Shown piece after piece: positions 1 through 64,000 of a stretch of DNA of 64,000 bases. The first letter of the stretch is position 1; each line of letters begins with the position of its first letter. The DNA is from Peptostreptococcus porci. GTDB lineage: Bacteria > Bacillota > Clostridia > Peptostreptococcales > Peptostreptococcaceae. Location: the NCBI RefSeq assembly GCF_009695815.1, contig NZ_VUNE01000002.1:124001-188000 (forward strand), written 5' to 3'. Both the position numbers and the translations under genes were made by a program. Under the pieces are notes generated by a model that was not told where the DNA came from, searched no databases, and saw only the letters and a program-made list of their open reading frames with translations.

Positions 1-81
1 ATAATACCATAGTATAGTGAAAAGATAAATAGTATTTGACCTTAATTTTATCATTATTTGCATAATTTTAATAAAAAACCG

Positions 82-108
82 TTGATTTGTGTTATAATTG
101 TCTATACT
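82..108 (+). promoter_or_regulatory. possible promoter of the sortase gene
   Basis: A TTGATT box (82-87) and a TATACT box (103-108) are separated by 15 bases, shorter than the usual 17. A TATAAT at 93-98 lies too close to the -35 to pair with it. No coding sequence is visible in bases 1-149. This is a weak call by pattern only. Confidence 0.35.
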
Positions 109-149
109 AGTGGAAATGATTTAGAACTCGAGGAGGTGAATAGGCATTT

Positions 150-839
150 TTGCCTATATTTATGAAAAAATTTATTGCAATTGTCATTATTCTAGCTGGT
201 GTCGTATTTTTTTCGATGCCAAAAATTTCGGAGCTGCTGTTAGAAAAAAATTCAGAGGAAGTAAAAATTGAGCATCTTTCCGACAGTGAACTTGAAAAAA
301 ACGCTAAAAGTGGGAATAAATCATATGACCAATCAAAAATAGATCCAATAGACGTAAATGGTGTTATATTGAATAGACAGAATGCTGATATGTCGAAGAT
401 TGTAGGTCAATTGGTAATTCCTTCAATCAACAAAAACATCGCTATTTTTGATGGATTGGAAAACAACAATCTGATGTATGGTGCATGTACTATGAAGCCT
501 AGCCAAAAGATGGGATTAGGAAATTATTCAATAGCTGGTCACTACATGAAAAATGATAAACTTCTATTTGGTGGACTAATGAATGTGAAAATGGGTGATT
601 CAATTAGAATCACTAACAAGAAAAATATATACGAATATGAGGTTTTCAAAACTCTAAAAGTCACTGATGATAGAGTAGATCTAATATCAGACTCAAAAAT
701 AACAGAATCTGACGGAAAAGCCATAGTATCATTGATGACTTGCTACTACGATGAAGCTGGATACAGGTATTTTGTTATTGGTAAATTCAAAAAATTGTAC
801 CCTTATAGCCAATCGAAAATGCTAGAAGGCTTAAATTAA
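150..839 (+). CDS. class A-like sortase
   Basis: A membrane-anchored cysteine transpeptidase that would attach LPXTG-type surface proteins to peptidoglycan. An uncleaved N-terminal signal anchor spans about residues 7-23. The sortase core begins near residue 85 and carries the expected triad: His131 (AGHYM), Cys198 in LMTC (a TLITC variant) and Arg206. At 229 residues the length is normal for the family. The start is ambiguous. A TTG at 150 lies 11 bases after an AGGAGGTG site (131-138), while the ATG at 162 begins the typical MKKF leader but is separated from that site by a 7-bp hairpin (140-157). No sortase substrate or pilin gene is adjacent, so this looks like a housekeeping sortase acting on proteins encoded elsewhere. 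Confidence 0.88.
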   Translation: MPIFMKKFIAIVIILAGVVFFSMPKISELLLEKNSEEVKIEHLSDSELEKNAKSGNKSYDQSKIDPIDVNGVILNRQNADMSKIVGQLVIPSINKNIAIFDGLENNNLMYGACTMKPSQKMGLGNYSIAGHYMKNDKLLFGGLMNVKMGDSIRITNKKNIYEYEVFKTLKVTDDRVDLISDSKITESDGKAIVSLMTCYYDEAGYRYFVIGKFKKLYPYSQSKMLEGLN

Positions 840-869
840 AATGTTAGAAGACATGAATTAAATAGAATA

Positions 870-916
870 ACTCGCACACCACTACAAGCATAAGAGTGTA
901 TGTTGCGAGTTTTTTA
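870..916 (+). terminator. intrinsic terminator after sortase
   Basis: ACTCGCA (870-876) pairs with TGCGAGT (904-910) and is followed by a run of T. It lies 30 bases after the sortase stop and may also receive transcripts of the converging DUF5685 gene. Confidence 0.75.
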
Positions 917-946
917 TTTAACCGAATATTAATCATTTTGGAATTT

Positions 947-1786
947 CTACATATTTTTCTTCTCCTCAACTCCAATTAAAATTCCCTTGTATCTTAAATA
1001 TACACCTGAATATAGGATGTTTTCTATTATCGTTCTATTTAGATTTAGATCCAAGGACAAAATATTCATCTCTAATCTAGAAAGTATCATGGAAATAAGT
1101 TTGTCTACCCTCATTTTTAACGCTTCTCTATCATCCTTATATGAAATAAAAGGATTATAAGATTTATTTTTAATATCGTCATCCAGATCTGCAAACGCAT
1201 CCAATATATAGATGTATTTTCCAATATTAAATCCCACATTCTTCAACCTCTGAGTATATTCATCGTCCTTGTAGGAAAAAACTTCTGCCATCAAGTTCCC
1301 GAATGTATTTGAAATTTCGTCTATATTTGTATTTTCCGCCTTTTCCAAATCGCTCAGTCTATCTAAATTTTCCTTTATCAACCTCGCCTTTTCAGGGTAT
1401 TTTTTTAAAGCTGTATCATAGCTTTTTCTATACGCTATCTCCGCTAATTTATTTTTTATTCCACCATCATCAACTACGTTGTCTTGCAGTTTATAATACG
1501 AAAGTAGAATATTCATGCTAGCGGCGTACTCCGTTATCTCGTTGCTTATATGTTTTTTTTCTTTTAAGGGATTGACAATACAGTGCTCATGATAAACTTC
1601 CGAAGCTGGTTCATATACAGAGCTCAATAACACAATTAAAAAGGTAATATCATAGTTCAATGTTAATCTCGAAATTTCAGTATGATTTCTCTTTAAATAT
1701 TTACACAAACCGCAATAATAAGCCTTATACGTTTCAAATTCTCTAAAAGTTAAATCCATCTTGTTTATTCTTACATATCCAAACAT
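947..1786 (-). CDS. DUF5685 family protein
   Basis: The N-terminus, with MFGYVRINK and a YYCGLCKYL motif, is the signature of the DUF5685 family, whose function I do not know. The 279-residue protein is mostly helical. Its paired cysteines (CGLC near residues 25-28, with HEHC further on) suggest a metal or redox site. No signal peptide or membrane segment is visible. The start ATG follows an AGAGG site. It is transcribed alone, divergently from the C_GCAxxG gene and convergently to the sortase. Confidence 0.7.
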   Translation of the reverse strand: MFGYVRINKMDLTFREFETYKAYYCGLCKYLKRNHTEISRLTLNYDITFLIVLLSSVYEPASEVYHEHCIVNPLKEKKHISNEITEYAASMNILLSYYKLQDNVVDDGGIKNKLAEIAYRKSYDTALKKYPEKARLIKENLDRLSDLEKAENTNIDEISNTFGNLMAEVFSYKDDEYTQRLKNVGFNIGKYIYILDAFADLDDDIKNKSYNPFISYKDDREALKMRVDKLISMILSRLEMNILSLDLNLNRTIIENILYSGVYLRYKGILIGVEEKKNM

Positions 1787-1958
1787 TTTTACCTCTTTTA
1801 CATTTTAGTTTATATTGGACAACACAACTGTTTTTTTATATAATATCATTAATATTGACTCAATAGATTGGGTTGTATAAATATAATACTTGAATAAGCT
1901 TAAAATATCATTAAGAATTGATGATATCAGATAATATAATGATGGAGGAACAATAAAT

Positions 1959-2384
1959 ATGAACAAAGAACAAGTGATTGAAATGTTCAAGGAAGGTTTG
2001 GATTGTGGCCAAGTCATAACTTTGGCAATAGCAGAAGAGCTTGGACTTGATAAGGAATTGGCTCTAAAAAGTGCCGCTCCTTTTGGCGGTGGAATATTTG
2101 AGGCGGATATATGTGGATCTTATGTTGGAGGTCTGATCGCACTTGGGTTTAAATATGGTCATTCAAATCCTGGAGATATGGAAACAAAAGGTCAAATGAT
2201 TTCAAAAATTTTTCAGTACAAAGAAAAGTTCAACCAACTACACCAGTCACATACCTGTGCTGGAATATTAGGCTACAATCTCACTATTCCTGAAGAATCA
2301 AAAATCATAGAAGAGAAAAATTTGATGTTCACTGTCTGTCCACAATTGGTGTTGGATGTAATCGACATAGTAAAAAATTTGTAA
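1959..2384 (+). CDS. C_GCAxxG_C_C family redox protein
   Basis: A small protein of the putative redox-active C_GCAxxG_C_C family. The ordered cysteines are visible: Cys16, then a glycine-rich segment ending DICGSYVGG, then HTCAG, then CPQ near the C-terminus. The central motif reads CGSYVGG rather than the canonical GCAxxG, a mild variant. At 141 residues it is of normal length. A GGAGGAAC site lies 10 bases before the ATG. Such proteins are usually assumed to handle electrons or metals, but no reaction is established. It converges on the ArsS gene. Confidence 0.75.
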   Translation: MNKEQVIEMFKEGLDCGQVITLAIAEELGLDKELALKSAAPFGGGIFEADICGSYVGGLIALGFKYGHSNPGDMETKGQMISKIFQYKEKFNQLHQSHTCAGILGYNLTIPEESKIIEEKNLMFTVCPQLVLDVIDIVKNL

Positions 2385-2423
2385 CTTTATGATTCAAAAA
2401 ATATTCTTATAAATTTTATTAAT

Positions 2424-2548
2424 AAAAAAAGGGGTTGACCCAAAAGAGAGCACAAATAAAAATACACGCTACACATTCATTTCCATGCATGGAGAATGTG
2501 GGCGTGTATTTTATTTAGGGCTCTTATGAGTCAGCCCTTTTATTTTAC
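2424..2548. repeat. 125-bp imperfect palindrome between convergent genes
   Basis: The outer arms are AAAAGGGGTTGACCC (from 2427) and, on the opposite strand, AAAAGGGCTGACTC. Inner arms share AAATAAAA and ATACACGC, and the centre holds CACATTC / GAATGTG around CCATGCATGG. It can act as a bidirectional terminator for the C_GCAxxG gene and arsS. Its length and layered arms would also fit a small non-autonomous mobile element. Confidence 0.6.
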
Positions 2549-2559
2549 TAATCATAATG

Positions 2560-3540
2560 TTACTCAGATGTTGCTCCTCCACAGCTTGATCCTGCTCCCG
2601 CAGTACAACCATAGCAATGCTTACCTGTAACTATCTTTCTAGTTTTTAATTCTCCATTTTCCAAATCAAATATACTAATGCTACCCTCTATCTTCATATC
2701 AACAGCCTGATTGAAATCACAGTCATACAAGCTTCCGTCCCATGCTACAGAAATTTGATTTCTACACATCATATTCTCCACTGTATTTTGATTAAATGAG
2801 CCAAACAAAACCGCCATATATTCATCTAGCAAATCATTCTCATGCAAAAAATCACCAAATCTTCCAATTGGATTATTTGTGATAGTATACAAATTATTAA
2901 AAACTACTCCAAATTGTGAATACAGTTTTTCCTTATATAACGACTGCATTGAATCCTGAGATGGTGGCAAAAACGCACCATTAGGATTATACACAATATC
3001 TAGTGAAAGTTCTGGATCAATTCCATATCCAACTCCATTCAATAGCTTTATCACTTCTATAGATTTGTCAAACACACCATCTCCCCTTTGATTATCGGTG
3101 TTCCTCTTTGTGTAGAAAGGTATTGAACAGACAATGTTTACCTTATTTTCTTTATACACATCAATCAAATGCTTGTATTTATCTGACAACAATATAACTA
3201 AATTAGTCCTAACAATAACTCTATCAGCTAGCTTTGAACTTTCCTTTAAAAACCATTCAAAGTTGGGGTTCATTTCTGGGGCTCCACCCGTTATATCTAT
3301 CGTATCAAATCCGTGCTTTTTAAAAACTTTTAAACAAGACTCAAGAACCTCCTTGCTCATAATTTCTTTTCTCATTGGACCAGCACTGACATGACAGTGC
3401 TTACACTTCAAATTACAAAGTCTTCCAACATTTATTTGAAGTACGGAAAGTCTTGGTAGTGTCTTTAAATGAGATTTATCGTCTACCATATCATCAAAAT
3501 TTGGAATATCTATCATTTTATCTAATTCATCAATCTTCAT
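2560..3540 (-). CDS. arsS: arsenosugar biosynthesis radical SAM protein ArsS
   Basis: A radical SAM enzyme of the ArsS family, thought to transfer a 5'-deoxyadenosyl group to methylated arsenic on the way to arsenosugars. The CxxxCxxC cluster motif is Cys42, Cys46, Cys49 (CNLKCKHC), followed by the GGAPEMNP SAM-binding region. The C-terminal domain ends with a cysteine cluster, CYGCTAGAGSSCGG, typical of this family. Some family members are selenoproteins, but here the cysteines are encoded normally and the stop is TAA. The 326-residue length is usual. It starts 16 bases after the stop of the AhpD-like gene, so the two form an operon. Confidence 0.85.
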   Translation of the reverse strand: MKIDELDKMIDIPNFDDMVDDKSHLKTLPRLSVLQINVGRLCNLKCKHCHVSAGPMRKEIMSKEVLESCLKVFKKHGFDTIDITGGAPEMNPNFEWFLKESSKLADRVIVRTNLVILLSDKYKHLIDVYKENKVNIVCSIPFYTKRNTDNQRGDGVFDKSIEVIKLLNGVGYGIDPELSLDIVYNPNGAFLPPSQDSMQSLYKEKLYSQFGVVFNNLYTITNNPIGRFGDFLHENDLLDEYMAVLFGSFNQNTVENMMCRNQISVAWDGSLYDCDFNQAVDMKIEGSISIFDLENGELKTRKIVTGKHCYGCTAGAGSSCGGATSE

Positions 3541-3556
3541 AACACCGTCTCCATAT

Positions 3557-3898
3557 CTACTTTATAGTCAGCTTATCGGAAATATTTTTACTCTGGACTC
3601 CAAAAGCCAGCGTTGCACCGGCTTTTATTGCCGCTGCCACATGAATCGCTTCCATTATTTGATCCTGATCGCAACCGAAATTTAAAGCTGTATGAGTATA
3701 CGAATCAATGCAGTATGGACACTGTACTGTATGTGCCACAGCCAAAGCAATCAATGCTTTTTCTCTGGCTGTTAATGCCCCTTCAGCAAAGACTTCACCA
3801 TAATATTCGATGAATTTATTCCATAACGAACTTGCATCTTCTCCAATTATGCCTGAACCAAATTTGTTCAAATCCTCTTTTTCAAAATAATTATTCAT
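3557..3898 (-). CDS. arsenosugar-associated AhpD/CMD-family peroxidase-like protein
   Basis: A 113-residue single-domain carboxymuconolactone decarboxylase/AhpD-fold protein. The redox motif is Cys60-Pro-Tyr-Cys63 with His69 downstream, as in alkylhydroperoxidase AhpD. The close relative of this sequence is the peroxidase-like protein found beside arsS genes, and here it is indeed the gene upstream of arsS. It may reduce or shuttle thiol-bound arsenicals, but the role is not established. An AGGAGGTAATT site precedes the ATG. Confidence 0.82.
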   Translation of the reverse strand: MNNYFEKEDLNKFGSGIIGEDASSLWNKFIEYYGEVFAEGALTAREKALIALAVAHTVQCPYCIDSYTHTALNFGCDQDQIMEAIHVAAAIKAGATLAFGVQSKNISDKLTIK

Positions 3899-3929
3899 AA
3901 TTACCTCCTCTTTTTAATCTCTTAAATAT

Positions 3930-3958
3930 ATATTATGGTTAATAGATGAATATGTCAA
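3930..3958 (-). promoter_or_regulatory. promoter of the ahpD-like/arsS operon
   Basis: On the minus strand a consensus TTGACA (3958-3953) is followed after exactly 17 bases by TAATAT (3935-3930), about 30 bases before the start codon. No ArsR-type operator was recognised. Confidence 0.7.
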
Positions 3959-4252
3959 TTAATGAAACAAAATTTAAAATTCAATAGATAATTTGTATAG
4001 TTTATGTCAGTAATATTGATATTTTATATATAATTATGATTAAACACATTTAGTTTGTTAAATCATTCGTTCTACAGTTCACCTCATAATCTTTTGAATA
4101 GATATACATTATTATTTACGGAACAAGTGTAATAGTATATACTTTTATTATGGGTAAAATAAATAATTCTATATAGTCTGTTTTCGGCAGTTTATATAGA
4201 TTTCAATAAAAAATTTATTTGCTTTTTTAATTGACATTGAAAGGATATCAAC
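3959..4252. other. AT-rich divergent intergenic region
   Basis: About 290 bases between the arsS operon promoter and the threonine dehydrogenase gene. I see no ORF, RNA gene or clear operator. It must hold the promoter of the 4253 gene, but several A/T-rich hexamers compete and I cannot choose one. Confidence 0.4.
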
Positions 4253-5191
4253 ATGAAACGAATATTAGTTACAGGAGCTACCGGTCAAATTGGAACAGAT
4301 TTATGCGATGAGTTGAGAAAAATATATGGCGAAGAAAATGTAATCTCTTCAGCCAGAAACGCCAAGTCTGGTATTACGGATAATTGCATTTTTCATAAAC
4401 TAGATTGCAGAGACTCCAAAGGCTTTTACGAATTGGCTAAAAAATACAAGGTCGACACCATTATTCATCTAGCAGCAGTGTTATCGGCTGTGGGTGAACA
4501 AAATCCGAATCTACTTTGGGATATTAATGTAAATGGGTTATATAATGCATTAGAAATTTCAAGAGAATTGAACTGCTCATTGTTCGTTCCTAGTTCAATA
4601 GGTGCATTTGGTCCAAGCACTCAAAAAGACAACACACCTCAGATTACTATTCAAAGACCTACTACGGCATATGGTATAAGCAAGGTGAGTGGTGAGTTGC
4701 TGTGTGACTACTATCATTCCAAATATGGTGTTGACACTAGAGGCGTAAGATTTCCTGGATTAATTTCATACAAGACTTTGCCAGGTGGGGGTACAACTGA
4801 CTATGCTGTCCATATCTACTATGAGGCTTTAAAATCTGGTCACTATTCTTCTTTCATCGCAGAAGGAACATATATGGACATGATGTATATGCCTGATGCT
4901 GTCGACTGTATTATTAAATTGATGGAAACTGACTCCAGCAGACTTATTGACAGAAATGCTTTCAACGTCTCTGCAATGAGTTTCGAACCAGAGGATATAA
5001 GAAAGAGTATCCAAAGAATTATCCCTGAGTTCACAATGGATTATAATGTTGATCCGATAAGACAGGCTATTGCAGACAGTTGGCCAAACAAACTTGATGT
5101 TAGTGCTGCAAGGGAGCAATGGGGATTCGACCCAAAATTTGATTTAGACAAAATGACTGATGATATGCTTCGTCATTTAAAAAACAGGTAG
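4253..5191 (+). CDS. NAD-dependent L-threonine 3-dehydrogenase, SDR type
   Basis: An extended short-chain dehydrogenase of 312 residues. The Rossmann motif GATGQIG lies near residues 8-14, and the catalytic Tyr-Lys pair lies in TTAYGISK. The segment around RFPGLIS and the following GGGTTDYA are typical of SDR-type threonine dehydrogenase rather than sugar epimerases. It would oxidise threonine to 2-amino-3-oxobutyrate. The usual partner, glycine C-acetyltransferase, is absent. Instead DAHP synthase follows 9 bases later, apparently in the same transcript. A different SDR substrate cannot be excluded. Confidence 0.78.
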   Translation: MKRILVTGATGQIGTDLCDELRKIYGEENVISSARNAKSGITDNCIFHKLDCRDSKGFYELAKKYKVDTIIHLAAVLSAVGEQNPNLLWDINVNGLYNALEISRELNCSLFVPSSIGAFGPSTQKDNTPQITIQRPTTAYGISKVSGELLCDYYHSKYGVDTRGVRFPGLISYKTLPGGGTTDYAVHIYYEALKSGHYSSFIAEGTYMDMMYMPDAVDCIIKLMETDSSRLIDRNAFNVSAMSFEPEDIRKSIQRIIPEFTMDYNVDPIRQAIADSWPNKLDVSAAREQWGFDPKFDLDKMTDDMLRHLKNR

Positions 5192-5200
5192 GAGGAAAGT

Positions 5201-6007
5201 ATGTTTGAAAACCTACAAAAATCCAGTAGGAAAAATCATTTAAAAGATACGATAATAAAAGTAAATAATACAACTATAGGTGGAGAGTATTTGACTATTA
5301 TTGCCGGACCATGCTCGGTCGAATCTGAGGAACAAATAGTCGATATTGCAAAATCCGTTAAAAAAAGTGGTGCCACAATACTTCGAGGAGGTGCCTATAA
5401 GCCTAGAACTTCACCATATGATTTTCAAGGGTTAAATGAGGATGGTTTAAAGCTTCTTAGTATTGCAAAAAAGAAAACAAACTTGCCTATTATCTCTGAA
5501 ATAGTGAGCGTTGATCATTTGGAATTTTTCGATGACATAGATATTCTACAGGTTGGTGCAAGGAATATGCAAAACTTTGAGCTACTGAGAGAACTTGGAA
5601 AAGTAAAAAAAACAATCTTGTTAAAAAGAGGCTTTGCCAACACTATTGAAGAATTTTTATCAAGCGTTGAATATTTAATGAGTAGTGGTAATGACGATAT
5701 TATCCTTTGTGAACGAGGTATAAGAACCTTTGAACATGCCACAAGAAATACACTTGATCTTTCTGCTGTTGCCATGTTAAAAGAAATATCACATCTTCCA
5801 GTAATCGTCGATCCAAGCCATGCAACTGGGATTGCAAGTCTTGTTAAGCCGATGTCCTTGGCTGGTGTCGCTTCTGGTGCCGATGGTATAATGGTTGAGG
5901 TTCACAATGATCCTCAAAACGCACTGTCTGATGGAAAGCAATCTATCACTCCGTACGAATTTGACGATATTGTGAGAACATCATTAAAGATAAGAGCTTG
6001 CCTATAA
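5201..6007 (+). CDS. aroF: 3-deoxy-7-phosphoheptulonate synthase (DAHP synthase)
   Basis: This enzyme condenses phosphoenolpyruvate with erythrose 4-phosphate as the first step of the shikimate pathway. Family signatures are AGPCSVES near residue 36, RGGAYKPRTSPY near residue 61, CERGIRTFE, and DPSHATG with the metal-binding His. The 268-residue form corresponds to the short type I-beta catalytic domain without an N-terminal ACT or chorismate mutase domain, so feedback control is not visible in the protein. It is preceded by GGAGGAAAGT and is translationally close to the dehydrogenase upstream. No other aro genes are in the window. Confidence 0.9.
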   Translation: MFENLQKSSRKNHLKDTIIKVNNTTIGGEYLTIIAGPCSVESEEQIVDIAKSVKKSGATILRGGAYKPRTSPYDFQGLNEDGLKLLSIAKKKTNLPIISEIVSVDHLEFFDDIDILQVGARNMQNFELLRELGKVKKTILLKRGFANTIEEFLSSVEYLMSSGNDDIILCERGIRTFEHATRNTLDLSAVAMLKEISHLPVIVDPSHATGIASLVKPMSLAGVASGADGIMVEVHNDPQNALSDGKQSITPYEFDDIVRTSLKIRACL

Positions 6008-6095
6008 TATTGGTTAGCATTTTAATAATTCTTAATATAATTCAATGAATTTGGAGTTAATACGATTATATAAACGATTATTTGAAAAATATTAA

Positions 6096-6144
6096 ATCCC
6101 TATTGTAAACCTTATATTATTATGGTTTACAATAGGGATTTTTT
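6096..6144 (+). promoter_or_regulatory. probable BirA operator, also a terminator-like hairpin
   Basis: A perfect 16-bp inverted repeat (6096-6111 and 6124-6139) with a 12-base spacer contains TTGTAAACC and GGTTTACAA. These are the half-sites of the biotin repressor BirA, and the next gene is bioY. The spacer is slightly shorter than the 13-16 bases I recall for other BirA sites. The arms extend outward to ATCCC/GGGAT and are followed by six T, so the same DNA could terminate the aroF transcript. Confidence 0.72.
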
Positions 6145-6154
6145 ATGGTATACT
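6126..6154 (+). promoter_or_regulatory. bioY promoter overlapping the BirA site
   Basis: TTTACA (6126-6131) and TATACT (6149-6154) are spaced by 17 bases, with a TG extended -10 at 6146-6147. The -35 lies inside the right BirA half-site, so repressor binding would occlude RNA polymerase. Confidence 0.72.
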
Positions 6155-6189
6155 CTTAAAGTAAAATTAATTAATTTAGGGGGTATAAA

Positions 6190-6741
6190 TTGAATACTAA
6201 TTCTCAGAAAACTAGAAATATGATACTTTGTGCTTTTTTTACAGCACTTATTGCCATAGGGGCATTTATTAGGATACCACTTCCAATCACTGTATTTACA
6301 ATGCAGTTTATATTTGTTCTTCTATCTGGACTAATTCTTGGACCAAAATTCGGAGCACTTTCCTGTATTCTGTACTTAGTAATAGGTCTGATTGGGTTTC
6401 CTATATTCTCTGAAGGCGGTGGACCAGCGTACCTACTTAAGCCAACATTTGGATATTTGATAGCATTTGCAATAACGTCATTTATAGTTGGCCTTATGAG
6501 AAAAAAAGTCGGAACAGATTCAATTCCAAAGCTATTTGTAATATGCTTGATAGGAATGTTTATCACTTACCTATTGGGTACACTTTATACTTATTTTATA
6601 TTAAACTTTGTAGCAAAAACACCGACACCATACTGGGCATGCGTTGCAAGTTTATTTCCAGTCGTTGCTGTAAAGGATGTTGTGAGTTGCTTTGTAAGTG
6701 CTGCTACAGCAAAAAAGCTTTCAAAAAAAATGATCTTATAA
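6190..6741 (+). CDS. bioY: biotin transporter BioY (ECF S component)
   Basis: A 183-residue membrane protein with about six hydrophobic segments and the BioY hallmark region around YLVIGLIGFPIFSEGGGP. It is the substrate-binding S component of an ECF transporter. The shared EcfA/A'/T module is not here. Translation starts at TTG, 7 bases after a GGGGG-type ribosome site. The upstream BirA operator predicts repression when biotin is plentiful. Confidence 0.92.
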   Translation: MNTNSQKTRNMILCAFFTALIAIGAFIRIPLPITVFTMQFIFVLLSGLILGPKFGALSCILYLVIGLIGFPIFSEGGGPAYLLKPTFGYLIAFAITSFIVGLMRKKVGTDSIPKLFVICLIGMFITYLLGTLYTYFILNFVAKTPTPYWACVASLFPVVAVKDVVSCFVSAATAKKLSKKMIL

Positions 6742-6761
6742 ACCTTTCTTTTATATAAGCT

Positions 6762-6800
6762 AAAAAAACGTAAAAGCAAAAATGCTTTTACGTTTTTTTT
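6762..6800. terminator. bidirectional terminator
   Basis: ACGTAAAAGCA (6768-6778), an AAAA loop and TGCTTTTACGT (6783-6793), flanked by A-run and T-run. It serves bioY and the converging PsiE-family gene. Confidence 0.85.
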
Positions 6801-6928
6801 AAGATAATGTACACTCTGATACCACGCAAATTATATAACAAAACAATATTTATCAAGAAATATTTATCAAACAATATACACAGCAATCATAAAAGCTTCA
6901 TCATAATATGACAACTCATATTATCTTG

Positions 6929-7369
6929 CTATATCAAATGGTCTGGATGTGGATCTTCCTTTACCTCTTCCTCATAATGCTTATTATCCAATAAATATTT
7001 TCTAATCACGAAAAGTCCAGCTATTGCTATCACACCAATAAAAACCTCTGAGATGCCACTTCCCTTTGGAACCAGCAGCATCTTTCTAGCAATACCGTAT
7101 AAAAGTACTTCTAGTAGTGCAGTTTGTTTTCTAAGAGTCAGCATAACCGCTATTTCAACACCGATTACCAACAACAATATCTGAGCAAAAATACCGTTAA
7201 TCTGCTCATAATCTATCGGTTGATTAAAATTCACGATACAAGTTGTATATATTATTCTCAATGTGTCGAAAATACCTAAAGTAACTGCAATCAAAATTAC
7301 CAGAGATAACAAAGCCTCCAAAGTATATGCCGTCTTTAAAATAAACTTTCTCTTTTTCTTATTGTCCAT
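6929..7369 (-). CDS. PsiE family membrane protein
   Basis: A 146-residue protein with four predicted membrane segments and the PsiE-like core (VIGVEIAVML and YGIARKMLL). PsiE is named for phosphate-starvation induction in enterobacteria, but its biochemical role is unknown. The C-terminus is short, acidic and His-rich (KEDPHPDH). It is a single gene and no Pho box was recognised. Confidence 0.7.
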   Translation of the reverse strand: MDNKKKRKFILKTAYTLEALLSLVILIAVTLGIFDTLRIIYTTCIVNFNQPIDYEQINGIFAQILLLVIGVEIAVMLTLRKQTALLEVLLYGIARKMLLVPKGSGISEVFIGVIAIAGLFVIRKYLLDNKHYEEEVKEDPHPDHLI

Positions 7370-7582
7370 AAAATCCTCTTACCTTTCCCCTATATCAAGT
7401 TAATAGACTATTCCATAAAATCATATCCTATCTTTTTATCAATTTATTCTTGACTATCGAATTATAAAATTTTTATCATTTTATTATCGACTATTGAATT
7501 ATCAAATCACACCTATCGATAATTTTACTGTTCTATTATACCATTCTTTCCTAAAAATTAGAACAATATTTATTTATTAAAA
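7370..7582. other. AT-rich spacer upstream of the MarR operators
   Basis: Contains imperfect repeats of TATCGAxTATTGAATTAT near 7455-7505 and no ORF or RNA gene that I recognise. It presumably carries the PsiE-family gene promoter. Confidence 0.35.
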
Positions 7583-7640
7583 TTAGTTGACTAATCAACC
7601 AAAATATTATATACTTAAAAATAGTTGATTAATCAACTAT
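7583..7640 (+). promoter_or_regulatory. marR promoter with two MarR-type operators
   Basis: A promoter with TTGACT (7587-7592), 17 bases, then TATACT (7610-7615). One near-palindrome, TTAGTTGACTAATCAACC (7583-7600), covers the -35. A perfect 20-bp palindrome, ATAGTTGATTAATCAACTAT (7621-7640), sits at the start of the transcript. Both share GTTGAxTAATCAAC. This arrangement fits autorepression by the MarR protein encoded downstream. Confidence 0.8.
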
Positions 7641-7729
7641 TAATTCAAAAGTACATCAACAGTATAATTGATGTAAAATAATATGTTATGCAGCAATAAA
7701 ATTATCAAATATTATTCGGAGGAAAAACT

Positions 7730-8158
7730 ATGATAAACAGTCTGGGAAGACTTATTTCTATCCTATATAGAAAAGGCAATATTTACAAAAATATGATTTT
7801 AGAGGACTTTAATATCACTGCATCTGAGCAACCATTTCTATCTTCGCTTTTCAATGAAGATGGTGTATCTCAGGAATATTTATCGTCAAAGCTTTTACTT
7901 GACAAAGCATCTACCACAAGATCGCTTCAGTCACTTATCGACAAGGGATATATCAAAAAAAAGAGAGACGATAATGATAAAAGAATAAATAGAATATTCT
8001 TGACTGAAAAATCCAAATCAATCGAAAAGGAAATCAAAGCTCGTTTGGAAAATTGGAACGATATTTTGACATCAGATTTAAATGAAAGTGAAAAGGAAAT
8101 GGCATACCTGATATTAAACAAAATGGTGAACAACCTAAACAGCTGTAAAAAAAGGTAA
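7730..8158 (+). CDS. MarR family transcriptional regulator
   Basis: A 142-residue winged-helix repressor. The recognition region (SQEYLSSKLLLDKASTTRSLQSL) and the wing KKKRDDNDKRINRIFLT match the MarR DNA-binding signature. It starts after AGGAGG-like spacing (CGGAGGAAAAACT). The gene sits directly upstream of a MATE pump and downstream of two palindromic operators, an organisation like mepR-mepA of staphylococci. It probably releases DNA on binding a toxic ligand. The ligand cannot be read from sequence. Confidence 0.88.
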   Translation: MINSLGRLISILYRKGNIYKNMILEDFNITASEQPFLSSLFNEDGVSQEYLSSKLLLDKASTTRSLQSLIDKGYIKKKRDDNDKRINRIFLTEKSKSIEKEIKARLENWNDILTSDLNESEKEMAYLILNKMVNNLNSCKKR

Positions 8159-8241
8159 AAACAATTTATCAGTAAAAGCAGCTCACAAAAAACTATTATT
8201 AATACAAAATACTATTATAAGTTAAATATAAGAGGTGAAAA

Positions 8242-9621
8242 ATGGAAAGTACTATACAAAATGAAAATCCAATTGGCACTGAGAAGGTTTCAAAGTTATT
8301 GTTTCAGTTTTCAGTTCCAGCAATTATTGGTATGACAATCAATGCATTGTACAACATCGTCGATAGAATATTTATCGGTAATAGCCCAGATTTAGGTGCA
8401 ATTGGTCTTGCCGCCATCACAATCTGCTTTCCCATAATGATAATAATTATGGCTGTTGGGATATTATTCGGAGTTGGTGGGGCAACCGTGTTCTCTATTA
8501 ATCTTGGCAAGGGTGATATTGAAAGAGCAAACAAAGCAATATCTAATGCTACAACACTTTTGATAGTCTTTGGACTATTGATCACTATAATCGGTGAAAT
8601 ATTTTTGAAGGATTTGCTAATCGCCTTTGGAGCGAGTGAAGCAATGCTTCCATACTCGGAAGAATATTTAAGAATAATACTTTTGGGAGCGTTATTTCAG
8701 GTCTTGGCAATGGGTATGAATAATTTCTTGAGAGCAAATGGAAAACCAAAGTTGTCCATGATGACAATGCTAATAGGTGCAATCATTAATACAATTTTAG
8801 ATCCAATTTTTATTTATGTATTCAGAATGGGAATGACTGGTGCAGCACTTGCAACCATTTTTTCTATGTTTGTCTCAATGCTTTGGGGATTATATCATTT
8901 CTTAAAGAAAAGTGAACCACATAGAATAAGGCTCAAAAACATGAAGCTAGAAGCTGACCTTGCTCTTGAAGTTATTTCTCTGGGTATACCAGGATTTTTA
9001 CTTCAGTTATCAGGTGGGTTATTATCTGCAATATTGAACTCTTCGTTGCTTAAATACGGTGGAGACATTGCAGTTTCAGCCATGGGAATTGTAAACAGCA
9101 TTCAAAATTTATTAATTCTTCCAGTTGTGGGGCTTAATCAGGGTCTACAGCCGATAGTGAGCTTTAACTATGGAGCAAAAAAACATACCAGAGTCAAGGA
9201 AGCTGTTTTATTGGGAATAAAAATTGCTTCCATAATTTCGATCGCAGGCTTTCTAGTAGGTCAGATTTTTCCTAAATTCATGGTGTCGCTCTTCAACCAA
9301 GATCCTGAGCTACTAAAATTCGGTGAATATGCAATGAGAACTTGGTTTAAGATGACTTTTTTAGCCGGATTCCAAATTGTCGCCGCAAATTTCTTCCAAG
9401 CGATAGGAAAACCTACAAAAGCAATGCTATTGACTCTTACAAGACAGATTCTTGTACTGATACCATGCATCATCGTTTTCTCAAGGCTTTGGGGTTTAAG
9501 CGGAATACTGTATGCAGCACCATTCGCAGATTTGACATCTACAACTATTACAGCCATATTCTTCATAAGCTTTATAAGAAAATATAGCTTGGCATCTAGT
9601 GAAAAAATATTAGAAAACTAG
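8242..9621 (+). CDS. MATE family multidrug efflux transporter (MepA-like)
   Basis: A 459-residue protein with 12 hydrophobic segments and the two-fold MATE repeat. The typical N-terminal motif (VPAIIGMTINALYNIVDRIFIG) is present, with its counterpart in the second half (LPVVGLNQGLQPIVSFNYGA). It would export cationic drugs or metabolites using a sodium or proton gradient. It lies 83 bases after the MarR gene on the same strand and is probably cotranscribed and induced with it. Confidence 0.9.
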   Translation: MESTIQNENPIGTEKVSKLLFQFSVPAIIGMTINALYNIVDRIFIGNSPDLGAIGLAAITICFPIMIIIMAVGILFGVGGATVFSINLGKGDIERANKAISNATTLLIVFGLLITIIGEIFLKDLLIAFGASEAMLPYSEEYLRIILLGALFQVLAMGMNNFLRANGKPKLSMMTMLIGAIINTILDPIFIYVFRMGMTGAALATIFSMFVSMLWGLYHFLKKSEPHRIRLKNMKLEADLALEVISLGIPGFLLQLSGGLLSAILNSSLLKYGGDIAVSAMGIVNSIQNLLILPVVGLNQGLQPIVSFNYGAKKHTRVKEAVLLGIKIASIISIAGFLVGQIFPKFMVSLFNQDPELLKFGEYAMRTWFKMTFLAGFQIVAANFFQAIGKPTKAMLLTLTRQILVLIPCIIVFSRLWGLSGILYAAPFADLTSTTITAIFFISFIRKYSLASSEKILEN

Positions 9622-9680
9622 GTTGGAATAAAATTTTAATGCGTTTTTAGTAGCCTCCCACTACTTTTAAAAATATACTA

Positions 9681-9740
9681 AAAAGTGCTCGTACATTCGG
9701 TAGTTATCTCTACCAAACGTACGAGCACTTTTGTTTTTTT
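9681..9740. terminator. strong bidirectional terminator
   Basis: AAAAGTGCTCGTAC (9681-9694) pairs with GTACGAGCACTTTT (9719-9732), with an inner GGTAG/CTACC stem. T-rich flanks follow on both strands. It separates the MATE gene from the convergent MFS gene. Confidence 0.88.
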
Positions 9741-9792
9741 CACTTTTTTATTTTACATTCTATACTATTTTCAACTGCTCTCATTTTCAAAC

Positions 9793-11028
9793 TTACTTAT
9801 TCTTTAGTAGCATAATAAACCCAACAAGGAATAATATCAACAAGCTCAAAACACCATTCTTAACATTTCCAGTAATTTGAGTAATTACTCCAACCAAGGC
9901 AGGTCCCATGATTGCTGCAAATTTACCGAAAATATTGTAAAATCCAAAATATTCATTTGAATTTTCCTTTGGTATGATTTTTGCAAAATAAGATCTACTA
10001 AGCGCCTGTATACCACCTTGTGAACTTGCAACCAACATCGATAACAACCAGAACTCTCTCGCAGATTTCATAAAATAAGCAATAACACAAATCGCCATGT
10101 ATATAAATATCGCTACAAAAAGCATATTCTTTCCATTGTACCTTTGAGCGAGTTTACCATAAATCAAAGCAAATGGGAATGCTACAAATTGAGTTACCAA
10201 AAGGATAATTAAAAGTGTTGTCGAATCTATACCTAAAGTAGTACCAAAGCTTGCAGCCATTCTTATTATCGTATCTACTCCATCTATATAGAAAAAATAA
10301 GCAATTAGAAAAACCACTACTTTTTTATCCTTGATTATCTTGACGAAGCTTTCTTTAAATTCTACAAAAATCCCTTTAATATCAAATTCTGATCTTGGCT
10401 TTCCATGCATCTGTTCTACATTTTTCATCATTGGCAATGTGAACAAAAACCACCATAGTCCTGTGATGACAAATGATATTTTTGTAGCTGTAACAGAGCT
10501 TATACCTATCATTCCATTTTGAACTGCCATAATTATACCAATACAGACTATAAATGGAATCGTACTACCTATATATCCGTACGCATAACCATATGTCGAA
10601 ACTGTATCCATTCTATCCACTGTCGTAATATCGGTCAAAAATGAATCGTAAAATACATTGCTCAGTGAATAGCCTATCATGGAAATCACATAGGTCAACA
10701 ACAATGGAATCCAATATCCATATGGAATGAAGGCCATAACCCATGTGAAAATAACTCCAGCGAATGTGAAAATTCCGAAAAATTTCTTCTTGACGCCCAT
10801 GTAGTCAGCAACTCCCCCCATCAAAGGAGAAAGTACCGCCACTATCAAGGAAGCTATCGAATTCGTGTAGCCCCAGTATGATGTCGCCAATTCCTTAGTC
10901 AACCCCGCATCATTTACCATATTTGTAAAATATATCGGCAAAATAGTTGACACCACCGTCATCGTAAATGCTGAATTGGCCCAATCATATAAAGCCCAAC
11001 TCAGTTCTTTTTTATTCATTTTTAACAC
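9793..11028 (-). CDS. MFS transporter, UMF1/Atg22-like
   Basis: A 411-residue, 12-segment major facilitator. The N-terminus ELSWALYDWANSAF and the motif SPLMGGVADYMGVKKKF are characteristic of the UMF1 (Atg22-like) group, whose substrates in bacteria are mostly unknown. A GTG start at 11028 lies 5 bases after GGAGGT, better placed than the ATG at 11019. It begins immediately after the TGA stop of the phosphodiesterase gene, so the two are translationally coupled. It is the last gene of a four-gene cluster. Confidence 0.83.
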   Translation of the reverse strand: MLKMNKKELSWALYDWANSAFTMTVVSTILPIYFTNMVNDAGLTKELATSYWGYTNSIASLIVAVLSPLMGGVADYMGVKKKFFGIFTFAGVIFTWVMAFIPYGYWIPLLLTYVISMIGYSLSNVFYDSFLTDITTVDRMDTVSTYGYAYGYIGSTIPFIVCIGIIMAVQNGMIGISSVTATKISFVITGLWWFLFTLPMMKNVEQMHGKPRSEFDIKGIFVEFKESFVKIIKDKKVVVFLIAYFFYIDGVDTIIRMAASFGTTLGIDSTTLLIILLVTQFVAFPFALIYGKLAQRYNGKNMLFVAIFIYMAICVIAYFMKSAREFWLLSMLVASSQGGIQALSRSYFAKIIPKENSNEYFGFYNIFGKFAAIMGPALVGVITQITGNVKNGVLSLLILFLVGFIMLLKNK

Positions 11029-11029
11029 A

Positions 11030-12322
11030 TCATACCTCCAAAAATTCTGTCATTACTCTTCCTTGAACGTTATCCATTTCAAATCCGAGTATACTAGCAA
11101 ACGTGGGACCTTCATCTACCAAATTCATCTGATCCACAAACACGCCCTTTTTTATATCTTTACCTGAAACAAAAAATACTGTCTCATAATCTTTTTTCGT
11201 GTATGGATTATATCCATGATTGTTTTTATATATTTTCTTTTCAAAGCCCTTTGCGATCTCTGTTGGTACCACAACTTCGTCTCTAACAGGATTCAAGAAG
11301 AAATAGCCCTCTGAAGCTTCTATCATAAATCTACAGCTATCATCTGCACCCATTTCTCTTGCTTGTTCTCGAGTATAAACAGCCTCTATTATTTTATCCT
11401 GTACCAACGGTTTGATAATATCAAGCAGAACATTGTCATCAATTTCATCATCTGCATAAATATAACCTGCTCCATCAGCAGATTTACAATACGCCCTTTT
11501 ATTAATTATCAATCCCTTGTCATCATACTCAAGTAATCCAGCATCGCCAAATAGCTTGTTCACATACACATTACTATGAAGATCTCTACTACTGTGGTCG
11601 CCAAGTATAACGATCACCGAATCATCGTATATGCCAATGCTTTTCAATCTATCCACTATATCTCCAAGCCTCTTATCCAGTCTTACCAAGGCTTCTCTTG
11701 CCTCTTTTGAATCAAATCCGTACTCATGCCTTTGAGAATCTAAATCTATATAATGAACCATATTTATATCTGCTTTATAATTCTCCAGTGAGTACAAAAA
11801 AGATTCATGTGAAAAATTGTCCAATTCTGGCTCACTTACTCCATTTCTGAGATATCCAAATCTTTTATTAAGATTATATTGAAACATCGGACTACCATTC
11901 ATCAGTGAAACCATTATTTGATTTTGCCATTTTCTATTTGCAAAAATTTCTGGCATATTATATTTTATATATTTTGACCCAGCTGAAACCGGCCAAAACA
12001 AAGATAAAATTGAATATCCATTTTCATTCGCTAGCTTTTGAAATGTATCCACCTTAATATCTCTTTCATGCCAAAACCAATCTGGACTTTCTCTATCCAT
12101 TTGATTCTTTGTGTTATTCACAATACCATGAACATATGGATAGACTCCTGTAGTGATAGATGTGTGAGCACAATAAGTAATACTTGGATAGACGCTCAAA
12201 ACACTCATACAACCAGAAGCTTCTTTCATATATTCAGAAAATGCTGGCAAAGTTTTCATAAACTCAATATCCACTTTTGATAACCCATCAAAAGACAGAA
12301 TATGTAAGTATTTTTTCTTCAT
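11030..12322 (-). CDS. alkaline phosphatase superfamily phosphodiesterase
   Basis: A type I phosphodiesterase/nucleotide pyrophosphatase-like protein. Metal-site motifs are visible: LSFDG near the N-terminus, the nucleophile region with YPSITYCAHTSITTG, and GDHSSRD later. There is no signal peptide, so the enzyme is probably cytoplasmic. I chose the ATG at 12322 because GGAGG lies 8 bases upstream; an upstream GTG at 12340 has no such site. The ATG follows the TAA stop of the activase gene by one base. The substrate is unknown; nucleotide or phospholipid-type diesters are possible. Confidence 0.8.
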   Translation of the reverse strand: MKKKYLHILSFDGLSKVDIEFMKTLPAFSEYMKEASGCMSVLSVYPSITYCAHTSITTGVYPYVHGIVNNTKNQMDRESPDWFWHERDIKVDTFQKLANENGYSILSLFWPVSAGSKYIKYNMPEIFANRKWQNQIMVSLMNGSPMFQYNLNKRFGYLRNGVSEPELDNFSHESFLYSLENYKADINMVHYIDLDSQRHEYGFDSKEAREALVRLDKRLGDIVDRLKSIGIYDDSVIVILGDHSSRDLHSNVYVNKLFGDAGLLEYDDKGLIINKRAYCKSADGAGYIYADDEIDDNVLLDIIKPLVQDKIIEAVYTREQAREMGADDSCRFMIEASEGYFFLNPVRDEVVVPTEIAKGFEKKIYKNNHGYNPYTKKDYETVFFVSGKDIKKGVFVDQMNLVDEGPTFASILGFEMDNVQGRVMTEFLEV

Positions 12323-12323
12323 A

Positions 12324-13082
12324 TTATTCCTCCATCTCACTTGAGAAAACAGCCGCTCCTATTGCACCGGCAAACCTCGCCTGAGGACAGCTTTCAACTG
12401 TAGATTCCAAAGCCTCAGACAATTTTTTTATGAAATATTTATTGTCGCAAAATCCTCCAGTCAATACATAATTTTCCGCTGGTATTTGACTTGCCAGTTG
12501 AACGACCTTTGTTACTACCGAGTTTATTACACCATTTGCAATATCCTCTCTAGAAGTCCCTTGTCCAATTAGGCTAATCACTTCAGATTCAGCAAAAACT
12601 GTACACATCGAGCTAATTGAAATATCATTTCCATTGGATGCTAGTTCTTCCAATTCTTCCAGTGTCAGTCCTAATCTATTTGACATTATCTCCATAAATT
12701 TACCTGTTCCTGCAGAACATTTATCATTCATGATAAATTTCATCACTCTTCCTCTTTTTAGAGAAATGACCTTTGTGTCCTGCCCACCTATATCTATCAC
12801 AGTCGCATTTTTTTTAAAAATAAAATCAGCACCCTTACCATGACAGGTTATTTCTGTCATCACTTGGTCTGCAAAAGGAACAGAAATTCTCCCATATCCA
12901 GTGGCAGTTATTTTTGATTTTTCGATATCCACACCATCCTCAAGCAGAATATTTTTTATTAATTCCGCAGTTTCTCTTGAATTGTACCCAGATGGAATCA
13001 TGAAATTTTTTTCAATTTTCCCATCCTTCATTATGCACACTTTGGCACAACTTGAACCAATATCTATACCTATATTATGCAT
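12324..13082 (-). CDS. BadF/HgdC-type acyl-CoA dehydratase activase
   Basis: An ASKHA-fold ATPase of 252 residues that normally passes one electron, driven by ATP hydrolysis, to a 2-hydroxyacyl-CoA dehydratase. The N-terminal IGIDIGSSCAK and VIDIGGQDTK phosphate loops are present. So are the two cysteines that hold the bridging [4Fe-4S] cluster of the homodimer (NDKCSAGTGKF and SSMCTVF). No dehydratase subunits are adjacent. The neighbours are a deaminase, a phosphodiesterase and a transporter, so its client is either elsewhere or not a classical dehydratase. Confidence 0.85.
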   Translation of the reverse strand: MHNIGIDIGSSCAKVCIMKDGKIEKNFMIPSGYNSRETAELIKNILLEDGVDIEKSKITATGYGRISVPFADQVMTEITCHGKGADFIFKKNATVIDIGGQDTKVISLKRGRVMKFIMNDKCSAGTGKFMEIMSNRLGLTLEELEELASNGNDISISSMCTVFAESEVISLIGQGTSREDIANGVINSVVTKVVQLASQIPAENYVLTGGFCDNKYFIKKLSEALESTVESCPQARFAGAIGAAVFSSEMEE

Positions 13083-13108
13083 TTACTCCTCCAAAATTTT
13101 CCAATAAA

Positions 13109-13552
13109 CTAAATATCGTATCTTTCCAACCCCCACCAATTAGGTATTAGGTCTTCAAGAGTAATAATTTCTCTGCTTTCGTAATCGATTAAAATTTCCA
13201 TTTTCGAATTCAAATTAGAAAGTTGCATAAAAAACTCCCTGCAAGCTCCACAAGGTATTGATGTACTCCCTTTTTCTGGAGGTCTATCCCTAAATACAAT
13301 TAACCTTTTTACGATTTTTTGTCCACTATCAGAGTACATTTTTATAGCTGCAGTTCTTTCTGCACATAAATCAGCCACTCCACAATCGCTTTCTATTGAA
13401 AATCCAGTATATATCGCTCCATCCTCAGCCTCTAATGCACAAACTACCTTTTTTACATTAATAAATGGGGATATTTGTTCTGGAGAGTAAATTTCTTTCG
13501 CTCTTTTATACAGCTCTTCCCAAATATCTGCTTTACCACTATAATCTTCCAT
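13109..13552 (-). CDS. cytidine deaminase family protein
   Basis: A 147-residue zinc deaminase of the cytidine/blasticidin-S deaminase family. The catalytic motif CAERTA supplies the zinc-binding Cys and the catalytic Glu, and PCGACREF supplies the other two zinc ligands. The N-terminus is a little longer than in standard Cdd and the tail ends PNWWGLERYDI, not the usual Cdd ending, so a non-cytidine substrate is possible. It is the first gene of the cluster running to the MFS transporter. GGAGGTGG lies upstream of the ATG. Confidence 0.8.
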   Translation of the reverse strand: MEDYSGKADIWEELYKRAKEIYSPEQISPFINVKKVVCALEAEDGAIYTGFSIESDCGVADLCAERTAAIKMYSDSGQKIVKRLIVFRDRPPEKGSTSIPCGACREFFMQLSNLNSKMEILIDYESREIITLEDLIPNWWGLERYDI

Positions 13553-13720
13553 TTACACCACCTCCATTCGAAGATTGGCCTCACACATTATTATAATATA
13601 ATTAGGTTCGACTATCAATATGTTATAAAACTCAAGAAACAATATTGTATTAATAGAAATACAAAAAATACAGTATTAAATTGTATGTGAATATATAAAA
13701 CATTAAAATTTATAACCAAT

Positions 13721-13768
13721 AAAAAAGTATCCTAGCATTCACATTACAAGAGTGAGATGCAGGATACT
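13721..13768 (-). terminator. terminator of the fru operon
   Basis: AGTATCCT (13726-13733) pairs with AGGATACT (13761-13768), with further pairing of GCAT/ATGC and TCAC/GTGA inside. On the minus strand it is followed by a T-run. It lies 60 bases after the fruA stop. Confidence 0.8.
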
Positions 13769-13828
13769 CTAATCGTGTTAACTTTATAGTCGACACCAAA
13801 TTTTTATACAATTATTACAATAAGCTAA

Positions 13829-15718
13829 TTATTGAGCTTTTGGTCTTCTCCAAATACCATAAATCATACCTGATATAACTGTTCCTATTGCAATTGACAA
13901 CAAGAAGAATATTACATGGTTAGGTTGCATTACAAACGATACAAGAACACCACCATGTGGAGCTGGAGCATTGACGTTCCATAGCTGTGTAAGACCTCCA
14001 GCTATGGCAGCACCAACAACTGAGCTACCAATTACCCTTACAGGGTCTGCCGCAGCAAAAGGAATTGCACCCTCTGTAATAAATGTCAATCCAAGTATCC
14101 AGTTTGTTAGTCCTGACTGTTTTTCTTTTTCATCGAATTTATTTTTGAAAACTGTCGTTGCAAGTGCGATTGCCAAAGGTGGAACCATACCACCAGCCAT
14201 AACTGCAGCCATCAAATTACCCATATTTGTGCTAGTAAACACACCTATTGAGAACGTGTAAGCAGCTTTGTTTACAGGTCCACCCATATCCACAGCCATC
14301 ATTCCACCAAGAACAGCTCCCAGCAATATTGCATTACCAGTTCCCAAATGAGTTAATGAGTTGTTCATAGCTGTATTTATTACTGAAAATACAGGAATCA
14401 CTGCCACAAACATTATTAATCCAGTTATCAATAGGCCAAATACAGGATAAATTATCATCGGCTTTATTCCTTCAAGAGACTTTGGTAGTCCAGAGGTTAA
14501 TTTCTTTAATCCAAGTATCACATAACCTGCTATAAAACCAGCAGCCAATCCACCTAAGAAACCAGCACCTTGCTGTGCAGCCATCAAACCACCGACCATT
14601 CCAGGCATCAAACCTGGTCTATCTGCAATACTCATTGCAATATATCCGGCTAATATCGGTATAAGATATGTGAATGCACCATTGCCACCTATATCCATCA
14701 AGAACTTATAAATTTGACTCTCAGCACCAAATGAGCTTTCTGCCATAAACGATATTGCAATCAATATACCACCACCGACAACGAATGGAAGCATATGTGA
14801 AACACCATTCATCACATCCTTGTATATCTTGCTTCCAATTGAAGTTTTTTCATTTTGTTTGGCTGACGAAGTGCTTTCTTCAGTAGTTTCGTATACTGCA
14901 CCCTCACCATTCAGAGTTTTTGTTATCAGCTCTTCTGGATTTCTAATCGCCTCACTTACGGGAGTTTTTATCAGCTTCTTGCCTTTAAACCTTGCCATTT
15001 CAACATTTTTATCCGCAGAAACAATAACACCAACAGCCTTTTTTATTTCTTCATCTGTCAGTACGTTTTTTGCTCCGTCACTTCCGTTAGTTTCCACTCT
15101 TATGTTCACACCCATTTTTTCAGCCTTTGCCAATAGAGCATCTTCCGCCATATATGTATGAGCTATTCCAGTTGGGCAAGCAGTAACAGCAACTATTAGA
15201 GGCTTTTCGTTGTCCATTGATGCTTTCGATTTTTCCTCTTTTTTCTTCTTTTCTTCATTCAGCTGTGCTTCACCAGATTCTATCAATTCAAGCACCTTCT
15301 CTGGTGTATCTGCTTCTTTTAGCAATTCAATAAAGTTCGGCTGCAACAGAAGTCTTGACAGACTAGCCAAAGTCTCAATATGAGTGTTATTTGCTCCCTC
15401 CTCTGCAGCTATCATAAAGAATAGATATGCTGGCTGACCGTCCAATGAATCATAATCGACTCCCGCTTTACTCTTTGCAAAAAGAACACAAGGAGTATTC
15501 ACTGCCTTCGTCTTTGCGTGAGGCATTGCTATTCCGTCACCAAGACCAGTAGAAGAAAGCTCTTCTCTATTCAATATTTCTTTCCTAAATTCTTCATCAT
15601 TATTAATAATTCCATTAACCTTTAGCTTTTCAATCATTTCATCGATAACTTCATTCTTAGAGCTTGAGCTAAGATCCATTATCATTATTTCTTTTTTCAA
15701 TAAATCTGAAATTTTCAT
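13829..15718 (-). CDS. fruA: fructose-specific PTS transporter EIIABC
   Basis: A 629-residue fused permease that imports fructose as fructose 1-phosphate. The EIIA domain (about 1-145) has the phosphorylated His67 in GDGIAMPHAKT. The EIIB domain (about 173-270) has Cys181 in VTACPTGIAHTYMA. The EIIC domain (about 295-629) has 8-10 membrane segments. The EIIA-EIIB linker is Lys/Glu-rich. It follows fruK by 106 bases in the order fruR-fruK-fruA typical of Firmicutes. Confidence 0.93.
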   Translation of the reverse strand: MKISDLLKKEIMIMDLSSSSKNEVIDEMIEKLKVNGIINNDEEFRKEILNREELSSTGLGDGIAMPHAKTKAVNTPCVLFAKSKAGVDYDSLDGQPAYLFFMIAAEEGANNTHIETLASLSRLLLQPNFIELLKEADTPEKVLELIESGEAQLNEEKKKKEEKSKASMDNEKPLIVAVTACPTGIAHTYMAEDALLAKAEKMGVNIRVETNGSDGAKNVLTDEEIKKAVGVIVSADKNVEMARFKGKKLIKTPVSEAIRNPEELITKTLNGEGAVYETTEESTSSAKQNEKTSIGSKIYKDVMNGVSHMLPFVVGGGILIAISFMAESSFGAESQIYKFLMDIGGNGAFTYLIPILAGYIAMSIADRPGLMPGMVGGLMAAQQGAGFLGGLAAGFIAGYVILGLKKLTSGLPKSLEGIKPMIIYPVFGLLITGLIMFVAVIPVFSVINTAMNNSLTHLGTGNAILLGAVLGGMMAVDMGGPVNKAAYTFSIGVFTSTNMGNLMAAVMAGGMVPPLAIALATTVFKNKFDEKEKQSGLTNWILGLTFITEGAIPFAAADPVRVIGSSVVGAAIAGGLTQLWNVNAPAPHGGVLVSFVMQPNHVIFFLLSIAIGTVISGMIYGIWRRPKAQ

Positions 15719-15824
15719 ATTTTCTCCTTATAAAAATCAACTATTCAATACAGATCATTCATCAATACAATTAAACATGTATTTCCTTTCAATCTGCGAC
15801 ACTAGTTTACATTAATTTATAAAT

Positions 15825-16742
15825 CTAGCAATCTTCTACAACAACCTTACTTAATATGTTTTCTACACTTTTCTTGTCAGCTATATCTTCGCAAAAAGCA
15901 GTTGCAGTACCACAAGCCACAGAAAATTTAAAGCTATCAATTGGATTTTTACCAGATTTTAAGCTTCCAACAAATCCTGCCAACATAGAGTCACCTGCTC
16001 CAACAGAATTTACAAGCTCTCCTTCAACCCTTGGTGAATAGTAGACTTCATCCTTGTCAAAGAACAGGGCCCCGTTTGATCCCATCGAAACTATTACATA
16101 TTTTGCACCTAATTCCAAGCATTTCTTCCCATATGGTATGACATCTTCTTTGTTATTAAATGTTTTCCCAAATAACTCTCCAATTTCATCGATATTTGGT
16201 TTTATCAAAAGAGGCTTACTTTTTATCGCTCTTATCAATGCACTTCCAGACGTGTCGACCACAAAATCAGCGCCATTCGTTTTACAAATATCGATTATCT
16301 GATCAACTATATCCTCATCCAATCCAGGTGATGAGCTTCCAGAAATAATCACAGTATCGTTTTCATCAATTCCGTTAATTTTATCTAGAAACTGCTGCTG
16401 CTCTTGCTTTTTGATGTTTGCTCCTCTACCATTGATTTCACTCTCTGAAGAACTTTTTAATTTCACATTTATTCTCGTATTATCTTCAACAAAAATAAAA
16501 TCGTGTGGCATTCTCAAATTATCAAACCAATCTGATATATACTTTCCTGTAAAACCTCCCAAAAATCCGGTCGCAGTATTTTCAACACCAACATTAGTCA
16601 ACAATTTAGATACCATAATTCCCTTACCGCCAACATTTATGTAATCCTTGGTAGACCTATTGAGACTTCCCTCAACAAAATCATCCACATGGATTATATA
16701 ATCTATCGACGGATTTAAAGTAACTGAATATATCATATACAA
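15825..16742 (-). CDS. fruK: 1-phosphofructokinase
   Basis: A 305-residue PfkB-family kinase that phosphorylates fructose 1-phosphate to fructose 1,6-bisphosphate. The N-terminal GGKGIMVSKLL and the C-terminal VNSVGAGDSMLAGF, with the catalytic Asp, are visible. An N-terminal SVTLNPSIDY segment is typical of FruK/LacC-type enzymes. Operon context with fruA decides in favour of FruK over tagatose 6-phosphate kinase. A separate strong promoter lies upstream of it. Confidence 0.92.
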   Translation of the reverse strand: MYMIYSVTLNPSIDYIIHVDDFVEGSLNRSTKDYINVGGKGIMVSKLLTNVGVENTATGFLGGFTGKYISDWFDNLRMPHDFIFVEDNTRINVKLKSSSESEINGRGANIKKQEQQQFLDKINGIDENDTVIISGSSSPGLDEDIVDQIIDICKTNGADFVVDTSGSALIRAIKSKPLLIKPNIDEIGELFGKTFNNKEDVIPYGKKCLELGAKYVIVSMGSNGALFFDKDEVYYSPRVEGELVNSVGAGDSMLAGFVGSLKSGKNPIDSFKFSVACGTATAFCEDIADKKSVENILSKVVVEDC

Positions 16743-16790
16743 AACCTTTCAAAATAATATAACATACCTTATCCATCTAACTTTAAGAGA

Positions 16791-16819
16791 ATTATATCAC
16801 GATTTTAGACTTTAATCAA
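16791..16819 (-). promoter_or_regulatory. fruKA promoter
   Basis: On the minus strand TTGATT (16819-16814), exactly 17 bases, then TATAAT (16796-16791). It lies between fruR and fruK, so fruKA can be transcribed independently of fruR. Confidence 0.78.
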
Positions 16820-16905
16820 TCATTTTCTATCATTTTCTTCTATTTTCTTCCATATTTTTCATTTGATTTTTCAAATCCACAATAATTTCTGTCATTTTCT
16901 TTCAT
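16820..16905 (-). promoter_or_regulatory. repeated AGAAAATGA motifs upstream of the fruK promoter
   Basis: Reading the minus strand, GAAAGAAAATGACAGAAA and later GGAAGAAAATAGAAGAAAATGATAGAAAATGA repeat an AGAAAATGA-like unit just upstream of the -35 box. Direct repeats of this type are common operators of DeoR-family repressors, and fruR is the adjacent gene. The assignment to FruR is inference. Confidence 0.45.
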
Positions 16906-16935
16906 CATAATATCAAACTATGACTTATACTCAGC

Positions 16936-17685
16936 TTATAATTCAATTATCGTAGCTACATTAATTATTCTTTTATCTATTTTATTATCTGATTTATTTG
17001 TAACTATTGTAACATCATCCAAATCACAAATCTTCGCAAATGAAACTGAACCAAACTTGCTAGAATCCACAACCACATATGAATCCTTTGACAAATCTAT
17101 TGCAAGCTTTTTGATAACTGCCTCGCTATCGTCAGGGGTTGTAATTGCAGACTTGAACGTTATTCCATTTGCACCGATAAACGCCTTTGTAAACCTAAAT
17201 TTTAGCAGATTGAGTACCGCCTGTTCTCCTATTACCGTCTGAGTTTTAGGTTTAACTTCTCCTCCAAGTAAATACGTCTTCACTCTATTTTCAACAAGTT
17301 TTTGTGCATTATGAACCCCATTTGTTACTACCGTTATATTTTTTTCAGATAAGTATGGAATCATTTCCAAAGTTGTAGTCCCAGAATCTAGATAAACATA
17401 ATCTCCATCCTCAATTAAACTCGCACAGTATTTTGCAATTGCTATCTTTTCTGTCAAAAACTTTCCTGTTCTCTCATCTATTGAATAATCCAGTGTAAAA
17501 CTTCCATTTACTGCAACTGCTCCACCATGAACTCTTTTCAATAATCCCTTTGCTTCTAGCTCATCCAAATCTCTTCTTATAGTAGATTCGCTGGCGTCAA
17601 GAAGCTTTACCAAATCCTTCAATTTTAATATACTTTTTTCAGACAACATATTTACGATAATTGATTGTCTTTCTTCAGTTAGCAA
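16936..17685 (-). CDS. fruR: DeoR-family repressor FruR
   Basis: A DeoR/GlpR-type regulator with an N-terminal winged helix (about residues 1-57, ESTIRRDLDELEAKGLLKRVHGGA) and a sugar-phosphate sensing domain (YLDSGTTTLEM). It probably responds to fructose 1-phosphate. I place the start at the TTG at 17685. This gives the canonical MLTEERQ beginning and lies 8 bases after GGAGG within an extended GGAGGTGAT site. Two upstream ATGs (17700, 17691) overlap or precede that site. It lies 48 bases downstream of the recoded arsM stop, so read-through from arsM is possible. Confidence 0.85.
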   Translation of the reverse strand: MLTEERQSIIVNMLSEKSILKLKDLVKLLDASESTIRRDLDELEAKGLLKRVHGGAVAVNGSFTLDYSIDERTGKFLTEKIAIAKYCASLIEDGDYVYLDSGTTTLEMIPYLSEKNITVVTNGVHNAQKLVENRVKTYLLGGEVKPKTQTVIGEQAVLNLLKFRFTKAFIGANGITFKSAITTPDDSEAVIKKLAIDLSKDSYVVVDSSKFGSVSFAKICDLDDVTIVTNKSDNKIDKRIINVATIIEL

Positions 17686-17732
17686 ATCCATCACCTCCAT
17701 TTTCTATAAATTATATCATTTTGTTTATATTC

Positions 17733-18494
17733 TTATTTTGGTTTATATGCTGAAAGAGATGATGTTCTGATATAATCCTTCAAATATTTATTTATATCTA
17801 GCTCAAATCCCCATTCTCTAGCATACTCTGGCGAAACCGTCCTTGTATCAATAACGATATCAACAAAGCCTGATTTTTTCATTATTCCAACCAACTCTTC
17901 CAGAGTCAATGCACCGGCTACTCATGAGCCATACATTCTGGGATCCTCTACAACCTCATTAGGAAGTGGGATATCCAAGGTTATATCTGAAATACCAAAT
18001 CTTCCCCCTGGCTTTAATATTCTAAAAATCTCGTCATACACCCTTTGTTTATCCGTCGAAAGATTTATCACACAATTACTCAATACAACATCAGCCAAAT
18101 TATCTCCTACAGGAATATTTTCAATCTCTCCCAACCGAAAATCTACATTTTTGAAATCATTCTTCTTGGCAATTTCTCTTGCTCTGCTTAGCATATCATA
18201 TGTCATATCTATTCCAATCGCCATGCCATCATTTCCGACCTTTTTTGAAGCCAGAAATACATCCATACCTCTACCACAGCCCAAATCAACTACAATCTCA
18301 CCTTTTTGAGGCTCTGCAATCTTCTGTGGATTTCCACACCCTAAACCGAGATTTGCCTCATTCGGAATGCTGTTCAAATCTTCCTGTGAGTACCCAATTG
18401 ATTTACTTATATCGTCCTTTTCTGAATTATTACTTCCCTTTGCTATTTCGCTATAAAACTCTGTGACGACAGTTTTTATTTCATTTTTTTCCAT
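17733..18494 (-). CDS. arsM: arsenite S-adenosylmethyltransferase, probable selenoprotein (TGA at codon 191)
   Basis: An ArsM-family methyltransferase that converts arsenite to methylated arsenicals. The SAM motif VVDLGCGRGMD (residues 68-78) and the As(III)-binding Cys53 in GLGCGNP are present. A conventional reading stops after 190 residues at TGA (17924-17922), just after DPRMYGS. The same frame then runs 62 codons without a stop: VAGALTLEEL, and finally SSLSAYKPK before TAA. That is exactly the rest of an ArsM protein. The TGA replaces the conserved Cys of the GCxxGAL motif, one of the arsenic-binding cysteines. A hairpin lies just downstream. I therefore infer selenocysteine at position 191 (253 residues in total). 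A nonsense mutation is the alternative. ArsS and its partner are encoded 14 kb away. Confidence 0.8.
17890..17924 (-). promoter_or_regulatory. UGA codon and candidate bacterial SECIS hairpin
   Basis: The TGA is at 17924-17922. After 11 bases the RNA can form an 8-pair stem, AUUGACUC (17910-17903) with GAGUUGGU (17897-17890), including three G-U pairs and a UGGAA apical loop. The loop starts 19 bases after the UGA and carries G at its second position. Spacing and loop resemble bacterial SECIS elements. The fold was made by hand and no energy was computed. Confidence 0.6.
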
Positions 18495-18827
18495 AATCGT
18501 TCTCCATCTAATATTCTTCTATCTTTTCGTTCACAATATCTTATTATTCTGGCGTATCCCACAATATAATCGCATTTCAATACTATCTCATTTCAATACT
18601 ATCTCATTTCTCACATCAATATTATATTTTCTATCAGTCAATCATTTTCTGCGATTTTATGACTTTATTTTTCCAATACCTACATTTTACCATAACCATA
18701 CTATTACTTTCCACTGTCAAATATTTATAAAAGACTATAAGGGGATTGATAATTATCAATAAAAAAAATATAATGTTAATATACAAAAAATATTTTTATG
18801 TTTTAATTTGAGATTGGAGAATTGACT
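18495..18827. other. divergent region with 16-bp tandem repeat
   Basis: A 333-base spacer between arsM and the DUF5714 gene. CATTTCAATACTATCT occurs twice in tandem (18573-18588, 18589-18604), with a third partial copy starting at 18605. No gene or known operator is recognised. Promoters for both flanking genes must lie here. Confidence 0.5.
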
Positions 18828-19553
18828 ATGAGATACTATCAGGGATGTATGATTTGTGGAGAAGACCTAGTTTATTCAGAAAAATATTCTGAATGTGAAT
18901 GTTCAATATGCGGAAAACCATTTAATTCAAATGTAAGATGTCAAAAGGGACACTATGTTTGTGATTCATGCCATAGTGCCGATGCGTTGGATATAATTGA
19001 AAACTATTGTGTTGGATGTGTTGAAAGCGATCCACTTGAAATTTCAATAAAATTGATGGACGATCCACATATATATCTTCATGGACCAGAACATCATTAT
19101 TTGATACCAGCCGCCCTAATAACTGCATATTGTAATCAATTCGAAACTCAAAATCAAAAAATCGAAAAACTAAAAATAGCAAAAGAAAGAGCTAGCATTG
19201 TTCCTGGAGGCTTCTGTGGATTTTATGGTTCTTGTGGTGCTGGAATCGGAGCAGGAATATTTGCGTCCGTTATATCAGAGGCAACTCCATTGACAACAGA
19301 TTCTTGGGGATTTGCAAATAAAATGACTGGATTTGTTTTGACTGAGCTTGGCGAAATTGGCGGACCGAGATGCTGTAAGAGAAATGGTTGGTACTCAATA
19401 ATTAAAGCGAGCGAGTTTTTGGATAGGGAAATGAACAAAAAACTATTCGATTACGAAAACGAACGACCAGTATGTACATACAAAAATAAAAATAAAGAAT
19501 GTATAAAAATTAACTGTCCATTTTTCTTAATAAAGGATTTAAAAATGCTATGA
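18828..19553 (+). CDS. DUF5714 domain protein with cysteine-rich N-terminus
   Basis: A 241-residue protein of the DUF5714 family, of unknown function. The first 75 residues contain several CxxC-type pairs (CMICG, CSICG, CDSC, CVGC), indicating one or two zinc ribbons or a metal cluster. A glycine-rich core (PGGFCGFYGSCGAGIGAGIF) and a later GGPRCCKRN segment add further cysteines. I chose ATG 18828 because GGAG lies 8 bases upstream; a TTG at 18822 is less well placed. It diverges from the selenoprotein-type arsM, which suggests but does not prove a shared role in metalloid or thiol chemistry. Confidence 0.72.
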   Translation: MRYYQGCMICGEDLVYSEKYSECECSICGKPFNSNVRCQKGHYVCDSCHSADALDIIENYCVGCVESDPLEISIKLMDDPHIYLHGPEHHYLIPAALITAYCNQFETQNQKIEKLKIAKERASIVPGGFCGFYGSCGAGIGAGIFASVISEATPLTTDSWGFANKMTGFVLTELGEIGGPRCCKRNGWYSIIKASEFLDREMNKKLFDYENERPVCTYKNKNKECIKINCPFFLIKDLKML

Positions 19554-19575
19554 TACTTTCGTATCATAGCATTTT
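19542..19575 (+). terminator. terminator overlapping the DUF5714 stop codon
   Basis: A perfect 15-bp stem, AAAATGCTATGATAC (19542-19556) and GTATCATAGCATTTT (19561-19575), with a TTTC loop. The TGA stop (19551-19553) is inside the left arm. Confidence 0.75.
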
Positions 19576-19621
19576 CAGTCAATATAAAAAATTATTATTA
19601 AGAATTTATTTGGTATTAAGA

Positions 19622-20164
19622 CTACTTACTTCCTTCTGTTTCATATCCAGCATCAATCCAAGCTATTATTCCACCTGGTTGTCTGTAAATATTTGTGAAT
19701 CCAGCTTCTTTGGCAATCAAAGCACCAACATGAGATCTCTCACATTTAACAAATCCACAGTAAAGAACGACCTTTTTGTTTTTGTCACTTCCAAGAGCCT
19801 TTATAAAAGCGTCTTTTTGCTCTGGAGTAGTTTCATCCAATTTTACTGGCAATTCAGCGTTTACAGCACCTGGAATTCTGTTTTTGTCATAACTCTTTGC
19901 AGGCATAGTGTCGACAATAATCATATCTTCTTTTTTGTCTATCCAAGCCTTTAAGTCTTCAGTGCTAACCAATTTGTACTTACCTTCATCAACAGCCTTA
20001 ACCAACTGCATTGATGCCTGCTCGATTGTCAATTCATTTCCATCTTTGGCAGTACCAGGGCTATCTTTGGCTGGAGCCGCAGCTTGATTTCCTCCACCTG
20101 AGCAAGCACTTAAAGAAAGTGCCAATGCAAAGAATAATGCACATACTTTTGTCAATTTTTTCAT
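19622..20164 (-). CDS. rhodanese-domain lipoprotein
   Basis: A secreted, lipid-anchored sulfurtransferase-like protein. The signal peptide ends in the lipobox LSAC, followed by a Gly/Ala/Pro-rich spacer and one rhodanese domain (about residues 65-178). The active loop reads YCGFVKCERS. Cysteine is encoded at the catalytic position. The start at 20164 (MKKLTK) follows AAGGAG by 7 bases; an ATG six bases earlier is too close to that site. It would handle sulfane sulfur or other thiol chemistry on the outer membrane face. It is monocistronic as far as can be seen. Confidence 0.83.
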   Translation of the reverse strand: MKKLTKVCALFFALALSLSACSGGGNQAAAPAKDSPGTAKDGNELTIEQASMQLVKAVDEGKYKLVSTEDLKAWIDKKEDMIIVDTMPAKSYDKNRIPGAVNAELPVKLDETTPEQKDAFIKALGSDKNKKVVLYCGFVKCERSHVGALIAKEAGFTNIYRQPGGIIAWIDAGYETEGSK

Positions 20165-20318
20165 ACCCATTCTCCTTTAAAATAAATTATTCTTATAAAA
20201 ATTATATCAAATAAGAAAATAGGATTCAATTATACACCGTGAAAACGTTATAGTATTTTTCTATTATCTAATTCCGACAAATTGATTTATTGAATAATAA
20301 TAAAGTTGGCATGAGATA

Positions 20319-21473
20319 TTACTGCTGTGCTGGAGTTGTGTCCTCTATTTTCTCAGTTGATGTCTTTGCAGAATTTTCTGGAGTTATCACAACTTCTTTT
20401 TGTTTCTTAATAACCATATTTTTCAACTGGTCCTCAATTGATTTATTAACGGAATTTTCTCCTCCAACAATTATCACATTGTCAATATTGCCTTCGTTCA
20501 ACAAATTAATAACTGAGTTTGGTAGTCTATTATTTCTTGTCAATACAACAGTGGCATTTTTTAAACCGGCTATTGTCGATGAAGCCAATGCATCAGGATA
20601 ATTTCTTCCATCCGCCAAAATTATCGTCTTTAGAGGAGTTCCTGTTAATTCTTCAAACATTCTTGCACCCTTTACAGATGTTTCATATCTATCTGCTCCC
20701 TCAACTCTCTTTTGCTCTGCTGGTCCCTTTGGAACAGAATTTACCCCACCGAATACCAGCCAGAAAGGATTACTTGGAATTAAATTAGTCGAATTTGGCA
20801 CAATATATGAAAGAATATTTCCTCTAATCTGTCCCACAATAGCACCAGCTATCAAGGCATCAGGATAATTTTTTGAATTTATTCCAACAAATTGTTCACC
20901 CATTGGATTACTAGTATTTGCTCCATTATAGTAATATCTGGCATAAGCTATTTTTTGTGCTGTTGCATACCTATTTTCTCCAGCCAGTCTTTCAACATTG
21001 TATCCCTGGCTTAAAAATTTCTTTTCGACAGCATTTGAAACTGTATTAGTTCCACCCAAAATAATCACGTTTTTGGCGTTTAATCTCTTTATCTCTTGAA
21101 GAACGTCATTTCTAACGTTATCTTTATTTACTAACAGTAGTGGAACTTTAATTTGTGAAACCAAAGATCCTCCCACAAGAGCATCTATATAGTCTTTACC
21201 ACTCGCTACTACAACAATATTAGATCCCTTGAAGTAATATTTGCTAATCTCAAGAGCAGTACCATATCTGTCTTTTCCACTAATTCTTCTAACATCAAGC
21301 TTGTGATCAACTGTAATTAATTGTTTTTTTTCAACTATTGTCTCTTTCGCATCGTTGTTCAATCCCGTATTAAGCTCTATATCGTTTGTAGTAACAGCTT
21401 CATCGGCAAAAACAATCCCAGAAGCTGATGATAAAACAACTAGACTTAATGCTATTGATATTAATTTTTTCAT
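20319..21473 (-). CDS. cell wall-binding repeat 2 (CWB2) surface protein
   Basis: A secreted 384-residue protein with a signal peptide (about 1-23, ending VFADE) and three CWB2 repeats. Each repeat starts with an RISGKDRYGTA-like motif (near residues 63, 163 and 260) and contains a V.IVGG.NS-type segment. CWB2 modules anchor proteins non-covalently to secondary cell-wall polymers. The C-terminal 40 residues are a low-complexity Lys/Thr/Glu tail with no separate functional domain. It may be a small S-layer-type or housekeeping surface protein. Confidence 0.85.
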   Translation of the reverse strand: MKKLISIALSLVVLSSASGIVFADEAVTTNDIELNTGLNNDAKETIVEKKQLITVDHKLDVRRISGKDRYGTALEISKYYFKGSNIVVVASGKDYIDALVGGSLVSQIKVPLLLVNKDNVRNDVLQEIKRLNAKNVIILGGTNTVSNAVEKKFLSQGYNVERLAGENRYATAQKIAYARYYYNGANTSNPMGEQFVGINSKNYPDALIAGAIVGQIRGNILSYIVPNSTNLIPSNPFWLVFGGVNSVPKGPAEQKRVEGADRYETSVKGARMFEELTGTPLKTIILADGRNYPDALASSTIAGLKNATVVLTRNNRLPNSVINLLNEGNIDNVIIVGGENSVNKSIEDQLKNMVIKKQKEVVITPENSAKTSTEKIEDTTPAQQ

Positions 21474-21541
21474 AAAGAACCACCTCCGAATACCTTATGT
21501 TAATTATAACATAAATTCATACAGTATACTATTATTCTATT

Positions 21542-22639
21542 TTAAACGTTGAATTTGAATAGGATTACATCCCCATCCTTAACAACATATTCTTTACCCT
21601 CTAATCTCACAAGACCTTTTTCTTTTGCGGCTGACATAGTTCCATGCTCTACAAGATCATCAAATGCTATAGTTTCAGCCTTAATAAATCCTCTCTCTAT
21701 ATCTGAGTGAATTTTCCCACCAGCTTGAGGCGCCTTTGAGCCTTTTTTTATCGTCCATGCTCTGACTTCCTGTGGACCTGCTGTCAAGAAAGAAATTAGT
21801 CCTAGAAGATGATAGGATGCCTGAATTAATTTATCCAAGCCTGACTGCTCAAGTCCTAGAGTTTCCAAAAACTCTTTCTTTTCCTCATCAGTTTCAAGCT
21901 CAGATATTTCTGCTTCAATTTGAGCACATATTACTACAACATCAGATGATTCTGTTTTCGCAAACTCTCTAACCGCTGCAACCATACTGTTATCAGCACC
22001 ATCATTCGCCAAATCTTCTTCAGATACATTTGACACGTATATTACAGGCTTTGAACTCAATAAATCCAATGTATTTACATAAGTCCATTCATCATCAGAA
22101 AGCTCCATAGTTCTAATGCTCCTACCATCTTCAAGAGTAGCTTTTACCTGATTAAGAATATCCAGCTCAGACTGTAGCTTTTTATCTGCTTTTAGAGCCT
22201 TTGTTGTCTTTACTATTCTTCTATCCAATATTTCCATATCAGAGAAAATCAACTCAAGATTGATAGTTTCAATATCTCTCAGTGAATTTATACTTCCATC
22301 TACATGGACGACATTTGAATCTTCAAAGCATCTGACAACATGAACAATTGCATCGACCTCTCTTATATTTGAAAGGAACTTATTTCCAAGACCTTCTCCC
22401 TTTGATGCCCCTTTTACCAAACCCGCAATATCGACAAATTCAATTGCCGTTTGAACTATCTTCTTAGAATCATATAAATCCTTCAATATATCCAATCTTC
22501 TGTCTGGAACGGATACCACTCCTACATTGGGATCTATTGTACAGAATGGGTAGTTTGCAGACTCTGCGCCAGCCTGCGTTATCGCATTAAAAAGCGTACT
22601 TTTTCCAACATTTGGTAAACCAACTATACCTAATTTCAT
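21542..22639 (-). CDS. ychF: redox-regulated ATPase YchF
   Basis: A universally conserved Obg-related P-loop NTPase of 365 residues. The motif [13 protein letters not shown] is at the extreme N-terminus, [20 protein letters not shown] is the G3 region, and a C-terminal TGS-like domain (from about residue 280) ends [14 protein letters not shown]. YchF prefers ATP to GTP and binds ribosomes. The length is normal. It is a single gene here. Confidence 0.95.
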
Positions 22640-22966
22640 TTTTTACCTCCAAAATTTATCATCTCATAAATATAATCTTATAACCTTACTCTAACACAAA
22701 TAATAAGATTTTTTTCTCCCACTTAATATCAGTTATTTATCATTAAAATATCCATTATTGAAATATTCATTATTTATTTTTAATACTAATGTTTTATTAT
22801 TACTGATATTTTTTTGCATAACAATACAAAATATATTATATAGTATCATAGTGGCAAAATCAAATGATAATCCATATTTTTTTATAAATATGTGGAACAA
22901 AACTAATTCTAATGTGTTATATTAATATAAGCTTGTTGAACAATTAGAAAGGGGGAGTGCATTACT
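22640..22966. other. AT-rich spacer before the ECF sigma gene
   Basis: 327 bases without an ORF. A GGAAC at 22894-22898, a type of -35 used by extracytoplasmic sigma factors, lies about 70 bases before the sigma gene. A matching -10 (TGTGTTA near 22912) is not convincing. No other signal is recognised. Confidence 0.35.
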
Positions 22967-23476
22967 ATGAAAAATAGTGAAATAGAAAATATATATAAAA
23001 AATACTATAAAAATTTAATATTATACGCTGTTTCATTGACTGGTAATCTTCATGAGGCTGAAGCATTGGTACAATCAACCTTTCTAAAGGCAATCCTATC
23101 CTATAAGAAAACCGGAAGCATCAAATTTTGGCTATCAAAGGTACTGAAAAATGAATACTTAAATACACTCCGGCACAAAGCAAAATTCATTGATAACCCT
23201 GATGAGGTCTTCGCTACGAGTGAATCAAAATACAATGATTATGAAAATCCAATTGATATTTTAATACAAAACGAAAATATAAAAGAAATCGCAAATGCAA
23301 TATCACTTCTTCCAGAAAAATACAAAATGGTTATCATGTATAACGTGTATATGCAACTTGACGATAGTGAAATTGCCGAATTGATGGAAACAAGCGAATC
23401 TAATGTAAGAAAAATAAGACATAGAGCCAGAAAAAAATTAAGTGAAATACTATCAAATAATGTTGGGGGGTTTTAG
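22967..23476 (+). CDS. ECF-type RNA polymerase sigma factor
   Basis: A 169-residue group IV sigma factor. Region 2 spans about residues 8-75 (LYAVSLTGNLHEAEALVQSTFLKA). Region 4 spans about residues 112-162, with a helix-turn-helix at LDDSEIAELMETSESNVRKIRHRARKKL. Regions 1 and 3 are missing, as usual for this group. The stop is one base before the start of the anti-sigma-like gene, so the two are translationally coupled and the neighbour is the likely antagonist. The regulon is unknown. Confidence 0.88.
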   Translation: MKNSEIENIYKKYYKNLILYAVSLTGNLHEAEALVQSTFLKAILSYKKTGSIKFWLSKVLKNEYLNTLRHKAKFIDNPDEVFATSESKYNDYENPIDILIQNENIKEIANAISLLPEKYKMVIMYNVYMQLDDSEIAELMETSESNVRKIRHRARKKLSEILSNNVGGF

Positions 23477-23477
23477 T

Positions 23478-24845
23478 ATGAATAATGATAAACAAAAAAA
23501 AATCGACAACAGAATCGAGGAACTAAAAAAAGAATTTAATACCAACGGAAAAAGCAACACTAAATCAGAAAATGATAAAATATTTTCGGAAAACGCTTTA
23601 GAATCTGAATCAAAGCTTTACGAGCAAATCACAAAGGAAATAAAAAAACGAATACGCAAAACAGTATTAAAGACGATAGCAGTTATAGCTATTATCGCAA
23701 CTGCATTGGTCTTTATTATCAATCCTGTCATAAAATCAATGTATCCTGATTTCGTAGGTTTATCAACATCAAGTGAAAAGAAGTATTTAAAAAATGCCAG
23801 TTTATATGATAATATACAATACTGGATTTTCAAAACAATGCCAATTGACTTTAATAAATATGATGAGCCCGATAAACTTTCAGAGCTTGTATATAGCTTC
23901 TATAATACAACTCAACCATTCACTCGGTCAGGCTTGGTTGAAGTTGTCGACAATCATTTTGGCGACTACCAATTCATTGTAAATACTATCTCACCTAATG
24001 TAAGTTCAATGAGTAATAGCAGATCAAATGTAATTCAGTTTAAACGAGGTAACACGATTAAGGACACGAATAACAATTATTACTCCGATTTCTATTTTCC
24101 AGCATCATACTATGAGACATTGACAGAAAACAATAAAACCAATGATAATGAGCATAATAAAAAAATAATAGAATCGATAAAAAAGCTTCCTGATTCAGCA
24201 GTTGTTTCTGCTTCTATTTTTACCAAAAATGTGGGATCAGTTAGAGATATCACTATATATATGAAAAAAAACTATCCTTTGGTAAATATGTTTTGGATGC
24301 CAGTAGTAGATACGGTTGTTTATAATAAAATTGAAAATATTTATAAGAGTAAATCTGAGAATTTGGAAGATTACAGAATTTTCCAGCTTGGAATAAGCGT
24401 TGATAGTCAAATGAAATATCAATCCAATTTAAACAGCTTGTATGATCAAATTGAAAATTATAGTGAAGAAAAAATTAAAGATATTTACTTAGATAATTTA
24501 AATAAAATAACTAACAATCCCACACTATTTTTTACTTTTTGTGATTTTTCGTCAATTATACCACACTACGAAAAAATTAACTCCTCTTTTGGTTCGGCAT
24601 ATTCAGTTGGTTTTGAATTCAATTCCGATAAAGAACTATATGAAAATGTAAAAAGAGGAAATACTGATCATTACTACTACACTTTTAACGAATATTTAGA
24701 AAACATCAGAAAATCTGATAAGGTTCAAACGCATTCATTCACTGCAACGTTACAAAAAAATGAACTATTAAGACTTCTAAATGACACTCGTATATTGACA
24801 GCAAACATAATGAGTGTAAATATGTCAGAATATCCTCAGCAATAG
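23478..24845 (+). CDS. membrane anti-sigma factor-like protein (Sigma_reg N/C type)
   Basis: A 455-residue protein with a charged cytoplasmic N-terminus (about 1-62), one membrane segment (about 63-86) and a large extracytoplasmic part with the C-terminal sigma-regulator domain. This architecture is that of anti-sigma factors paired with ECF sigmas in Firmicutes. The start at ATG 23478 follows a GGGGGG site by 7 bases. It would hold the sigma factor until an envelope signal arrives. Confidence 0.78.
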   Translation: MNNDKQKKIDNRIEELKKEFNTNGKSNTKSENDKIFSENALESESKLYEQITKEIKKRIRKTVLKTIAVIAIIATALVFIINPVIKSMYPDFVGLSTSSEKKYLKNASLYDNIQYWIFKTMPIDFNKYDEPDKLSELVYSFYNTTQPFTRSGLVEVVDNHFGDYQFIVNTISPNVSSMSNSRSNVIQFKRGNTIKDTNNNYYSDFYFPASYYETLTENNKTNDNEHNKKIIESIKKLPDSAVVSASIFTKNVGSVRDITIYMKKNYPLVNMFWMPVVDTVVYNKIENIYKSKSENLEDYRIFQLGISVDSQMKYQSNLNSLYDQIENYSEEKIKDIYLDNLNKITNNPTLFFTFCDFSSIIPHYEKINSSFGSAYSVGFEFNSDKELYENVKRGNTDHYYYTFNEYLENIRKSDKVQTHSFTATLQKNELLRLLNDTRILTANIMSVNMSEYPQQ

Positions 24846-24955
24846 ATATAATCACAGCTTGAGCAATATACATTTTCGATAATAATATTTTTACCTCTAT
24901 TTCATTTATTTAACTATTTTATTATGGTATAATTAGATGAAATGGAGGTGATTTT

Positions 24956-25531
24956 ATGAGTGAAAAAAAGAATAAATTGAAAAATAGAAATATAGTGAGT
25001 TTATTAATCGGAATCATACTGATTGTCACTTCAATATTCACATTTATTAAGCCTGTTAGTACATTTCTAATGTTGTCATATATATTGGGAATTGTATGTA
25101 TGACAAAAGGGATTCACTTTATATATCTATATTTCAAGCTGAGAAATGAATTTAAACTTAGGGCAAATACCATATTAGTGTTTGGAATAATACTGATAGT
25201 TGCAGGAATAATATTTGTTGTAAAGCCAATCTTTGCCAATAATATCTTTACATATTTAATTGCCATTTGGTTTATTTACGATGCAATCGATAACTTTATT
25301 TCAATAGGAGAAATAAAGGATGCAAATCCTCGTCTATTTATTTTGAGTATTATCTCTAATATTTTGATATTGATCGGAGCAACCATAATTATAATCAACC
25401 CATGGATTACAATAGTATCGTTGTCTATCGCATTAGGAATAACACTACTTATCTCAGGAATAATGTACCTGATTCGATCACTTACAGCTATCGACAAAAA
25501 AGAAGAAAAATCGAGCAGAAACCTCCATTAG
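24956..25531 (+). CDS. HdeD/DUF308 family membrane protein
   Basis: A 191-residue protein with six hydrophobic segments arranged as three repeated pairs, typical of the HdeD/DUF308 family. The molecular function is unknown; the enterobacterial relative is linked to acid resistance. A TATAAT about 30 bases upstream and a GGAGGTGATTTT ribosome site precede the ATG. It may be independent of the sigma/anti-sigma pair, from which it is separated by 110 bases. Confidence 0.72.
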   Translation: MSEKKNKLKNRNIVSLLIGIILIVTSIFTFIKPVSTFLMLSYILGIVCMTKGIHFIYLYFKLRNEFKLRANTILVFGIILIVAGIIFVVKPIFANNIFTYLIAIWFIYDAIDNFISIGEIKDANPRLFILSIISNILILIGATIIIINPWITIVSLSIALGITLLISGIMYLIRSLTAIDKKEEKSSRNLH

Positions 25532-25542
25532 ATAATCACAAA

Positions 25543-25601
25543 TCAGCCTACATTATATTATAATGTTGTGGTATAAATCAATACCTGATGAAGCAGGCTG
25601 A
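25543..25601. other. multi-stem structured segment
   Basis: A closing stem TCAGCCT (25543-25549) with AGGCTGA (25595-25601) encloses two hairpins: the palindrome ACATTATATTATAATGT (25550-25566) and GGTAT/ATACC (25570-25574, 25581-25585). No T-run follows. It lies between the HdeD-like gene and the IS remnant and could be a terminator or part of a decayed mobile element. Confidence 0.4.
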
Positions 25602-25666
25602 GATAATGGAAAACAAGGTAATACAAATTAAGATAATATTCTATAAAAAGATTACAATAAAACAAA

Positions 25667-25790
25667 TGAACTGACCCCAAAAAGTTGGTTATGAAAATCA
25701 ACTTTAAGGAGGTCAGTATTTTCTTGTCGAAGTATGGTACAGAATTTAAAATTAGAGTAGCAAATGCATACCTAAATGTCTCTGGTATAA
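25667..25790 (+). mobile_element. remnant of an IS3-family (IS150-type) insertion sequence
   Basis: TGAACTGACCCC (25667-25678) resembles the left end of IS150-group elements. An inner hairpin (AAAGTTG/CAACTTT) and an AAGGAGG site follow. A TTG start at 25724 then reads SKYGTEFKIRVANAYLN, the classic beginning of the IS150-type OrfA. After about 18 codons the similarity stops, no OrfB or right end is present, and the reading frame runs into the opposite strand of the next gene. Confidence 0.72.
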
Positions 25791-25843
25791 GGTACAACAT
25801 TTTCAGGATAACCATACACCATCTCTAAACATTCATAATTTTT

Positions 25844-26869
25844 TTATTTTTTCTTGTATTCCTTTACCACTCTTTCTACCTGTTCTTCTAATTGTTCTCT
25901 ATCAGGAATATATAGCGTATACTTAGAAGCAAATATCTGGTTAGATAGACTACCAAGTGCATATTCCGCCTGTATGCTATCCTTATTCGCACAAAGGATA
26001 ATTCCGATAGGTTCATTATCCATTTCGTCATTAACTTCGGCTTTATAGTAGTTAAGATACATATTAAGCTGTCCTACTGCTTCCGGCATTAGTTTACCTG
26101 TTTTAAGTTCAATAAGCACGTAGCTTCTTAGGATTTTATTGTAAAATACCATATCAACATAGTAATGGATATTTCCAAGTGTTACCCTTTGTTGTGAGCC
26201 AACATACATAAAACCCTTTCCAAGTTCAAGTAAGAATTTTTCTATGTGAGTCACGAGTGCTTTTTCTAAATCACTTTCCATAATTGGCTTTTCTTCAGGT
26301 AGACCTAAAAATTCAAATACATACGGATCTTTTATCACATCCCTTGGAGTAGCTATTTCATTTCCCTTTAGAGCTAAATCCAATACTTTTTCTTTATTTT
26401 CATCTCCACTTGATAGCAATAATCTCTCAAATAATGATGTATTTATTTGTCTTTTTAATTCCCTTACAGACCAATTTGCATTTACTGTTTCTTTCTCATA
26501 AAAGCTACGCTTATTCTTATCATCGATAGACAATAACTCACAATAGTGCGACCAACTCAATTTAACAGACAGTGTCTGTTGAATTTCATATTCTTGATAA
26601 AATCTCCTCATAAACTGTAGATTAGAAACTGAAAATCCACGACCAAATTCTTTAGTAAGCATTTTAGACAAATCTTTCAATAGAGCTTTACCATACTCTG
26701 CTCTATCTGAATGACCTTGCTCATCTTCAACAATAATTCTCCCTATTTCCCAATAGGTTTTTACTAATATATTATTAACGTGCTTCGCTACATCGTTTCG
26801 TGAATTTTCCATTATCTTTTTGATGTTTGAATAAACATCTCTATGAAGATTTTCAACTAAATTATTCAT
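25844..26869 (-). CDS. YhcG/DUF1016 family PDDEXK nuclease-domain protein
   Basis: A 341-residue protein of the YhcG family. The N-terminal DUF1016 part (about 1-165) contains YWEIGRIIVE and FSVSNLQFMRRFYQ. The C-terminal part carries a PD-(D/E)XK-like core in which VDMVFYNKILRSYVLIELKTGK supplies the Asp and the ExK. Such genes are scattered, frequently horizontally transferred, and often lie near restriction or toxin loci. The function is not firmly established. Here it stands alone next to an IS remnant, with AAGGAGTAAAGCT before the ATG. Confidence 0.85.
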   Translation of the reverse strand: MNNLVENLHRDVYSNIKKIMENSRNDVAKHVNNILVKTYWEIGRIIVEDEQGHSDRAEYGKALLKDLSKMLTKEFGRGFSVSNLQFMRRFYQEYEIQQTLSVKLSWSHYCELLSIDDKNKRSFYEKETVNANWSVRELKRQINTSLFERLLLSSGDENKEKVLDLALKGNEIATPRDVIKDPYVFEFLGLPEEKPIMESDLEKALVTHIEKFLLELGKGFMYVGSQQRVTLGNIHYYVDMVFYNKILRSYVLIELKTGKLMPEAVGQLNMYLNYYKAEVNDEMDNEPIGIILCANKDSIQAEYALGSLSNQIFASKYTLYIPDREQLEEQVERVVKEYKKK

Positions 26870-27027
26870 AGCTTTACTCCTTATCTACCTCCAAAGTTTA
26901 AAATATAATTACCATTATACTCCTTTTTAAAAAAATAACAACACAACTTTTTTGATTTTTCATAAAATAATTATATTCCGATATATGAATCATTTAGCAT
27001 ATATTTCAGTTTTTAATGATGATATAT

Positions 27028-27062
27028 TAATAGAAACTAATAAAACTTATTAGTTTCTATTA
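27028..27062. terminator. perfect inverted repeat at the end of murE
   Basis: TAATAGAAACTAATAA (27028-27043) and TTATTAGTTTCTATTA (27047-27062) form a 16-bp perfect stem with a 3-base loop. The last codons and stop of murE lie in one arm. There is no T-run, so termination would be inefficient or the structure may protect the 3' end. Confidence 0.55.
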
Positions 27063-28546
27063 TTGGCAACAACTGACGCTGCTTTAATTACCTCTGCTTT
27101 TTCATCGTAAAAAATACGCTGACCTTTCACATACTGGTATTTTTCATGTCCTTTTCCTGCAATGATTATCATATCGCCTTCAACAGCCAATTCCATAGCC
27201 TTCAGTATTGCCTCTGCTCTATCCTCGATTTTATAAACTTCGCATTTTGAATCTACAAAAGATTCAGCAATATCGTCAATTATCTTCATCGGCTCCTCAT
27301 CATCTGGATTATCAGTTGTAATTACGCTCACGTCACAAAGCTTGGCAGCTACATCTCCCAATTCTTTTCTTCGAATCGCAGAGCGACCACCAATAGAACC
27401 AAAAACACAAATAAGTCTATTCGGCTTATATTGCAAAAGTGTATTCAATACATTTTCAAGACTGATACCATTATGGGCATAATCTAGCACGACTGTTGCA
27501 TATGGCAATACTGGCAAAACCTCTACTCTGCCATCAACCTGAGCCTTTGATAATGCTTGTAATGATTTTTCTCTATCAATTCCCAGAGATTCACAGGTAG
27601 CAATTACAGCAAGAGCATTGTAAATACTGAACTTACCTGGTGAACAAATATGCGTATTTACAACCTCCAAACCGTTCCCATTCTTTCTTTTAAAATTAAA
27701 ACTTGCCCCCAAAGACTTTTCATCTCTTGTCAATACGATGTCACTAGCTTGCAAGTCTGATTCTTTGTCAATTGAAAAAGTTGTAATATCACATTTCGCA
27801 CTGTCTATTATATATTGTGCATTTTCATCATCAAGATTTACCACACCATGTCTACACATGGAGAATAATCTGGCTTTACATTCTCTATAATGTTCAAAAG
27901 TAGGATGTTCCTTTGGTCCTATATGGTCAGGAGAAAGATTTGTGTATACACCAATATCAAAATCAACGTCATCCACTCTTTGCATCATAAGCCCGCCACT
28001 GGATACCTCCATCGTAACGCACTCAACACCTGCGTCCAACATATCTCTCATAGTCTTATGTAGTTCGTAGCTTTCAGGAGTAGTATTTATTGTTTTTTCG
28101 GCAATGTCATTATAAAATACTCCATTTGTTCCGATAACACCAGTATTTAAACCAGATTCACACAAGACAGTTTTTATATAGTTGGTAATAGTTGTCTTTC
28201 CCTTTGTACCAGTCACGCCGATAATCTTCATCTTGGAAGATGGATTTCCAAAAAAATTTGAAGACATCCTCGAAAGCGCCGCCCTACTATCAGAAACTAT
28301 CAATTTGATGGCATCTTCAGGCAATTCCAAATTGTCATTGATAATAAATACCCTCGCTCCATTGCTATACGCACTATCGATATAATCGTGACCATCCAGA
28401 GTTTCACCTTTAATTGCAACAAAAATTGTACCATCTGCTGCTTTTCTGGAATCGTAAGCTATATCTCCAATTTCTATCGTTTCCATTTCCAACATGGTTT
28501 TGTTTGAAACAAACTCTAAACCATTTAATAAATCACTTAGTTTCAT
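27050..28546 (-). CDS. murE: MurE: UDP-MurNAc-L-Ala-D-Glu amino acid ligase, probably non-DAP
   Basis: A 498-residue Mur ligase adding the third stem-peptide residue. The ATP loop GVTGTKGKTT (110-119), the carbamylated-Lys region ECKARLF and the C-terminal domain are complete. DAP-adding enzymes usually carry DNPR in the substrate loop; here residues 412-415 are DNPD followed by DEEP, closer to lysine-adding enzymes. Together with the upstream racemase and ATP-grasp ligase this points to L-Lys or L-Orn rather than meso-DAP. It starts 9 bases after the racemase stop. Confidence 0.88.
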   Translation of the reverse strand: MKLSDLLNGLEFVSNKTMLEMETIEIGDIAYDSRKAADGTIFVAIKGETLDGHDYIDSAYSNGARVFIINDNLELPEDAIKLIVSDSRAALSRMSSNFFGNPSSKMKIIGVTGTKGKTTITNYIKTVLCESGLNTGVIGTNGVFYNDIAEKTINTTPESYELHKTMRDMLDAGVECVTMEVSSGGLMMQRVDDVDFDIGVYTNLSPDHIGPKEHPTFEHYRECKARLFSMCRHGVVNLDDENAQYIIDSAKCDITTFSIDKESDLQASDIVLTRDEKSLGASFNFKRKNGNGLEVVNTHICSPGKFSIYNALAVIATCESLGIDREKSLQALSKAQVDGRVEVLPVLPYATVVLDYAHNGISLENVLNTLLQYKPNRLICVFGSIGGRSAIRRKELGDVAAKLCDVSVITTDNPDDEEPMKIIDDIAESFVDSKCEVYKIEDRAEAILKAMELAVEGDMIIIAGKGHEKYQYVKGQRIFYDEKAEVIKAASVVANNRN

Positions 28547-28555
28547 TTTTTTCTC

Positions 28556-29257
28556 CTATTTCAACTTTCTACCAGACTTTATAATTGTATTCATAGCCAG
28601 AACCTCAGATGAGTCAACAAAGAAATTATCATCCAAATTTTCATCCTTTTTGATTATTGAAAGCTCTGTGCATCCCAAAATAACGCAATCACATCCATTT
28701 TCCTTTACTTTATCAATAATTTCATCAAACTCTTTCATATTTGCCTTTTTTCCAGCCTTGACATCGTCATAAATAATCTTCATGACCTTGTTTTGATATT
28801 CTTCATCCAAAACAAAAAAATCAATACCCTTCTGTTTGCACATATTCTGATATAATTCCGTCTTTATATTACCAGTTGTTGCCAATATACCAATCTTCTT
28901 ATGCTTCTGGTCTATTGCATAATCGACAGTTTCTTCTATCATATTCAGAAGTGGAATGCTTATGCTTTCAGAAATTTCTTTATAAAAATAATGTGCAGTA
29001 TTACACGTCAACACTAAAAAATTTGCTCCAGCCTTTTCCAGCCTCTTTGCATCTTTTATCAAGACATCAAGAGGTGACCTATCAGACTTTCCTATTATAT
29101 AGGCTGTTCTATCTGGCGTTGATGCTCTATTCATTATTATCATATCTACGTGCTCTTGGTCATTTTTTGCGTCAGTCATTTCTACGACAAGATCATAAAA
29201 ATACACTGTGGCCATGGGACCTAGTCCACCAAGAACGCCAACTAACAAGTTTTCCAT
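28556..29257 (-). CDS. aspartate/glutamate racemase family protein (probable aspartate racemase)
   Basis: A 233-residue cofactor-independent racemase. The N-terminal [11 protein letters not shown] is characteristic of aspartate racemases. The two catalytic cysteines lie in LTCNTAH (about residue 83) and LGCTEL (about residue 195). It would supply D-aspartate. It sits between an ATP-grasp ligase and murE with gaps of 16 and 9 bases, so a role in peptidoglycan precursor synthesis is likely. It could also make D-Glu, but the sequence looks more like RacD/YgeA-type enzymes than MurI. Confidence 0.82.
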
Positions 29258-29273
29258 AAAATTCTCCTAGTCA

Positions 29274-30491
29274 TTAATATTTTTTACAGTATTTCTTGAA
29301 TTTCTTTTTTTGATTTATATTATAAAGGAAAATATATAGACTCCTCTTGAAGTTTCCTTTCAAATCATAATCGTAGCCATAAGAGCTAGCACTCCTTCCA
29401 CTAGCGACCAAATCCTTGCACTTTTTTACCAAATCTTTATTCTTTACATAATCATACACCACAGAATTTGGTATCACGTGCCAGTAGAACGGATCCTTTT
29501 GTATTTTTAATTCAAGTTCCTTGTTGAAAACTCTGTCTTCAACCACATATTTAGCAATGTTGTTTCCAGATGATGTTACATAAAAATTACTTCTTCCCTG
29601 TCTCAAATTGATCTCAAACACCTTGAATTTCCCATCTCTATCATCATATTTAATATCGAAATTAGAAAAACCAACGTATCCTATTTTTTCTAAAAAATCC
29701 TTATACTTGTTCATCAATTCTTCTTCATATTCAGTAATTATGGCTGCGTGATTTCCAATACCCTTCGGAGTATGCTCTTCCAACAGTACGTGACCAAAGC
29801 ACATCATTTTTACCTTACCATTTTGATCTGAGTAACAAGTCAAAACTCTCATATTTTCATCTTCACCTGGAATAAAATCCTGAATAATCATACTTTTTTC
29901 ATATCCATGAGAATATACTTCTTCAATAATTTTGTTGAATTCCTCTTCATTATTTGCAGTATACGCCTTATTCATGCCTTCAAAGGAATTTTGAAAAAAG
30001 GATATACTATCTGAAGCCTTAACTATTATAGGATAGTTAAAACCAAAATCTCTAGTTGAATCCCCTTTGTTGTAAATATAAGTTTTCGGATAGTCCAAGC
30101 CGTACTCTTCACAAACGGAATAGAACAATTCCTTTTCAACAAGCCTATTCTTTAATTCAGAATCAATATAAGGAACGACAAATTTTTCAGAAAGAGCATC
30201 TCTATTATCAATAATCAGCTCTGCATATTCATCTGTACATCCCATCAGTATCAGCACTTCATCATCCGAATGCTTTTCAGCTTCGTCAAGCAGAACTTGA
30301 ACGAATTTTTCTTTATTATTAATTTCCTCATTAACTCTAAAATCAATAAACTTACTGTGATTAGTAGCACCTAAAAAATATCTACCGAATGCTATGGAAG
30401 TTATTCCATACTCTTCATGAAACGCTCTCGCAACACTATAACAATTTAAATCTCCACCACATAATATTGGTTGTATTTTTTTTACTTTCAT
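29274..30491 (-). CDS. ATP-grasp ligase, candidate D-aspartate cross-bridge ligase
   Basis: A 405-residue carboxylate-amine ligase of the ATP-grasp fold. Lys in YPIIVKASDS, the MIIQDFIPGED segment and the metal-binding VFEINLRQGRSNFY motif are visible. Size and context match the enterococcal D-aspartate ligase that attaches D-Asp to the epsilon-amino group of stem-peptide lysine, which is also encoded next to an aspartate racemase. The product assignment is inference from fold and neighbourhood. It heads the operon ligase-racemase-murE. Confidence 0.75.
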   Translation of the reverse strand: MKVKKIQPILCGGDLNCYSVARAFHEEYGITSIAFGRYFLGATNHSKFIDFRVNEEINNKEKFVQVLLDEAEKHSDDEVLILMGCTDEYAELIIDNRDALSEKFVVPYIDSELKNRLVEKELFYSVCEEYGLDYPKTYIYNKGDSTRDFGFNYPIIVKASDSISFFQNSFEGMNKAYTANNEEEFNKIIEEVYSHGYEKSMIIQDFIPGEDENMRVLTCYSDQNGKVKMMCFGHVLLEEHTPKGIGNHAAIITEYEEELMNKYKDFLEKIGYVGFSNFDIKYDDRDGKFKVFEINLRQGRSNFYVTSSGNNIAKYVVEDRVFNKELELKIQKDPFYWHVIPNSVVYDYVKNKDLVKKCKDLVASGRSASSYGYDYDLKGNFKRSLYIFLYNINQKKKFKKYCKKY

Positions 30492-30590
30492 AGTACACCT
30501 CTTTATATATTAAAATTGCATCAAAATAATATTTATCTTTTTCTTATATGGCAATTAAAAATAAGATCTTTTTAACTGCTACATTTATTT

Positions 30591-31538
30591 CTATCTTTTA
30601 TTCAGCTTTTCCTTGATAGCCCGTCTAAATTCTTCAAAGGACTCTGTATACATATCTTCCCTTAGCTTCGGAAACGCAGTGATAATTCTTTTTTCGCCTC
30701 TTCTATAGCTATTGATAAGTTCATTTCTCTTTATTTTTAGCTCTTCCAGCTTCAATTGTGCTTCTGTCTTAATTTCCTTAAAATCCGATAATTCTCTTTC
30801 AATAATACTTCCAAAAGCATCCTTTCTTTCTTTTATATCTGAAATCTCTTTGTCGATAGCCTCTCCAAAAGCATTTTTTCTTTCAGAAAAATCCTTAAGC
30901 ACTGGATCTACTCTATTTATTATATCGAGTGTTGTATCACTGACACCTTCACCCACCATATTACTCAAATCATAGATTTGCAATTGCATTTCCTCAAGAA
31001 GAGCAAGTTTTTTATTTAACTTCAGCACATTCTGAACAGAAGCCAATAAATCGACTAAAATCGAAATCACAGATACCCCACAAAGAACCATCAGCATTCT
31101 TAAATCTATCAACGAAACAAGATTTTCAATCATAAAGTGAATATCCCTAACAAGTATAACTCCTGCTATTCCCCAGTACACACTAAACTGAATACATACA
31201 TAGCCACCCAAGTTAAATGGTACATCAGAATAGTCCCACCATCGTTTATGAAATATTCTATCTAAGAAAAATCCTACTAAATATTCCAAAATTGTACATA
31301 TTAACACAGCACCAATAAACAGAATAAATAGATTATCTTTAATTGGCTCCAACAGGAAAACAATAGTAATCGCACCGAATCCGTATATAGGGCAAACCAT
31401 TCCTGCTAAAAAGCCTCTATTGATAAACTTCCCCTTTGTAAAGGCATGATAAGCAACTTCTATTATCCATCCACTAAAAGAATAGATAAAAAAATATGCC
31501 AAATAATTCCATATTTCTATATTTTTGATAATATCCAT
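30591..31538 (-). CDS. putative ABC transporter permease, type IV (CmpB-like)
   Basis: A 315-residue membrane protein with five or six N-terminal hydrophobic segments including FSGWIIEVAYHAFTKGKFINRG and KRWWDYSDVPFNLGGYVC, hallmarks of the putative ABC-transporter type IV family. The C-terminal 120 residues are charged and coiled-coil-like, with an imperfect repeat (ERKNAFGEAIDKEISDIK and ERKDAFGSIIERELSDFK). I use ATG 31538, 6 bases after GGAGG, instead of an upstream TTG. No ATPase subunit is adjacent and the function is unknown. Confidence 0.75.
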   Translation of the reverse strand: MDIIKNIEIWNYLAYFFIYSFSGWIIEVAYHAFTKGKFINRGFLAGMVCPIYGFGAITIVFLLEPIKDNLFILFIGAVLICTILEYLVGFFLDRIFHKRWWDYSDVPFNLGGYVCIQFSVYWGIAGVILVRDIHFMIENLVSLIDLRMLMVLCGVSVISILVDLLASVQNVLKLNKKLALLEEMQLQIYDLSNMVGEGVSDTTLDIINRVDPVLKDFSERKNAFGEAIDKEISDIKERKDAFGSIIERELSDFKEIKTEAQLKLEELKIKRNELINSYRRGEKRIITAFPKLREDMYTESFEEFRRAIKEKLNKR

Positions 31539-31674
31539 AAATCGCCTCCGAACATCTACTAATATATTATACCACAAGTAATGTAAATGCGAATAATTGT
31601 ATCATTTTTTCTTTATTTTTATCTTAATTTACTATATAATTTTTCTTAATAGAAGGAAATGGTGGTGAAAAAAT

Positions 31675-32310
31675 ATGAGATTAATTCTAGCGAGTAACTC
31701 CCCCAGAAGAAAGGATTTAATGAAACAAGCTGGATTAGACTTTTCTGTAAAAACGTCAAAGAATATTAACGAAAAATTAATTGAAGATGAATTACTAAAA
31801 AATATATCCGAAAAAAAACCTTACGAACAGGCACACGATTTAACCAGAGAATTGTCATTCGAAAAAGCCAATGCCACACTGGCAGAGTTATCCTATGACA
31901 ATGATTTTGATTGCGAGGATATCATAGTGATCGGTTCAGACACTGTAGTTGTATGTGAGGAAAAAATTCTCGGAAAACCAATTAGTAGACAGGACGCATA
32001 TGATACTTTGGTTTATTTGTGTGGTAAAAAACATAGAGTGTATACGTCTTTCTGTTTATTATCAAAATATAAAGAGAGGATTATTACATCGTATACGGAA
32101 GTAGAATTTTACAAATATGATGATAAAACGAACGAAATTATCAAAAAGTATGTAGAATCAGGATCTCCATTGGATAAAGCCGGCTCTTATGGTATACAAG
32201 ACTATGGCTCTTTATTAGTAAAAGAAATCAAGGGAGACTATTATACAGTTGTTGGATTTCCTATCTCATTGGTTTATAGAGAACTCGAAAATTATAATTC
32301 AGAGATATAA
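31675..32310 (+). CDS. maf: Maf-like nucleoside triphosphate pyrophosphatase
   Basis: A 211-residue house-cleaning pyrophosphatase that would hydrolyse non-canonical or methylated NTPs such as dTTP/UTP. The N-terminal ASNSPRRKDL motif, IGSDTVV, GKPISRQDAY and DKAGSYGIQDYG are the family signatures. An insertion of about 15 residues near positions 45-70 makes it longer than the usual 190. It stands alone, with a GGTGGTGAAAAAAT site before the ATG. Confidence 0.9.
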   Translation: MRLILASNSPRRKDLMKQAGLDFSVKTSKNINEKLIEDELLKNISEKKPYEQAHDLTRELSFEKANATLAELSYDNDFDCEDIIVIGSDTVVVCEEKILGKPISRQDAYDTLVYLCGKKHRVYTSFCLLSKYKERIITSYTEVEFYKYDDKTNEIIKKYVESGSPLDKAGSYGIQDYGSLLVKEIKGDYYTVVGFPISLVYRELENYNSEI

Positions 32311-32334
32311 GCCAATCCAATATATACTCTAATA

Positions 32335-32379
32335 GATGGAGGAGCATTCTCAACTCAAAATGAATCTGCTCCTTCCATC
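32335..32379. repeat. hairpin without T-run
   Basis: GATGGA/TCCATC (32335-32340, 32374-32379) encloses GGAGCA/TGCTCC and TTC/GAA stems. It lies between the convergent maf and isocitrate dehydrogenase genes, 30 bases before a second hairpin. Confidence 0.5.
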
Positions 32380-32410
32380 ACCATAAGCATACGCCGATTA
32401 AATAAAAAAA

Positions 32411-32443
32411 GAAGCCAGAAAATCTATTCTTGGCTCCTTTTTA
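32411..32443 (+). terminator. terminator after maf
   Basis: AGCCA-GAA (32413-32420) pairs with TTC-TGGCT (32428-32435, one bulged T) and is followed by CCTTTTT. It lies about 100 bases after the maf stop and opposes the isocitrate dehydrogenase gene end. Confidence 0.6.
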
Positions 32444-32462
32444 TAAAGTGATTGATTGGCAA

Positions 32463-33515
32463 TTATTTATTTTTTTCTATCAATCTGCATAGCTCGCTTG
32501 CGAACTCTTCAGTAGTAGAATTTCCACCTAAATCTGGTGTAATTATTTTTCCAGCCTTAAATATTTCCTTCAAGGATAACTCTATCAAATTGGCTGCATC
32601 GTATTCTCCAATATATCTCAACATCATCACTGCCGATTGAATTATTGCAGTAGGATTTGAAATTCCTTTACCTGCTATCTGAGGAGCACTTCCATGTACA
32701 GCCTCGAAAACTGCATATTCGTCACCAATATTGGCACTTGGAATAATACCAAGACCTCCTACTAAACCTGCACATAGATCAGACAATATATCCCCATACA
32801 AATTTGGCATTACCAAAACGTCAAACCATTCGGGGTTCAACACCAAATTCATGGCTGCAGCATCTACAATGACATCATCTCTATATATAGAAACATCTTT
32901 TTCATTTGCTCCGTTTAATCTATCAATATTATTTTCATCACATACTTTCTCGAATGTGTCTAAAAACAATCCGTCAGAAATCTTCATTATATTAGCCTTG
33001 TGTACACATGACAATCTCTTATATCCATTAATTTTCGTGTAATTGCAAGCAAAGTTCACAATCCTTTCAGTAGCTGGCTTTGTTATTATTTTTATACTTT
33101 CCCCAGCATAATCCCCAACCTTATGTTCAACACCTGCATAAAGATCTTCTGTATTTTCTCTAATTATTGTCAAATCAATATCTTCATATCTTGATTTTAT
33201 TCCATCAAAACTCTTAACAGGTCTAACGTTAGCATATAAATTCAATTCTTTTCTAAGTGCCACGTTTACACTTCTAAATCCCTTACCTACCGGTGTAGTA
33301 ATAGGACCTTTTATGGCTATTTTATTTTTTTTAATGCTTTCTAATACATAGTCAGGTAATGGTGTATTGTATTCATCTATCACTTTTTCACCAGCAACGA
33401 CCTCTTCCCAATTTATGCTTACTCCAGAAGCCTTTACCACTTTTTTCATAGCCTCTGTAACTTCCAGACCTATACCATCTCCAGGAATCAATGTAATATT
33501 ATACATATTATGCAC
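32463..33515 (-). CDS. NAD-dependent isocitrate dehydrogenase family protein
   Basis: A 350-residue member of the isocitrate/isopropylmalate dehydrogenase family. LIPGDGIG opens the protein and the substrate-loop region GKGFRSVNVALRKELNLYANVRP is isocitrate dehydrogenase-like; IPMDHs differ here. The metal-binding LYGDILSDLCAG is conserved. It would oxidise isocitrate to 2-oxoglutarate. Homoisocitrate is a formal alternative. It overlaps the end of the aconitase gene by 8 bases, so the two are translationally coupled. It is third in an operon with a citrate synthase-like enzyme and aconitase. Confidence 0.85.
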   Translation of the reverse strand: MHNMYNITLIPGDGIGLEVTEAMKKVVKASGVSINWEEVVAGEKVIDEYNTPLPDYVLESIKKNKIAIKGPITTPVGKGFRSVNVALRKELNLYANVRPVKSFDGIKSRYEDIDLTIIRENTEDLYAGVEHKVGDYAGESIKIITKPATERIVNFACNYTKINGYKRLSCVHKANIMKISDGLFLDTFEKVCDENNIDRLNGANEKDVSIYRDDVIVDAAAMNLVLNPEWFDVLVMPNLYGDILSDLCAGLVGGLGIIPSANIGDEYAVFEAVHGSAPQIAGKGISNPTAIIQSAVMMLRYIGEYDAANLIELSLKEIFKAGKIITPDLGGNSTTEEFASELCRLIEKNK

Positions 33516-35457
33516 CTATTCCTTTCTTTAATTTAATACTATTTAACTTTCCACCAGCATTTAACATTTCAATTTCTTTTTCATTAAAAACTACGGATAC
33601 ACTAAAACTAACGCCTCTATCCTTGTCAGTAACAACTAGCTTACCATTTTTTATACCTTCCAATATTCCCTCAATTTCGATATTATCCATCTGTGAAATC
33701 AGGTCATAATCTTCAGGATTTTCAAATTCCATCGGAATAATACCACTATTTATTAGATTTGCCTTATGAATTCTAGCAAAGCTCTTTGCTATTACTCCCT
33801 TTATTCCCAATTGAAGTGGTGCCAACGCTGCGTGTTCTCTTGATGAACCCTGACCATAGTTATCTCCACCTACTATAAATCCACCAGGATTATCCTTTGA
33901 TCTAGCTGAAAACTCTTCGTCAATTGTACTAAAACAGAAATTTGCCAAATAAGGAATATTACTTCTAAATGGTAGAAGCTTTGCATTTGACGGCATAATA
34001 TGGTCCGTAGTAATATTATCGCCAGTCTTTATTATCACCTTTCCTGATAACTTATCTTCCAAAGCTGTATTAAGAGGGAAAGGCTTAATATTAGGTCCTC
34101 TCACAACTTCCACCTCAGTAGATGTATCGGCTGGAACAATTATCATGCTATCATCTATCATAAATTCATCTGTGCTTATATCTGAAAAATCAATATCAAA
34201 ATCTATATCTCTCGGATCAGTAATATATCCCGTCAATGCAGTAACGGCTGCTACCTCTGGACTCGAAATATATACTTTTGCAGAATTTGTACCACTTCTT
34301 CCAAAGAAATTTCTATTGAAAGTTCTGACACTTACCGCATCCGTTCCAGGTGATTGTCCCATACCTATACAAGGACCGCATGAGTTTTCCAAAATTCTAG
34401 CACCTGATGCAATAATATCAGCCAATGCACCATTTCTAGCTATCATTTCCATAACCTGTCTTGACCCCGGAGCAATTACCAAGCTAACATCATTTTTAAC
34501 TTTTCTTCCCTTTAATATCTTTGCGACCTTCATCAAGTCCTCGTAAGAAGAATTTGTACAGCTTCCAATAGCTACCTGATCCACTTTTACATCTGATACT
34601 TCACGACATTTTACAATATTATCAGGGCTATGTGGTGCTGCCACCATTGGCTCCAATGCATCTAAGTCTATTTTTATAATTTCATCATATTTCGCATCGT
34701 CATCAGCTTTCAATTCTCTCCAATCATCAAGCCTACCCTGCGCCTTGAAATACTCTCTCGTTTTTTCATCACTCGGGAATATAGATGTAGTTGCACCTAG
34801 CTCAGCACCCATATTTGTTATTGTAGCTCGCTGTGGAACTGATAGGCTACTCACACCTTCTCCCCCATATTCATAAATTTTTCCAACTCCACCTTTAACA
34901 GTTTCTCTTCTCAACACCTCAAGAATGATATCCTTTGATGCGACCATTGGACATAATTTACCAGTTAGCTCAACTTTTATAACTTTTGGTACTTTGATAC
35001 TATATGGTTCGCCAGCCATCGCCAATGCAACGTCAAGTCCCCCTGCACCTATTGCCAACATACCTACTCCACCTGCTGTCGGTGTGTGGCTATCTGACCC
35101 TAGCAAAGTATCTCCAGGAACAGAAAACCTCTCAAGATTTACCTGATGACAAATTCCATTTCCAGGCTTTGAAAAATATATTCCAAATTTGTTGGCAACA
35201 GTTTGAATATACTTATGATCATCAGCGTTCTCAAAGCCTTGCTGCAACATATTATGATCTATGTATGCAACGGATTTTTTCGTCTTTACTTTATCTATTC
35301 CCATTGCCTCAAGCTGCAAATATGCCATTGTACCTGTCGAATCCTGTGTCAAGGTTCTATCTATTCTAATTCCAACGGAACTTCCTTTTACCAATTCACC
35401 TTCAACAATATGCTCTTGTAAAATTTTTTCAACTATATTTTTTCCCAATTCAACCAC
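33508..35457 (-). CDS. aconitate hydratase
   Basis: A 649-residue aconitase with all four domains in one chain. Iron-sulfur ligands are visible in IGSCTNSSYEDL and ENSCGPCIGMGQSPG. The swivel domain contains DNYGQGSSREHAALAP. It is shorter than AcnA (about 900 residues), being the mitochondrial-like/short type common in anaerobes. It interconverts citrate and isocitrate. The gene lies 38 bases after the synthase and overlaps the dehydrogenase. Confidence 0.92.
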   Translation of the reverse strand: MVELGKNIVEKILQEHIVEGELVKGSSVGIRIDRTLTQDSTGTMAYLQLEAMGIDKVKTKKSVAYIDHNMLQQGFENADDHKYIQTVANKFGIYFSKPGNGICHQVNLERFSVPGDTLLGSDSHTPTAGGVGMLAIGAGGLDVALAMAGEPYSIKVPKVIKVELTGKLCPMVASKDIILEVLRRETVKGGVGKIYEYGGEGVSSLSVPQRATITNMGAELGATTSIFPSDEKTREYFKAQGRLDDWRELKADDDAKYDEIIKIDLDALEPMVAAPHSPDNIVKCREVSDVKVDQVAIGSCTNSSYEDLMKVAKILKGRKVKNDVSLVIAPGSRQVMEMIARNGALADIIASGARILENSCGPCIGMGQSPGTDAVSVRTFNRNFFGRSGTNSAKVYISSPEVAAVTALTGYITDPRDIDFDIDFSDISTDEFMIDDSMIIVPADTSTEVEVVRGPNIKPFPLNTALEDKLSGKVIIKTGDNITTDHIMPSNAKLLPFRSNIPYLANFCFSTIDEEFSARSKDNPGGFIVGGDNYGQGSSREHAALAPLQLGIKGVIAKSFARIHKANLINSGIIPMEFENPEDYDLISQMDNIEIEGILEGIKNGKLVVTDKDRGVSFSVSVVFNEKEIEMLNAGGKLNSIKLKKGIGA

Positions 35458-35495
35458 CTACTTATATTATTTATTATTTTAATCGTTGTCTAAAA

Positions 35496-36668
35496 TTATA
35501 CTATTCTATGAAGAACATCTCCTCTTTCTCTCAATATATCTCTGTATATTGATACTATTTCCTTGTCAAAAAGAGATCTCTTCAATTTTACAGATGTACT
35601 TCTAATTTCTTCTAACACTCTATTAGCATCAGCTTCATCTAGCTTTATATCATATTCCAAGAATTTATTAACCACTGCTGCCTTTCCAGAATGCTTTCCA
35701 ATAACTATCTGTCTTTCTAATCCAACCTCTGAAGGATCAAACGCTTCATAATTTTTTGGATCCTTTAATGCCCCATCTGCATGAATTCCAGATTCATGTC
35801 TAAACATATTGCTTCCAACAATCGCCTTCCATGCCGGTAACTCACGTCCTGAAGCTCTTGAAACATATTCTGAAATTTCCTTGAATTTTCTAGTGTCAAT
35901 TTTTGAGTCAAATTTTAAAACTCTTGTCAATGCCATCAATACTTCCTCAAGAGCTGCATTTCCTGCTCTCTCACCCAAACCATTGACAGTAACGCCAACA
36001 TAGTTTGCGCCACCTAGAATACCACCAACAGCATTAGCCGTAGCCATACCAAAATCATTGTGTGTATGCATTTCTATATCAAAATTCGTCGCATTGTATA
36101 TTCTCTCAATCTTATTTTTTATTGTGAATGGATCCATCACTCCCACAGTGTCACAGAATCTAAATCTATCAGCTCCTGCTTCTTTGGCAGTATTGATAAA
36201 GTCGATTAGGAAATCTTCATCTGCTCTCGAAGCGTCCTCACCATTTACAGAAACATATAGTCCATTTTTCTTGGCGAATTCAGTAGCCTTTACCATTTGT
36301 TCTAAAACCCATTCTCTAGAAGTTTTTAATTTGTTCTGAATGTGGATATCAGATACAGATATAGATATTGCAACCGCATCTACACCACAATCAATACTTT
36401 GCTCTATATCACCTATTACGGCTCTATTCCAAGCCATAATACTCGATTTTAAGTTTTTCTTTACAATCTGCTTTATTGCATCTTTTTCATCTCCGCCCAT
36501 CGTTGGAATACCGACTTCAAGTTGATTAATTCCAAGATCGCTTAACATCTCAGCAATCATAAGTTTTTCGCTATTGGCAAAAACCACACCAGCAGTTTGC
36601 TCTCCATCTCTCAATGTTGTATCTACAAATTTCAATTCTTTTCCCTTGATTTTATCTATAACGCACAT
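35496..36668 (-). CDS. Re-citrate synthase / homocitrate synthase family enzyme
   Basis: A 390-residue DRE-TIM metallolyase. FVDTTLRDGEQTAGVVF holds the substrate Arg-Asp pair, and the metal ligands lie in EMHTHNDFGMATANAV. Sequence alone does not separate homocitrate synthase from the Re-citrate synthase of clostridia. The operon with aconitase and isocitrate dehydrogenase, and the absence of lysine or nitrogenase genes, favours citrate synthesis from acetyl-CoA and oxaloacetate. A canonical Si-type citrate synthase is not in the window. GGGAGGATATT precedes the ATG. Confidence 0.8.
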   Translation of the reverse strand: MCVIDKIKGKELKFVDTTLRDGEQTAGVVFANSEKLMIAEMLSDLGINQLEVGIPTMGGDEKDAIKQIVKKNLKSSIMAWNRAVIGDIEQSIDCGVDAVAISISVSDIHIQNKLKTSREWVLEQMVKATEFAKKNGLYVSVNGEDASRADEDFLIDFINTAKEAGADRFRFCDTVGVMDPFTIKNKIERIYNATNFDIEMHTHNDFGMATANAVGGILGGANYVGVTVNGLGERAGNAALEEVLMALTRVLKFDSKIDTRKFKEISEYVSRASGRELPAWKAIVGSNMFRHESGIHADGALKDPKNYEAFDPSEVGLERQIVIGKHSGKAAVVNKFLEYDIKLDEADANRVLEEIRSTSVKLKRSLFDKEIVSIYRDILRERGDVLHRIV

Positions 36669-36721
36669 AATATCCTCCCATTCTGCAAGATTTTTTATCC
36701 AACTTGCAATTTCATATTCTT

Positions 36722-36750
36722 ATTATATCTGATTAATAGATATTAATCAA
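36722..36750 (-). promoter_or_regulatory. promoter with palindromic operator in its spacer
   Basis: On the minus strand TTGATT (36750-36745), 17 bases, TATAAT (36727-36722). The spacer and -35 coincide with a perfect 20-base palindrome, TGATTAATAGATATTAATCA (36730-36749). It drives the citrate synthase-aconitase-dehydrogenase operon. The cognate regulator is unknown. A small TGCAAG/CTTGCA hairpin lies in the leader. Confidence 0.72.
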
Positions 36751-37035
36751 GACTTTTTGAAATTGTATTATATATCAACTTTCATTTTTTGAATATTTTA
36801 AATCAAAATATCGTTTTCCTATTCTATGTTTTGCAAGTTTTAAATTTTATATTTCATTATGCTATTTTAATAAAGAAATTCTGATGAAGTTTTTATAAAA
36901 TAAAGTTTCAATAGCTGCGAATATATTTATTTCGCTTTATAGTACATTATTTCGCTATAAATATGGTATAATTTTATTGATAATATAATATTTCTAAAAG
37001 AAAGGAAAAGGCAACCAGCCTTCAAATTAATAAAT
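36751..37035. other. AT-rich spacer between divergent genes
   Basis: 285 bases with no ORF or RNA gene recognised. A TATAAT-like box around 36965-36970 lies 65 bases before the helicase start and may be its -10 element. Confidence 0.35.
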
Positions 37036-38166
37036 ATGAATACTAACGGAAATAATTTTAATATACTTGAGATAGATCAAAAAATAATTGCTGCTCTTGG
37101 TAAAATGGGTATAAAACAACCTACAGATGTTCAGAAAAAAGCTATTCCACAAATTCTAGCAGATAATGATATTATCGTGGAATCCAATACAGGAACAGGA
37201 AAAACCATGTCCTTTTTAATACCCATAATGCATAAAATTTTATATGGAAACACTTCAAATTCCATAATTTTGGCGCCCACTAGAGAATTAGTAATACAAA
37301 TATATTCAGAGGTTTCCAAGCTATTTGATATATTGGCGAAAGCTTCGGACGAAAAAAATATTATGGAAGTTTCTTTAGATATCATTTCTATTTATGGAGG
37401 AAAAGATATAAATTCTCAAATATCCAAGCTTAAAAGAAGAAATAAGACGATAATAATTGCAACTCCAGGTAGATTAATAGATCATATCAATAGAAAAACA
37501 ATCGACATATCAAAAACAGACTCCTTTGTAGTCGACGAGGCAGACCAAATGATATTGATGGGCTTTAGAAATGAAATAGACTTTATCTTTTCAAAAATAA
37601 AATCAAAAAAACAAGTCCTACTGTTTTCAGCCACAATCGATTCGAAAGTAAAAAAGATGGCGTACAGATATTCAGACAGCTTTTCTACTATTAGAATTGA
37701 TGGAAAGGACATACCAAGCACGATTGAACAAAAATTCGTATTCACCACAGATAGAAATAAATTTGATGATTTTTGTCAAACAATAGAAAACGATCCTCCC
37801 TTTATGGCGATTGTTTTTTGTAGGACAAAAGCAAGAGTTGATAATTTAGAGCTAAAAATGGCACAAATAGGCTATAAATGCGAAAAAATTCATAGCGATC
37901 TCAGTCAATCAAAACGTGAGCGAATAATGAAGGATTTTAGGAGTTTGAAAATCCAATTTCTGATTTCTACAGACCTTTCATCAAGAGGACTTGATGTTGA
38001 AGGAATTACTCATATATACAACTATGATTTTCCAGAAAGATCTGAGGACTATATACATAGAATTGGTCGTACAGGTAGAATTGGAAAGGAAGGTATTTCC
38101 TATTCATTTATTACAGAAAAAAACCAAACTATTTATGATGAAGTGTGCAGGTATTTGGACAAGTAA
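37036..38166 (+). CDS. DEAD-box RNA helicase
   Basis: A 376-residue minimal helicase core. The Q motif ends KKAIPQIL, motif I is SNTGTGKT, Ia is APTRELV, II is VDEAD, III is SAT, and the C-terminal IV-VI region ends with IHRIGRTGR. It lacks the long C-terminal RNA-binding tails of CshA or DbpA and so resembles short RhlE/YfmL-type helicases involved in ribosome assembly or RNA decay. The SAT motif is intact. It is a single gene. Confidence 0.92.
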   Translation: MNTNGNNFNILEIDQKIIAALGKMGIKQPTDVQKKAIPQILADNDIIVESNTGTGKTMSFLIPIMHKILYGNTSNSIILAPTRELVIQIYSEVSKLFDILAKASDEKNIMEVSLDIISIYGGKDINSQISKLKRRNKTIIIATPGRLIDHINRKTIDISKTDSFVVDEADQMILMGFRNEIDFIFSKIKSKKQVLLFSATIDSKVKKMAYRYSDSFSTIRIDGKDIPSTIEQKFVFTTDRNKFDDFCQTIENDPPFMAIVFCRTKARVDNLELKMAQIGYKCEKIHSDLSQSKRERIMKDFRSLKIQFLISTDLSSRGLDVEGITHIYNYDFPERSEDYIHRIGRTGRIGKEGISYSFITEKNQTIYDEVCRYLDK

Positions 38167-38235
38167 ATATTCTTAGTATTTTATAATGTATGAGGCATTT
38201 TTCTCTGTGAGAGCATAAAAAAATTATGCAAAAAA

Positions 38236-38275
38236 TTAGCCTTCTATGGAAAAATGAAATTCCGTAGAAGGCTAA
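38236..38275 (-). terminator. terminator of the TetR/ABC operon
   Basis: TTAGCCTTCTA (38236-38246) pairs with TAGAAGGCTAA (38265-38275), with a few further pairs. On the minus strand it is followed by TTTTTTG. It lies 38 bases beyond the ABC gene stop and may also stop the helicase transcript. Confidence 0.8.
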
Positions 38276-38312
38276 TGATATAAAATTTTCTATTTCAATC
38301 TATATAGATGTC

Positions 38313-40031
38313 TTAGTAGACATAGGAATCTGTTAATTCGGATTTTTCGATCATTTTGCTATAAATCTCTGATGTTTTTAATATTTCTTTATGCACACCC
38401 TTTGAATCTACAGCGCCATCATTCATGACAATAATTTGATCTGCGTTCTCCACTGATTTTAGTCGATGTGATATAATAATTACCGTCTTATCCTTAATAA
38501 GTTTGTTAATACTGTTTTGTATTTCCATTTCATTTTCCACGTCCAACGATGCCGAAATCTCATCGAGTAAAATTATAGGTGAATCCTTTAAAAAAGCCCT
38601 TGCTATGGAAATTCGCTGACGCTCTCCACCAGATAACTTTGATCCATTTTCTCCGATAACAGTGTGATATCCTTTTGGCAATTTTTCAACTATCTTGTCG
38701 ACATTAGCTAACTTTGCAGCCAAAATTACTTCCTCATCAGTTGCATCTTTTCTACCTATTCTTATATTTTCCAAGATAGAATTATTGAAAAGCTCTACCT
38801 TTTGGAATACAATCGATATATTTTCAAACATGCTTTCAGTGCTTATACATTTTATATTTTCCCCGCCAATACATATCATCCCACTGTCATAGTCATACAG
38901 TCTTGAAATCAACCTCAAAATAGTAGTTTTTCCACAGCCTGATGGCCCTACAAGTGCAGTAACTTCACCTTGCTTTGCAACAAAACTCACATTATTTATA
39001 ACCTTGTTGTTACCATAAGAAAAGCTTACATCCTTTAATTCCACCTCAAAGCTTTTTAGCTTTTTATCATCGCCATCTTGAATTTTTTCTGCCTTAAGAT
39101 CTCTAATTCGTTTAAAAGAATCTTCAAAAAACAACGCCATCAAAATATATTCATTAATAGCTGAATACTGTGAAGATATCGTTGTAGCCGCCATCAAATA
39201 TCCTACATAATAAAGAACAGTTATCTCTCCTTTTGTGAATAATATGACTCCCACTACTGCTGTAAATACAGGTGCCAAATACGGCAACAATCCTACCAAA
39301 AATGACATAAAGGCCATTTTAAATTCTGCTTTTATATGTATCCTTTCACTATCCTCTAATTTTTTACCAACATCACCTTCTACTTGATTCTGCATTGAAT
39401 AGCTTTTTATCTCTTGTTGCATTTCAAAGGCTTCTTGAAAGCTTGCTGCATTTTCAAGGAGAGTCCTATAGTATTTTCTAACTCCTCTTGTTTGTGCTCT
39501 TCCTGTAAAAAACATAATGCATACTGCTGTCCATATAGGCAATACTACTGCCAATCCCATAAGAGGTGCATTTAGTATTAATAGGATACTAATAAAAATA
39601 AAAAAGTACAAAAAACCTATTCCTTGTGATAAAGCGTGACTGATTACTATTTCAATATTATTTACATCCATCATAATTGTTTGAGACAAATCAGATAAAT
39701 TATGCTTCGAAAAATAAGAAAGTGGTAATTTTTTAAACTGATTTGCTATATTTTCTCTCAATGCCACACTTTCTGCGTAAGTGGTGTCAAACGTCAATAT
39801 ATATTCCTTTCTCAAAATAAGATACATGACTATTACGATAATCGTCAAAATTGCCATATACACCGTAAGATTTTTCAACTCCCCTCTCAGGTAGTCCTGT
39901 AGAAACATAAACACTAGCACAGGTGGAAATGTAAAGCTGAAATATTTTAAAAAAGTAAAAATTGATGCTTTTAGCGTATTACTTATTCCCTGATCTGTCA
40001 GCGCAAAATATTTTTGAATTCTAGTTTTCAT
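38313..40031 (-). CDS. ABC transporter, fused membrane and ATPase domains (second half-transporter)
   Basis: A 572-residue type IV ABC half-transporter with six membrane segments (about 20-310), then Walker A GPSGCGKTT, the signature LSGGERQR, Walker B IILLDE and the switch His in ISHR. The start at 40031 (MKTRIQ) is 7 bases after GGAGG and lies within the end of the upstream ABC gene, an 11-base overlap, so the two probably form a heterodimer. A Fur box at the operon promoter suggests iron-related transport, like YbtPQ/IrtAB siderophore systems. Export is an alternative. Confidence 0.85.
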   Translation of the reverse strand: MKTRIQKYFALTDQGISNTLKASIFTFLKYFSFTFPPVLVFMFLQDYLRGELKNLTVYMAILTIIVIVMYLILRKEYILTFDTTYAESVALRENIANQFKKLPLSYFSKHNLSDLSQTIMMDVNNIEIVISHALSQGIGFLYFFIFISILLILNAPLMGLAVVLPIWTAVCIMFFTGRAQTRGVRKYYRTLLENAASFQEAFEMQQEIKSYSMQNQVEGDVGKKLEDSERIHIKAEFKMAFMSFLVGLLPYLAPVFTAVVGVILFTKGEITVLYYVGYLMAATTISSQYSAINEYILMALFFEDSFKRIRDLKAEKIQDGDDKKLKSFEVELKDVSFSYGNNKVINNVSFVAKQGEVTALVGPSGCGKTTILRLISRLYDYDSGMICIGGENIKCISTESMFENISIVFQKVELFNNSILENIRIGRKDATDEEVILAAKLANVDKIVEKLPKGYHTVIGENGSKLSGGERQRISIARAFLKDSPIILLDEISASLDVENEMEIQNSINKLIKDKTVIIISHRLKSVENADQIIVMNDGAVDSKGVHKEILKTSEIYSKMIEKSELTDSYVY

Positions 40032-41772
40032 TGACAACCCTCCATTCATTTGCATTCTTAAACAGCTCTCTAAAATATCTGTATTTTGTATTACCTTCCA
40101 TCAGCTTTTCATGACTGCCTCTTTCAATAACCTTTCCTTCATCAATTACCAATATTTCATCCACATTTCTAATACTCGACAATCTATGTGCAATCATAAT
40201 TACGGTTTTATTTTTCATTAAATTTGAAAAAGCTCGTTGCATTTCATATTCATTTTCGGGGTCACTTGCAGCACTTGCTTCATCCAAAATTATTATCGGT
40301 GCATCCTTTAGTATTGCTCTCGCTATGGCTATCCTTTGAATTTCACCACCCGACAAATGAACACCTTCTGCACCTATTATAGTTTTTTCTCTTGTCTCAA
40401 ATTTGTCGAGAATATTATTGCACATTGCAATCTCCAGCGCTCTCATAACTTCTTCATAACTGGCTTCAGGATTTCCAATTTTCACATTATCAAAAATAGT
40501 TCTACTAAAAAGCTTTGCGTGCTGAAAAACAAATGCAATATTCTTTTCTAAGGCTTCACCTGAGTATTCTTTAATATCCTTACCACCAATTTTCAATTTT
40601 CCACTAGATACCGGATAAAAGCCTGATATCAATTTTGCGATTGTAGATTTACCACCACCAGAGCTTCCAACTAAAGCATATTTTTTGCCAGATTCTAATT
40701 TCAAATCAAACCCATTTAAAATACTAACATCTTTCTCGTAACCAAATGACACTTTCTCAAACTCGATATCATAATTTTCCATTTTTGTTATATTTCCCAT
40801 TACTAACTTATTTTCATCCATTTTCTCAAATAAATCTTCCAATTTATCTATGGCATCCTTAGCCAACGTTAAATTTTTACTGAAAAACATTATTTTTACA
40901 AATGCGCTATTCAAAAGTCCTGCAAATGTCATAAAAAATACCACTAAGCTAATTATTTCACTCATAGACTCATTCATAACAATCATAGGATAAGCAATGA
41001 TGATAATTAAAGCCGAAAAACTCATCATTAAGCATTGAAAAATAACAAACGGAGTTCTACTCATCTGAGAAAATTTGTTTACAACTCTTGAATAATTTAA
41101 AATAGACTCGTGAAGCTTTTTAAATGAATCCAAAGTCAAACCAAACACCTTGATTACTTGTATCCCTCTTACATACTCGACAGTCTCGGAGTTAATATCC
41201 TCTAACGCCGACATATATTCTTTCATCATATTCTCGTCAGCATACATCAGCTTAAAGGAAATCAATGCCAAAATTATTACTATTGACATAAGCACACCTA
41301 TTTTCCAGCTTGCCACGAAAGACAATACCAATACTCCAATCGGAAATAAGACGGCATTTACTGAATCCGGCAATATATGTGCAATAATAGTATGCGTATT
41401 ACCTGTGTTATCATCTATTACTTTTCTCGTCCTTCCTGAAGGATTGATATCGAAAAATGAAAAAGAAGCATTTAGCAAATGATAAAGTCCTCTTTTTTTC
41501 ATATTAGTTTCCAATCTAAATGCAAACAAGTGACTACAAAGTAGAGATATAATATATGTTACTCCATATAAAACGGTAGTCAGAAAAATATACAAGGATA
41601 TTTGTTTTATTTCAGTTATGTTTGAATTTGTAGTTATTTCCCTTAGTATTTGCCAGAAAAAATAATATGGCAAGAAAGAGAGACAAGTTGCAAATCCAGA
41701 AAAAAACAAAGACAAAACTATAAAAACTTTTTTCTCTTCAGCATATGAAAATAATTTCTTAAAAGTATTCAT
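40021..41772 (-). CDS. ABC transporter, fused membrane and ATPase domains (first half-transporter)
   Basis: A 583-residue partner of the following half-transporter. It has six N-terminal membrane segments, Walker A GSSGGGKST, the signature LSGGEIQR, Walker B IIILDEAS and His in IAHR. Both halves keep intact signatures and catalytic Glu, so both ATP sites may be active. The start at 41772 (MNTFKK) is 9 bases after AAGGAGG, and that site overlaps the end of the TetR gene. Substrate direction is not evident from sequence. Confidence 0.85.
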   Translation of the reverse strand: MNTFKKLFSYAEEKKVFIVLSLFFSGFATCLSFLPYYFFWQILREITTNSNITEIKQISLYIFLTTVLYGVTYIISLLCSHLFAFRLETNMKKRGLYHLLNASFSFFDINPSGRTRKVIDDNTGNTHTIIAHILPDSVNAVLFPIGVLVLSFVASWKIGVLMSIVIILALISFKLMYADENMMKEYMSALEDINSETVEYVRGIQVIKVFGLTLDSFKKLHESILNYSRVVNKFSQMSRTPFVIFQCLMMSFSALIIIIAYPMIVMNESMSEIISLVVFFMTFAGLLNSAFVKIMFFSKNLTLAKDAIDKLEDLFEKMDENKLVMGNITKMENYDIEFEKVSFGYEKDVSILNGFDLKLESGKKYALVGSSGGGKSTIAKLISGFYPVSSGKLKIGGKDIKEYSGEALEKNIAFVFQHAKLFSRTIFDNVKIGNPEASYEEVMRALEIAMCNNILDKFETREKTIIGAEGVHLSGGEIQRIAIARAILKDAPIIILDEASAASDPENEYEMQRAFSNLMKNKTVIMIAHRLSSIRNVDEILVIDEGKVIERGSHEKLMEGNTKYRYFRELFKNANEWRVVNEN

Positions 41773-41773
41773 T

Positions 41774-42382
41774 TTACACTTCCTCCTTAATGTGGGTAAT
41801 GGCACTTTTCACCATCTCCTTTATAACTTTTTTATTTAACAAAAAATTTTCCCTTGCATTTAAAATATTTACTCCTAGTATAAAAGTGTTTAAAAGATAT
41901 GATATAAATATAAATTCTTCATTAGAAGTCTTGTTCTTATTTTCATTATTGAAAAATCTTAACAATTCTTCCTTCGAGGCTTCTTGAATTTTTTGGTATG
42001 TTTGAAAAAGTACCTTATCATAGTTTGCTTCGACTAAAAACTGTGCATATATTTTCATTAGTGGATTATCTGTAAGTATTTTATCCACCATCAGCTCCGC
42101 CATTATATCTTCATCTTCCAAATCACTAAGAGATAGATTGTTTTCATTAACATAACTCTTTATTAAATCTATTCGGTGTTTATTACCTTCCATAAAAATA
42201 TCAAATATCATTTCACGTGTGTTTTTGTAATAATAATATACACCACCCTTAGAAAGACTCGTTTTAGAAATCACATCCTCCATAGTTGTATTATGAAAAC
42301 CTTTTTCAAGAAAACATACTATTGCTGCCTGACATATTTCCTGCTTTCTAATTTCACAAATTGATTTCTTTTTTTCAGTCAA
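41774..42382 (-). CDS. TetR family transcriptional regulator
   Basis: A TetR-type repressor with an N-terminal helix-turn-helix (about residues 10-55, TTMEDVISKTSLSKGGVYYYYKNTREM) and a helical ligand domain. I prefer the TTG at 42382, which is 7 bases after AGGAGA; the ATG at 42400 has no visible ribosome site. The stop is followed after one base by the ATG of the first ABC gene. Tandem 23-bp repeats just downstream of the promoter are its probable operators, giving autoregulation of the whole operon. Confidence 0.83.
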   Translation of the reverse strand: MTEKKKSICEIRKQEICQAAIVCFLEKGFHNTTMEDVISKTSLSKGGVYYYYKNTREMIFDIFMEGNKHRIDLIKSYVNENNLSLSDLEDEDIMAELMVDKILTDNPLMKIYAQFLVEANYDKVLFQTYQKIQEASKEELLRFFNNENKNKTSNEEFIFISYLLNTFILGVNILNARENFLLNKKVIKEMVKSAITHIKEEV

Positions 42383-42408
42383 TTCAAATTCTCCTAACAT
42401 TTTATAGT

Positions 42409-42454
42409 AAAAACTGACATTTTCGTCGATTAAAAACTGACGTATTCGTCGATT
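42409..42454 (-). promoter_or_regulatory. tandem 23-bp operator repeats for the TetR regulator
   Basis: Two adjacent copies (42409-42431, 42432-42454) share AAAAACTGACxTxTTCGTCGATT. The second contains the inverted repeat GACG-TATT-CGTC; the first has one substitution in it. They lie right after the -10 box, where a repressor would block transcription. Confidence 0.72.
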
Positions 42455-42457
42455 TTT

Positions 42458-42486
42458 ATTATACTATTAATGATAATCATTGTCAA
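42458..42486 (-). promoter_or_regulatory. consensus promoter with Fur box in the spacer
   Basis: TTGACA (42486-42481), exactly 17 bases, then TATAAT (42463-42458), a perfect consensus. The region 42466-42484 reads ATTAATGATAATCATTGTC, matching 16 of 19 positions of the classical Fur box. It predicts iron-dependent repression in addition to the TetR operators. Confidence 0.8.
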
Positions 42487-42543
42487 TAGATTTATTAAAA
42501 GATATTATTTTAGTATCTATCCAATTGGCAAACATACGTAAAA

Positions 42544-42589
42544 AAGGGGTGACACATTCAACTTTACGAACATAGAATGTACACCCCTT
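42544..42589 (-). terminator. terminator of the rbr-perR-dfx operon
   Basis: AAGGGGTG (42544-42551) pairs with CACCCCTT (42582-42589), with inner ACATTC/GAATGT pairing. On the minus strand a short T-run follows. Confidence 0.75.
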
Positions 42590-42651
42590 ATATGTCTGAC
42601 ATTATTCACTTACAGACATATCAATATTCTTTTTTTATATAAAAACCAATA

Positions 42652-43038
42652 TTATATTTCAGCAACCCATAATCCATGAAGATTACAGTATTCATATGCT
42701 GCAACAGCCCTATCATCATCTGCCAATGTAAATACTGCCTCAGGCTTTCCTGTATGAGGCAAATCTACTCTCTGAACAGTCTTTTCTGTTACTAGAACTA
42801 CAAAAGCAATATGATGTTCTTCTGTCATTGGATGTTCTACTGAACCAACCTTTACAGAAACAACATTACCGTTTACTTCAACTGCAGGAACATGCTTTTC
42901 ACCAGCACCATCTGAAGAGTTTGCCTTCAATAGATTCATAGCTTGTCCACAACAGACTAATTCTCCGCCACCATTAACAACTTTTTCTACTACATTACCA
43001 CATAGTGAACATTTATAAAATTCAACAGCCTTTGTCAT
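42652..43038 (-). CDS. dfx: desulfoferrodoxin (2Fe superoxide reductase)
   Basis: A 128-residue class I superoxide reductase that reduces superoxide to peroxide without oxygen release. The N-terminal desulforedoxin-like centre I has Cys10, Cys13, Cys29 and Cys30. The catalytic centre II ligands are seen in GEKHVPAV, VEHPMTEEHHI and the C-terminal CNLHGLW. The start at 43038 (MTKAVEF) follows GGAGG by about 6 bases; the longer ORF has no ribosome site. It is the third gene after rubrerythrin and PerR. Confidence 0.93.
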   Translation of the reverse strand: MTKAVEFYKCSLCGNVVEKVVNGGGELVCCGQAMNLLKANSSDGAGEKHVPAVEVNGNVVSVKVGSVEHPMTEEHHIAFVVLVTEKTVQRVDLPHTGKPEAVFTLADDDRAVAAYEYCNLHGLWVAEI

Positions 43039-43086
43039 TTTTTTCCTCCATATTTTATTTAACATATCAGTAAAAACATTACGCCT

Positions 43087-43485
43087 TTACTTAGAATTAT
43101 CTATATTTAATTCTTTTTTTTTGCATTCACTGCAAACACCTTTAAAAATAACACTACAAGAGTTGACAGTCACTCCAGAATCATTTAAAAATGAATCTGA
43201 TAATGTGACTAAACCACTATCGATATCTATTATCTTTCCACATTTCTCGCATATAAAATGATCATGCTCCTCTAAGTTACCATCATAGCGAACAGGATCC
43301 CCTGGAACATTCAATTTCTTGATATATCCATGCTCTTCAAGCTGTGTCAAGTTTCTGTATACGGTACCCAAGCTTAGATTTGGGTTTTCAACTCTCAAAT
43401 TTTCATAAATATTATCAGCAGTTAGGTGCGCATTGCTATTGATGACTTCATTTAGTATCATTTCTCTTTGTCTTGAAAATTTCAT
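43087..43485 (-). CDS. perR: Fur family regulator, PerR-like
   Basis: A 132-residue Fur-family repressor. The winged helix is at about 1-80 (LSLGTVYRNLTQLEEHGYIKK). The metal sites include EEHDHFICEKCGKI and the structural zinc Cys pairs CEKC and CSEC. Context between rubrerythrin and desulfoferrodoxin supports PerR, which senses peroxide through iron-catalysed His oxidation, rather than Fur. A 7-1-7 dyad at the operon promoter is its likely target. Confidence 0.87.
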   Translation of the reverse strand: MKFSRQREMILNEVINSNAHLTADNIYENLRVENPNLSLGTVYRNLTQLEEHGYIKKLNVPGDPVRYDGNLEEHDHFICEKCGKIIDIDSGLVTLSDSFLNDSGVTVNSCSVIFKGVCSECKKKELNIDNSK

Positions 43486-43515
43486 AACAACACACCTTTC
43501 CGATAAATCTAATTA

Positions 43516-44061
43516 CTATTTCCAGCTATCATCCTTAACTCTGAAGTATGCCTGTGGATGCTTACATACTGGACATAATTTAGGAGCTTTCTTAGATACG
43601 TGTAAATGACCACAGTTTAAGCATTCCCAAACTACTACATCTTCCTTTTCAAACACTTTACCATCTTTTAGATTCTGAAGTAAAGTTCTATATCTTTCTT
43701 CGTGAGCCTTTTCTATAGCTCCAACACCTTCAAACAATCTAGCCAATTCAGTGAAGCCTTCTTCCTTTGCGTCCTTTGCAAATCCTACGTACATTTCAGT
43801 CCATTCGTAGTTTTCACCTTCAGCAGCATCCAATAAGTTTTCTTCTGTAGAAGGCACTTCTCCACCGTGCAATGCTTTAAACCAAAGCTTTGCGTGCTCC
43901 TTTTCGTTATTAGCTGTTTCTAAGAATATATCAGCTATGTGATTATATCCCTCTTTTTTCGCTTGAGAAGCGTAATATGTATATTTGTTTCTTGCCATTG
44001 ATTCCCCAGCGAAACCATCATTCAAATTCTTTTCTGTTTTTGTTCCTTTTAATTCAGCCAT
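43516..44061 (-). CDS. rbr: rubrerythrin
   Basis: A 181-residue peroxidase. The N-terminal four-helix diiron domain carries the usual Glu and ExxH motifs ([35 protein letters not shown]). A C-terminal rubredoxin-like domain has CLNCGHLH and CPVCKHP. It detoxifies hydrogen peroxide in anaerobes. It is the first gene of the operon with perR and dfx, with gaps of 30 and 48 bases. A strong promoter and PerR-type operator precede it. Confidence 0.95.
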
Positions 44062-44109
44062 TTTGTTACCTCCATTTAATACAAAATATATTTAATAAGA
44101 AGAATATAG

Positions 44110-44166
44110 TAATAGTTACTATTATTCTATATAGACAATTATACTCTCAATTAAGATTAAAGTCAA
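44110..44166 (-). promoter_or_regulatory. rbr promoter and PerR-type box
   Basis: TTGACT (44166-44161), 17 bases, TATAAT (44143-44138). About 14 bases downstream lies TAATAGT-T-ACTATTA (44110-44124), a perfect 7-1-7 inverted repeat. It matches 10 of 14 arm positions of the PerR consensus TTATAAT-N-ATTATAA. Confidence 0.75.
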
Positions 44167-44426
44167 GATAAATATTTCTTCAAATTTCTTAAGATTTTAT
44201 TACTAATAACTTATTTCAAATAAAAAAACTTAACCTTAATGTCGTAATTGATAATGTTTTTTAATTAGCTAATCACACTAACTCTATACTAGTTTGATAC
44301 CCTAATAAACCGCTATAAAACAAAAATTTTTTGCATAAGTTTTTTTATCACTATAATGCATTATTCTTCTTTAATCTATTAAATAATATACAACCAATAT
44401 TATCAGCTTTTATTTACAATACAAAA
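44167..44426. other. AT-rich spacer, no gene seen
   Basis: 260 bases between the rubrerythrin promoter and the terminator of the universal stress gene. I find no ORF with a ribosome site, no RNA fold I recognise and no repeat. Confidence 0.4.
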
Positions 44427-44459
44427 AAGTGAACCTGCCAATTTGCAACAAGTTCACTT
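44427..44459 (-). terminator. terminator of the universal stress protein gene
   Basis: AAGTGAAC (44427-44434) pairs with GTTCACTT (44452-44459). On the minus strand six T follow. It starts 10 bases after the stop codon. Confidence 0.82.
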
Positions 44460-44468
44460 AAATAAAAT

Positions 44469-44879
44469 CTATTCAGGCACTATCATCACTATACTATCAG
44501 TGTGCTTTAGCACATAATTAGTTACTGACCCTATGATTCTTGAGAATCCTTTTTTAGTCGATTTCGTCATTACGATAATATCGATATCTTGTTCTTCTGC
44601 ACGTTTCACTATTTCATCACCTGCATAACCAAATCCAAAGTACAATGATACATCAAATCCAGGTATGCTTTCTTTAGCTTTTTCCAAAAGCTTCTTACCA
44701 TATTCCTCAGAAATCTTTATTTCATCACTTATTGAAATTCCATCAATGAAAACCAGCTCCTTGATATGAATAATTTCAACCTTAACTTTTTCTGGAGAAT
44801 ACATTTCCTTTACTAGCTCTATTGACTTCATACTTCTCTCAGTACCGTCAATCGGTATTAATACTTTTCTGATATTCAT
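44469..44879 (-). CDS. universal stress protein, UspA family
   Basis: A 136-residue Usp-fold protein. The N-terminal KVLIPIDGTERSMKSIELV is typical. The C-terminal phosphate-binding loop is only partly kept: IGSVTNYVLKHTDSIVMIV has the GS pair, but the preceding GxxG spacing is altered, so ATP binding is uncertain. It is monocistronic. AGGTGTTATT precedes the ATG. Confidence 0.85.
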   Translation of the reverse strand: MNIRKVLIPIDGTERSMKSIELVKEMYSPEKVKVEIIHIKELVFIDGISISDEIKISEEYGKKLLEKAKESIPGFDVSLYFGFGYAGDEIVKRAEEQDIDIIVMTKSTKKGFSRIIGSVTNYVLKHTDSIVMIVPE

Positions 44880-45113
44880 AATAACACCTCCATTAAAAAC
44901 TAAAAATAACTTCTGTCTTGTCCCTTGTATGTATCTTTATCTTAAGTATATTACTTTATTCGATTTTCGTCAAACGACAAATGACTATATTTTAAAAGTT
45001 AAAAAATGCGTTTTTCGAATTAATATTATGTTTTTGTGATAATTTTTTAGTTTAATAACGCGTTTTTGTTAGAATATTTTATTAATAAAACTTATTTCTT
45101 TTGTCTAGTAAAT

Positions 45114-46736
45114 CTATATATTTTTATTGATTAATATAGTCGTAAAGTACGGAACGGAATCAAGATTTTTGACTTCTTCAATCCCTCTATAAATTATCTC
45201 ATTATCCATTGATGAATTAGAAGCTATTAAAGATTTGTCTGATAGCCCTTTTTCTTCAATCATTTTAATTATTTCTTTAAAATTTTTATACACCTTCATT
45301 AGAACTATAGATTCAAAACTATCTAATACAGCTGAAATTCTATCGTAGTCGTCTGTACAGGAGATTACCCCCAAAGATTCCTTATCCATTGCAAGAGGAA
45401 AATTATTTGATGACGCTATATTGATAAATGATGTGATTCCAGGAATAGTCTCTACTCTCACCCTGCTCTTAACTCTATTATATAGGTATACATATGTGGA
45501 ATATACCATTGGATCGCCCAATGTGATAAATCCGACAGTTTTACCGTCGTTCGTATCTTGAATTATCTCTTCAGATATTTCATTCCAAGCAGAAATCTTC
45601 TCGTCTTCATTATAATTCATCGGAAAATATCTTTCCTTGATTTCCAAATCAGCCTTTAGATATTTGTTGACAATCATTTTTGCAACGCTCTCACTTCCCT
45701 TTTTTGCCTGAGGAACATAAAGCGTATCCAATGATTGCAACACTTTTACGGCCTTTACTGTCAATAAATCGCTATCTCCTGGTCCAACACCAATCCCAAA
45801 AAATTGAACTTCCCCATGATTTTTCTCAATATTTTCAGTGATTGAACTAGAAGCTACCCTATCATTATTTTTACTAATTGAATTAGAAGCTGCCCTATCA
45901 TTATTTTCAACAATTGAACTCAAGGCTGATTTCTCATTGATTTCATCACACATATTGCTGACAAATTTATCTTGAATAAATTCAAATTCTCCTATACCCT
46001 GCAAATGAATCTCTACATCAAAACCATTGCTCTTTAGAATACTATACCAAGAATCTTCTTCATTACTATTTGCCATATCATTTGTGGCATGATCTCCCGC
46101 AACTAAAAGAAGAGGACGCAAATGAACTTTTTCGAGCTTGTCTTTCTTTAATAGTGTTATAACTTCCTCTAGCTCAGGATAGCCTTCGACCGTTCCTATA
46201 TATGCAGGTGTCTCTTGTAATCTCAGTCTGTAATCGAGAGCAGCGTATGCAGAGTGAGACATATGTTCCGTTCCATGCCCCATCCAAACAGTTGCTGCTT
46301 TGATATTATTCTGAATATCTTTTTTGCAATCATCTATAGAAACTCGTTCTATAAAATCCGCCAACTCATTATAGTCTTCCAAATTTGTCAGCAAAGGTCT
46401 ACCTATTTCAATCCTATCAAATTTATCTCTATACTTCTCAATCACATTTAATAGCTTATGATACTCTTCACCGCAAATGAGATGAAGAGATTGGACATAT
46501 ACTTCTCTATATCCCTTTTTTAAAATTTCTTCAAAGGCCTCGTCAGGAAATAATATATTCTCATCGTACCTATTTTTCATTTTTTTTATAATCATTCTTG
46601 ATGTCCACGCTCTGAAAAAATCCATATCAGGAAACTTTTCAATCAGTTTATTTTCACATGCTTCTATTGTTTTTTTTCTCGTTTCCACATATGAAGTTCC
46701 AAAACTTACGACCAATAACGCTTTTTTTACTGCCAT
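45114..46736 (-). CDS. cbiKL: CbiK-CbiL fusion: cobaltochelatase and cobalt-factor II C20-methyltransferase
   Basis: A 540-residue bifunctional protein. Residues 1-265 form CbiK, which inserts cobalt into sirohydrochlorin; metal ligands His154 (WMGHGTEH), Glu184 (GTVEGYP) and His216 (AGDHATND) align with the Salmonella ones at a constant offset of 9. Residues 308-540 form CbiL, a tetrapyrrole methylase beginning FFGIGVGPGDSDLLT, which methylates C20. The linker (about 266-307) consists of 12-residue repeats, NNDRAASN-like, encoded by 36-bp tandem repeats. The two activities are consecutive in the pathway. It is the last gene of the cobalamin operon. Confidence 0.9.
   Translation of the reverse strand: MAVKKALLVVSFGTSYVETRKKTIEACENKLIEKFPDMDFFRAWTSRMIIKKMKNRYDENILFPDEAFEEILKKGYREVYVQSLHLICGEEYHKLLNVIEKYRDKFDRIEIGRPLLTNLEDYNELADFIERVSIDDCKKDIQNNIKAATVWMGHGTEHMSHSAYAALDYRLRLQETPAYIGTVEGYPELEEVITLLKKDKLEKVHLRPLLLVAGDHATNDMANSNEEDSWYSILKSNGFDVEIHLQGIGEFEFIQDKFVSNMCDEINEKSALSSIVENNDRAASNSISKNNDRVASSSITENIEKNHGEVQFFGIGVGPGDSDLLTVKAVKVLQSLDTLYVPQAKKGSESVAKMIVNKYLKADLEIKERYFPMNYNEDEKISAWNEISEEIIQDTNDGKTVGFITLGDPMVYSTYVYLYNRVKSRVRVETIPGITSFINIASSNNFPLAMDKESLGVISCTDDYDRISAVLDSFESIVLMKVYKNFKEIIKMIEEKGLSDKSLIASNSSMDNEIIYRGIEEVKNLDSVPYFTTILINKNI
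45841..45948. repeat. 36-bp tandem repeat, three units, inside cbiKL
   Basis: Units at 45841-45876, 45877-45912 and 45913-45948 begin ATTGAA(C/T)T. The first two differ at only a few bases; the third is diverged. The period is a multiple of three, so the frame is kept and each unit adds 12 residues to the interdomain linker. Confidence 0.88.
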
Positions 46737-46774
46737 ATACTTCTCCCATTTCTTACTATTTTTATCCCAAATAA

Positions 46775-47539
46775 TTATCCAAAAATTATGCTTTCTTGAA
46801 TTTCTGAAATTTCGTGAACCATTCTTTGATAGTCGATGGTCTTTCTCTTGATGATAATTATTGGTAATCCCAACTCATCACAAGCATCAATCTTATCAAG
46901 AAATCCTCCAGCATATCCACTCTCCTTTGTTATAACAACATCCACCTTTGCGTGCTTAAGAAGTGCAACATTAATTTCTTTACTAAATGGACCTTTCAAC
47001 GCCAATAAATTGTCAGCATTTAGTCCCATGGCTTCGCAAGACCTCAAAACCTCACTAGTCGGTAAAACTCTTGCCACCAATCTCTTTGACTTTAATAGCT
47101 TTACATAAGTTCCAAGGTTTTTACTACCAGTTGCTATAAATACATTTTCCCAAGAGTTATTTTTCATAACCATATCACAGGCTTCTTCTATTGAATCAAC
47201 AATGAACTCACCTTGATATCTAATTTCCTCAAGAAGTGATTTTCTTTCAAATCTAATGTATTTTATATCAGCCTCCTCACAGGCATCCATTGCATTTCTT
47301 GAAACATCAATCGCATACGGATGTGTTGCGTCTATTACCTGCCTAATTCCATTTTCACTAATATATTTTACCATCTCATCCTTGTCCATTTTTCCATTGA
47401 TTATTTTTTTTGCATGAGATGAAGCCAATTCCTTGCCGTATTCAGTAGCAACAGACAAAACAAATTCACTTATACCAATTTCATACAGTCTATCACATAT
47501 TTTTAAACTATCAGATGTTCCACCGAGCACCAAAATCAT
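46775..47539 (-). CDS. cbiJ: cobalt-precorrin-6A reductase
   Basis: A 254-residue NAD(P)H-dependent reductase. The N-terminal ILVLGGTSDSLKICDRL is the nucleotide-binding motif, and VIDATHPYAIDVSRNA and VITKESGYAGGFLDKI are CbiJ/CobK signatures. It reduces the macrocycle of cobalt-precorrin-6A. Its start overlaps the end of cbiH by 4 bases. Confidence 0.93.
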   Translation of the reverse strand: MILVLGGTSDSLKICDRLYEIGISEFVLSVATEYGKELASSHAKKIINGKMDKDEMVKYISENGIRQVIDATHPYAIDVSRNAMDACEEADIKYIRFERKSLLEEIRYQGEFIVDSIEEACDMVMKNNSWENVFIATGSKNLGTYVKLLKSKRLVARVLPTSEVLRSCEAMGLNADNLLALKGPFSKEINVALLKHAKVDVVITKESGYAGGFLDKIDACDELGLPIIIIKRKTIDYQRMVHEISEIQESIIFG

Positions 47540-48264
47540 ATACTATACCCCCTTGGAGTTACCATTTTATCATCATATATATACGTTTCTTTATTTCCTA
47601 TTATTACCATTGTCGACATATCACAAACTTCAAAATCCATTTCGTCAAATGTCATGATATATTTTTCTAATTCCTCGCCTCTTCCCGCATTTTTTACAAT
47701 ACCAACTATTGTCGAACCATCCTTAAACTCAGACATTATCTCAAATGCCTTTTTTAGATGGTCGGTTCTTCCACGACTTTTTGGATTGTATAAACAAATT
47801 ACAAAATCAGCCTCAGCAGCCAATTTCAATCTCTTTTCAATAATCTCCCAGGGCGTCATCAAATCACTTAAACTAATCTGACACATATCATGCATAATTG
47901 GAGCGCCAAGATCTGCTGCTGCTGAAACACTTGACGTAACACCCTGAACAACGACGATATTCTGTCTTGTTTCTTCCCTAGAGTTCAATTCGTGAATCAA
48001 ACCAGCCATGCCATATATCCCAGAATCTCCACCACTCACAACAGCCACGATTTTTCCTTTTTTTGACAAATCTATTGCATTTTTACACCTATTTACTTCC
48101 TCTTTCATACCACTTTCGTAAACTTCCTTGCCTTCGATTAAATCATATATAAACCTTAGATACGTCTTATAACCTACAACCACATCACTTTTTTCAATTG
48201 CCTCTAGTGCTTCAGACGTCATATATTTCCTTCCACCAGGACCAATACCTACTACGAATATCAT
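47536..48264 (-). CDS. cbiH: cobalt-precorrin-3B C17-methyltransferase
   Basis: A 242-residue SAM-dependent tetrapyrrole methylase. It begins FVVGIGPGGRKYMT, and VVSGGDSGIYGMAGL and CLYNPKSRGR are CbiH/CobJ signatures. It methylates C17 with ring contraction. Four-base overlaps with cbiG and cbiJ indicate translational coupling. Confidence 0.93.
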   Translation of the reverse strand: MIFVVGIGPGGRKYMTSEALEAIEKSDVVVGYKTYLRFIYDLIEGKEVYESGMKEEVNRCKNAIDLSKKGKIVAVVSGGDSGIYGMAGLIHELNSREETRQNIVVVQGVTSSVSAAADLGAPIMHDMCQISLSDLMTPWEIIEKRLKLAAEADFVICLYNPKSRGRTDHLKKAFEIMSEFKDGSTIVGIVKNAGRGEELEKYIMTFDEMDFEVCDMSTMVIIGNKETYIYDDKMVTPRGYSI

Positions 48265-49358
48265 TTTTCTTTCCTCCCAACAGCCATAGTAATTCCATTA
48301 TGCTTAACCTTTGAAACAATAATATTTCCATCACACATAATGTGACAAACTGGCTCTGCAACAGAATAAACACCAACCTGCTTTTTTACAAACTCAGACT
48401 TATCGTAAAAATCTTGTACCGATTCTATTTTTTCTGGCTTATAAAAGCTAGTCTTCATGCCATATTTTTTCGAAAAATCCAAAATACATCTTTCTTCTTT
48501 TTTCAACTCAATACTTCCAATGCAGCATAATGAATCTATGATAATGTCATTTTCAACCAATTTATTGACAATAAATTTCTCAAATTCGTTTGCATCGGTA
48601 TCCTTCTTACAACCAACTCCGATTACATTTTTTCTTGGAATAACAGGTATTACTCTCAAATTTATCTCTTGCAAGTCTCTAATCAAGCTAATAGAATCAG
48701 AAATAACGACCAATATATCATCATTATCACTTCCATCAATAAATTTATTGTCGAAATCTTTGAATTTTGCAATTATATCTTGATATTTTTCAAATAAACA
48801 AAATCCTCCCACGCATGTGTCGTCAATGTAATATCCTCTATACTCACTCTGAACATATAAATATATTGTCTTTCCTCTCAACAATTTCGAATTAATTTCC
48901 AATGAAAGTGATCTTAGGTTCTTAACACAACCATCCACCCTTTTCACCAACATATCAAATGATCCAAGACCATTTAAGTCTGTAGCCGTGGTTATAACAG
49001 GATTTGCATTTATCAGCTTTGAAATAGTCATAGTCATTTCATTTGCACCACCCATATGTCCACTCAATAAGCTTATCACATTCTTTCCTAATTCATCTAT
49101 CACTATCACGCCCGGATCGCTGAATTTATTAACCAAAAGTGAAGCAATACTTCTGACTACAATTCCAGTAGCCATAATAAAAATCAAAAAGTCACTTTCT
49201 CCAAATATCTGTTTCTTTTGCTTCTTGAAATCAGAGTATTGTATTACCTCTATAACACAGTCCATGTCTGTGCTGAAAAAACTATCTTCCAACAAAGCTG
49301 AAATTTTGTGTGCCAAATCGATTGAATTTTCCGTAATACAAATAAATCTAACATTCAT
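48261..49358 (-). CDS. cbiG: cobalt-precorrin-5A hydrolase
   Basis: A 365-residue protein with an N-terminal domain (about 1-115, ending in IVVRSIASLLVNKFSDPGVIVIDELGKNVISLLSGHMGGANE), a variable middle and a C-terminal domain starting VIGVGCKKDTDANEF. It opens the delta-lactone ring and releases acetaldehyde. All three regions are present, so it is full length. It lies between cbiF and cbiH. Confidence 0.92.
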   Translation of the reverse strand: MNVRFICITENSIDLAHKISALLEDSFFSTDMDCVIEVIQYSDFKKQKKQIFGESDFLIFIMATGIVVRSIASLLVNKFSDPGVIVIDELGKNVISLLSGHMGGANEMTMTISKLINANPVITTATDLNGLGSFDMLVKRVDGCVKNLRSLSLEINSKLLRGKTIYLYVQSEYRGYYIDDTCVGGFCLFEKYQDIIAKFKDFDNKFIDGSDNDDILVVISDSISLIRDLQEINLRVIPVIPRKNVIGVGCKKDTDANEFEKFIVNKLVENDIIIDSLCCIGSIELKKEERCILDFSKKYGMKTSFYKPEKIESVQDFYDKSEFVKKQVGVYSVAEPVCHIMCDGNIIVSKVKHNGITMAVGRKEK

Positions 49359-49373
49359 ACCTTCACCTAAAAA

Positions 49374-50126
49374 TTACTTTCTATATTCATGCTTAAATAT
49401 CTTGTCGTATAATTTTGAATAATTATATTCATCACCCAAAAATTTACCAACCAGAATAAGTGCAGTCTTTTTTATCCCTTCACGTTTTACTTTATCTGCT
49501 ATATTTCTTAATTCACCTACTACTATTTTTTCGTCCTTCCATGTTGCCTTGTAAACGACTGCAACAGGTGTATCCTGTGGGTAACCACCTTCTATCAACC
49601 TATCGACGACATTATCTATATTTTGCACTGATAAAAATATCGCCATTGATGTTTGATTACTGGCAAATAACTCCAATTTTTCTAGCTTTGGAACTGGAGT
49701 TCTCCCCTCCAACCTTGTTATAATCAAGCTTTGTGATATTTCAGGAACTGTGTACTCTATCCCCATTGATGCAGCAGCACCTAAAAACGAGCTGACACCA
49801 GCAATGCTTTCATACTCTATTCCAAGCTTTTTTAACTCCTCAGACTGTTCTCTAATTGAACCATATAAAGAAATATCGCCTGTTTGCAATCTAACAACAA
49901 GCTTGTCATTTTCAACACCATTTTTCATAACCTCTATGATTTGCATCAAATCCATAACAGCACTGTCATAGATTTTACATTCTTCTTTGCAATAATCAAG
50001 TAACTCTGGATTTACCAAAGAACCTGCATATATAACGATATCAGCCTGACAAAGTAACTTATAACCCTTTAAAGTTATCAGTTCTTTGTCGCCTGGACCA
50101 GCTCCTACAAAATAAATCTTCTTCAT
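49374..50126 (-). CDS. cbiF: cobalt-precorrin-4 C11-methyltransferase
   Basis: A 250-residue tetrapyrrole methylase, with [18 protein letters not shown] at the start and [16 protein letters not shown] in the middle. It methylates C11. I use the ATG at 50126 (MKKIYF), which follows a GGAGA site; the longer ORF from 50147 lacks one. Confidence 0.93.
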
Positions 50127-50150
50127 GTGTCTCTCCATTCGTAGCATTAT

Positions 50151-50708
50151 CTATTTCTCTGCACTCACAACGAATACAGGATTTAAAGGTTTAAAATATT
50201 TTCCACTTCCAAGTGCTTCAAGTTTCGAAACACCAACTTGGATAACTTCGATATTTTTAAATCCAATTTTCTCCATAGCCAAATTACACTTAAAAAAATT
50301 GTCGATTAGAATGAAATTGGCAACAAATCTGGATCCATTTTTCATTTTATTATATGACCACTCCAATACGTCCATCAATTCATCTCCCGTTCCACCGACA
50401 AATATTGCATCAAATTTTTTATCTGGTTCAAATTTCATTGGAGCGACGCCAAATATTTGAGTTACATTTTTTAAACCAAATTTTTCTATGTTTTTTCGTG
50501 TCAATTCATACGCAACCTTGTTTTTCTCAATACTGAATACCTCAACATTCGGATTATTCAATGCCACCTCAACTGTAATCGTACCTGTGCCCGATCCTAT
50601 ATCCAAAAATGTACTCGCACTATTTAGATTTAGCTTTGAAATTGAAATAACTCGAACCTCCTCCTTTGTTATCGGCACTCCATCTGTTATAAATTCAGAA
50701 TTTTTCAT
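50151..50708 (-). CDS. cbiT: cobalt-precorrin-6B C15-methyltransferase (decarboxylating)
   Basis: A 185-residue Rossmann methyltransferase. PITKEEVR is the family opening, FLDIGSGTGTITVE the SAM loop, and FVGGTGDE a CbiT signature. It methylates C15 and decarboxylates the C12 acetate. In some bacteria it is fused to CbiE; here it is a separate gene immediately after cbiE. Confidence 0.92.
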   Translation of the reverse strand: MKNSEFITDGVPITKEEVRVISISKLNLNSASTFLDIGSGTGTITVEVALNNPNVEVFSIEKNKVAYELTRKNIEKFGLKNVTQIFGVAPMKFEPDKKFDAIFVGGTGDELMDVLEWSYNKMKNGSRFVANFILIDNFFKCNLAMEKIGFKNIEVIQVGVSKLEALGSGKYFKPLNPVFVVSAEK

Positions 50709-50728
50709 AATATCACCTCAGATTATTA

Positions 50729-51364
50729 TTAAACGTCTCTTTTTATCAAAACTACAACCGATAAGCCATATTCATCTTTTTTTAATATGTCATCAGGCAT
50801 CCCACTATAAATACATTCATCGTCATAAGACAAATTTTCTCCGACATAGAATAAATAGTCAAAACCTCTTTTTATGACCTCATTGGCTATCTCTTTTGGA
50901 CCTATTTCTGCATCCGTCAAAATGGCCACCTTTTCATGTCTAAATATTGAATCAAAATTCGGAAGCCTGCCATGGCAGCTTGTAATATAGAGATCATTCA
51001 TATTTATTTTTATCCTAGAAAAAAGATACTGAACGGAGCTTATTCCCGAATGTACCTCAACCTCAGTTAGTCCTTCAAAATTTCTCTCAATAAAATTGGC
51101 AATACCATATAGGTTTGGATCTCCAGAGGCTATAACACAGATTTTCTTGTCAATATTTTCCAAGATATAGCTTTTCATATCACCAAAATTTGACCCTAGT
51201 ATAAATACTTCCTTCGAGTCAATTTCACCTTGAGCCAGTATCTCATTAACTGCATCAATATTTCTTTTTCCGCCGATTATTATGTCTGCTTCACTTATTA
51301 TTTTTATAGCTATAACTGTAGTATAAAAAATATTTCCAGGTCCAATACCAACAACGCTTATCAT
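50729..51364 (-). CDS. cbiE: cobalt-precorrin-7 C5-methyltransferase
   Basis: A 211-residue tetrapyrrole methylase with SVVGIGPGNIFYTT at the start and VIASGDPNLYGIANF in the middle. It methylates C5. I prefer ATG 51364 (MISVVGIG), 4 bases after GAGGTG, to the upstream ATG at 51412 within the end of cbiD. Confidence 0.9.
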   Translation of the reverse strand: MISVVGIGPGNIFYTTVIAIKIISEADIIIGGKRNIDAVNEILAQGEIDSKEVFILGSNFGDMKSYILENIDKKICVIASGDPNLYGIANFIERNFEGLTEVEVHSGISSVQYLFSRIKINMNDLYITSCHGRLPNFDSIFRHEKVAILTDAEIGPKEIANEVIKRGFDYLFYVGENLSYDDECIYSGMPDDILKKDEYGLSVVVLIKRDV

Positions 51365-51386
51365 AAAACACCTCGCATTTCCATAC

Positions 51387-52538
51387 CTACTTTTTTGCCA
51401 ATAGCTGGCCATCCATCGAAAATAACCACACCTCTATTTTAATAGTTCCATCATGATCTCTAATAAACCTCTTTGCACGACTTACAGACTTTTCAGCTAT
51501 AATTTCAAATACTTTTTCAAATCCATACTCTTTAATTATTGGAATCATTGCATCTGTTGTCACACATTCATTTATCCTGTTTAGAAATTTGAGATCAGCA
51601 CCCATTAAAGCCAAATTAGAAACCATAATTTCGTTTCTTGCATCGGCAAATCTGCTATGGGTATTCATTATACCTGCCGACATTTTTATCAGCTTTCCAA
51701 TATGTCCACCGATGACAATCTCTTTAAATCCAAGACGCTTGCACTCCATCAGCATATACCCAATAAAATTGCTCATTTTGACGATTCTATTTTCATCAAA
51801 TCCAAATATTTCCACCATTGTCGAAAGCCCAATATTTCCAGGTACCAGCACCACCTTTTCTCCGTATTCTCTCTTCATTGAAAGCTCAAGTGTAAGAGCT
51901 TTTTTCCAGGCTTCCTCACTCATAGGCTCAACTATACCACTTGTGCCTATTATAGAAATACCTCCCTCAATTCCAAGATTTGAATTGAAGGTTTCTTTTG
52001 CAATTTCTTCCCCATTCGGTGCAAAAATTGTAACCAATAAAATTTTATCCCCCAGAAAATCCATTCTGTCAATATCAAAATCGTCAAATACGTTCTCAAT
52101 CTCATCACATATCATTCTCAATGGAGTTGGATTGATGGCTGGCCTGCCAACATCCACACTAAGTCCTTTTTTTGTTACAATGCCTATTCCCACTCCAGAA
52201 GTTATCTCAACACCATCCAATAATTTTTCTGATCTGATTTTCGGCAGCTCATCAATGGTTATTAGCTCCACCTTAGAAAAAATTTTCATTTTATTCGTGG
52301 CGTCCACATCATCTCCTCCGTCTTTTACAACATAGGAAATCACACTTCCATTTTCCATTGTTTGACCGACAACTGGAATTTCTATACTTATTCCCTTTGG
52401 AGTATCAATATTTACGCTTTTTAGATCTTCTCTGGTTATCAGCTTTATAAGCGATGCCTTTGTCGACGCCGCTGCACAGCTTCCAGTTGTGAATCCACGC
52501 CTATATTTTTTTCCATCAATGTATACAAAACTATCCAT
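51387..52538 (-). CDS. cbiD: cobalt-precorrin-5B C1-methyltransferase
   Basis: A 383-residue enzyme. RRGFTTGSCAAASTKA at the N-terminus, VKDGGDDVDAT and GTSGIVEPMSEEAW are CbiD signatures. It methylates C1 and is specific to the anaerobic pathway, so it marks this cluster as cobalt-early. The length is normal. Confidence 0.94.
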   Translation of the reverse strand: MDSFVYIDGKKYRRGFTTGSCAAASTKASLIKLITREDLKSVNIDTPKGISIEIPVVGQTMENGSVISYVVKDGGDDVDATNKMKIFSKVELITIDELPKIRSEKLLDGVEITSGVGIGIVTKKGLSVDVGRPAINPTPLRMICDEIENVFDDFDIDRMDFLGDKILLVTIFAPNGEEIAKETFNSNLGIEGGISIIGTSGIVEPMSEEAWKKALTLELSMKREYGEKVVLVPGNIGLSTMVEIFGFDENRIVKMSNFIGYMLMECKRLGFKEIVIGGHIGKLIKMSAGIMNTHSRFADARNEIMVSNLALMGADLKFLNRINECVTTDAMIPIIKEYGFEKVFEIIAEKSVSRAKRFIRDHDGTIKIEVWLFSMDGQLLAKK

Positions 52539-52654
52539 TTACTTTACCTTCAAAATACAACTTAAAAAAACAGCAAACAACTCACAGCTACATCAATACA
52601 GATACTTTGCTTTTAAAATACAAAATTTTAAAAAACCGATAAATTATAGACTGC

Positions 52655-53296
52655 TTATCTAAAATATTGATATAGTATCGCATTCACTATTGCTGCTGCA
52701 AGATTACTGCCACCCTTTCGACCTTGAGATACTATGTACTCTATATCTTCTTCCATCAAACAATCCTTTGAATCCTCTGCTCCTACAAATCCAACAGGAA
52801 CACCTATTATCACATCTGCACCCAGCCTACCCTCACGATTTAGCTCAATTGCCTTATACAAGGCAGTTGGTGCATTTCCGAAAACAAATATTTTTTCATT
52901 TGGCTCACGACTTGCCAATTCTACGGCAGCCATCGACCTCGTAATACCCAACTCCTTCGCAAGCCTAACAGTTCCTTGATCCGAGACAAGGCACTTGTAT
53001 TCGCAGCCAAGATTATCTAGAATCGACTTGTTTATTCCACTAAGAGCCATAGTGGTATCTGTATAAATACACGCACCTTTTTTCAATGCATTTACTATTG
53101 TCTCAATCGCATTGTCCGATATTTTTAGTATATCTAGATAATCAAAATCAGCCGTAGTATGAATTGCTCTCTTAATAATCATCTCCTCCGCTTTTGACTT
53201 GAATTTGTATTCAGGATTTATTTCATCAATTATTTCTTGAATTATTTCAAAGCTCTTGTCCTCTATTGCTTTAGGTTTTTTTATGTAGTCTTCCAT
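52655..53296 (-). CDS. cbiC: cobalt-precorrin-8 methylmutase
   Basis: A 213-residue mutase that moves the C11 methyl to C12 to give cobyrinate. The catalytic His lies in RAIHTTADFDY. DTTMALSGIN and VGFVGAEDSK are conserved. I use the ATG at 53296, 8 bases after GAGG; a GTG three codons upstream lies inside the ribosome site. Its start overlaps the end of pduX. Confidence 0.93.
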   Translation of the reverse strand: MEDYIKKPKAIEDKSFEIIQEIIDEINPEYKFKSKAEEMIIKRAIHTTADFDYLDILKISDNAIETIVNALKKGACIYTDTTMALSGINKSILDNLGCEYKCLVSDQGTVRLAKELGITRSMAAVELASREPNEKIFVFGNAPTALYKAIELNREGRLGADVIIGVPVGFVGAEDSKDCLMEEDIEYIVSQGRKGGSNLAAAIVNAILYQYFR

Positions 53297-54185
53297 CGTA
53301 ATCACCTCTTCTCAAACCACCATCTATCACGCTTCTCACATATATCCTTTTATATTCCTCAGAAATTCTTGAATCTCTAAGTTCATCAATCACATTTTTT
53401 ATATTTCTATCTTCATCAAAAACCATACCAACTACTGTTCCCGTATGAGCTATATTTACAAAATCAAACCTATGTCTTTCTGATATTTCGATTATCTCTT
53501 CTAAAAAAGGAGTTTTCTTTATTAATTCATTGGCAAAAGCACTATTTTTGCAAGCTTTTCCAATCAAGTCAACGTCACCACTACGAAATCCTCGCTTTAG
53601 CATTTCGAAGGAGTTATCAGTCAAGCACTTATTTTTCAATATATCCCTATGATAGCTTTTATTTCCTCTCAGCCTTACTGTACTTATCTTTGAATTTGGT
53701 TCTAGTACCAATACCTTTTTATTCGCCAATAAACCCAAGCTCTCTCTTACTTCTCCATTTATAGGGTCAAAAATACATACCTCTTTATGAAAAATTGAGT
53801 CAGTTGGTTCAATTTTTGCAACTAACTTCGATATCAAATCTGGACTCATATCTCTATTCAAGTAATCCAACACAGCCATGACACTAGCACCAATATCGGC
53901 TGTGGAACTAGCCATCCCTTTTCCGACTGGTATATTTGATTTTATGATTATATTTAATTTTTCTGATTCGCTTTTATCATAACCAAAATGCTCAAATACA
54001 AGTCCTATTGCATCCAGTGATTTTCTTTTTCTCGTTTTATAGGTCGGATCTCCACCATCACTATCCCATACCATCACTCTTGAAAATAAATCGATACAAT
54101 ATGAACTTATGGATTCCTTATTTCCAGATATTCCTTGAACCAATTCTCCACAAGTACCTGGACAGCTACCATATCCTTTTTTCAT
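53271..54185 (-). CDS. pduX: L-threonine kinase PduX-like (GHMP family)
   Basis: A 304-residue GHMP kinase. The N-terminal GSCPGTCGELVQG and the ATP loop PVGKGMASSTADIGA are PduX-type. It phosphorylates L-threonine, giving the substrate of CobD for the aminopropanol arm of cobalamin. It starts within the TGATG overlap with the cobD stop, and its end overlaps cbiC. Placement between cobD and cbiC supports the assignment. Confidence 0.9.
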   Translation of the reverse strand: MKKGYGSCPGTCGELVQGISGNKESISSYCIDLFSRVMVWDSDGGDPTYKTRKRKSLDAIGLVFEHFGYDKSESEKLNIIIKSNIPVGKGMASSTADIGASVMAVLDYLNRDMSPDLISKLVAKIEPTDSIFHKEVCIFDPINGEVRESLGLLANKKVLVLEPNSKISTVRLRGNKSYHRDILKNKCLTDNSFEMLKRGFRSGDVDLIGKACKNSAFANELIKKTPFLEEIIEISERHRFDFVNIAHTGTVVGMVFDEDRNIKNVIDELRDSRISEEYKRIYVRSVIDGGLRRGDYDGRLHKKT

Positions 54186-55273
54186 CAAAATACCTCTCCC
54201 AAAATTTTTTTCAATGAATCGACAAAATACTCATTATCACTTTTCGTTTTTATTGCCACCCTGATGTACCTATCATCCAATCCATCAAAGTCACTTGCAT
54301 CTCTAATGACTATTCCAAAATCAAGCATCATTTTTTTCTTCAGATTACTGGATTTAAAATTATGTTTTATACTATTTATTCTAATCAAAACAAATGCTGA
54401 GTCTGTTTCAAATACGTCTATACCTTGAATTTGCTTAAGATTATTTATAAAGCAATTTCTTTCATCTCTAAAAAAAGACTTTGATTCACTGTAAAATTGA
54501 TCATCCTCAAATATTTCCAGACCCAATTTTTCAGCGAAAGTATTTACACTCCAAGGTTCCTTAATAGACCACATATTTTCAATAATACTTTCATTTTTGC
54601 TTATTGCATAACCAAGCCTAACACCAGGCATTCCATAAAATTTTGTAACTGCTCTCAGCACAACTATGTTGTCATAATCATATCCAATTGCCGATCTACA
54701 AAGATCTTCTTCACAAAACTCTATAAAGGTTTCATCTACCACCAATGTAATCCCAGATGATTTACACTTCTCGACGACTCTTTCCAAATTTCTCAACCTA
54801 CCATCTGGATTATTTGGATTGCATATAAATATCAAATCCAAACCATCATAATTGTCATCCTGATTGATTTCAAGTGTATTCTCTCCGACGATCATGTGGT
54901 ACTTAAACAAATTTCTTCCCAATGATTCAACAGCTCTCTGATACTCTGAAAAAGTCGGACATACTACTCCAATTTTTTTAAATTTATCAATTTTTGAAAT
55001 CAAAAAAATCAACTCTGTGGCTCCATTACCGACACAGATATTTGCGTGTGAAAAAGATGTTTTGTACCTTTTATTTATGCTATTAGAAATAACTTTCCTT
55101 AGGCTGTTATATTCAATATCTGGATACCTCTTTATTTCATCAATTGAGTTTGATATCACTCTACTGACACATTCTGGCATCCTAGGATTGATATTAGAGC
55201 TAAAATCAATTATTTCTTCATTTATTTTATACTTTCTTTTTAATCTATCAATATCTGCACCATGTGAACTCAT
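54185..55273 (-). CDS. cobD: L-threonine-O-3-phosphate decarboxylase
   Basis: A 362-residue PLP enzyme of the class I/II aminotransferase fold. It opens with HGADIDRLKRKY and DFSSNINP. CNPNNPDG is the cofactor region, and the PLP-Lys lies in RAVTKFYGMPGVRLGY. It produces (R)-1-aminopropan-2-ol phosphate for attachment to cobyric acid. I use the ATG at 55273, 5 bases after GAGG. Confidence 0.9.
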   Translation of the reverse strand: MSSHGADIDRLKRKYKINEEIIDFSSNINPRMPECVSRVISNSIDEIKRYPDIEYNSLRKVISNSINKRYKTSFSHANICVGNGATELIFLISKIDKFKKIGVVCPTFSEYQRAVESLGRNLFKYHMIVGENTLEINQDDNYDGLDLIFICNPNNPDGRLRNLERVVEKCKSSGITLVVDETFIEFCEEDLCRSAIGYDYDNIVVLRAVTKFYGMPGVRLGYAISKNESIIENMWSIKEPWSVNTFAEKLGLEIFEDDQFYSESKSFFRDERNCFINNLKQIQGIDVFETDSAFVLIRINSIKHNFKSSNLKKKMMLDFGIVIRDASDFDGLDDRYIRVAIKTKSDNEYFVDSLKKILGEVF

Positions 55274-56244
55274 ATACACCTCAATACAATAAATACCATA
55301 TATATAATTAGAAAAATCATCAATGAAATCAACGATGCAAAATTCATTAATCTAATTGTTCTTATGATGTCTTCTCTTTCTAAATTTCTGTTTTTATCAC
55401 CGATAGTCGGCTTATAAACTTCTTCTCCAAAATATACATTAGTTCCGCCAAGCTGTACTCCAAGTGCTCCAGCAACTGCACCTTCGGGGATTGCACAATT
55501 TGGGCTATTGTGATTTTTTCTGTCCCTAATACCAATAACAACGCAGTTTTTCCAATCGTACCCTAGGAAAAAGCTGGCGATTGTAAATGACACCAACGAA
55601 AATCTCGCTGGAATATAGTTGAAAATATCGTCAAGTATCGCAGAAAACATTCCGATATTAACAAACCTTTCATTTTTGTAACCTAGCATCGAATCCATTG
55701 TATTTACAGCCTTGTAAACCATAGATAAAATCGGTCCACCTATAAACGCATACATCATTGGAGCTATCGTACCATCTACGGTATTTTCTGCAACTGTTTC
55801 AACTGTTGCTCTAATTATCTCCTCTTCGCTGAGATTTGAAGTGTCCCTGCCAACAATATATGACAGTTGAACCCTTGCTTCATCAATATCGTCCAATTTA
55901 TAGTAGACCTTTTTTGCCTCCTTACCAAGACACTTTGTTGATAGACAAATACAAATTACTATTGCATTAACCAATAATACCATTATGACATTTCTATCAA
56001 ACAGAGACACTAGAAGATAGGTAACTATTGCCGTTACTGCCACAGTAGAAACCCAAATCAAAAGTCCACATAATTTCTGCTTTTTTTCACTTGTAAATAA
56101 CTTTGAATTTCTAACAGCTTTCTCTAATCCCGAAACTAATTTTCCAATATAAATAACGGGATGCGGAAACCAGTACGGATCACCTATAATCAAATCTAAA
56201 ACAAATGCCAATCCAATTGAGATCGGCAGTATATAAAAACTCAT
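55270..56244 (-). CDS. cbiB: adenosylcobinamide-phosphate synthase
   Basis: A 324-residue membrane protein with five to six hydrophobic segments. GDPYWFPHPVIYIGK near the N-terminus and AENTVDGTIAPMMYAFIGG are CbiB/CobD signatures. It condenses cobyric acid with aminopropanol phosphate. It overlaps the cobD start by 4 bases. Confidence 0.93.
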   Translation of the reverse strand: MSFYILPISIGLAFVLDLIIGDPYWFPHPVIYIGKLVSGLEKAVRNSKLFTSEKKQKLCGLLIWVSTVAVTAIVTYLLVSLFDRNVIMVLLVNAIVICICLSTKCLGKEAKKVYYKLDDIDEARVQLSYIVGRDTSNLSEEEIIRATVETVAENTVDGTIAPMMYAFIGGPILSMVYKAVNTMDSMLGYKNERFVNIGMFSAILDDIFNYIPARFSLVSFTIASFFLGYDWKNCVVIGIRDRKNHNSPNCAIPEGAVAGALGVQLGGTNVYFGEEVYKPTIGDKNRNLEREDIIRTIRLMNFASLISLMIFLIIYMVFIVLRCI

Positions 56245-56255
56245 ATATTCCTCAC

Positions 56256-57641
56256 CTATTTTTTATTTTTTTCAACACAGCTTAATATATAGCACACTAT
56301 GCTTAAATTGTTGTAAAAATGAATGTGTAAATATGTGGCTAATGTATTATTTTTACAATATCCACCCTCCCATTCATCAATTATTCTTCCATCCGAGAAT
56401 TTTTGAACTGTAAAAGAAGTCTTTTCATCTGATACAAACACAGAATGATGAAATTCATGACCACATATTTGCTGCCCTTTATATGAAATCAAATTATCCT
56501 CTTTTGCTGTAGCAACACAGTATCCAAACCGCTTTAATGACTTGGTCATTTGACTATAGCCATCTAATGCTCCTACCATCTCAAATCTGTTTCCTTCAGT
56601 GTCCAACATATAGTCACCCAAATACATCAGACCACCACACTCAGCATATATCGGTTTACCAGCTTCATGTTGCTCTCTGATACTCTTTTTCATCGACTCA
56701 TTTTGTTCTAGCTCCCTTGCAAAAATTTCTGGAAATCCACCACCAAGATAAATAAAATCTGCATCTGGAACTCTTTCATCGTTTAGAGGGGAAAATTCTA
56801 TCACCTCAACCCCTATTTTTTTGAACAAGTCTATATTATCTCTATAATAAAAGTTAAAGGCTTGATCATAGGCAATTGCAACTTTTTTACCTCTTGCCAA
56901 TGCTCTTACTTCAGGGTCATCATAAAACATATTCAATTCAAATGTCGAATGAATCATTTCACTCTCAGATAATTCAATGATTCTATCAATGTCAATATGC
57001 TCTTCCATCAATTCTGCCACTCTGTCCAATTTATTTTCTAAATCAGTTGCCTGGTCTGCTGGAAACAATCCCAAATGCCTCGACTCTAACTTTATTTCAT
57101 CACAAGGAGGAAGATACCCCAAAACCTCAATAGCACAATATTTCTCAATAGCTTCTTTTAAAATGTTATAATGCCTATTCGTTTTCACATTATTGATAAT
57201 AATTCCAACTATATCTACATTCTTATCAAGATTTTTATACCCCAAAGCCATCGCCGCTGCAGAGGCTCCCAGACTTTGACCATTTATGATCAATATTACT
57301 GGTGACTTTAAAAGCTTCGAAATATTAGAAGTAGAACATTTATTAATGTCCGAGCCAACCCCATCATAAAGCCCCATTACACCTTCTACCACAGAAATAT
57401 CTTTATTCTCTGCAGCTGTTTTAAATACATATTTTATCTGTTCATCATCTAGCATATAAGAGTCAAGATTTTTTGAGTATTCTCCTGTCACAAATCTATG
57501 ATACATTGGATCGATATAGTCAGGTCCAACTTTAAATGGTTGAACCCTTTTATTTCTATTTTTCAGTGCTTTCATCAATCCCAGACTAACCGTGGTTTTT
57601 CCTACGCCACTACTCACTCCAGCGATAACAATCTTTTTCAT
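56256..57641 (-). CDS. cbiA: cobyrinate a,c-diamide synthase
   Basis: A 461-residue glutamine amidotransferase. The N-terminal dethiobiotin-synthetase-like ATP domain begins IAGVSSGVGKTT. The C-terminal class I glutaminase domain has the nucleophile Cys335 in YAECGGLMYL and the catalytic His in GHEFHHS. Both domains are complete, in contrast to the neighbouring cobQ. A 110-base A/T-rich gap separates it from cobQ. Confidence 0.93.
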   Translation of the reverse strand: MKKIVIAGVSSGVGKTTVSLGLMKALKNRNKRVQPFKVGPDYIDPMYHRFVTGEYSKNLDSYMLDDEQIKYVFKTAAENKDISVVEGVMGLYDGVGSDINKCSTSNISKLLKSPVILIINGQSLGASAAAMALGYKNLDKNVDIVGIIINNVKTNRHYNILKEAIEKYCAIEVLGYLPPCDEIKLESRHLGLFPADQATDLENKLDRVAELMEEHIDIDRIIELSESEMIHSTFELNMFYDDPEVRALARGKKVAIAYDQAFNFYYRDNIDLFKKIGVEVIEFSPLNDERVPDADFIYLGGGFPEIFARELEQNESMKKSIREQHEAGKPIYAECGGLMYLGDYMLDTEGNRFEMVGALDGYSQMTKSLKRFGYCVATAKEDNLISYKGQQICGHEFHHSVFVSDEKTSFTVQKFSDGRIIDEWEGGYCKNNTLATYLHIHFYNNLSIVCYILSCVEKNKK

Positions 57642-57751
57642 AACTATCTTCCTCTACCTCATCATAAATTTTCTAATATCGTTTTTATAATATTGTTTTT
57701 ATAATAACGCTTTTTTATACCAAAAACCGCTTTATATCAAAAACCAAATTA

Positions 57752-58603
57752 TTATTTAGTCAATTTTTCATCTTCAAAAATAATTTCATATATTTTTTTA
57801 AAATCCAGATTTTCCCTCAGATGTCTGGATAGCTTCTCAAATTCTTTCTCTTTTTCTATTGAAGACTTCGCCACCACATTATTCTTGATACCACAGGCTC
57901 CATCCTCTTCTTCTAGGTTAATATCAATAAATGGCACCACTCCAACAACTGGAATAGAAATTATTTCCTCCAGCATTTTTATTCCGTCTGAGAAATAATC
58001 TTTATTTCCCCTAAACTTATTTATTATTACTCCCTTTACTCTTTTTCTATCTTCTTGATTTAAAAGCTGTAATGTTCCGACAATCGATGCAAAAACACCA
58101 CCTCTATCTATATCTGCAATTAAAATTACCGGTGATTCCGAGATTTTCGCCATTTCCATATTCGACAAATCCAAACTGTTTATATTTATCTCAGCTGGAC
58201 TACCTGCACCTTCCAAAACTACAATATCGAAACCATTCTTCACTTCTTCGTATATTCGTTCCAACTCAAAAACTAAGGAATGTTTATATTCTCTATAATC
58301 CTCTGATGACATTTTTGACACCAAATTTCCTAATAATAGCACCTCTGAGACGTGGTTTCCACAAGGTTTTAGCAAAATAGGGTTCATATATGCCATCGGC
58401 TCCAAGCCACACGCTTCTGCTTGCAGAGCCTGTCCAATCCCCATAGCCTTTCCATTTTTATCAAAATATGTATCAAGTGACATATTTTGTGATTTAAATG
58501 GTATCACAGAGTATCCATCCTCGTACAAAACTCTACAAATACCAGTACATAATACACTTTTTCCAACATTAGATGCTGTTCCTTGAAACATAATACTCGC
58601 CAT
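57752..58603 (-). CDS. cobQ: cobyric acid synthase lacking the glutaminase domain
   Basis: CobQ amidates four side chains of adenosylcobyrinate diamide and is normally about 490-500 residues. This product has 283. The N-terminal ATP domain is intact (MFQGTASNVGKSVL, FKSQNMSLDT, LEGAGSPAEIN, IADIDRGGVFAS). After GVVPFIDINLEEED near residue 233 the whole class I amidotransferase domain is missing. Residues from about 250 (EKEFEKLSRHLRENLDFKKIYEII) match the C-terminal tail of full-length CobQ. The gene looks internally deleted but is otherwise open, with normal neighbours on both sides. It could use free ammonia or a glutaminase in trans, or be inactive. Confidence 0.85.
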   Translation of the reverse strand: MASIMFQGTASNVGKSVLCTGICRVLYEDGYSVIPFKSQNMSLDTYFDKNGKAMGIGQALQAEACGLEPMAYMNPILLKPCGNHVSEVLLLGNLVSKMSSEDYREYKHSLVFELERIYEEVKNGFDIVVLEGAGSPAEININSLDLSNMEMAKISESPVILIADIDRGGVFASIVGTLQLLNQEDRKRVKGVIINKFRGNKDYFSDGIKMLEEIISIPVVGVVPFIDINLEEEDGACGIKNNVVAKSSIEKEKEFEKLSRHLRENLDFKKIYEIIFEDEKLTK

Positions 58604-58617
58604 AAAATCACCTTTTT

Positions 58618-59262
58618 CTATTTGTTCTTTTCTGAGGGATAAGTCCTAATCAAACTACTTTCATATGGCATATATCCCATATATTCGATTATTGGAAACC
58701 TGCCATCGAAGCTTATCTTCGTAATGCTAGCATTTCCAACCTTAAAATTCCAGTGATACTTGCTACTCCCTGAAATAAAATATGACAATAAATTTCTTAT
58801 CGTTCCCATGTGAGATACTACAGCCACACTATCGATATTCTCGTTTGTCTTAATAATTTTCTCAATTGCACTAGTATTTCTATTATACATTTCCTCCAGT
58901 GTTTCGCCATTTGGAAATCTGTAATCTCGACCACTTGAAAGAAATATTTTTGCTTCTTCAGGGTATTTCGCTTTTATTTCATCAAAACTCAAACCGTCAA
59001 ATATACCGAAGTTCATTTCCCTCAAATCATCAAGACATTCTACATCGAGATTTTTCAATTTTGCATAGGCGTCAATGGTTTGTTGAGTTCTCTTCAGAGT
59101 AGATGCGTATATCCTTTCCACGTCGAACTGTTTAAAATAATCTGTCATTTTCTCAACCTGTTGTCTTCCTATTTGGCTTAAATCACAGTCGCTAAAACCA
59201 GAATATCTAAAAAATTCATTATCAACTGAATGCCCATGTCTGATCAAAAATAGTTCTTTCAT
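58618..59262 (-). CDS. cobC: alpha-ribazole phosphatase / histidine phosphatase family protein
   Basis: A 214-residue phosphoglycerate mutase-like phosphatase. The catalytic motif LIRHGHSVDNE is at the N-terminus and the second His lies in VVSHMGTIR. It would remove phosphate from alpha-ribazole 5'-phosphate or from adenosylcobalamin 5'-phosphate. The pathway assignment rests on position between cobS and cobQ. Confidence 0.85.
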   Translation of the reverse strand: MKELFLIRHGHSVDNEFFRYSGFSDCDLSQIGRQQVEKMTDYFKQFDVERIYASTLKRTQQTIDAYAKLKNLDVECLDDLREMNFGIFDGLSFDEIKAKYPEEAKIFLSSGRDYRFPNGETLEEMYNRNTSAIEKIIKTNENIDSVAVVSHMGTIRNLLSYFISGSSKYHWNFKVGNASITKISFDGRFPIIEYMGYMPYESSLIRTYPSEKNK

Positions 59263-59290
59263 TTTAATCTCCTTCTAAAATATATTCGAT

Positions 59291-60064
59291 TTAAATTGTT
59301 ACTAGCAAAATACATATCAAAAATACCAGCTCTCCAAGCTCTATTCCACATCCCAGAATATCCCCTGTCAATCCACCTATTTTTTTACTAACTAGATATT
59401 CAAATACATTGGTCAAAATAAACATCACTCCGACAATTACAATATCTAAAATAGCCTGTACAAAGCTTTTAGAAAATATCGCTGAAGCCACAGTCACCAC
59501 CAATGCTGTAAAAGCGCTACTAGCTAATAGGGTTCCGATGTCACATTTTCCGATAAACATATTTCCCATTCCGTTTACCCTTGCAGGATTAGATTTATAT
59601 GACAAAACCACACATACATATCTACCAATCATAGGCATCAAAAAAATTGGCCACAAAATATCTCTGTCTATTAAAATAAAAATAATAATAATCTTGCTCA
59701 ATACTAAAAAAATAACAGATAAGACTCCATTTGTGCCTAATCTTGGATCTTTCATAATCTCCAATATACCGTCTTTATCTCTGTAACTAAATAACCCATC
59801 AAAAGTATCGCCAAATCCATCAACATGAAGTCCACCTGTAATGATAATTTCCGAGATAACAAGGATAAATGGGATTACAATTATAGAATATCTAGGAGAC
59901 ACAAACGTTGTTAGAGCAAGATACTCAACAAGTAATATCCCACCTATAACAATTCCGACAATTGGGAAAAAGATCAGTCCACTTCCCATATTTTTTTCGT
60001 ATGGAACATCTTTTTTAATTGTGATTCTGGTCAAAAATTGAAGTATGTTAATAAATTTATTCAT
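59291..60064 (-). CDS. cobS: adenosylcobinamide-GDP ribazoletransferase (cobalamin synthase)
   Basis: A 257-residue integral membrane protein with about seven hydrophobic segments. LQFLTRI at the start and GGLHVDGFGDTFDGLFSYRDKDGILEIMKDPRLGTNG are the CobS signature. It joins the activated corrinoid to alpha-ribazole at the membrane. The starting Met follows a short GGAAAA-type site. Confidence 0.93.
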   Translation of the reverse strand: MNKFINILQFLTRITIKKDVPYEKNMGSGLIFFPIVGIVIGGILLVEYLALTTFVSPRYSIIVIPFILVISEIIITGGLHVDGFGDTFDGLFSYRDKDGILEIMKDPRLGTNGVLSVIFLVLSKIIIIFILIDRDILWPIFLMPMIGRYVCVVLSYKSNPARVNGMGNMFIGKCDIGTLLASSAFTALVVTVASAIFSKSFVQAILDIVIVGVMFILTNVFEYLVSKKIGGLTGDILGCGIELGELVFLICILLVTI

Positions 60065-60078
60065 AATATTTTCCTTTT

Positions 60079-60669
60079 TTATTTTATTTTGATATGAATA
60101 CCCGAAACAACCAGATAAGCCTCATCTGACTCTGATGCTATCATCTTATTTACCTTGCCTTCTAAATTGGCAAAATACCTTCCCAATTTATTTTCGGATA
60201 TTCCTCCCAGACCAATCTCATTCGTTACAAATATTATATCAATGTTTTCTGATTTAACAAAATTCAGAAGTGTTTTAAACTCCATAATAACTTTCTTTTC
60301 TACAAAAGCTCTTTCATCAACATCATCAACATCAAATTCCGCATTTCGATCAAATATTAAATTTGAAATCATCATTGTAACACAATCAAGTAGGATCACT
60401 TTCCTCGCTGATCTCTCAATCGAATTTGAATAACAAAATTCTCCAATCTCTGTTGGAATCGATTTATATGCTTCGATGGTAAACCAGCTCTTATCTTTTC
60501 TTCTTAACTGATGGTCAGCTTTTTTTTGTTCCATTTCAAAATCGAATGGAATACTTGTTGCGACATATAGAACTACAGAGTCACGACACTCAAGTTGTGA
60601 ACACAGATTTTCAGCAAATTCACTTTTTCCGGAGCTTACCCCACCCGTCACAAAAATTATCTTTCCCAT
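60079..60669 (-). CDS. cobU: adenosylcobinamide kinase / guanylyltransferase
   Basis: A 196-residue P-loop enzyme. The loop is FVTGGVSSGKSEFAE. The segment DHQLRRKDKSWFTIEA corresponds to the guanylylated-His region, and FVTNEIGLGG follows later. It phosphorylates adenosylcobinamide and transfers GMP to it. It lies 14 bases before cobS. Confidence 0.93.
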   Translation of the reverse strand: MGKIIFVTGGVSSGKSEFAENLCSQLECRDSVVLYVATSIPFDFEMEQKKADHQLRRKDKSWFTIEAYKSIPTEIGEFCYSNSIERSARKVILLDCVTMMISNLIFDRNAEFDVDDVDERAFVEKKVIMEFKTLLNFVKSENIDIIFVTNEIGLGGISENKLGRYFANLEGKVNKMIASESDEAYLVVSGIHIKIK

Positions 60670-60717
60670 TTCTACCTCTTAATCTACCTTGTCTGATTTC
60701 TAAGTCTAATTCCCTAA

Positions 60718-61773
60718 TTAAAGGAATTTCCCTATACTCTCTTCACTTTTTTTACCCATGTGATTGTATGTATATATAGCAGAATCAATAATATTCATTG
60801 CCAATGCAGCACCGGTTCCCTCACCCAATCTCATATTCAAATCCATCATAGGCTCCAAGTCTAGTAGCTCCAATGCGAGCCTTGACCCTTTTTCATTGGA
60901 TAAATGAGAAACAATAATATATTCCTTGCACTTTGGGTTTATTTTGTATGCAAGAAGGGCAGCAGAATATGAAATAAATCCATCTAAAACCACTGGAATC
61001 CTATTGGCACTACATCCCAATATTACACCTACCATTCCACCTATTTCAAATCCTCCAACCTTTGATAGGACCTCAATTCCATCAGTAGGATTTGGATTAT
61101 TGATCTCTATTGCCTTTCTAATAGTATCAGCCTTATTCTTTACAAAGTTGAGATTTAAGCACGCACCGATGTCGGTAATATCTATCGGATCTCTACCAGA
61201 AATAACGGAAAGAATTGCGGTTGCTGGTGTGGTGTTACATATCCCCATTTCACCTACACCGATTATCTTATAACCATCGACGATACATCTCTCAGCCACT
61301 TCTATTCCATATTCGATTGACTTCACTGCTTCATCAACACTCATTGCTGGTCCATTAGCAATATTGTCTGTTCCTTCTCTTATCTTGTAATCAAGTACTC
61401 CATCGATCTTTTTTTTGCCTATTATACCTAAATCCACTGCAACTACATCAGTGTGATTGTGCTTCGCCAAAACTCCAACAGCAGATTTGCCATTTGCAAA
61501 ATTTTCAAATTGCATCCTGGTAATCGACTGATCCTGTTGAGATACACCTTCAGCATATACACCGTGATCTCCGGCAAATGCTATTATACATTTTTTAGGA
61601 TTGTCCTCAATTTTGGCATTTCCATAAACACCTGCCAATTTTAGCGTTATGTCTTCCAATTTACCCAATGTGTGCTTAGGGCAAATCAATTCATCCCATC
61701 TTTGTCTTGCTTTTTCTATACCTTTGTTATCTAGTGAATAAATATTCCTGGATATACTTATCAACAGATTCAT
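60718..61773 (-). CDS. cobT: nicotinate-nucleotide:dimethylbenzimidazole phosphoribosyltransferase
   Basis: A 351-residue enzyme making alpha-ribazole 5'-phosphate. IIAFAGDHGVYAEGVS, GEMGICNTTPA and the catalytic Glu in MRLGEGTGAALAM are present. I use ATG 61773, 5 bases after GGAGG, instead of a TTG at 61785. It is the first recognised gene of the cobalamin operon. No DMB synthesis genes are seen, so the lower ligand could be another base. Confidence 0.93.
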   Translation of the reverse strand: MNLLISISRNIYSLDNKGIEKARQRWDELICPKHTLGKLEDITLKLAGVYGNAKIEDNPKKCIIAFAGDHGVYAEGVSQQDQSITRMQFENFANGKSAVGVLAKHNHTDVVAVDLGIIGKKKIDGVLDYKIREGTDNIANGPAMSVDEAVKSIEYGIEVAERCIVDGYKIIGVGEMGICNTTPATAILSVISGRDPIDITDIGACLNLNFVKNKADTIRKAIEINNPNPTDGIEVLSKVGGFEIGGMVGVILGCSANRIPVVLDGFISYSAALLAYKINPKCKEYIIVSHLSNEKGSRLALELLDLEPMMDLNMRLGEGTGAALAMNIIDSAIYTYNHMGKKSEESIGKFL

Positions 61774-61803
61774 CACTACCTCCAAAATTATCTATATTTG
61801 GAT

Positions 61804-61830
61804 ATAACCCTCTGCATGGCAGAAGGTTAT
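61804..61830. repeat. hairpin between ctpA and cobT
   Basis: ATAACC and TCTGC (61804-61815) pair with GCAGA and GGTTAT (61819-61830) across one mismatch, with a 3-base loop. No T-run follows on the minus strand, so ctpA transcripts may continue into cobT. Confidence 0.55.
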
Positions 61831-61842
61831 TTCCAAATAGTA

Positions 61843-62997
61843 TTATTTTTTTTCGATCTCTTTCTTTAGATATTCAACAGCCTTTGGTAACTGTTTCTCA
61901 ACTTCTTTTACTTCAATAGTAGGTTTAATTCCCTTTTTATTTATATAGTTACCATTTGGTGTGAAATACTGGGCTGTAGTCAGCTTATATCCACTGCCAT
62001 CTCTAAGCTGAACCACCGATTGAACCAATCCCTTACCAAACGTTAGAGTACCAATAGAAACTCCGGCTTTGTTATCCAGAATTGCACCTGTCAAAATCTC
62101 GGACGCTGAAGCAGAATTTCCATTCGTCAAAATAACGATCGGAACATCGACCTTTTGCTTGTCATTGCTCTTTGAGTATACTTTTTTTCCTGTATTATCT
62201 TTTGTATAAACGATCACAGATTCACCAAGCAATCTGTCGGCAATTTTTTCTACAACGTCCAAGTATCCGCCGCCATTGTCTCTTACATCTATTACCAATC
62301 CCTTGATTTTACTTTTTTCAAGAGAGTCTAATGCTTTATTGAAATCTTCATCAGTACCTTCATCAAATCCAACAATTTGAATATAACCAATATCATTGTC
62401 TATTTTTTTACTCTTGATTGATTCCAGCTTTATTTCTTTTCTTTCTATTTTCTTATCAAATAATTCTCCATCTCTTGAAAAGGTAACTGTAACAGAAGTT
62501 CCTTCTTCACCTCTCATATTTTTGACAGCAACATCCATTTCTTGATAAGAGTATGCCTTACCATTTACCTTTATTATCAAATCTCCTGCTTTAACTCCAG
62601 ATTTACTAGCAGGACTTCCATTTATTACTTGTTGTACCTTAATTGCACCAGATGGTTTATCAGGACCAACTACTATACCAACTCCCTTATATTTTCCAGA
62701 AGTCGATTCTATAAGCTGGCTCATTTCTTCCTTCGTATAATATGATGAGTATTCATCATCTAGCCCTGAAAACAGACCTTTATACAAACCCGTTTCCAGC
62801 TTGCTTTCATCCGTTTTTTTATAGAAATCTCTTTCTATAACATCGGATAACATCAGCATTTTCTTGTATTTTTTGTACTCGGAGCTAGGAATAATTCTTC
62901 CAAATCCGAACTGTGTAATCACGAAAGTAGTTACAATCGAAGACGCCACTACTAACGCAATACTTTTTATAATATTTCTCTTCTTATTTGAATTCAT
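61843..62997 (-). CDS. S41 family C-terminal processing peptidase (CtpA type)
   Basis: A 384-residue extracytoplasmic serine protease anchored by an N-terminal membrane segment (about 10-32). A PDZ domain spans about 95-185 (GVGIVVGP, GSPASKSGVKAGDLI). The S41 domain has the catalytic Ser297 in GNSASASEI and Lys322 in TFGKGLVQ, 25 residues apart as expected. No peptidoglycan-binding domain follows. It processes exported proteins and lies downstream of the transketolase genes. Confidence 0.92.
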   Translation of the reverse strand: MNSNKKRNIIKSIALVVASSIVTTFVITQFGFGRIIPSSEYKKYKKMLMLSDVIERDFYKKTDESKLETGLYKGLFSGLDDEYSSYYTKEEMSQLIESTSGKYKGVGIVVGPDKPSGAIKVQQVINGSPASKSGVKAGDLIIKVNGKAYSYQEMDVAVKNMRGEEGTSVTVTFSRDGELFDKKIERKEIKLESIKSKKIDNDIGYIQIVGFDEGTDEDFNKALDSLEKSKIKGLVIDVRDNGGGYLDVVEKIADRLLGESVIVYTKDNTGKKVYSKSNDKQKVDVPIVILTNGNSASASEILTGAILDNKAGVSIGTLTFGKGLVQSVVQLRDGSGYKLTTAQYFTPNGNYINKKGIKPTIEVKEVEKQLPKAVEYLKKEIEKK

Positions 62998-63011
62998 ATA
63001 CTCTCCCTCAT

Positions 63012-63950
63012 TTAGTACTTATTATTGAATATATTCTCAACTTTATCAGCTATTGATTTCGGAGTCAACCCAAAGTATTCATAAAGCTCAGAAGAAGCTC
63101 CAGACATACCAAATCTGTCCTCAACACCCAATCTAAAAACTTTGGCCGGATAGTTTTCGCATACCACTTCACAAACCGCCGACCCCAATCCGCCAATAAT
63201 ACTGTGATCCTCAACAGTTACTATCAAACCAACATCCTTTGCACAATCGATAATTACATTCTTATCAATCGGTTTTATTGATGACATATTGATAACTCTC
63301 GTATGAATACCTCTCTCTTTAAGCATCATTGCAGCTTCGTATGAATTCCATACCATAGGACCACATGATAGAATAGCTACATCATCTCCATCTAGCAAAA
63401 TATCAGCCTTGCCTATTTCAAATTTATAATTTTCGTCATAAATGTCGTTTAAGTCATCTCTTACCATTCTCATATAAAATGGTCCTTCTTGTTCAGCAAT
63501 AAAGTGAGTCATCTGCTTTGCTTCTTCAAAATCAGCGGGAACTAAAACTCTCATATTTGGCAATGTCCTCATAATAGAAATATCCTCAAGACTTTGATGA
63601 GTAGCCCCATCTTCTCCTGTCATCAATCCTGCGTGAGTAGAACATATTTTCACATTTAAATTTGACATGCACACCATATTTCTTATTACTTCCAATGCTC
63701 GCTCAGTTTCAAATACGGAAAAAGAACTTGCAAAAACTGTCTTTCCGGCAGATGCCAATCCTGCAGAAACGCCGATTAGATTTTGTTCGGCAATACCTAC
63801 ATCGACAAATCTATCTGGGAAATTCTCTTTAAAATAAATAGTTTTTGTAGATGATGATAAATCGGCATCACAAACCACAACTTTATAGTTTTTCCTGCCC
63901 AATTCAACCAGCGATCTACCATATGCTTCTCTTATTGATCTCTTTTCCAT
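63012..63950 (-). CDS. transketolase, C-terminal subunit
   Basis: A 312-residue subunit with the pyrimidine-binding domain (DVGIAEQNLIGVSAGLASAGKTVFASSF) and the C-terminal transketolase domain. It lacks the diphosphate-binding domain, which is supplied by the gene entering from the right edge. The split arrangement is common in Clostridia. The complex interconverts pentose phosphate pathway sugars. DXS is excluded by length and context. Confidence 0.92.
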   Translation of the reverse strand: MEKRSIREAYGRSLVELGRKNYKVVVCDADLSSSTKTIYFKENFPDRFVDVGIAEQNLIGVSAGLASAGKTVFASSFSVFETERALEVIRNMVCMSNLNVKICSTHAGLMTGEDGATHQSLEDISIMRTLPNMRVLVPADFEEAKQMTHFIAEQEGPFYMRMVRDDLNDIYDENYKFEIGKADILLDGDDVAILSCGPMVWNSYEAAMMLKERGIHTRVINMSSIKPIDKNVIIDCAKDVGLIVTVEDHSIIGGLGSAVCEVVCENYPAKVFRLGVEDRFGMSGASSELYEYFGLTPKSIADKVENIFNNKY

Positions 63951-63961
63951 TTGAATACCTA

Positions 63962-64000
63962 TTACTTTAATTCATCTATGGCTAATTTATACTCTTCCTT
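63962..64000 (-). CDS. transketolase, N-terminal subunit (3' end only)
   Basis: The last 12 codons (KEEYKLAIDELK, then TAA at 63964-63962) of a gene that begins beyond the window. Identity is inferred from its position 11 bases upstream of the transketolase C-terminal subunit, where the thiamine diphosphate-binding subunit is normally encoded. Confidence 0.7.
   Translation of the reverse strand, partial: KEEYKLAIDELK

Follow-up and report, generated by a model that had tools for sequence, protein, structure and literature searches.

A divergent arsenite methyltransferase gene of Peptostreptococcus porci with a putative selenocysteine codon

We report that the arsM gene of Peptostreptococcus porci, found in a 64,000-nucleotide stretch of contig NZ_VUNE01000002.1 (hereafter the window), almost certainly specifies a functional arsenite S-adenosylmethionine (SAM) methyltransferase of the selenoprotein form, judging from comparison with its relatives. 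A reading of the window from its letters alone (the sequence-only reading) had proposed a selenoprotein, and that proposal is now strongly supported by the selenocysteine (Sec) machinery of the host, by exchange of Sec (U) and Cys at the codon concerned, and by co-occurrence of this gene form with selA. Features are collected in Table 1.

Table 1. Features of the arsM locus in window coordinates
Feature	Position	Strand	Description	Basis
arsM coding sequence	17733..18494	-	253 codons, UGA as selenocysteine (putative), stop TAA	Recoded translation, NF008823, AlphaFold2
Cys53 codon TGT	18336..18338	-	Aligned with C. merolae ArsM C72; invariant in 45/45 rows	
Cys141 codon TGT	18072..18074	-	Aligned with C. 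merolae ArsM C174; invariant in 45/45 rows	
In-frame TGA, codon 191, read as selenocysteine (putative)	17922..17924	-	Aligned with C. merolae ArsM C224	
Bacterial SECIS-like hairpin	17890..17910	-	9-bp stem, loop GGA, 20 nt from UGA to loop	
DUF5714 Cys-rich protein gene	18822..19553	+	Divergent from arsM; PF18978 210.9 bits	

The arsM frame and its in-frame TGA

The arsM frame holds a single TGA, followed by 62 conserved codons. Under translation table 11 it yields the 190 residues given in the open reading frame list, and with TGA read as U it yields 253 residues, of which U191 is the sole recoded codon, before the terminal TAA; the sequence-only reading had correctly foreseen both the truncated standard product and the matching stop-free remainder. 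From the TGA onward the sequence is U-VAGAL, which fits Cys-x-x-G-A-L, and in a 45-row alignment that includes the P. porci gene the codon-191 column contains TGA in 28 rows and Cys in 17. The claim that this TGA occupies a Cys position is borne out, as is the predicted U/C exchange among homologs, and the configuration is that of a bacterial selenoprotein gene, an in-frame UGA aligned with the conserved Cys of homologs. The 27 other TGA rows come from 26 other genomes; 21 of them have YCGU up to the Sec position, versus YGSU in P. porci.

These rows derive from several searches. Within the family, 15 of the 71 genomes searched had an arsM match, and 14 of these gave 15 matches with exactly one TGA each; in the fifteenth, G022, the copy is frame-broken and yields no residue that could be used in the codon-191 column. 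A sample of 391 genomes of the class contained 31 with an arsM match, and among the 36 matches listed 13 had one TGA and 23 had none; six further stop-free matches from this sample were assigned no locus and stand outside the codon-191 counts. Two further matches, one with TGA from Clostridium frigidicarnis and one with Cys from a Polyangia bin, came from scanning GTDB contigs. The alignment leaves out L025/L027 (from G022) and L054 (the same stretch as L053).

Full-length translation also produces a plausible ArsM enzyme. The NF008823 arsenite methyltransferase profile scores 285.5 bits (cut-off 263) over residues 2–253, and the AlphaFold2 model, computed with Cys in place of Sec, has a mean pLDDT of 91.1 and a pTM of 0.91 and displays the SAM-dependent methyltransferase fold of ArsM; the nearest solved structures by sequence are ArsM enzymes. 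Reading with the standard code would end the enzyme at residue 190 and drop a part that, in the model, belongs to the fold. All three predicted arsenic-ligand positions are invariant as Cys or Sec across the 45 aligned rows: C53 falls opposite C72 of C. merolae ArsM, C141 opposite C174 and U191 opposite C224 (a correspondence counted by hand along the printed alignment), and we take the algal C174 and C224 to pair with C156 and C206 of human AS3MT. In the human enzyme, Cys61, which corresponds to algal Cys72, is the third arsenic-binding site beside the confirmed Cys156 and Cys206 (PMC3877260). The P. porci protein differs from C. merolae ArsM (PDB 4fr0, 6cx6) and human AS3MT (8xt7) in having Sec rather than Cys at the third position, and it has no Cys before C53, thus no counterpart of human Cys32 (PMC3877260).

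Decoding machinery and the hairpin downstream of the UGA

The host genome (2.16 Mb in 11 contigs) contains all four components for which the sequence-only reading had recommended a search. On contig C7, selD, selA and selB are consecutive (SelB and SelD identified from translations rather than by family scan), and the same contig carries a tRNA-Sec with anticodon UCA. The selD gene (L002 8384–9436, minus strand) itself has an in-frame UGA, in the context GGUAAK, so that selenophosphate synthetase is likely a selenoprotein here. An in-frame TGA also occurs once in grdA, and arsM is thus not the only gene of this genome that would depend on UGA decoding. Judged by its genes, then, the host should be able to decode UGA as Sec. 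Across genomes, selA exceeded its cut-off in 26 of the 26 tested genomes with the TGA form of arsM, versus 7 of 18 with a stop-free match (Fisher p 4e-6, a guide only, as related genomes are not independent). This count covers 44 genomes with an arsM match, without G022, C. frigidicarnis and the Polyangia bin. A tRNA-Pyl call by ARAGORN (L005 1312–1387) was taken as a misparse, being by eye of tRNA-Arg type with anticodon UCU; PylS had no match up to the cut-off in the host genome.

As the sequence-only reading had noted, a hairpin starts 11 bases past the TGA; its stem is ATTGACTCT/AGAGTTGGT and its loop proper is GGA, the UGGAA described earlier as the loop consists of GGA together with the U-A pair that closes it. 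In the published bSECIS model, an element has a loop of 3–9 nt, a stem of 4–16 bp, a G in the first two loop positions, a spacing of 16–37 nt from the UGA, and a minimum free energy (MFE) of at most -7.5 kcal/mol (PMC13188914). When the suggested SECIS check was carried out with our own hairpin scan, the arsM hairpin agreed with three of these four groups of features, namely loop and stem size, loop G and spacing, and came narrowly short of the fourth, as the 50 nt from the UGA have an MFE of -7.2 kcal/mol in a folding window that does not reproduce the published one. The hairpin does not stand out in energy against shuffled sequence (z -0.19), and comparison with synonymous recoding gives p 0.048 for the P. 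porci gene alone. By itself this hairpin is weak evidence, not clearly better than chance. At gathering scores, Rfam gave 0 matches in the window.

Mean MFE z-scores are -0.11 for 28 Sec rows and -0.14 for 18 Cys rows and do not separate the two forms; we therefore used a hairpin scan with a G-in-loop rule. With a cut of -2 kcal/mol, set without prior calibration, and a loop-start range of 14–30 nt, not identical to the published 16–37, a G-loop hairpin was found in 28/28 Sec rows versus 4/17 Cys rows. Synonymous recoding gave p < 0.05 in 6 of 28 Sec rows and 1 of 17 Cys rows, values that overstate significance because the rows are related. Six Sec rows (P0001, L028 and L041–L044) have different stems around GG-containing loops, and most of the others share a common stem around AGTT.

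Neighborhood, distribution and ancestry

The gene divergent from arsM encodes a Cys-rich DUF5714 protein with similarity to a portion of the metal-binding double selenoprotein MbdU (NF045648), at 135.5 bits far under the cut-off of 600. DUF5714 also adjoins Sec-arsM in five other matches from two genera. Within the family it occurs in 8 of the 15 genomes with an arsM match versus 6 of the 56 without (p 0.001, relatedness not corrected for); in six of those eight it lies directly beside arsM (P. porci, G023 and four genomes of one genus), and the distance is ~30 kb in G065 and ~22 kb in G067. We consider the DUF5714 protein a candidate metal- or metalloid-binding partner of ArsM. Our literature search found no mention of DUF5714; among the matches listed, MbdU in the selenoprotein sense appears in PMC13188914. 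Partial DUF5714 matches were also seen at G036:C1:1520468-1520689 and G043:C28:35876-36174, with a TGA inside the G036 match and inside one of two G043 pieces; these may be decayed copies or possible Sec forms.

Downstream of arsM on the minus strand are genes for a DeoR-type regulator, a PfkB kinase and a PTS component. Neither arsR nor acr3 lies beside arsM in P. porci, and neither acr3 nor arsB had a match in the host genome, which contains one ArsP_1-type permease elsewhere. We fetched the neighborhoods of 20 of the 27 Sec relatives, some of which are truncated where a contig ends. Ten of the 20 contain an ArsR-type gene and 9 a YfcE-type phosphodiesterase; 5 contain DUF5714 and 4 an Acr3-type pump (neighbor clusters formed by BLAST, with one or two representatives of each identified). 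A rhodanese-domain gene at window positions 19622–20170 (minus strand) has as its best NCBIfam match the selenoprotein TsoB model, at 77.9 bits against a cut-off of 805.

None of eight genus-mates searched at E 1e-20 has arsM, so we regard the gene as accessory; selA is present in seven of the eight. One genus-mate, G045, is 92.7% identical to the window over 3825 bases, from the spacer through the DUF5714 and rhodanese genes, and its contig starts within the arsM–DUF5714 spacer. A looser search of G045 gave weak partial arsM matches elsewhere, the best at E 1.4e-6. The absence of arsM among genus-mates may reflect gain and loss or, in G045, an assembly gap. The G045 spacer (L086 1–240, G045:C21) contains short AT-rich direct repeats, in which the contig begins, and parts of these repeats match the window at about 18750–18800.

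The P. porci protein shares only ~55% identity with the nearest relatives found, and partial matches reach at most 57%. On the tree it groups with L028, a member of another family (88/86), and stands apart from the main Sec group of the family to which P. porci belongs, a placement made uncertain by long branches. At least two changes are needed on this tree, with a bootstrap range of 1–3; Sec may have had a single origin or more than one.

Rival readings, precedent and significance

Two rival explanations would make the TGA an accident. The gene could be a Cys-type arsM in decay, cut short by a nonsense mutation, in keeping with standard ORF calling, which ends at residue 190, and with the failure to find arsM in the eight genus-mates. 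Against this stand the single TGA with an intact and conserved frame beyond it, the Sec machinery in the genome, and the TGA that 27 other rows, drawn from 26 other genomes, have at the same column; we judge this reading very improbable, in line with the earlier argument that a random nonsense mutation would hardly fall on this codon. Neither lack of a Sec system nor relatives with TGC together with decay in this copy was seen. A sequencing or assembly error at codon 191, which was read from the assembled contig alone, is less probable still, given the 27 other rows with TGA at that codon and the presence of selA in every tested TGA-form genome. The TGA column common to relatives led us to reject both explanations.

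A third alternative accepts Sec in an ArsM fold and supposes that arsenite is not the main substrate, which would instead be another metalloid or an organometal. It draws on the neighborhood, in which arsM adjoins the DUF5714 gene and the DeoR–PfkB–PTS set instead of arsR or acr3, and on the lack of an acr3 or arsB match in the genome. We consider it unlikely, as the NF008823 score exceeds its cut-off, the three ligand positions are kept, and Sec relatives do adjoin ArsR-type (10/20) and Acr3 (4/20) genes.

Under the preferred reading, a selenoprotein arsenite methyltransferase, SelB with Sec-tRNA(Sec) and GTP would recognize the hairpin that closely follows the UGA on its 3' side, and Sec would be inserted at residue 191, as the machinery and hairpin suggest. 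By analogy with the family, the enzyme would then bind trivalent arsenic through Cys53, Cys141 and Sec191 and move methyl groups from SAM, giving methylated arsenicals and detoxification. What the sequence itself shows is the gene and its host's decoding machinery, the exchange of U and C, the retained ligand positions and a predicted fold; that Sec is in fact incorporated, that As(III) is the substrate, and that selenium has any catalytic benefit over sulfur, are inferences.

Sec-containing arsenite methyltransferase was already known by 2008, and the P. porci gene is one more member. The protein is listed with the number 8 in a 2008 GOS table (PMC2398784); a 2016 survey counted 41 such selenoproteins in 39 organisms (PMC5029168); a 2022 review includes it in its selenoprotein table (PMC9312934); and a 2026 review places it among "experimentally verified" selenoproteins with NF008823 and the UxxG motif, referring to Fomenko 2007 (PMC13188914). 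Arsenite is unmentioned in the available part of PMC1794560. Compared with the form represented by WP_011987699.1 (NF008823/PRK11873; PMC13188914, Table 1), ours has the same family model, UxxG (here UVAG) and a single Sec; we found no difference of kind in a comparison at the level of the family rather than of the representative's sequence. ArsM_AhpD_UU, ArsM_DUF2284_UU and methyltransferase/UXPK-star (NF041537, NF041536 and NF047649), also listed with Sec in UxxG (PMC13188914), have a related methyltransferase domain (136–153 bits), yet their models are longer and listed with 2–3 Sec, and our protein falls far below their cut-offs. The contribution here is the divergent member itself and its Cys-rich DUF5714 neighbor, which is also beside Sec-arsM in two other genera.

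The phenomenon has thus already been reviewed, and no view is overturned. The DUF5714 linkage provides a lead for an uncharacterized family. More speculatively, and with a low though appreciable probability, Sec-ArsM and the adjacent DUF5714 protein might form a two-part metalloid unit, in which DUF5714 would bind or hand over arsenic or its methylated product, and the Sec form would allow reliance on methylation alone where no Acr3 or ArsB is detected; if true, this would assign a function to DUF5714 and also account for its relative MbdU. The P. porci gene would add a divergent lineage to a family in which selenium has taken the place of sulfur at one arsenic ligand, and which thereby offers a natural experiment on the role of Sec in metalloid binding.
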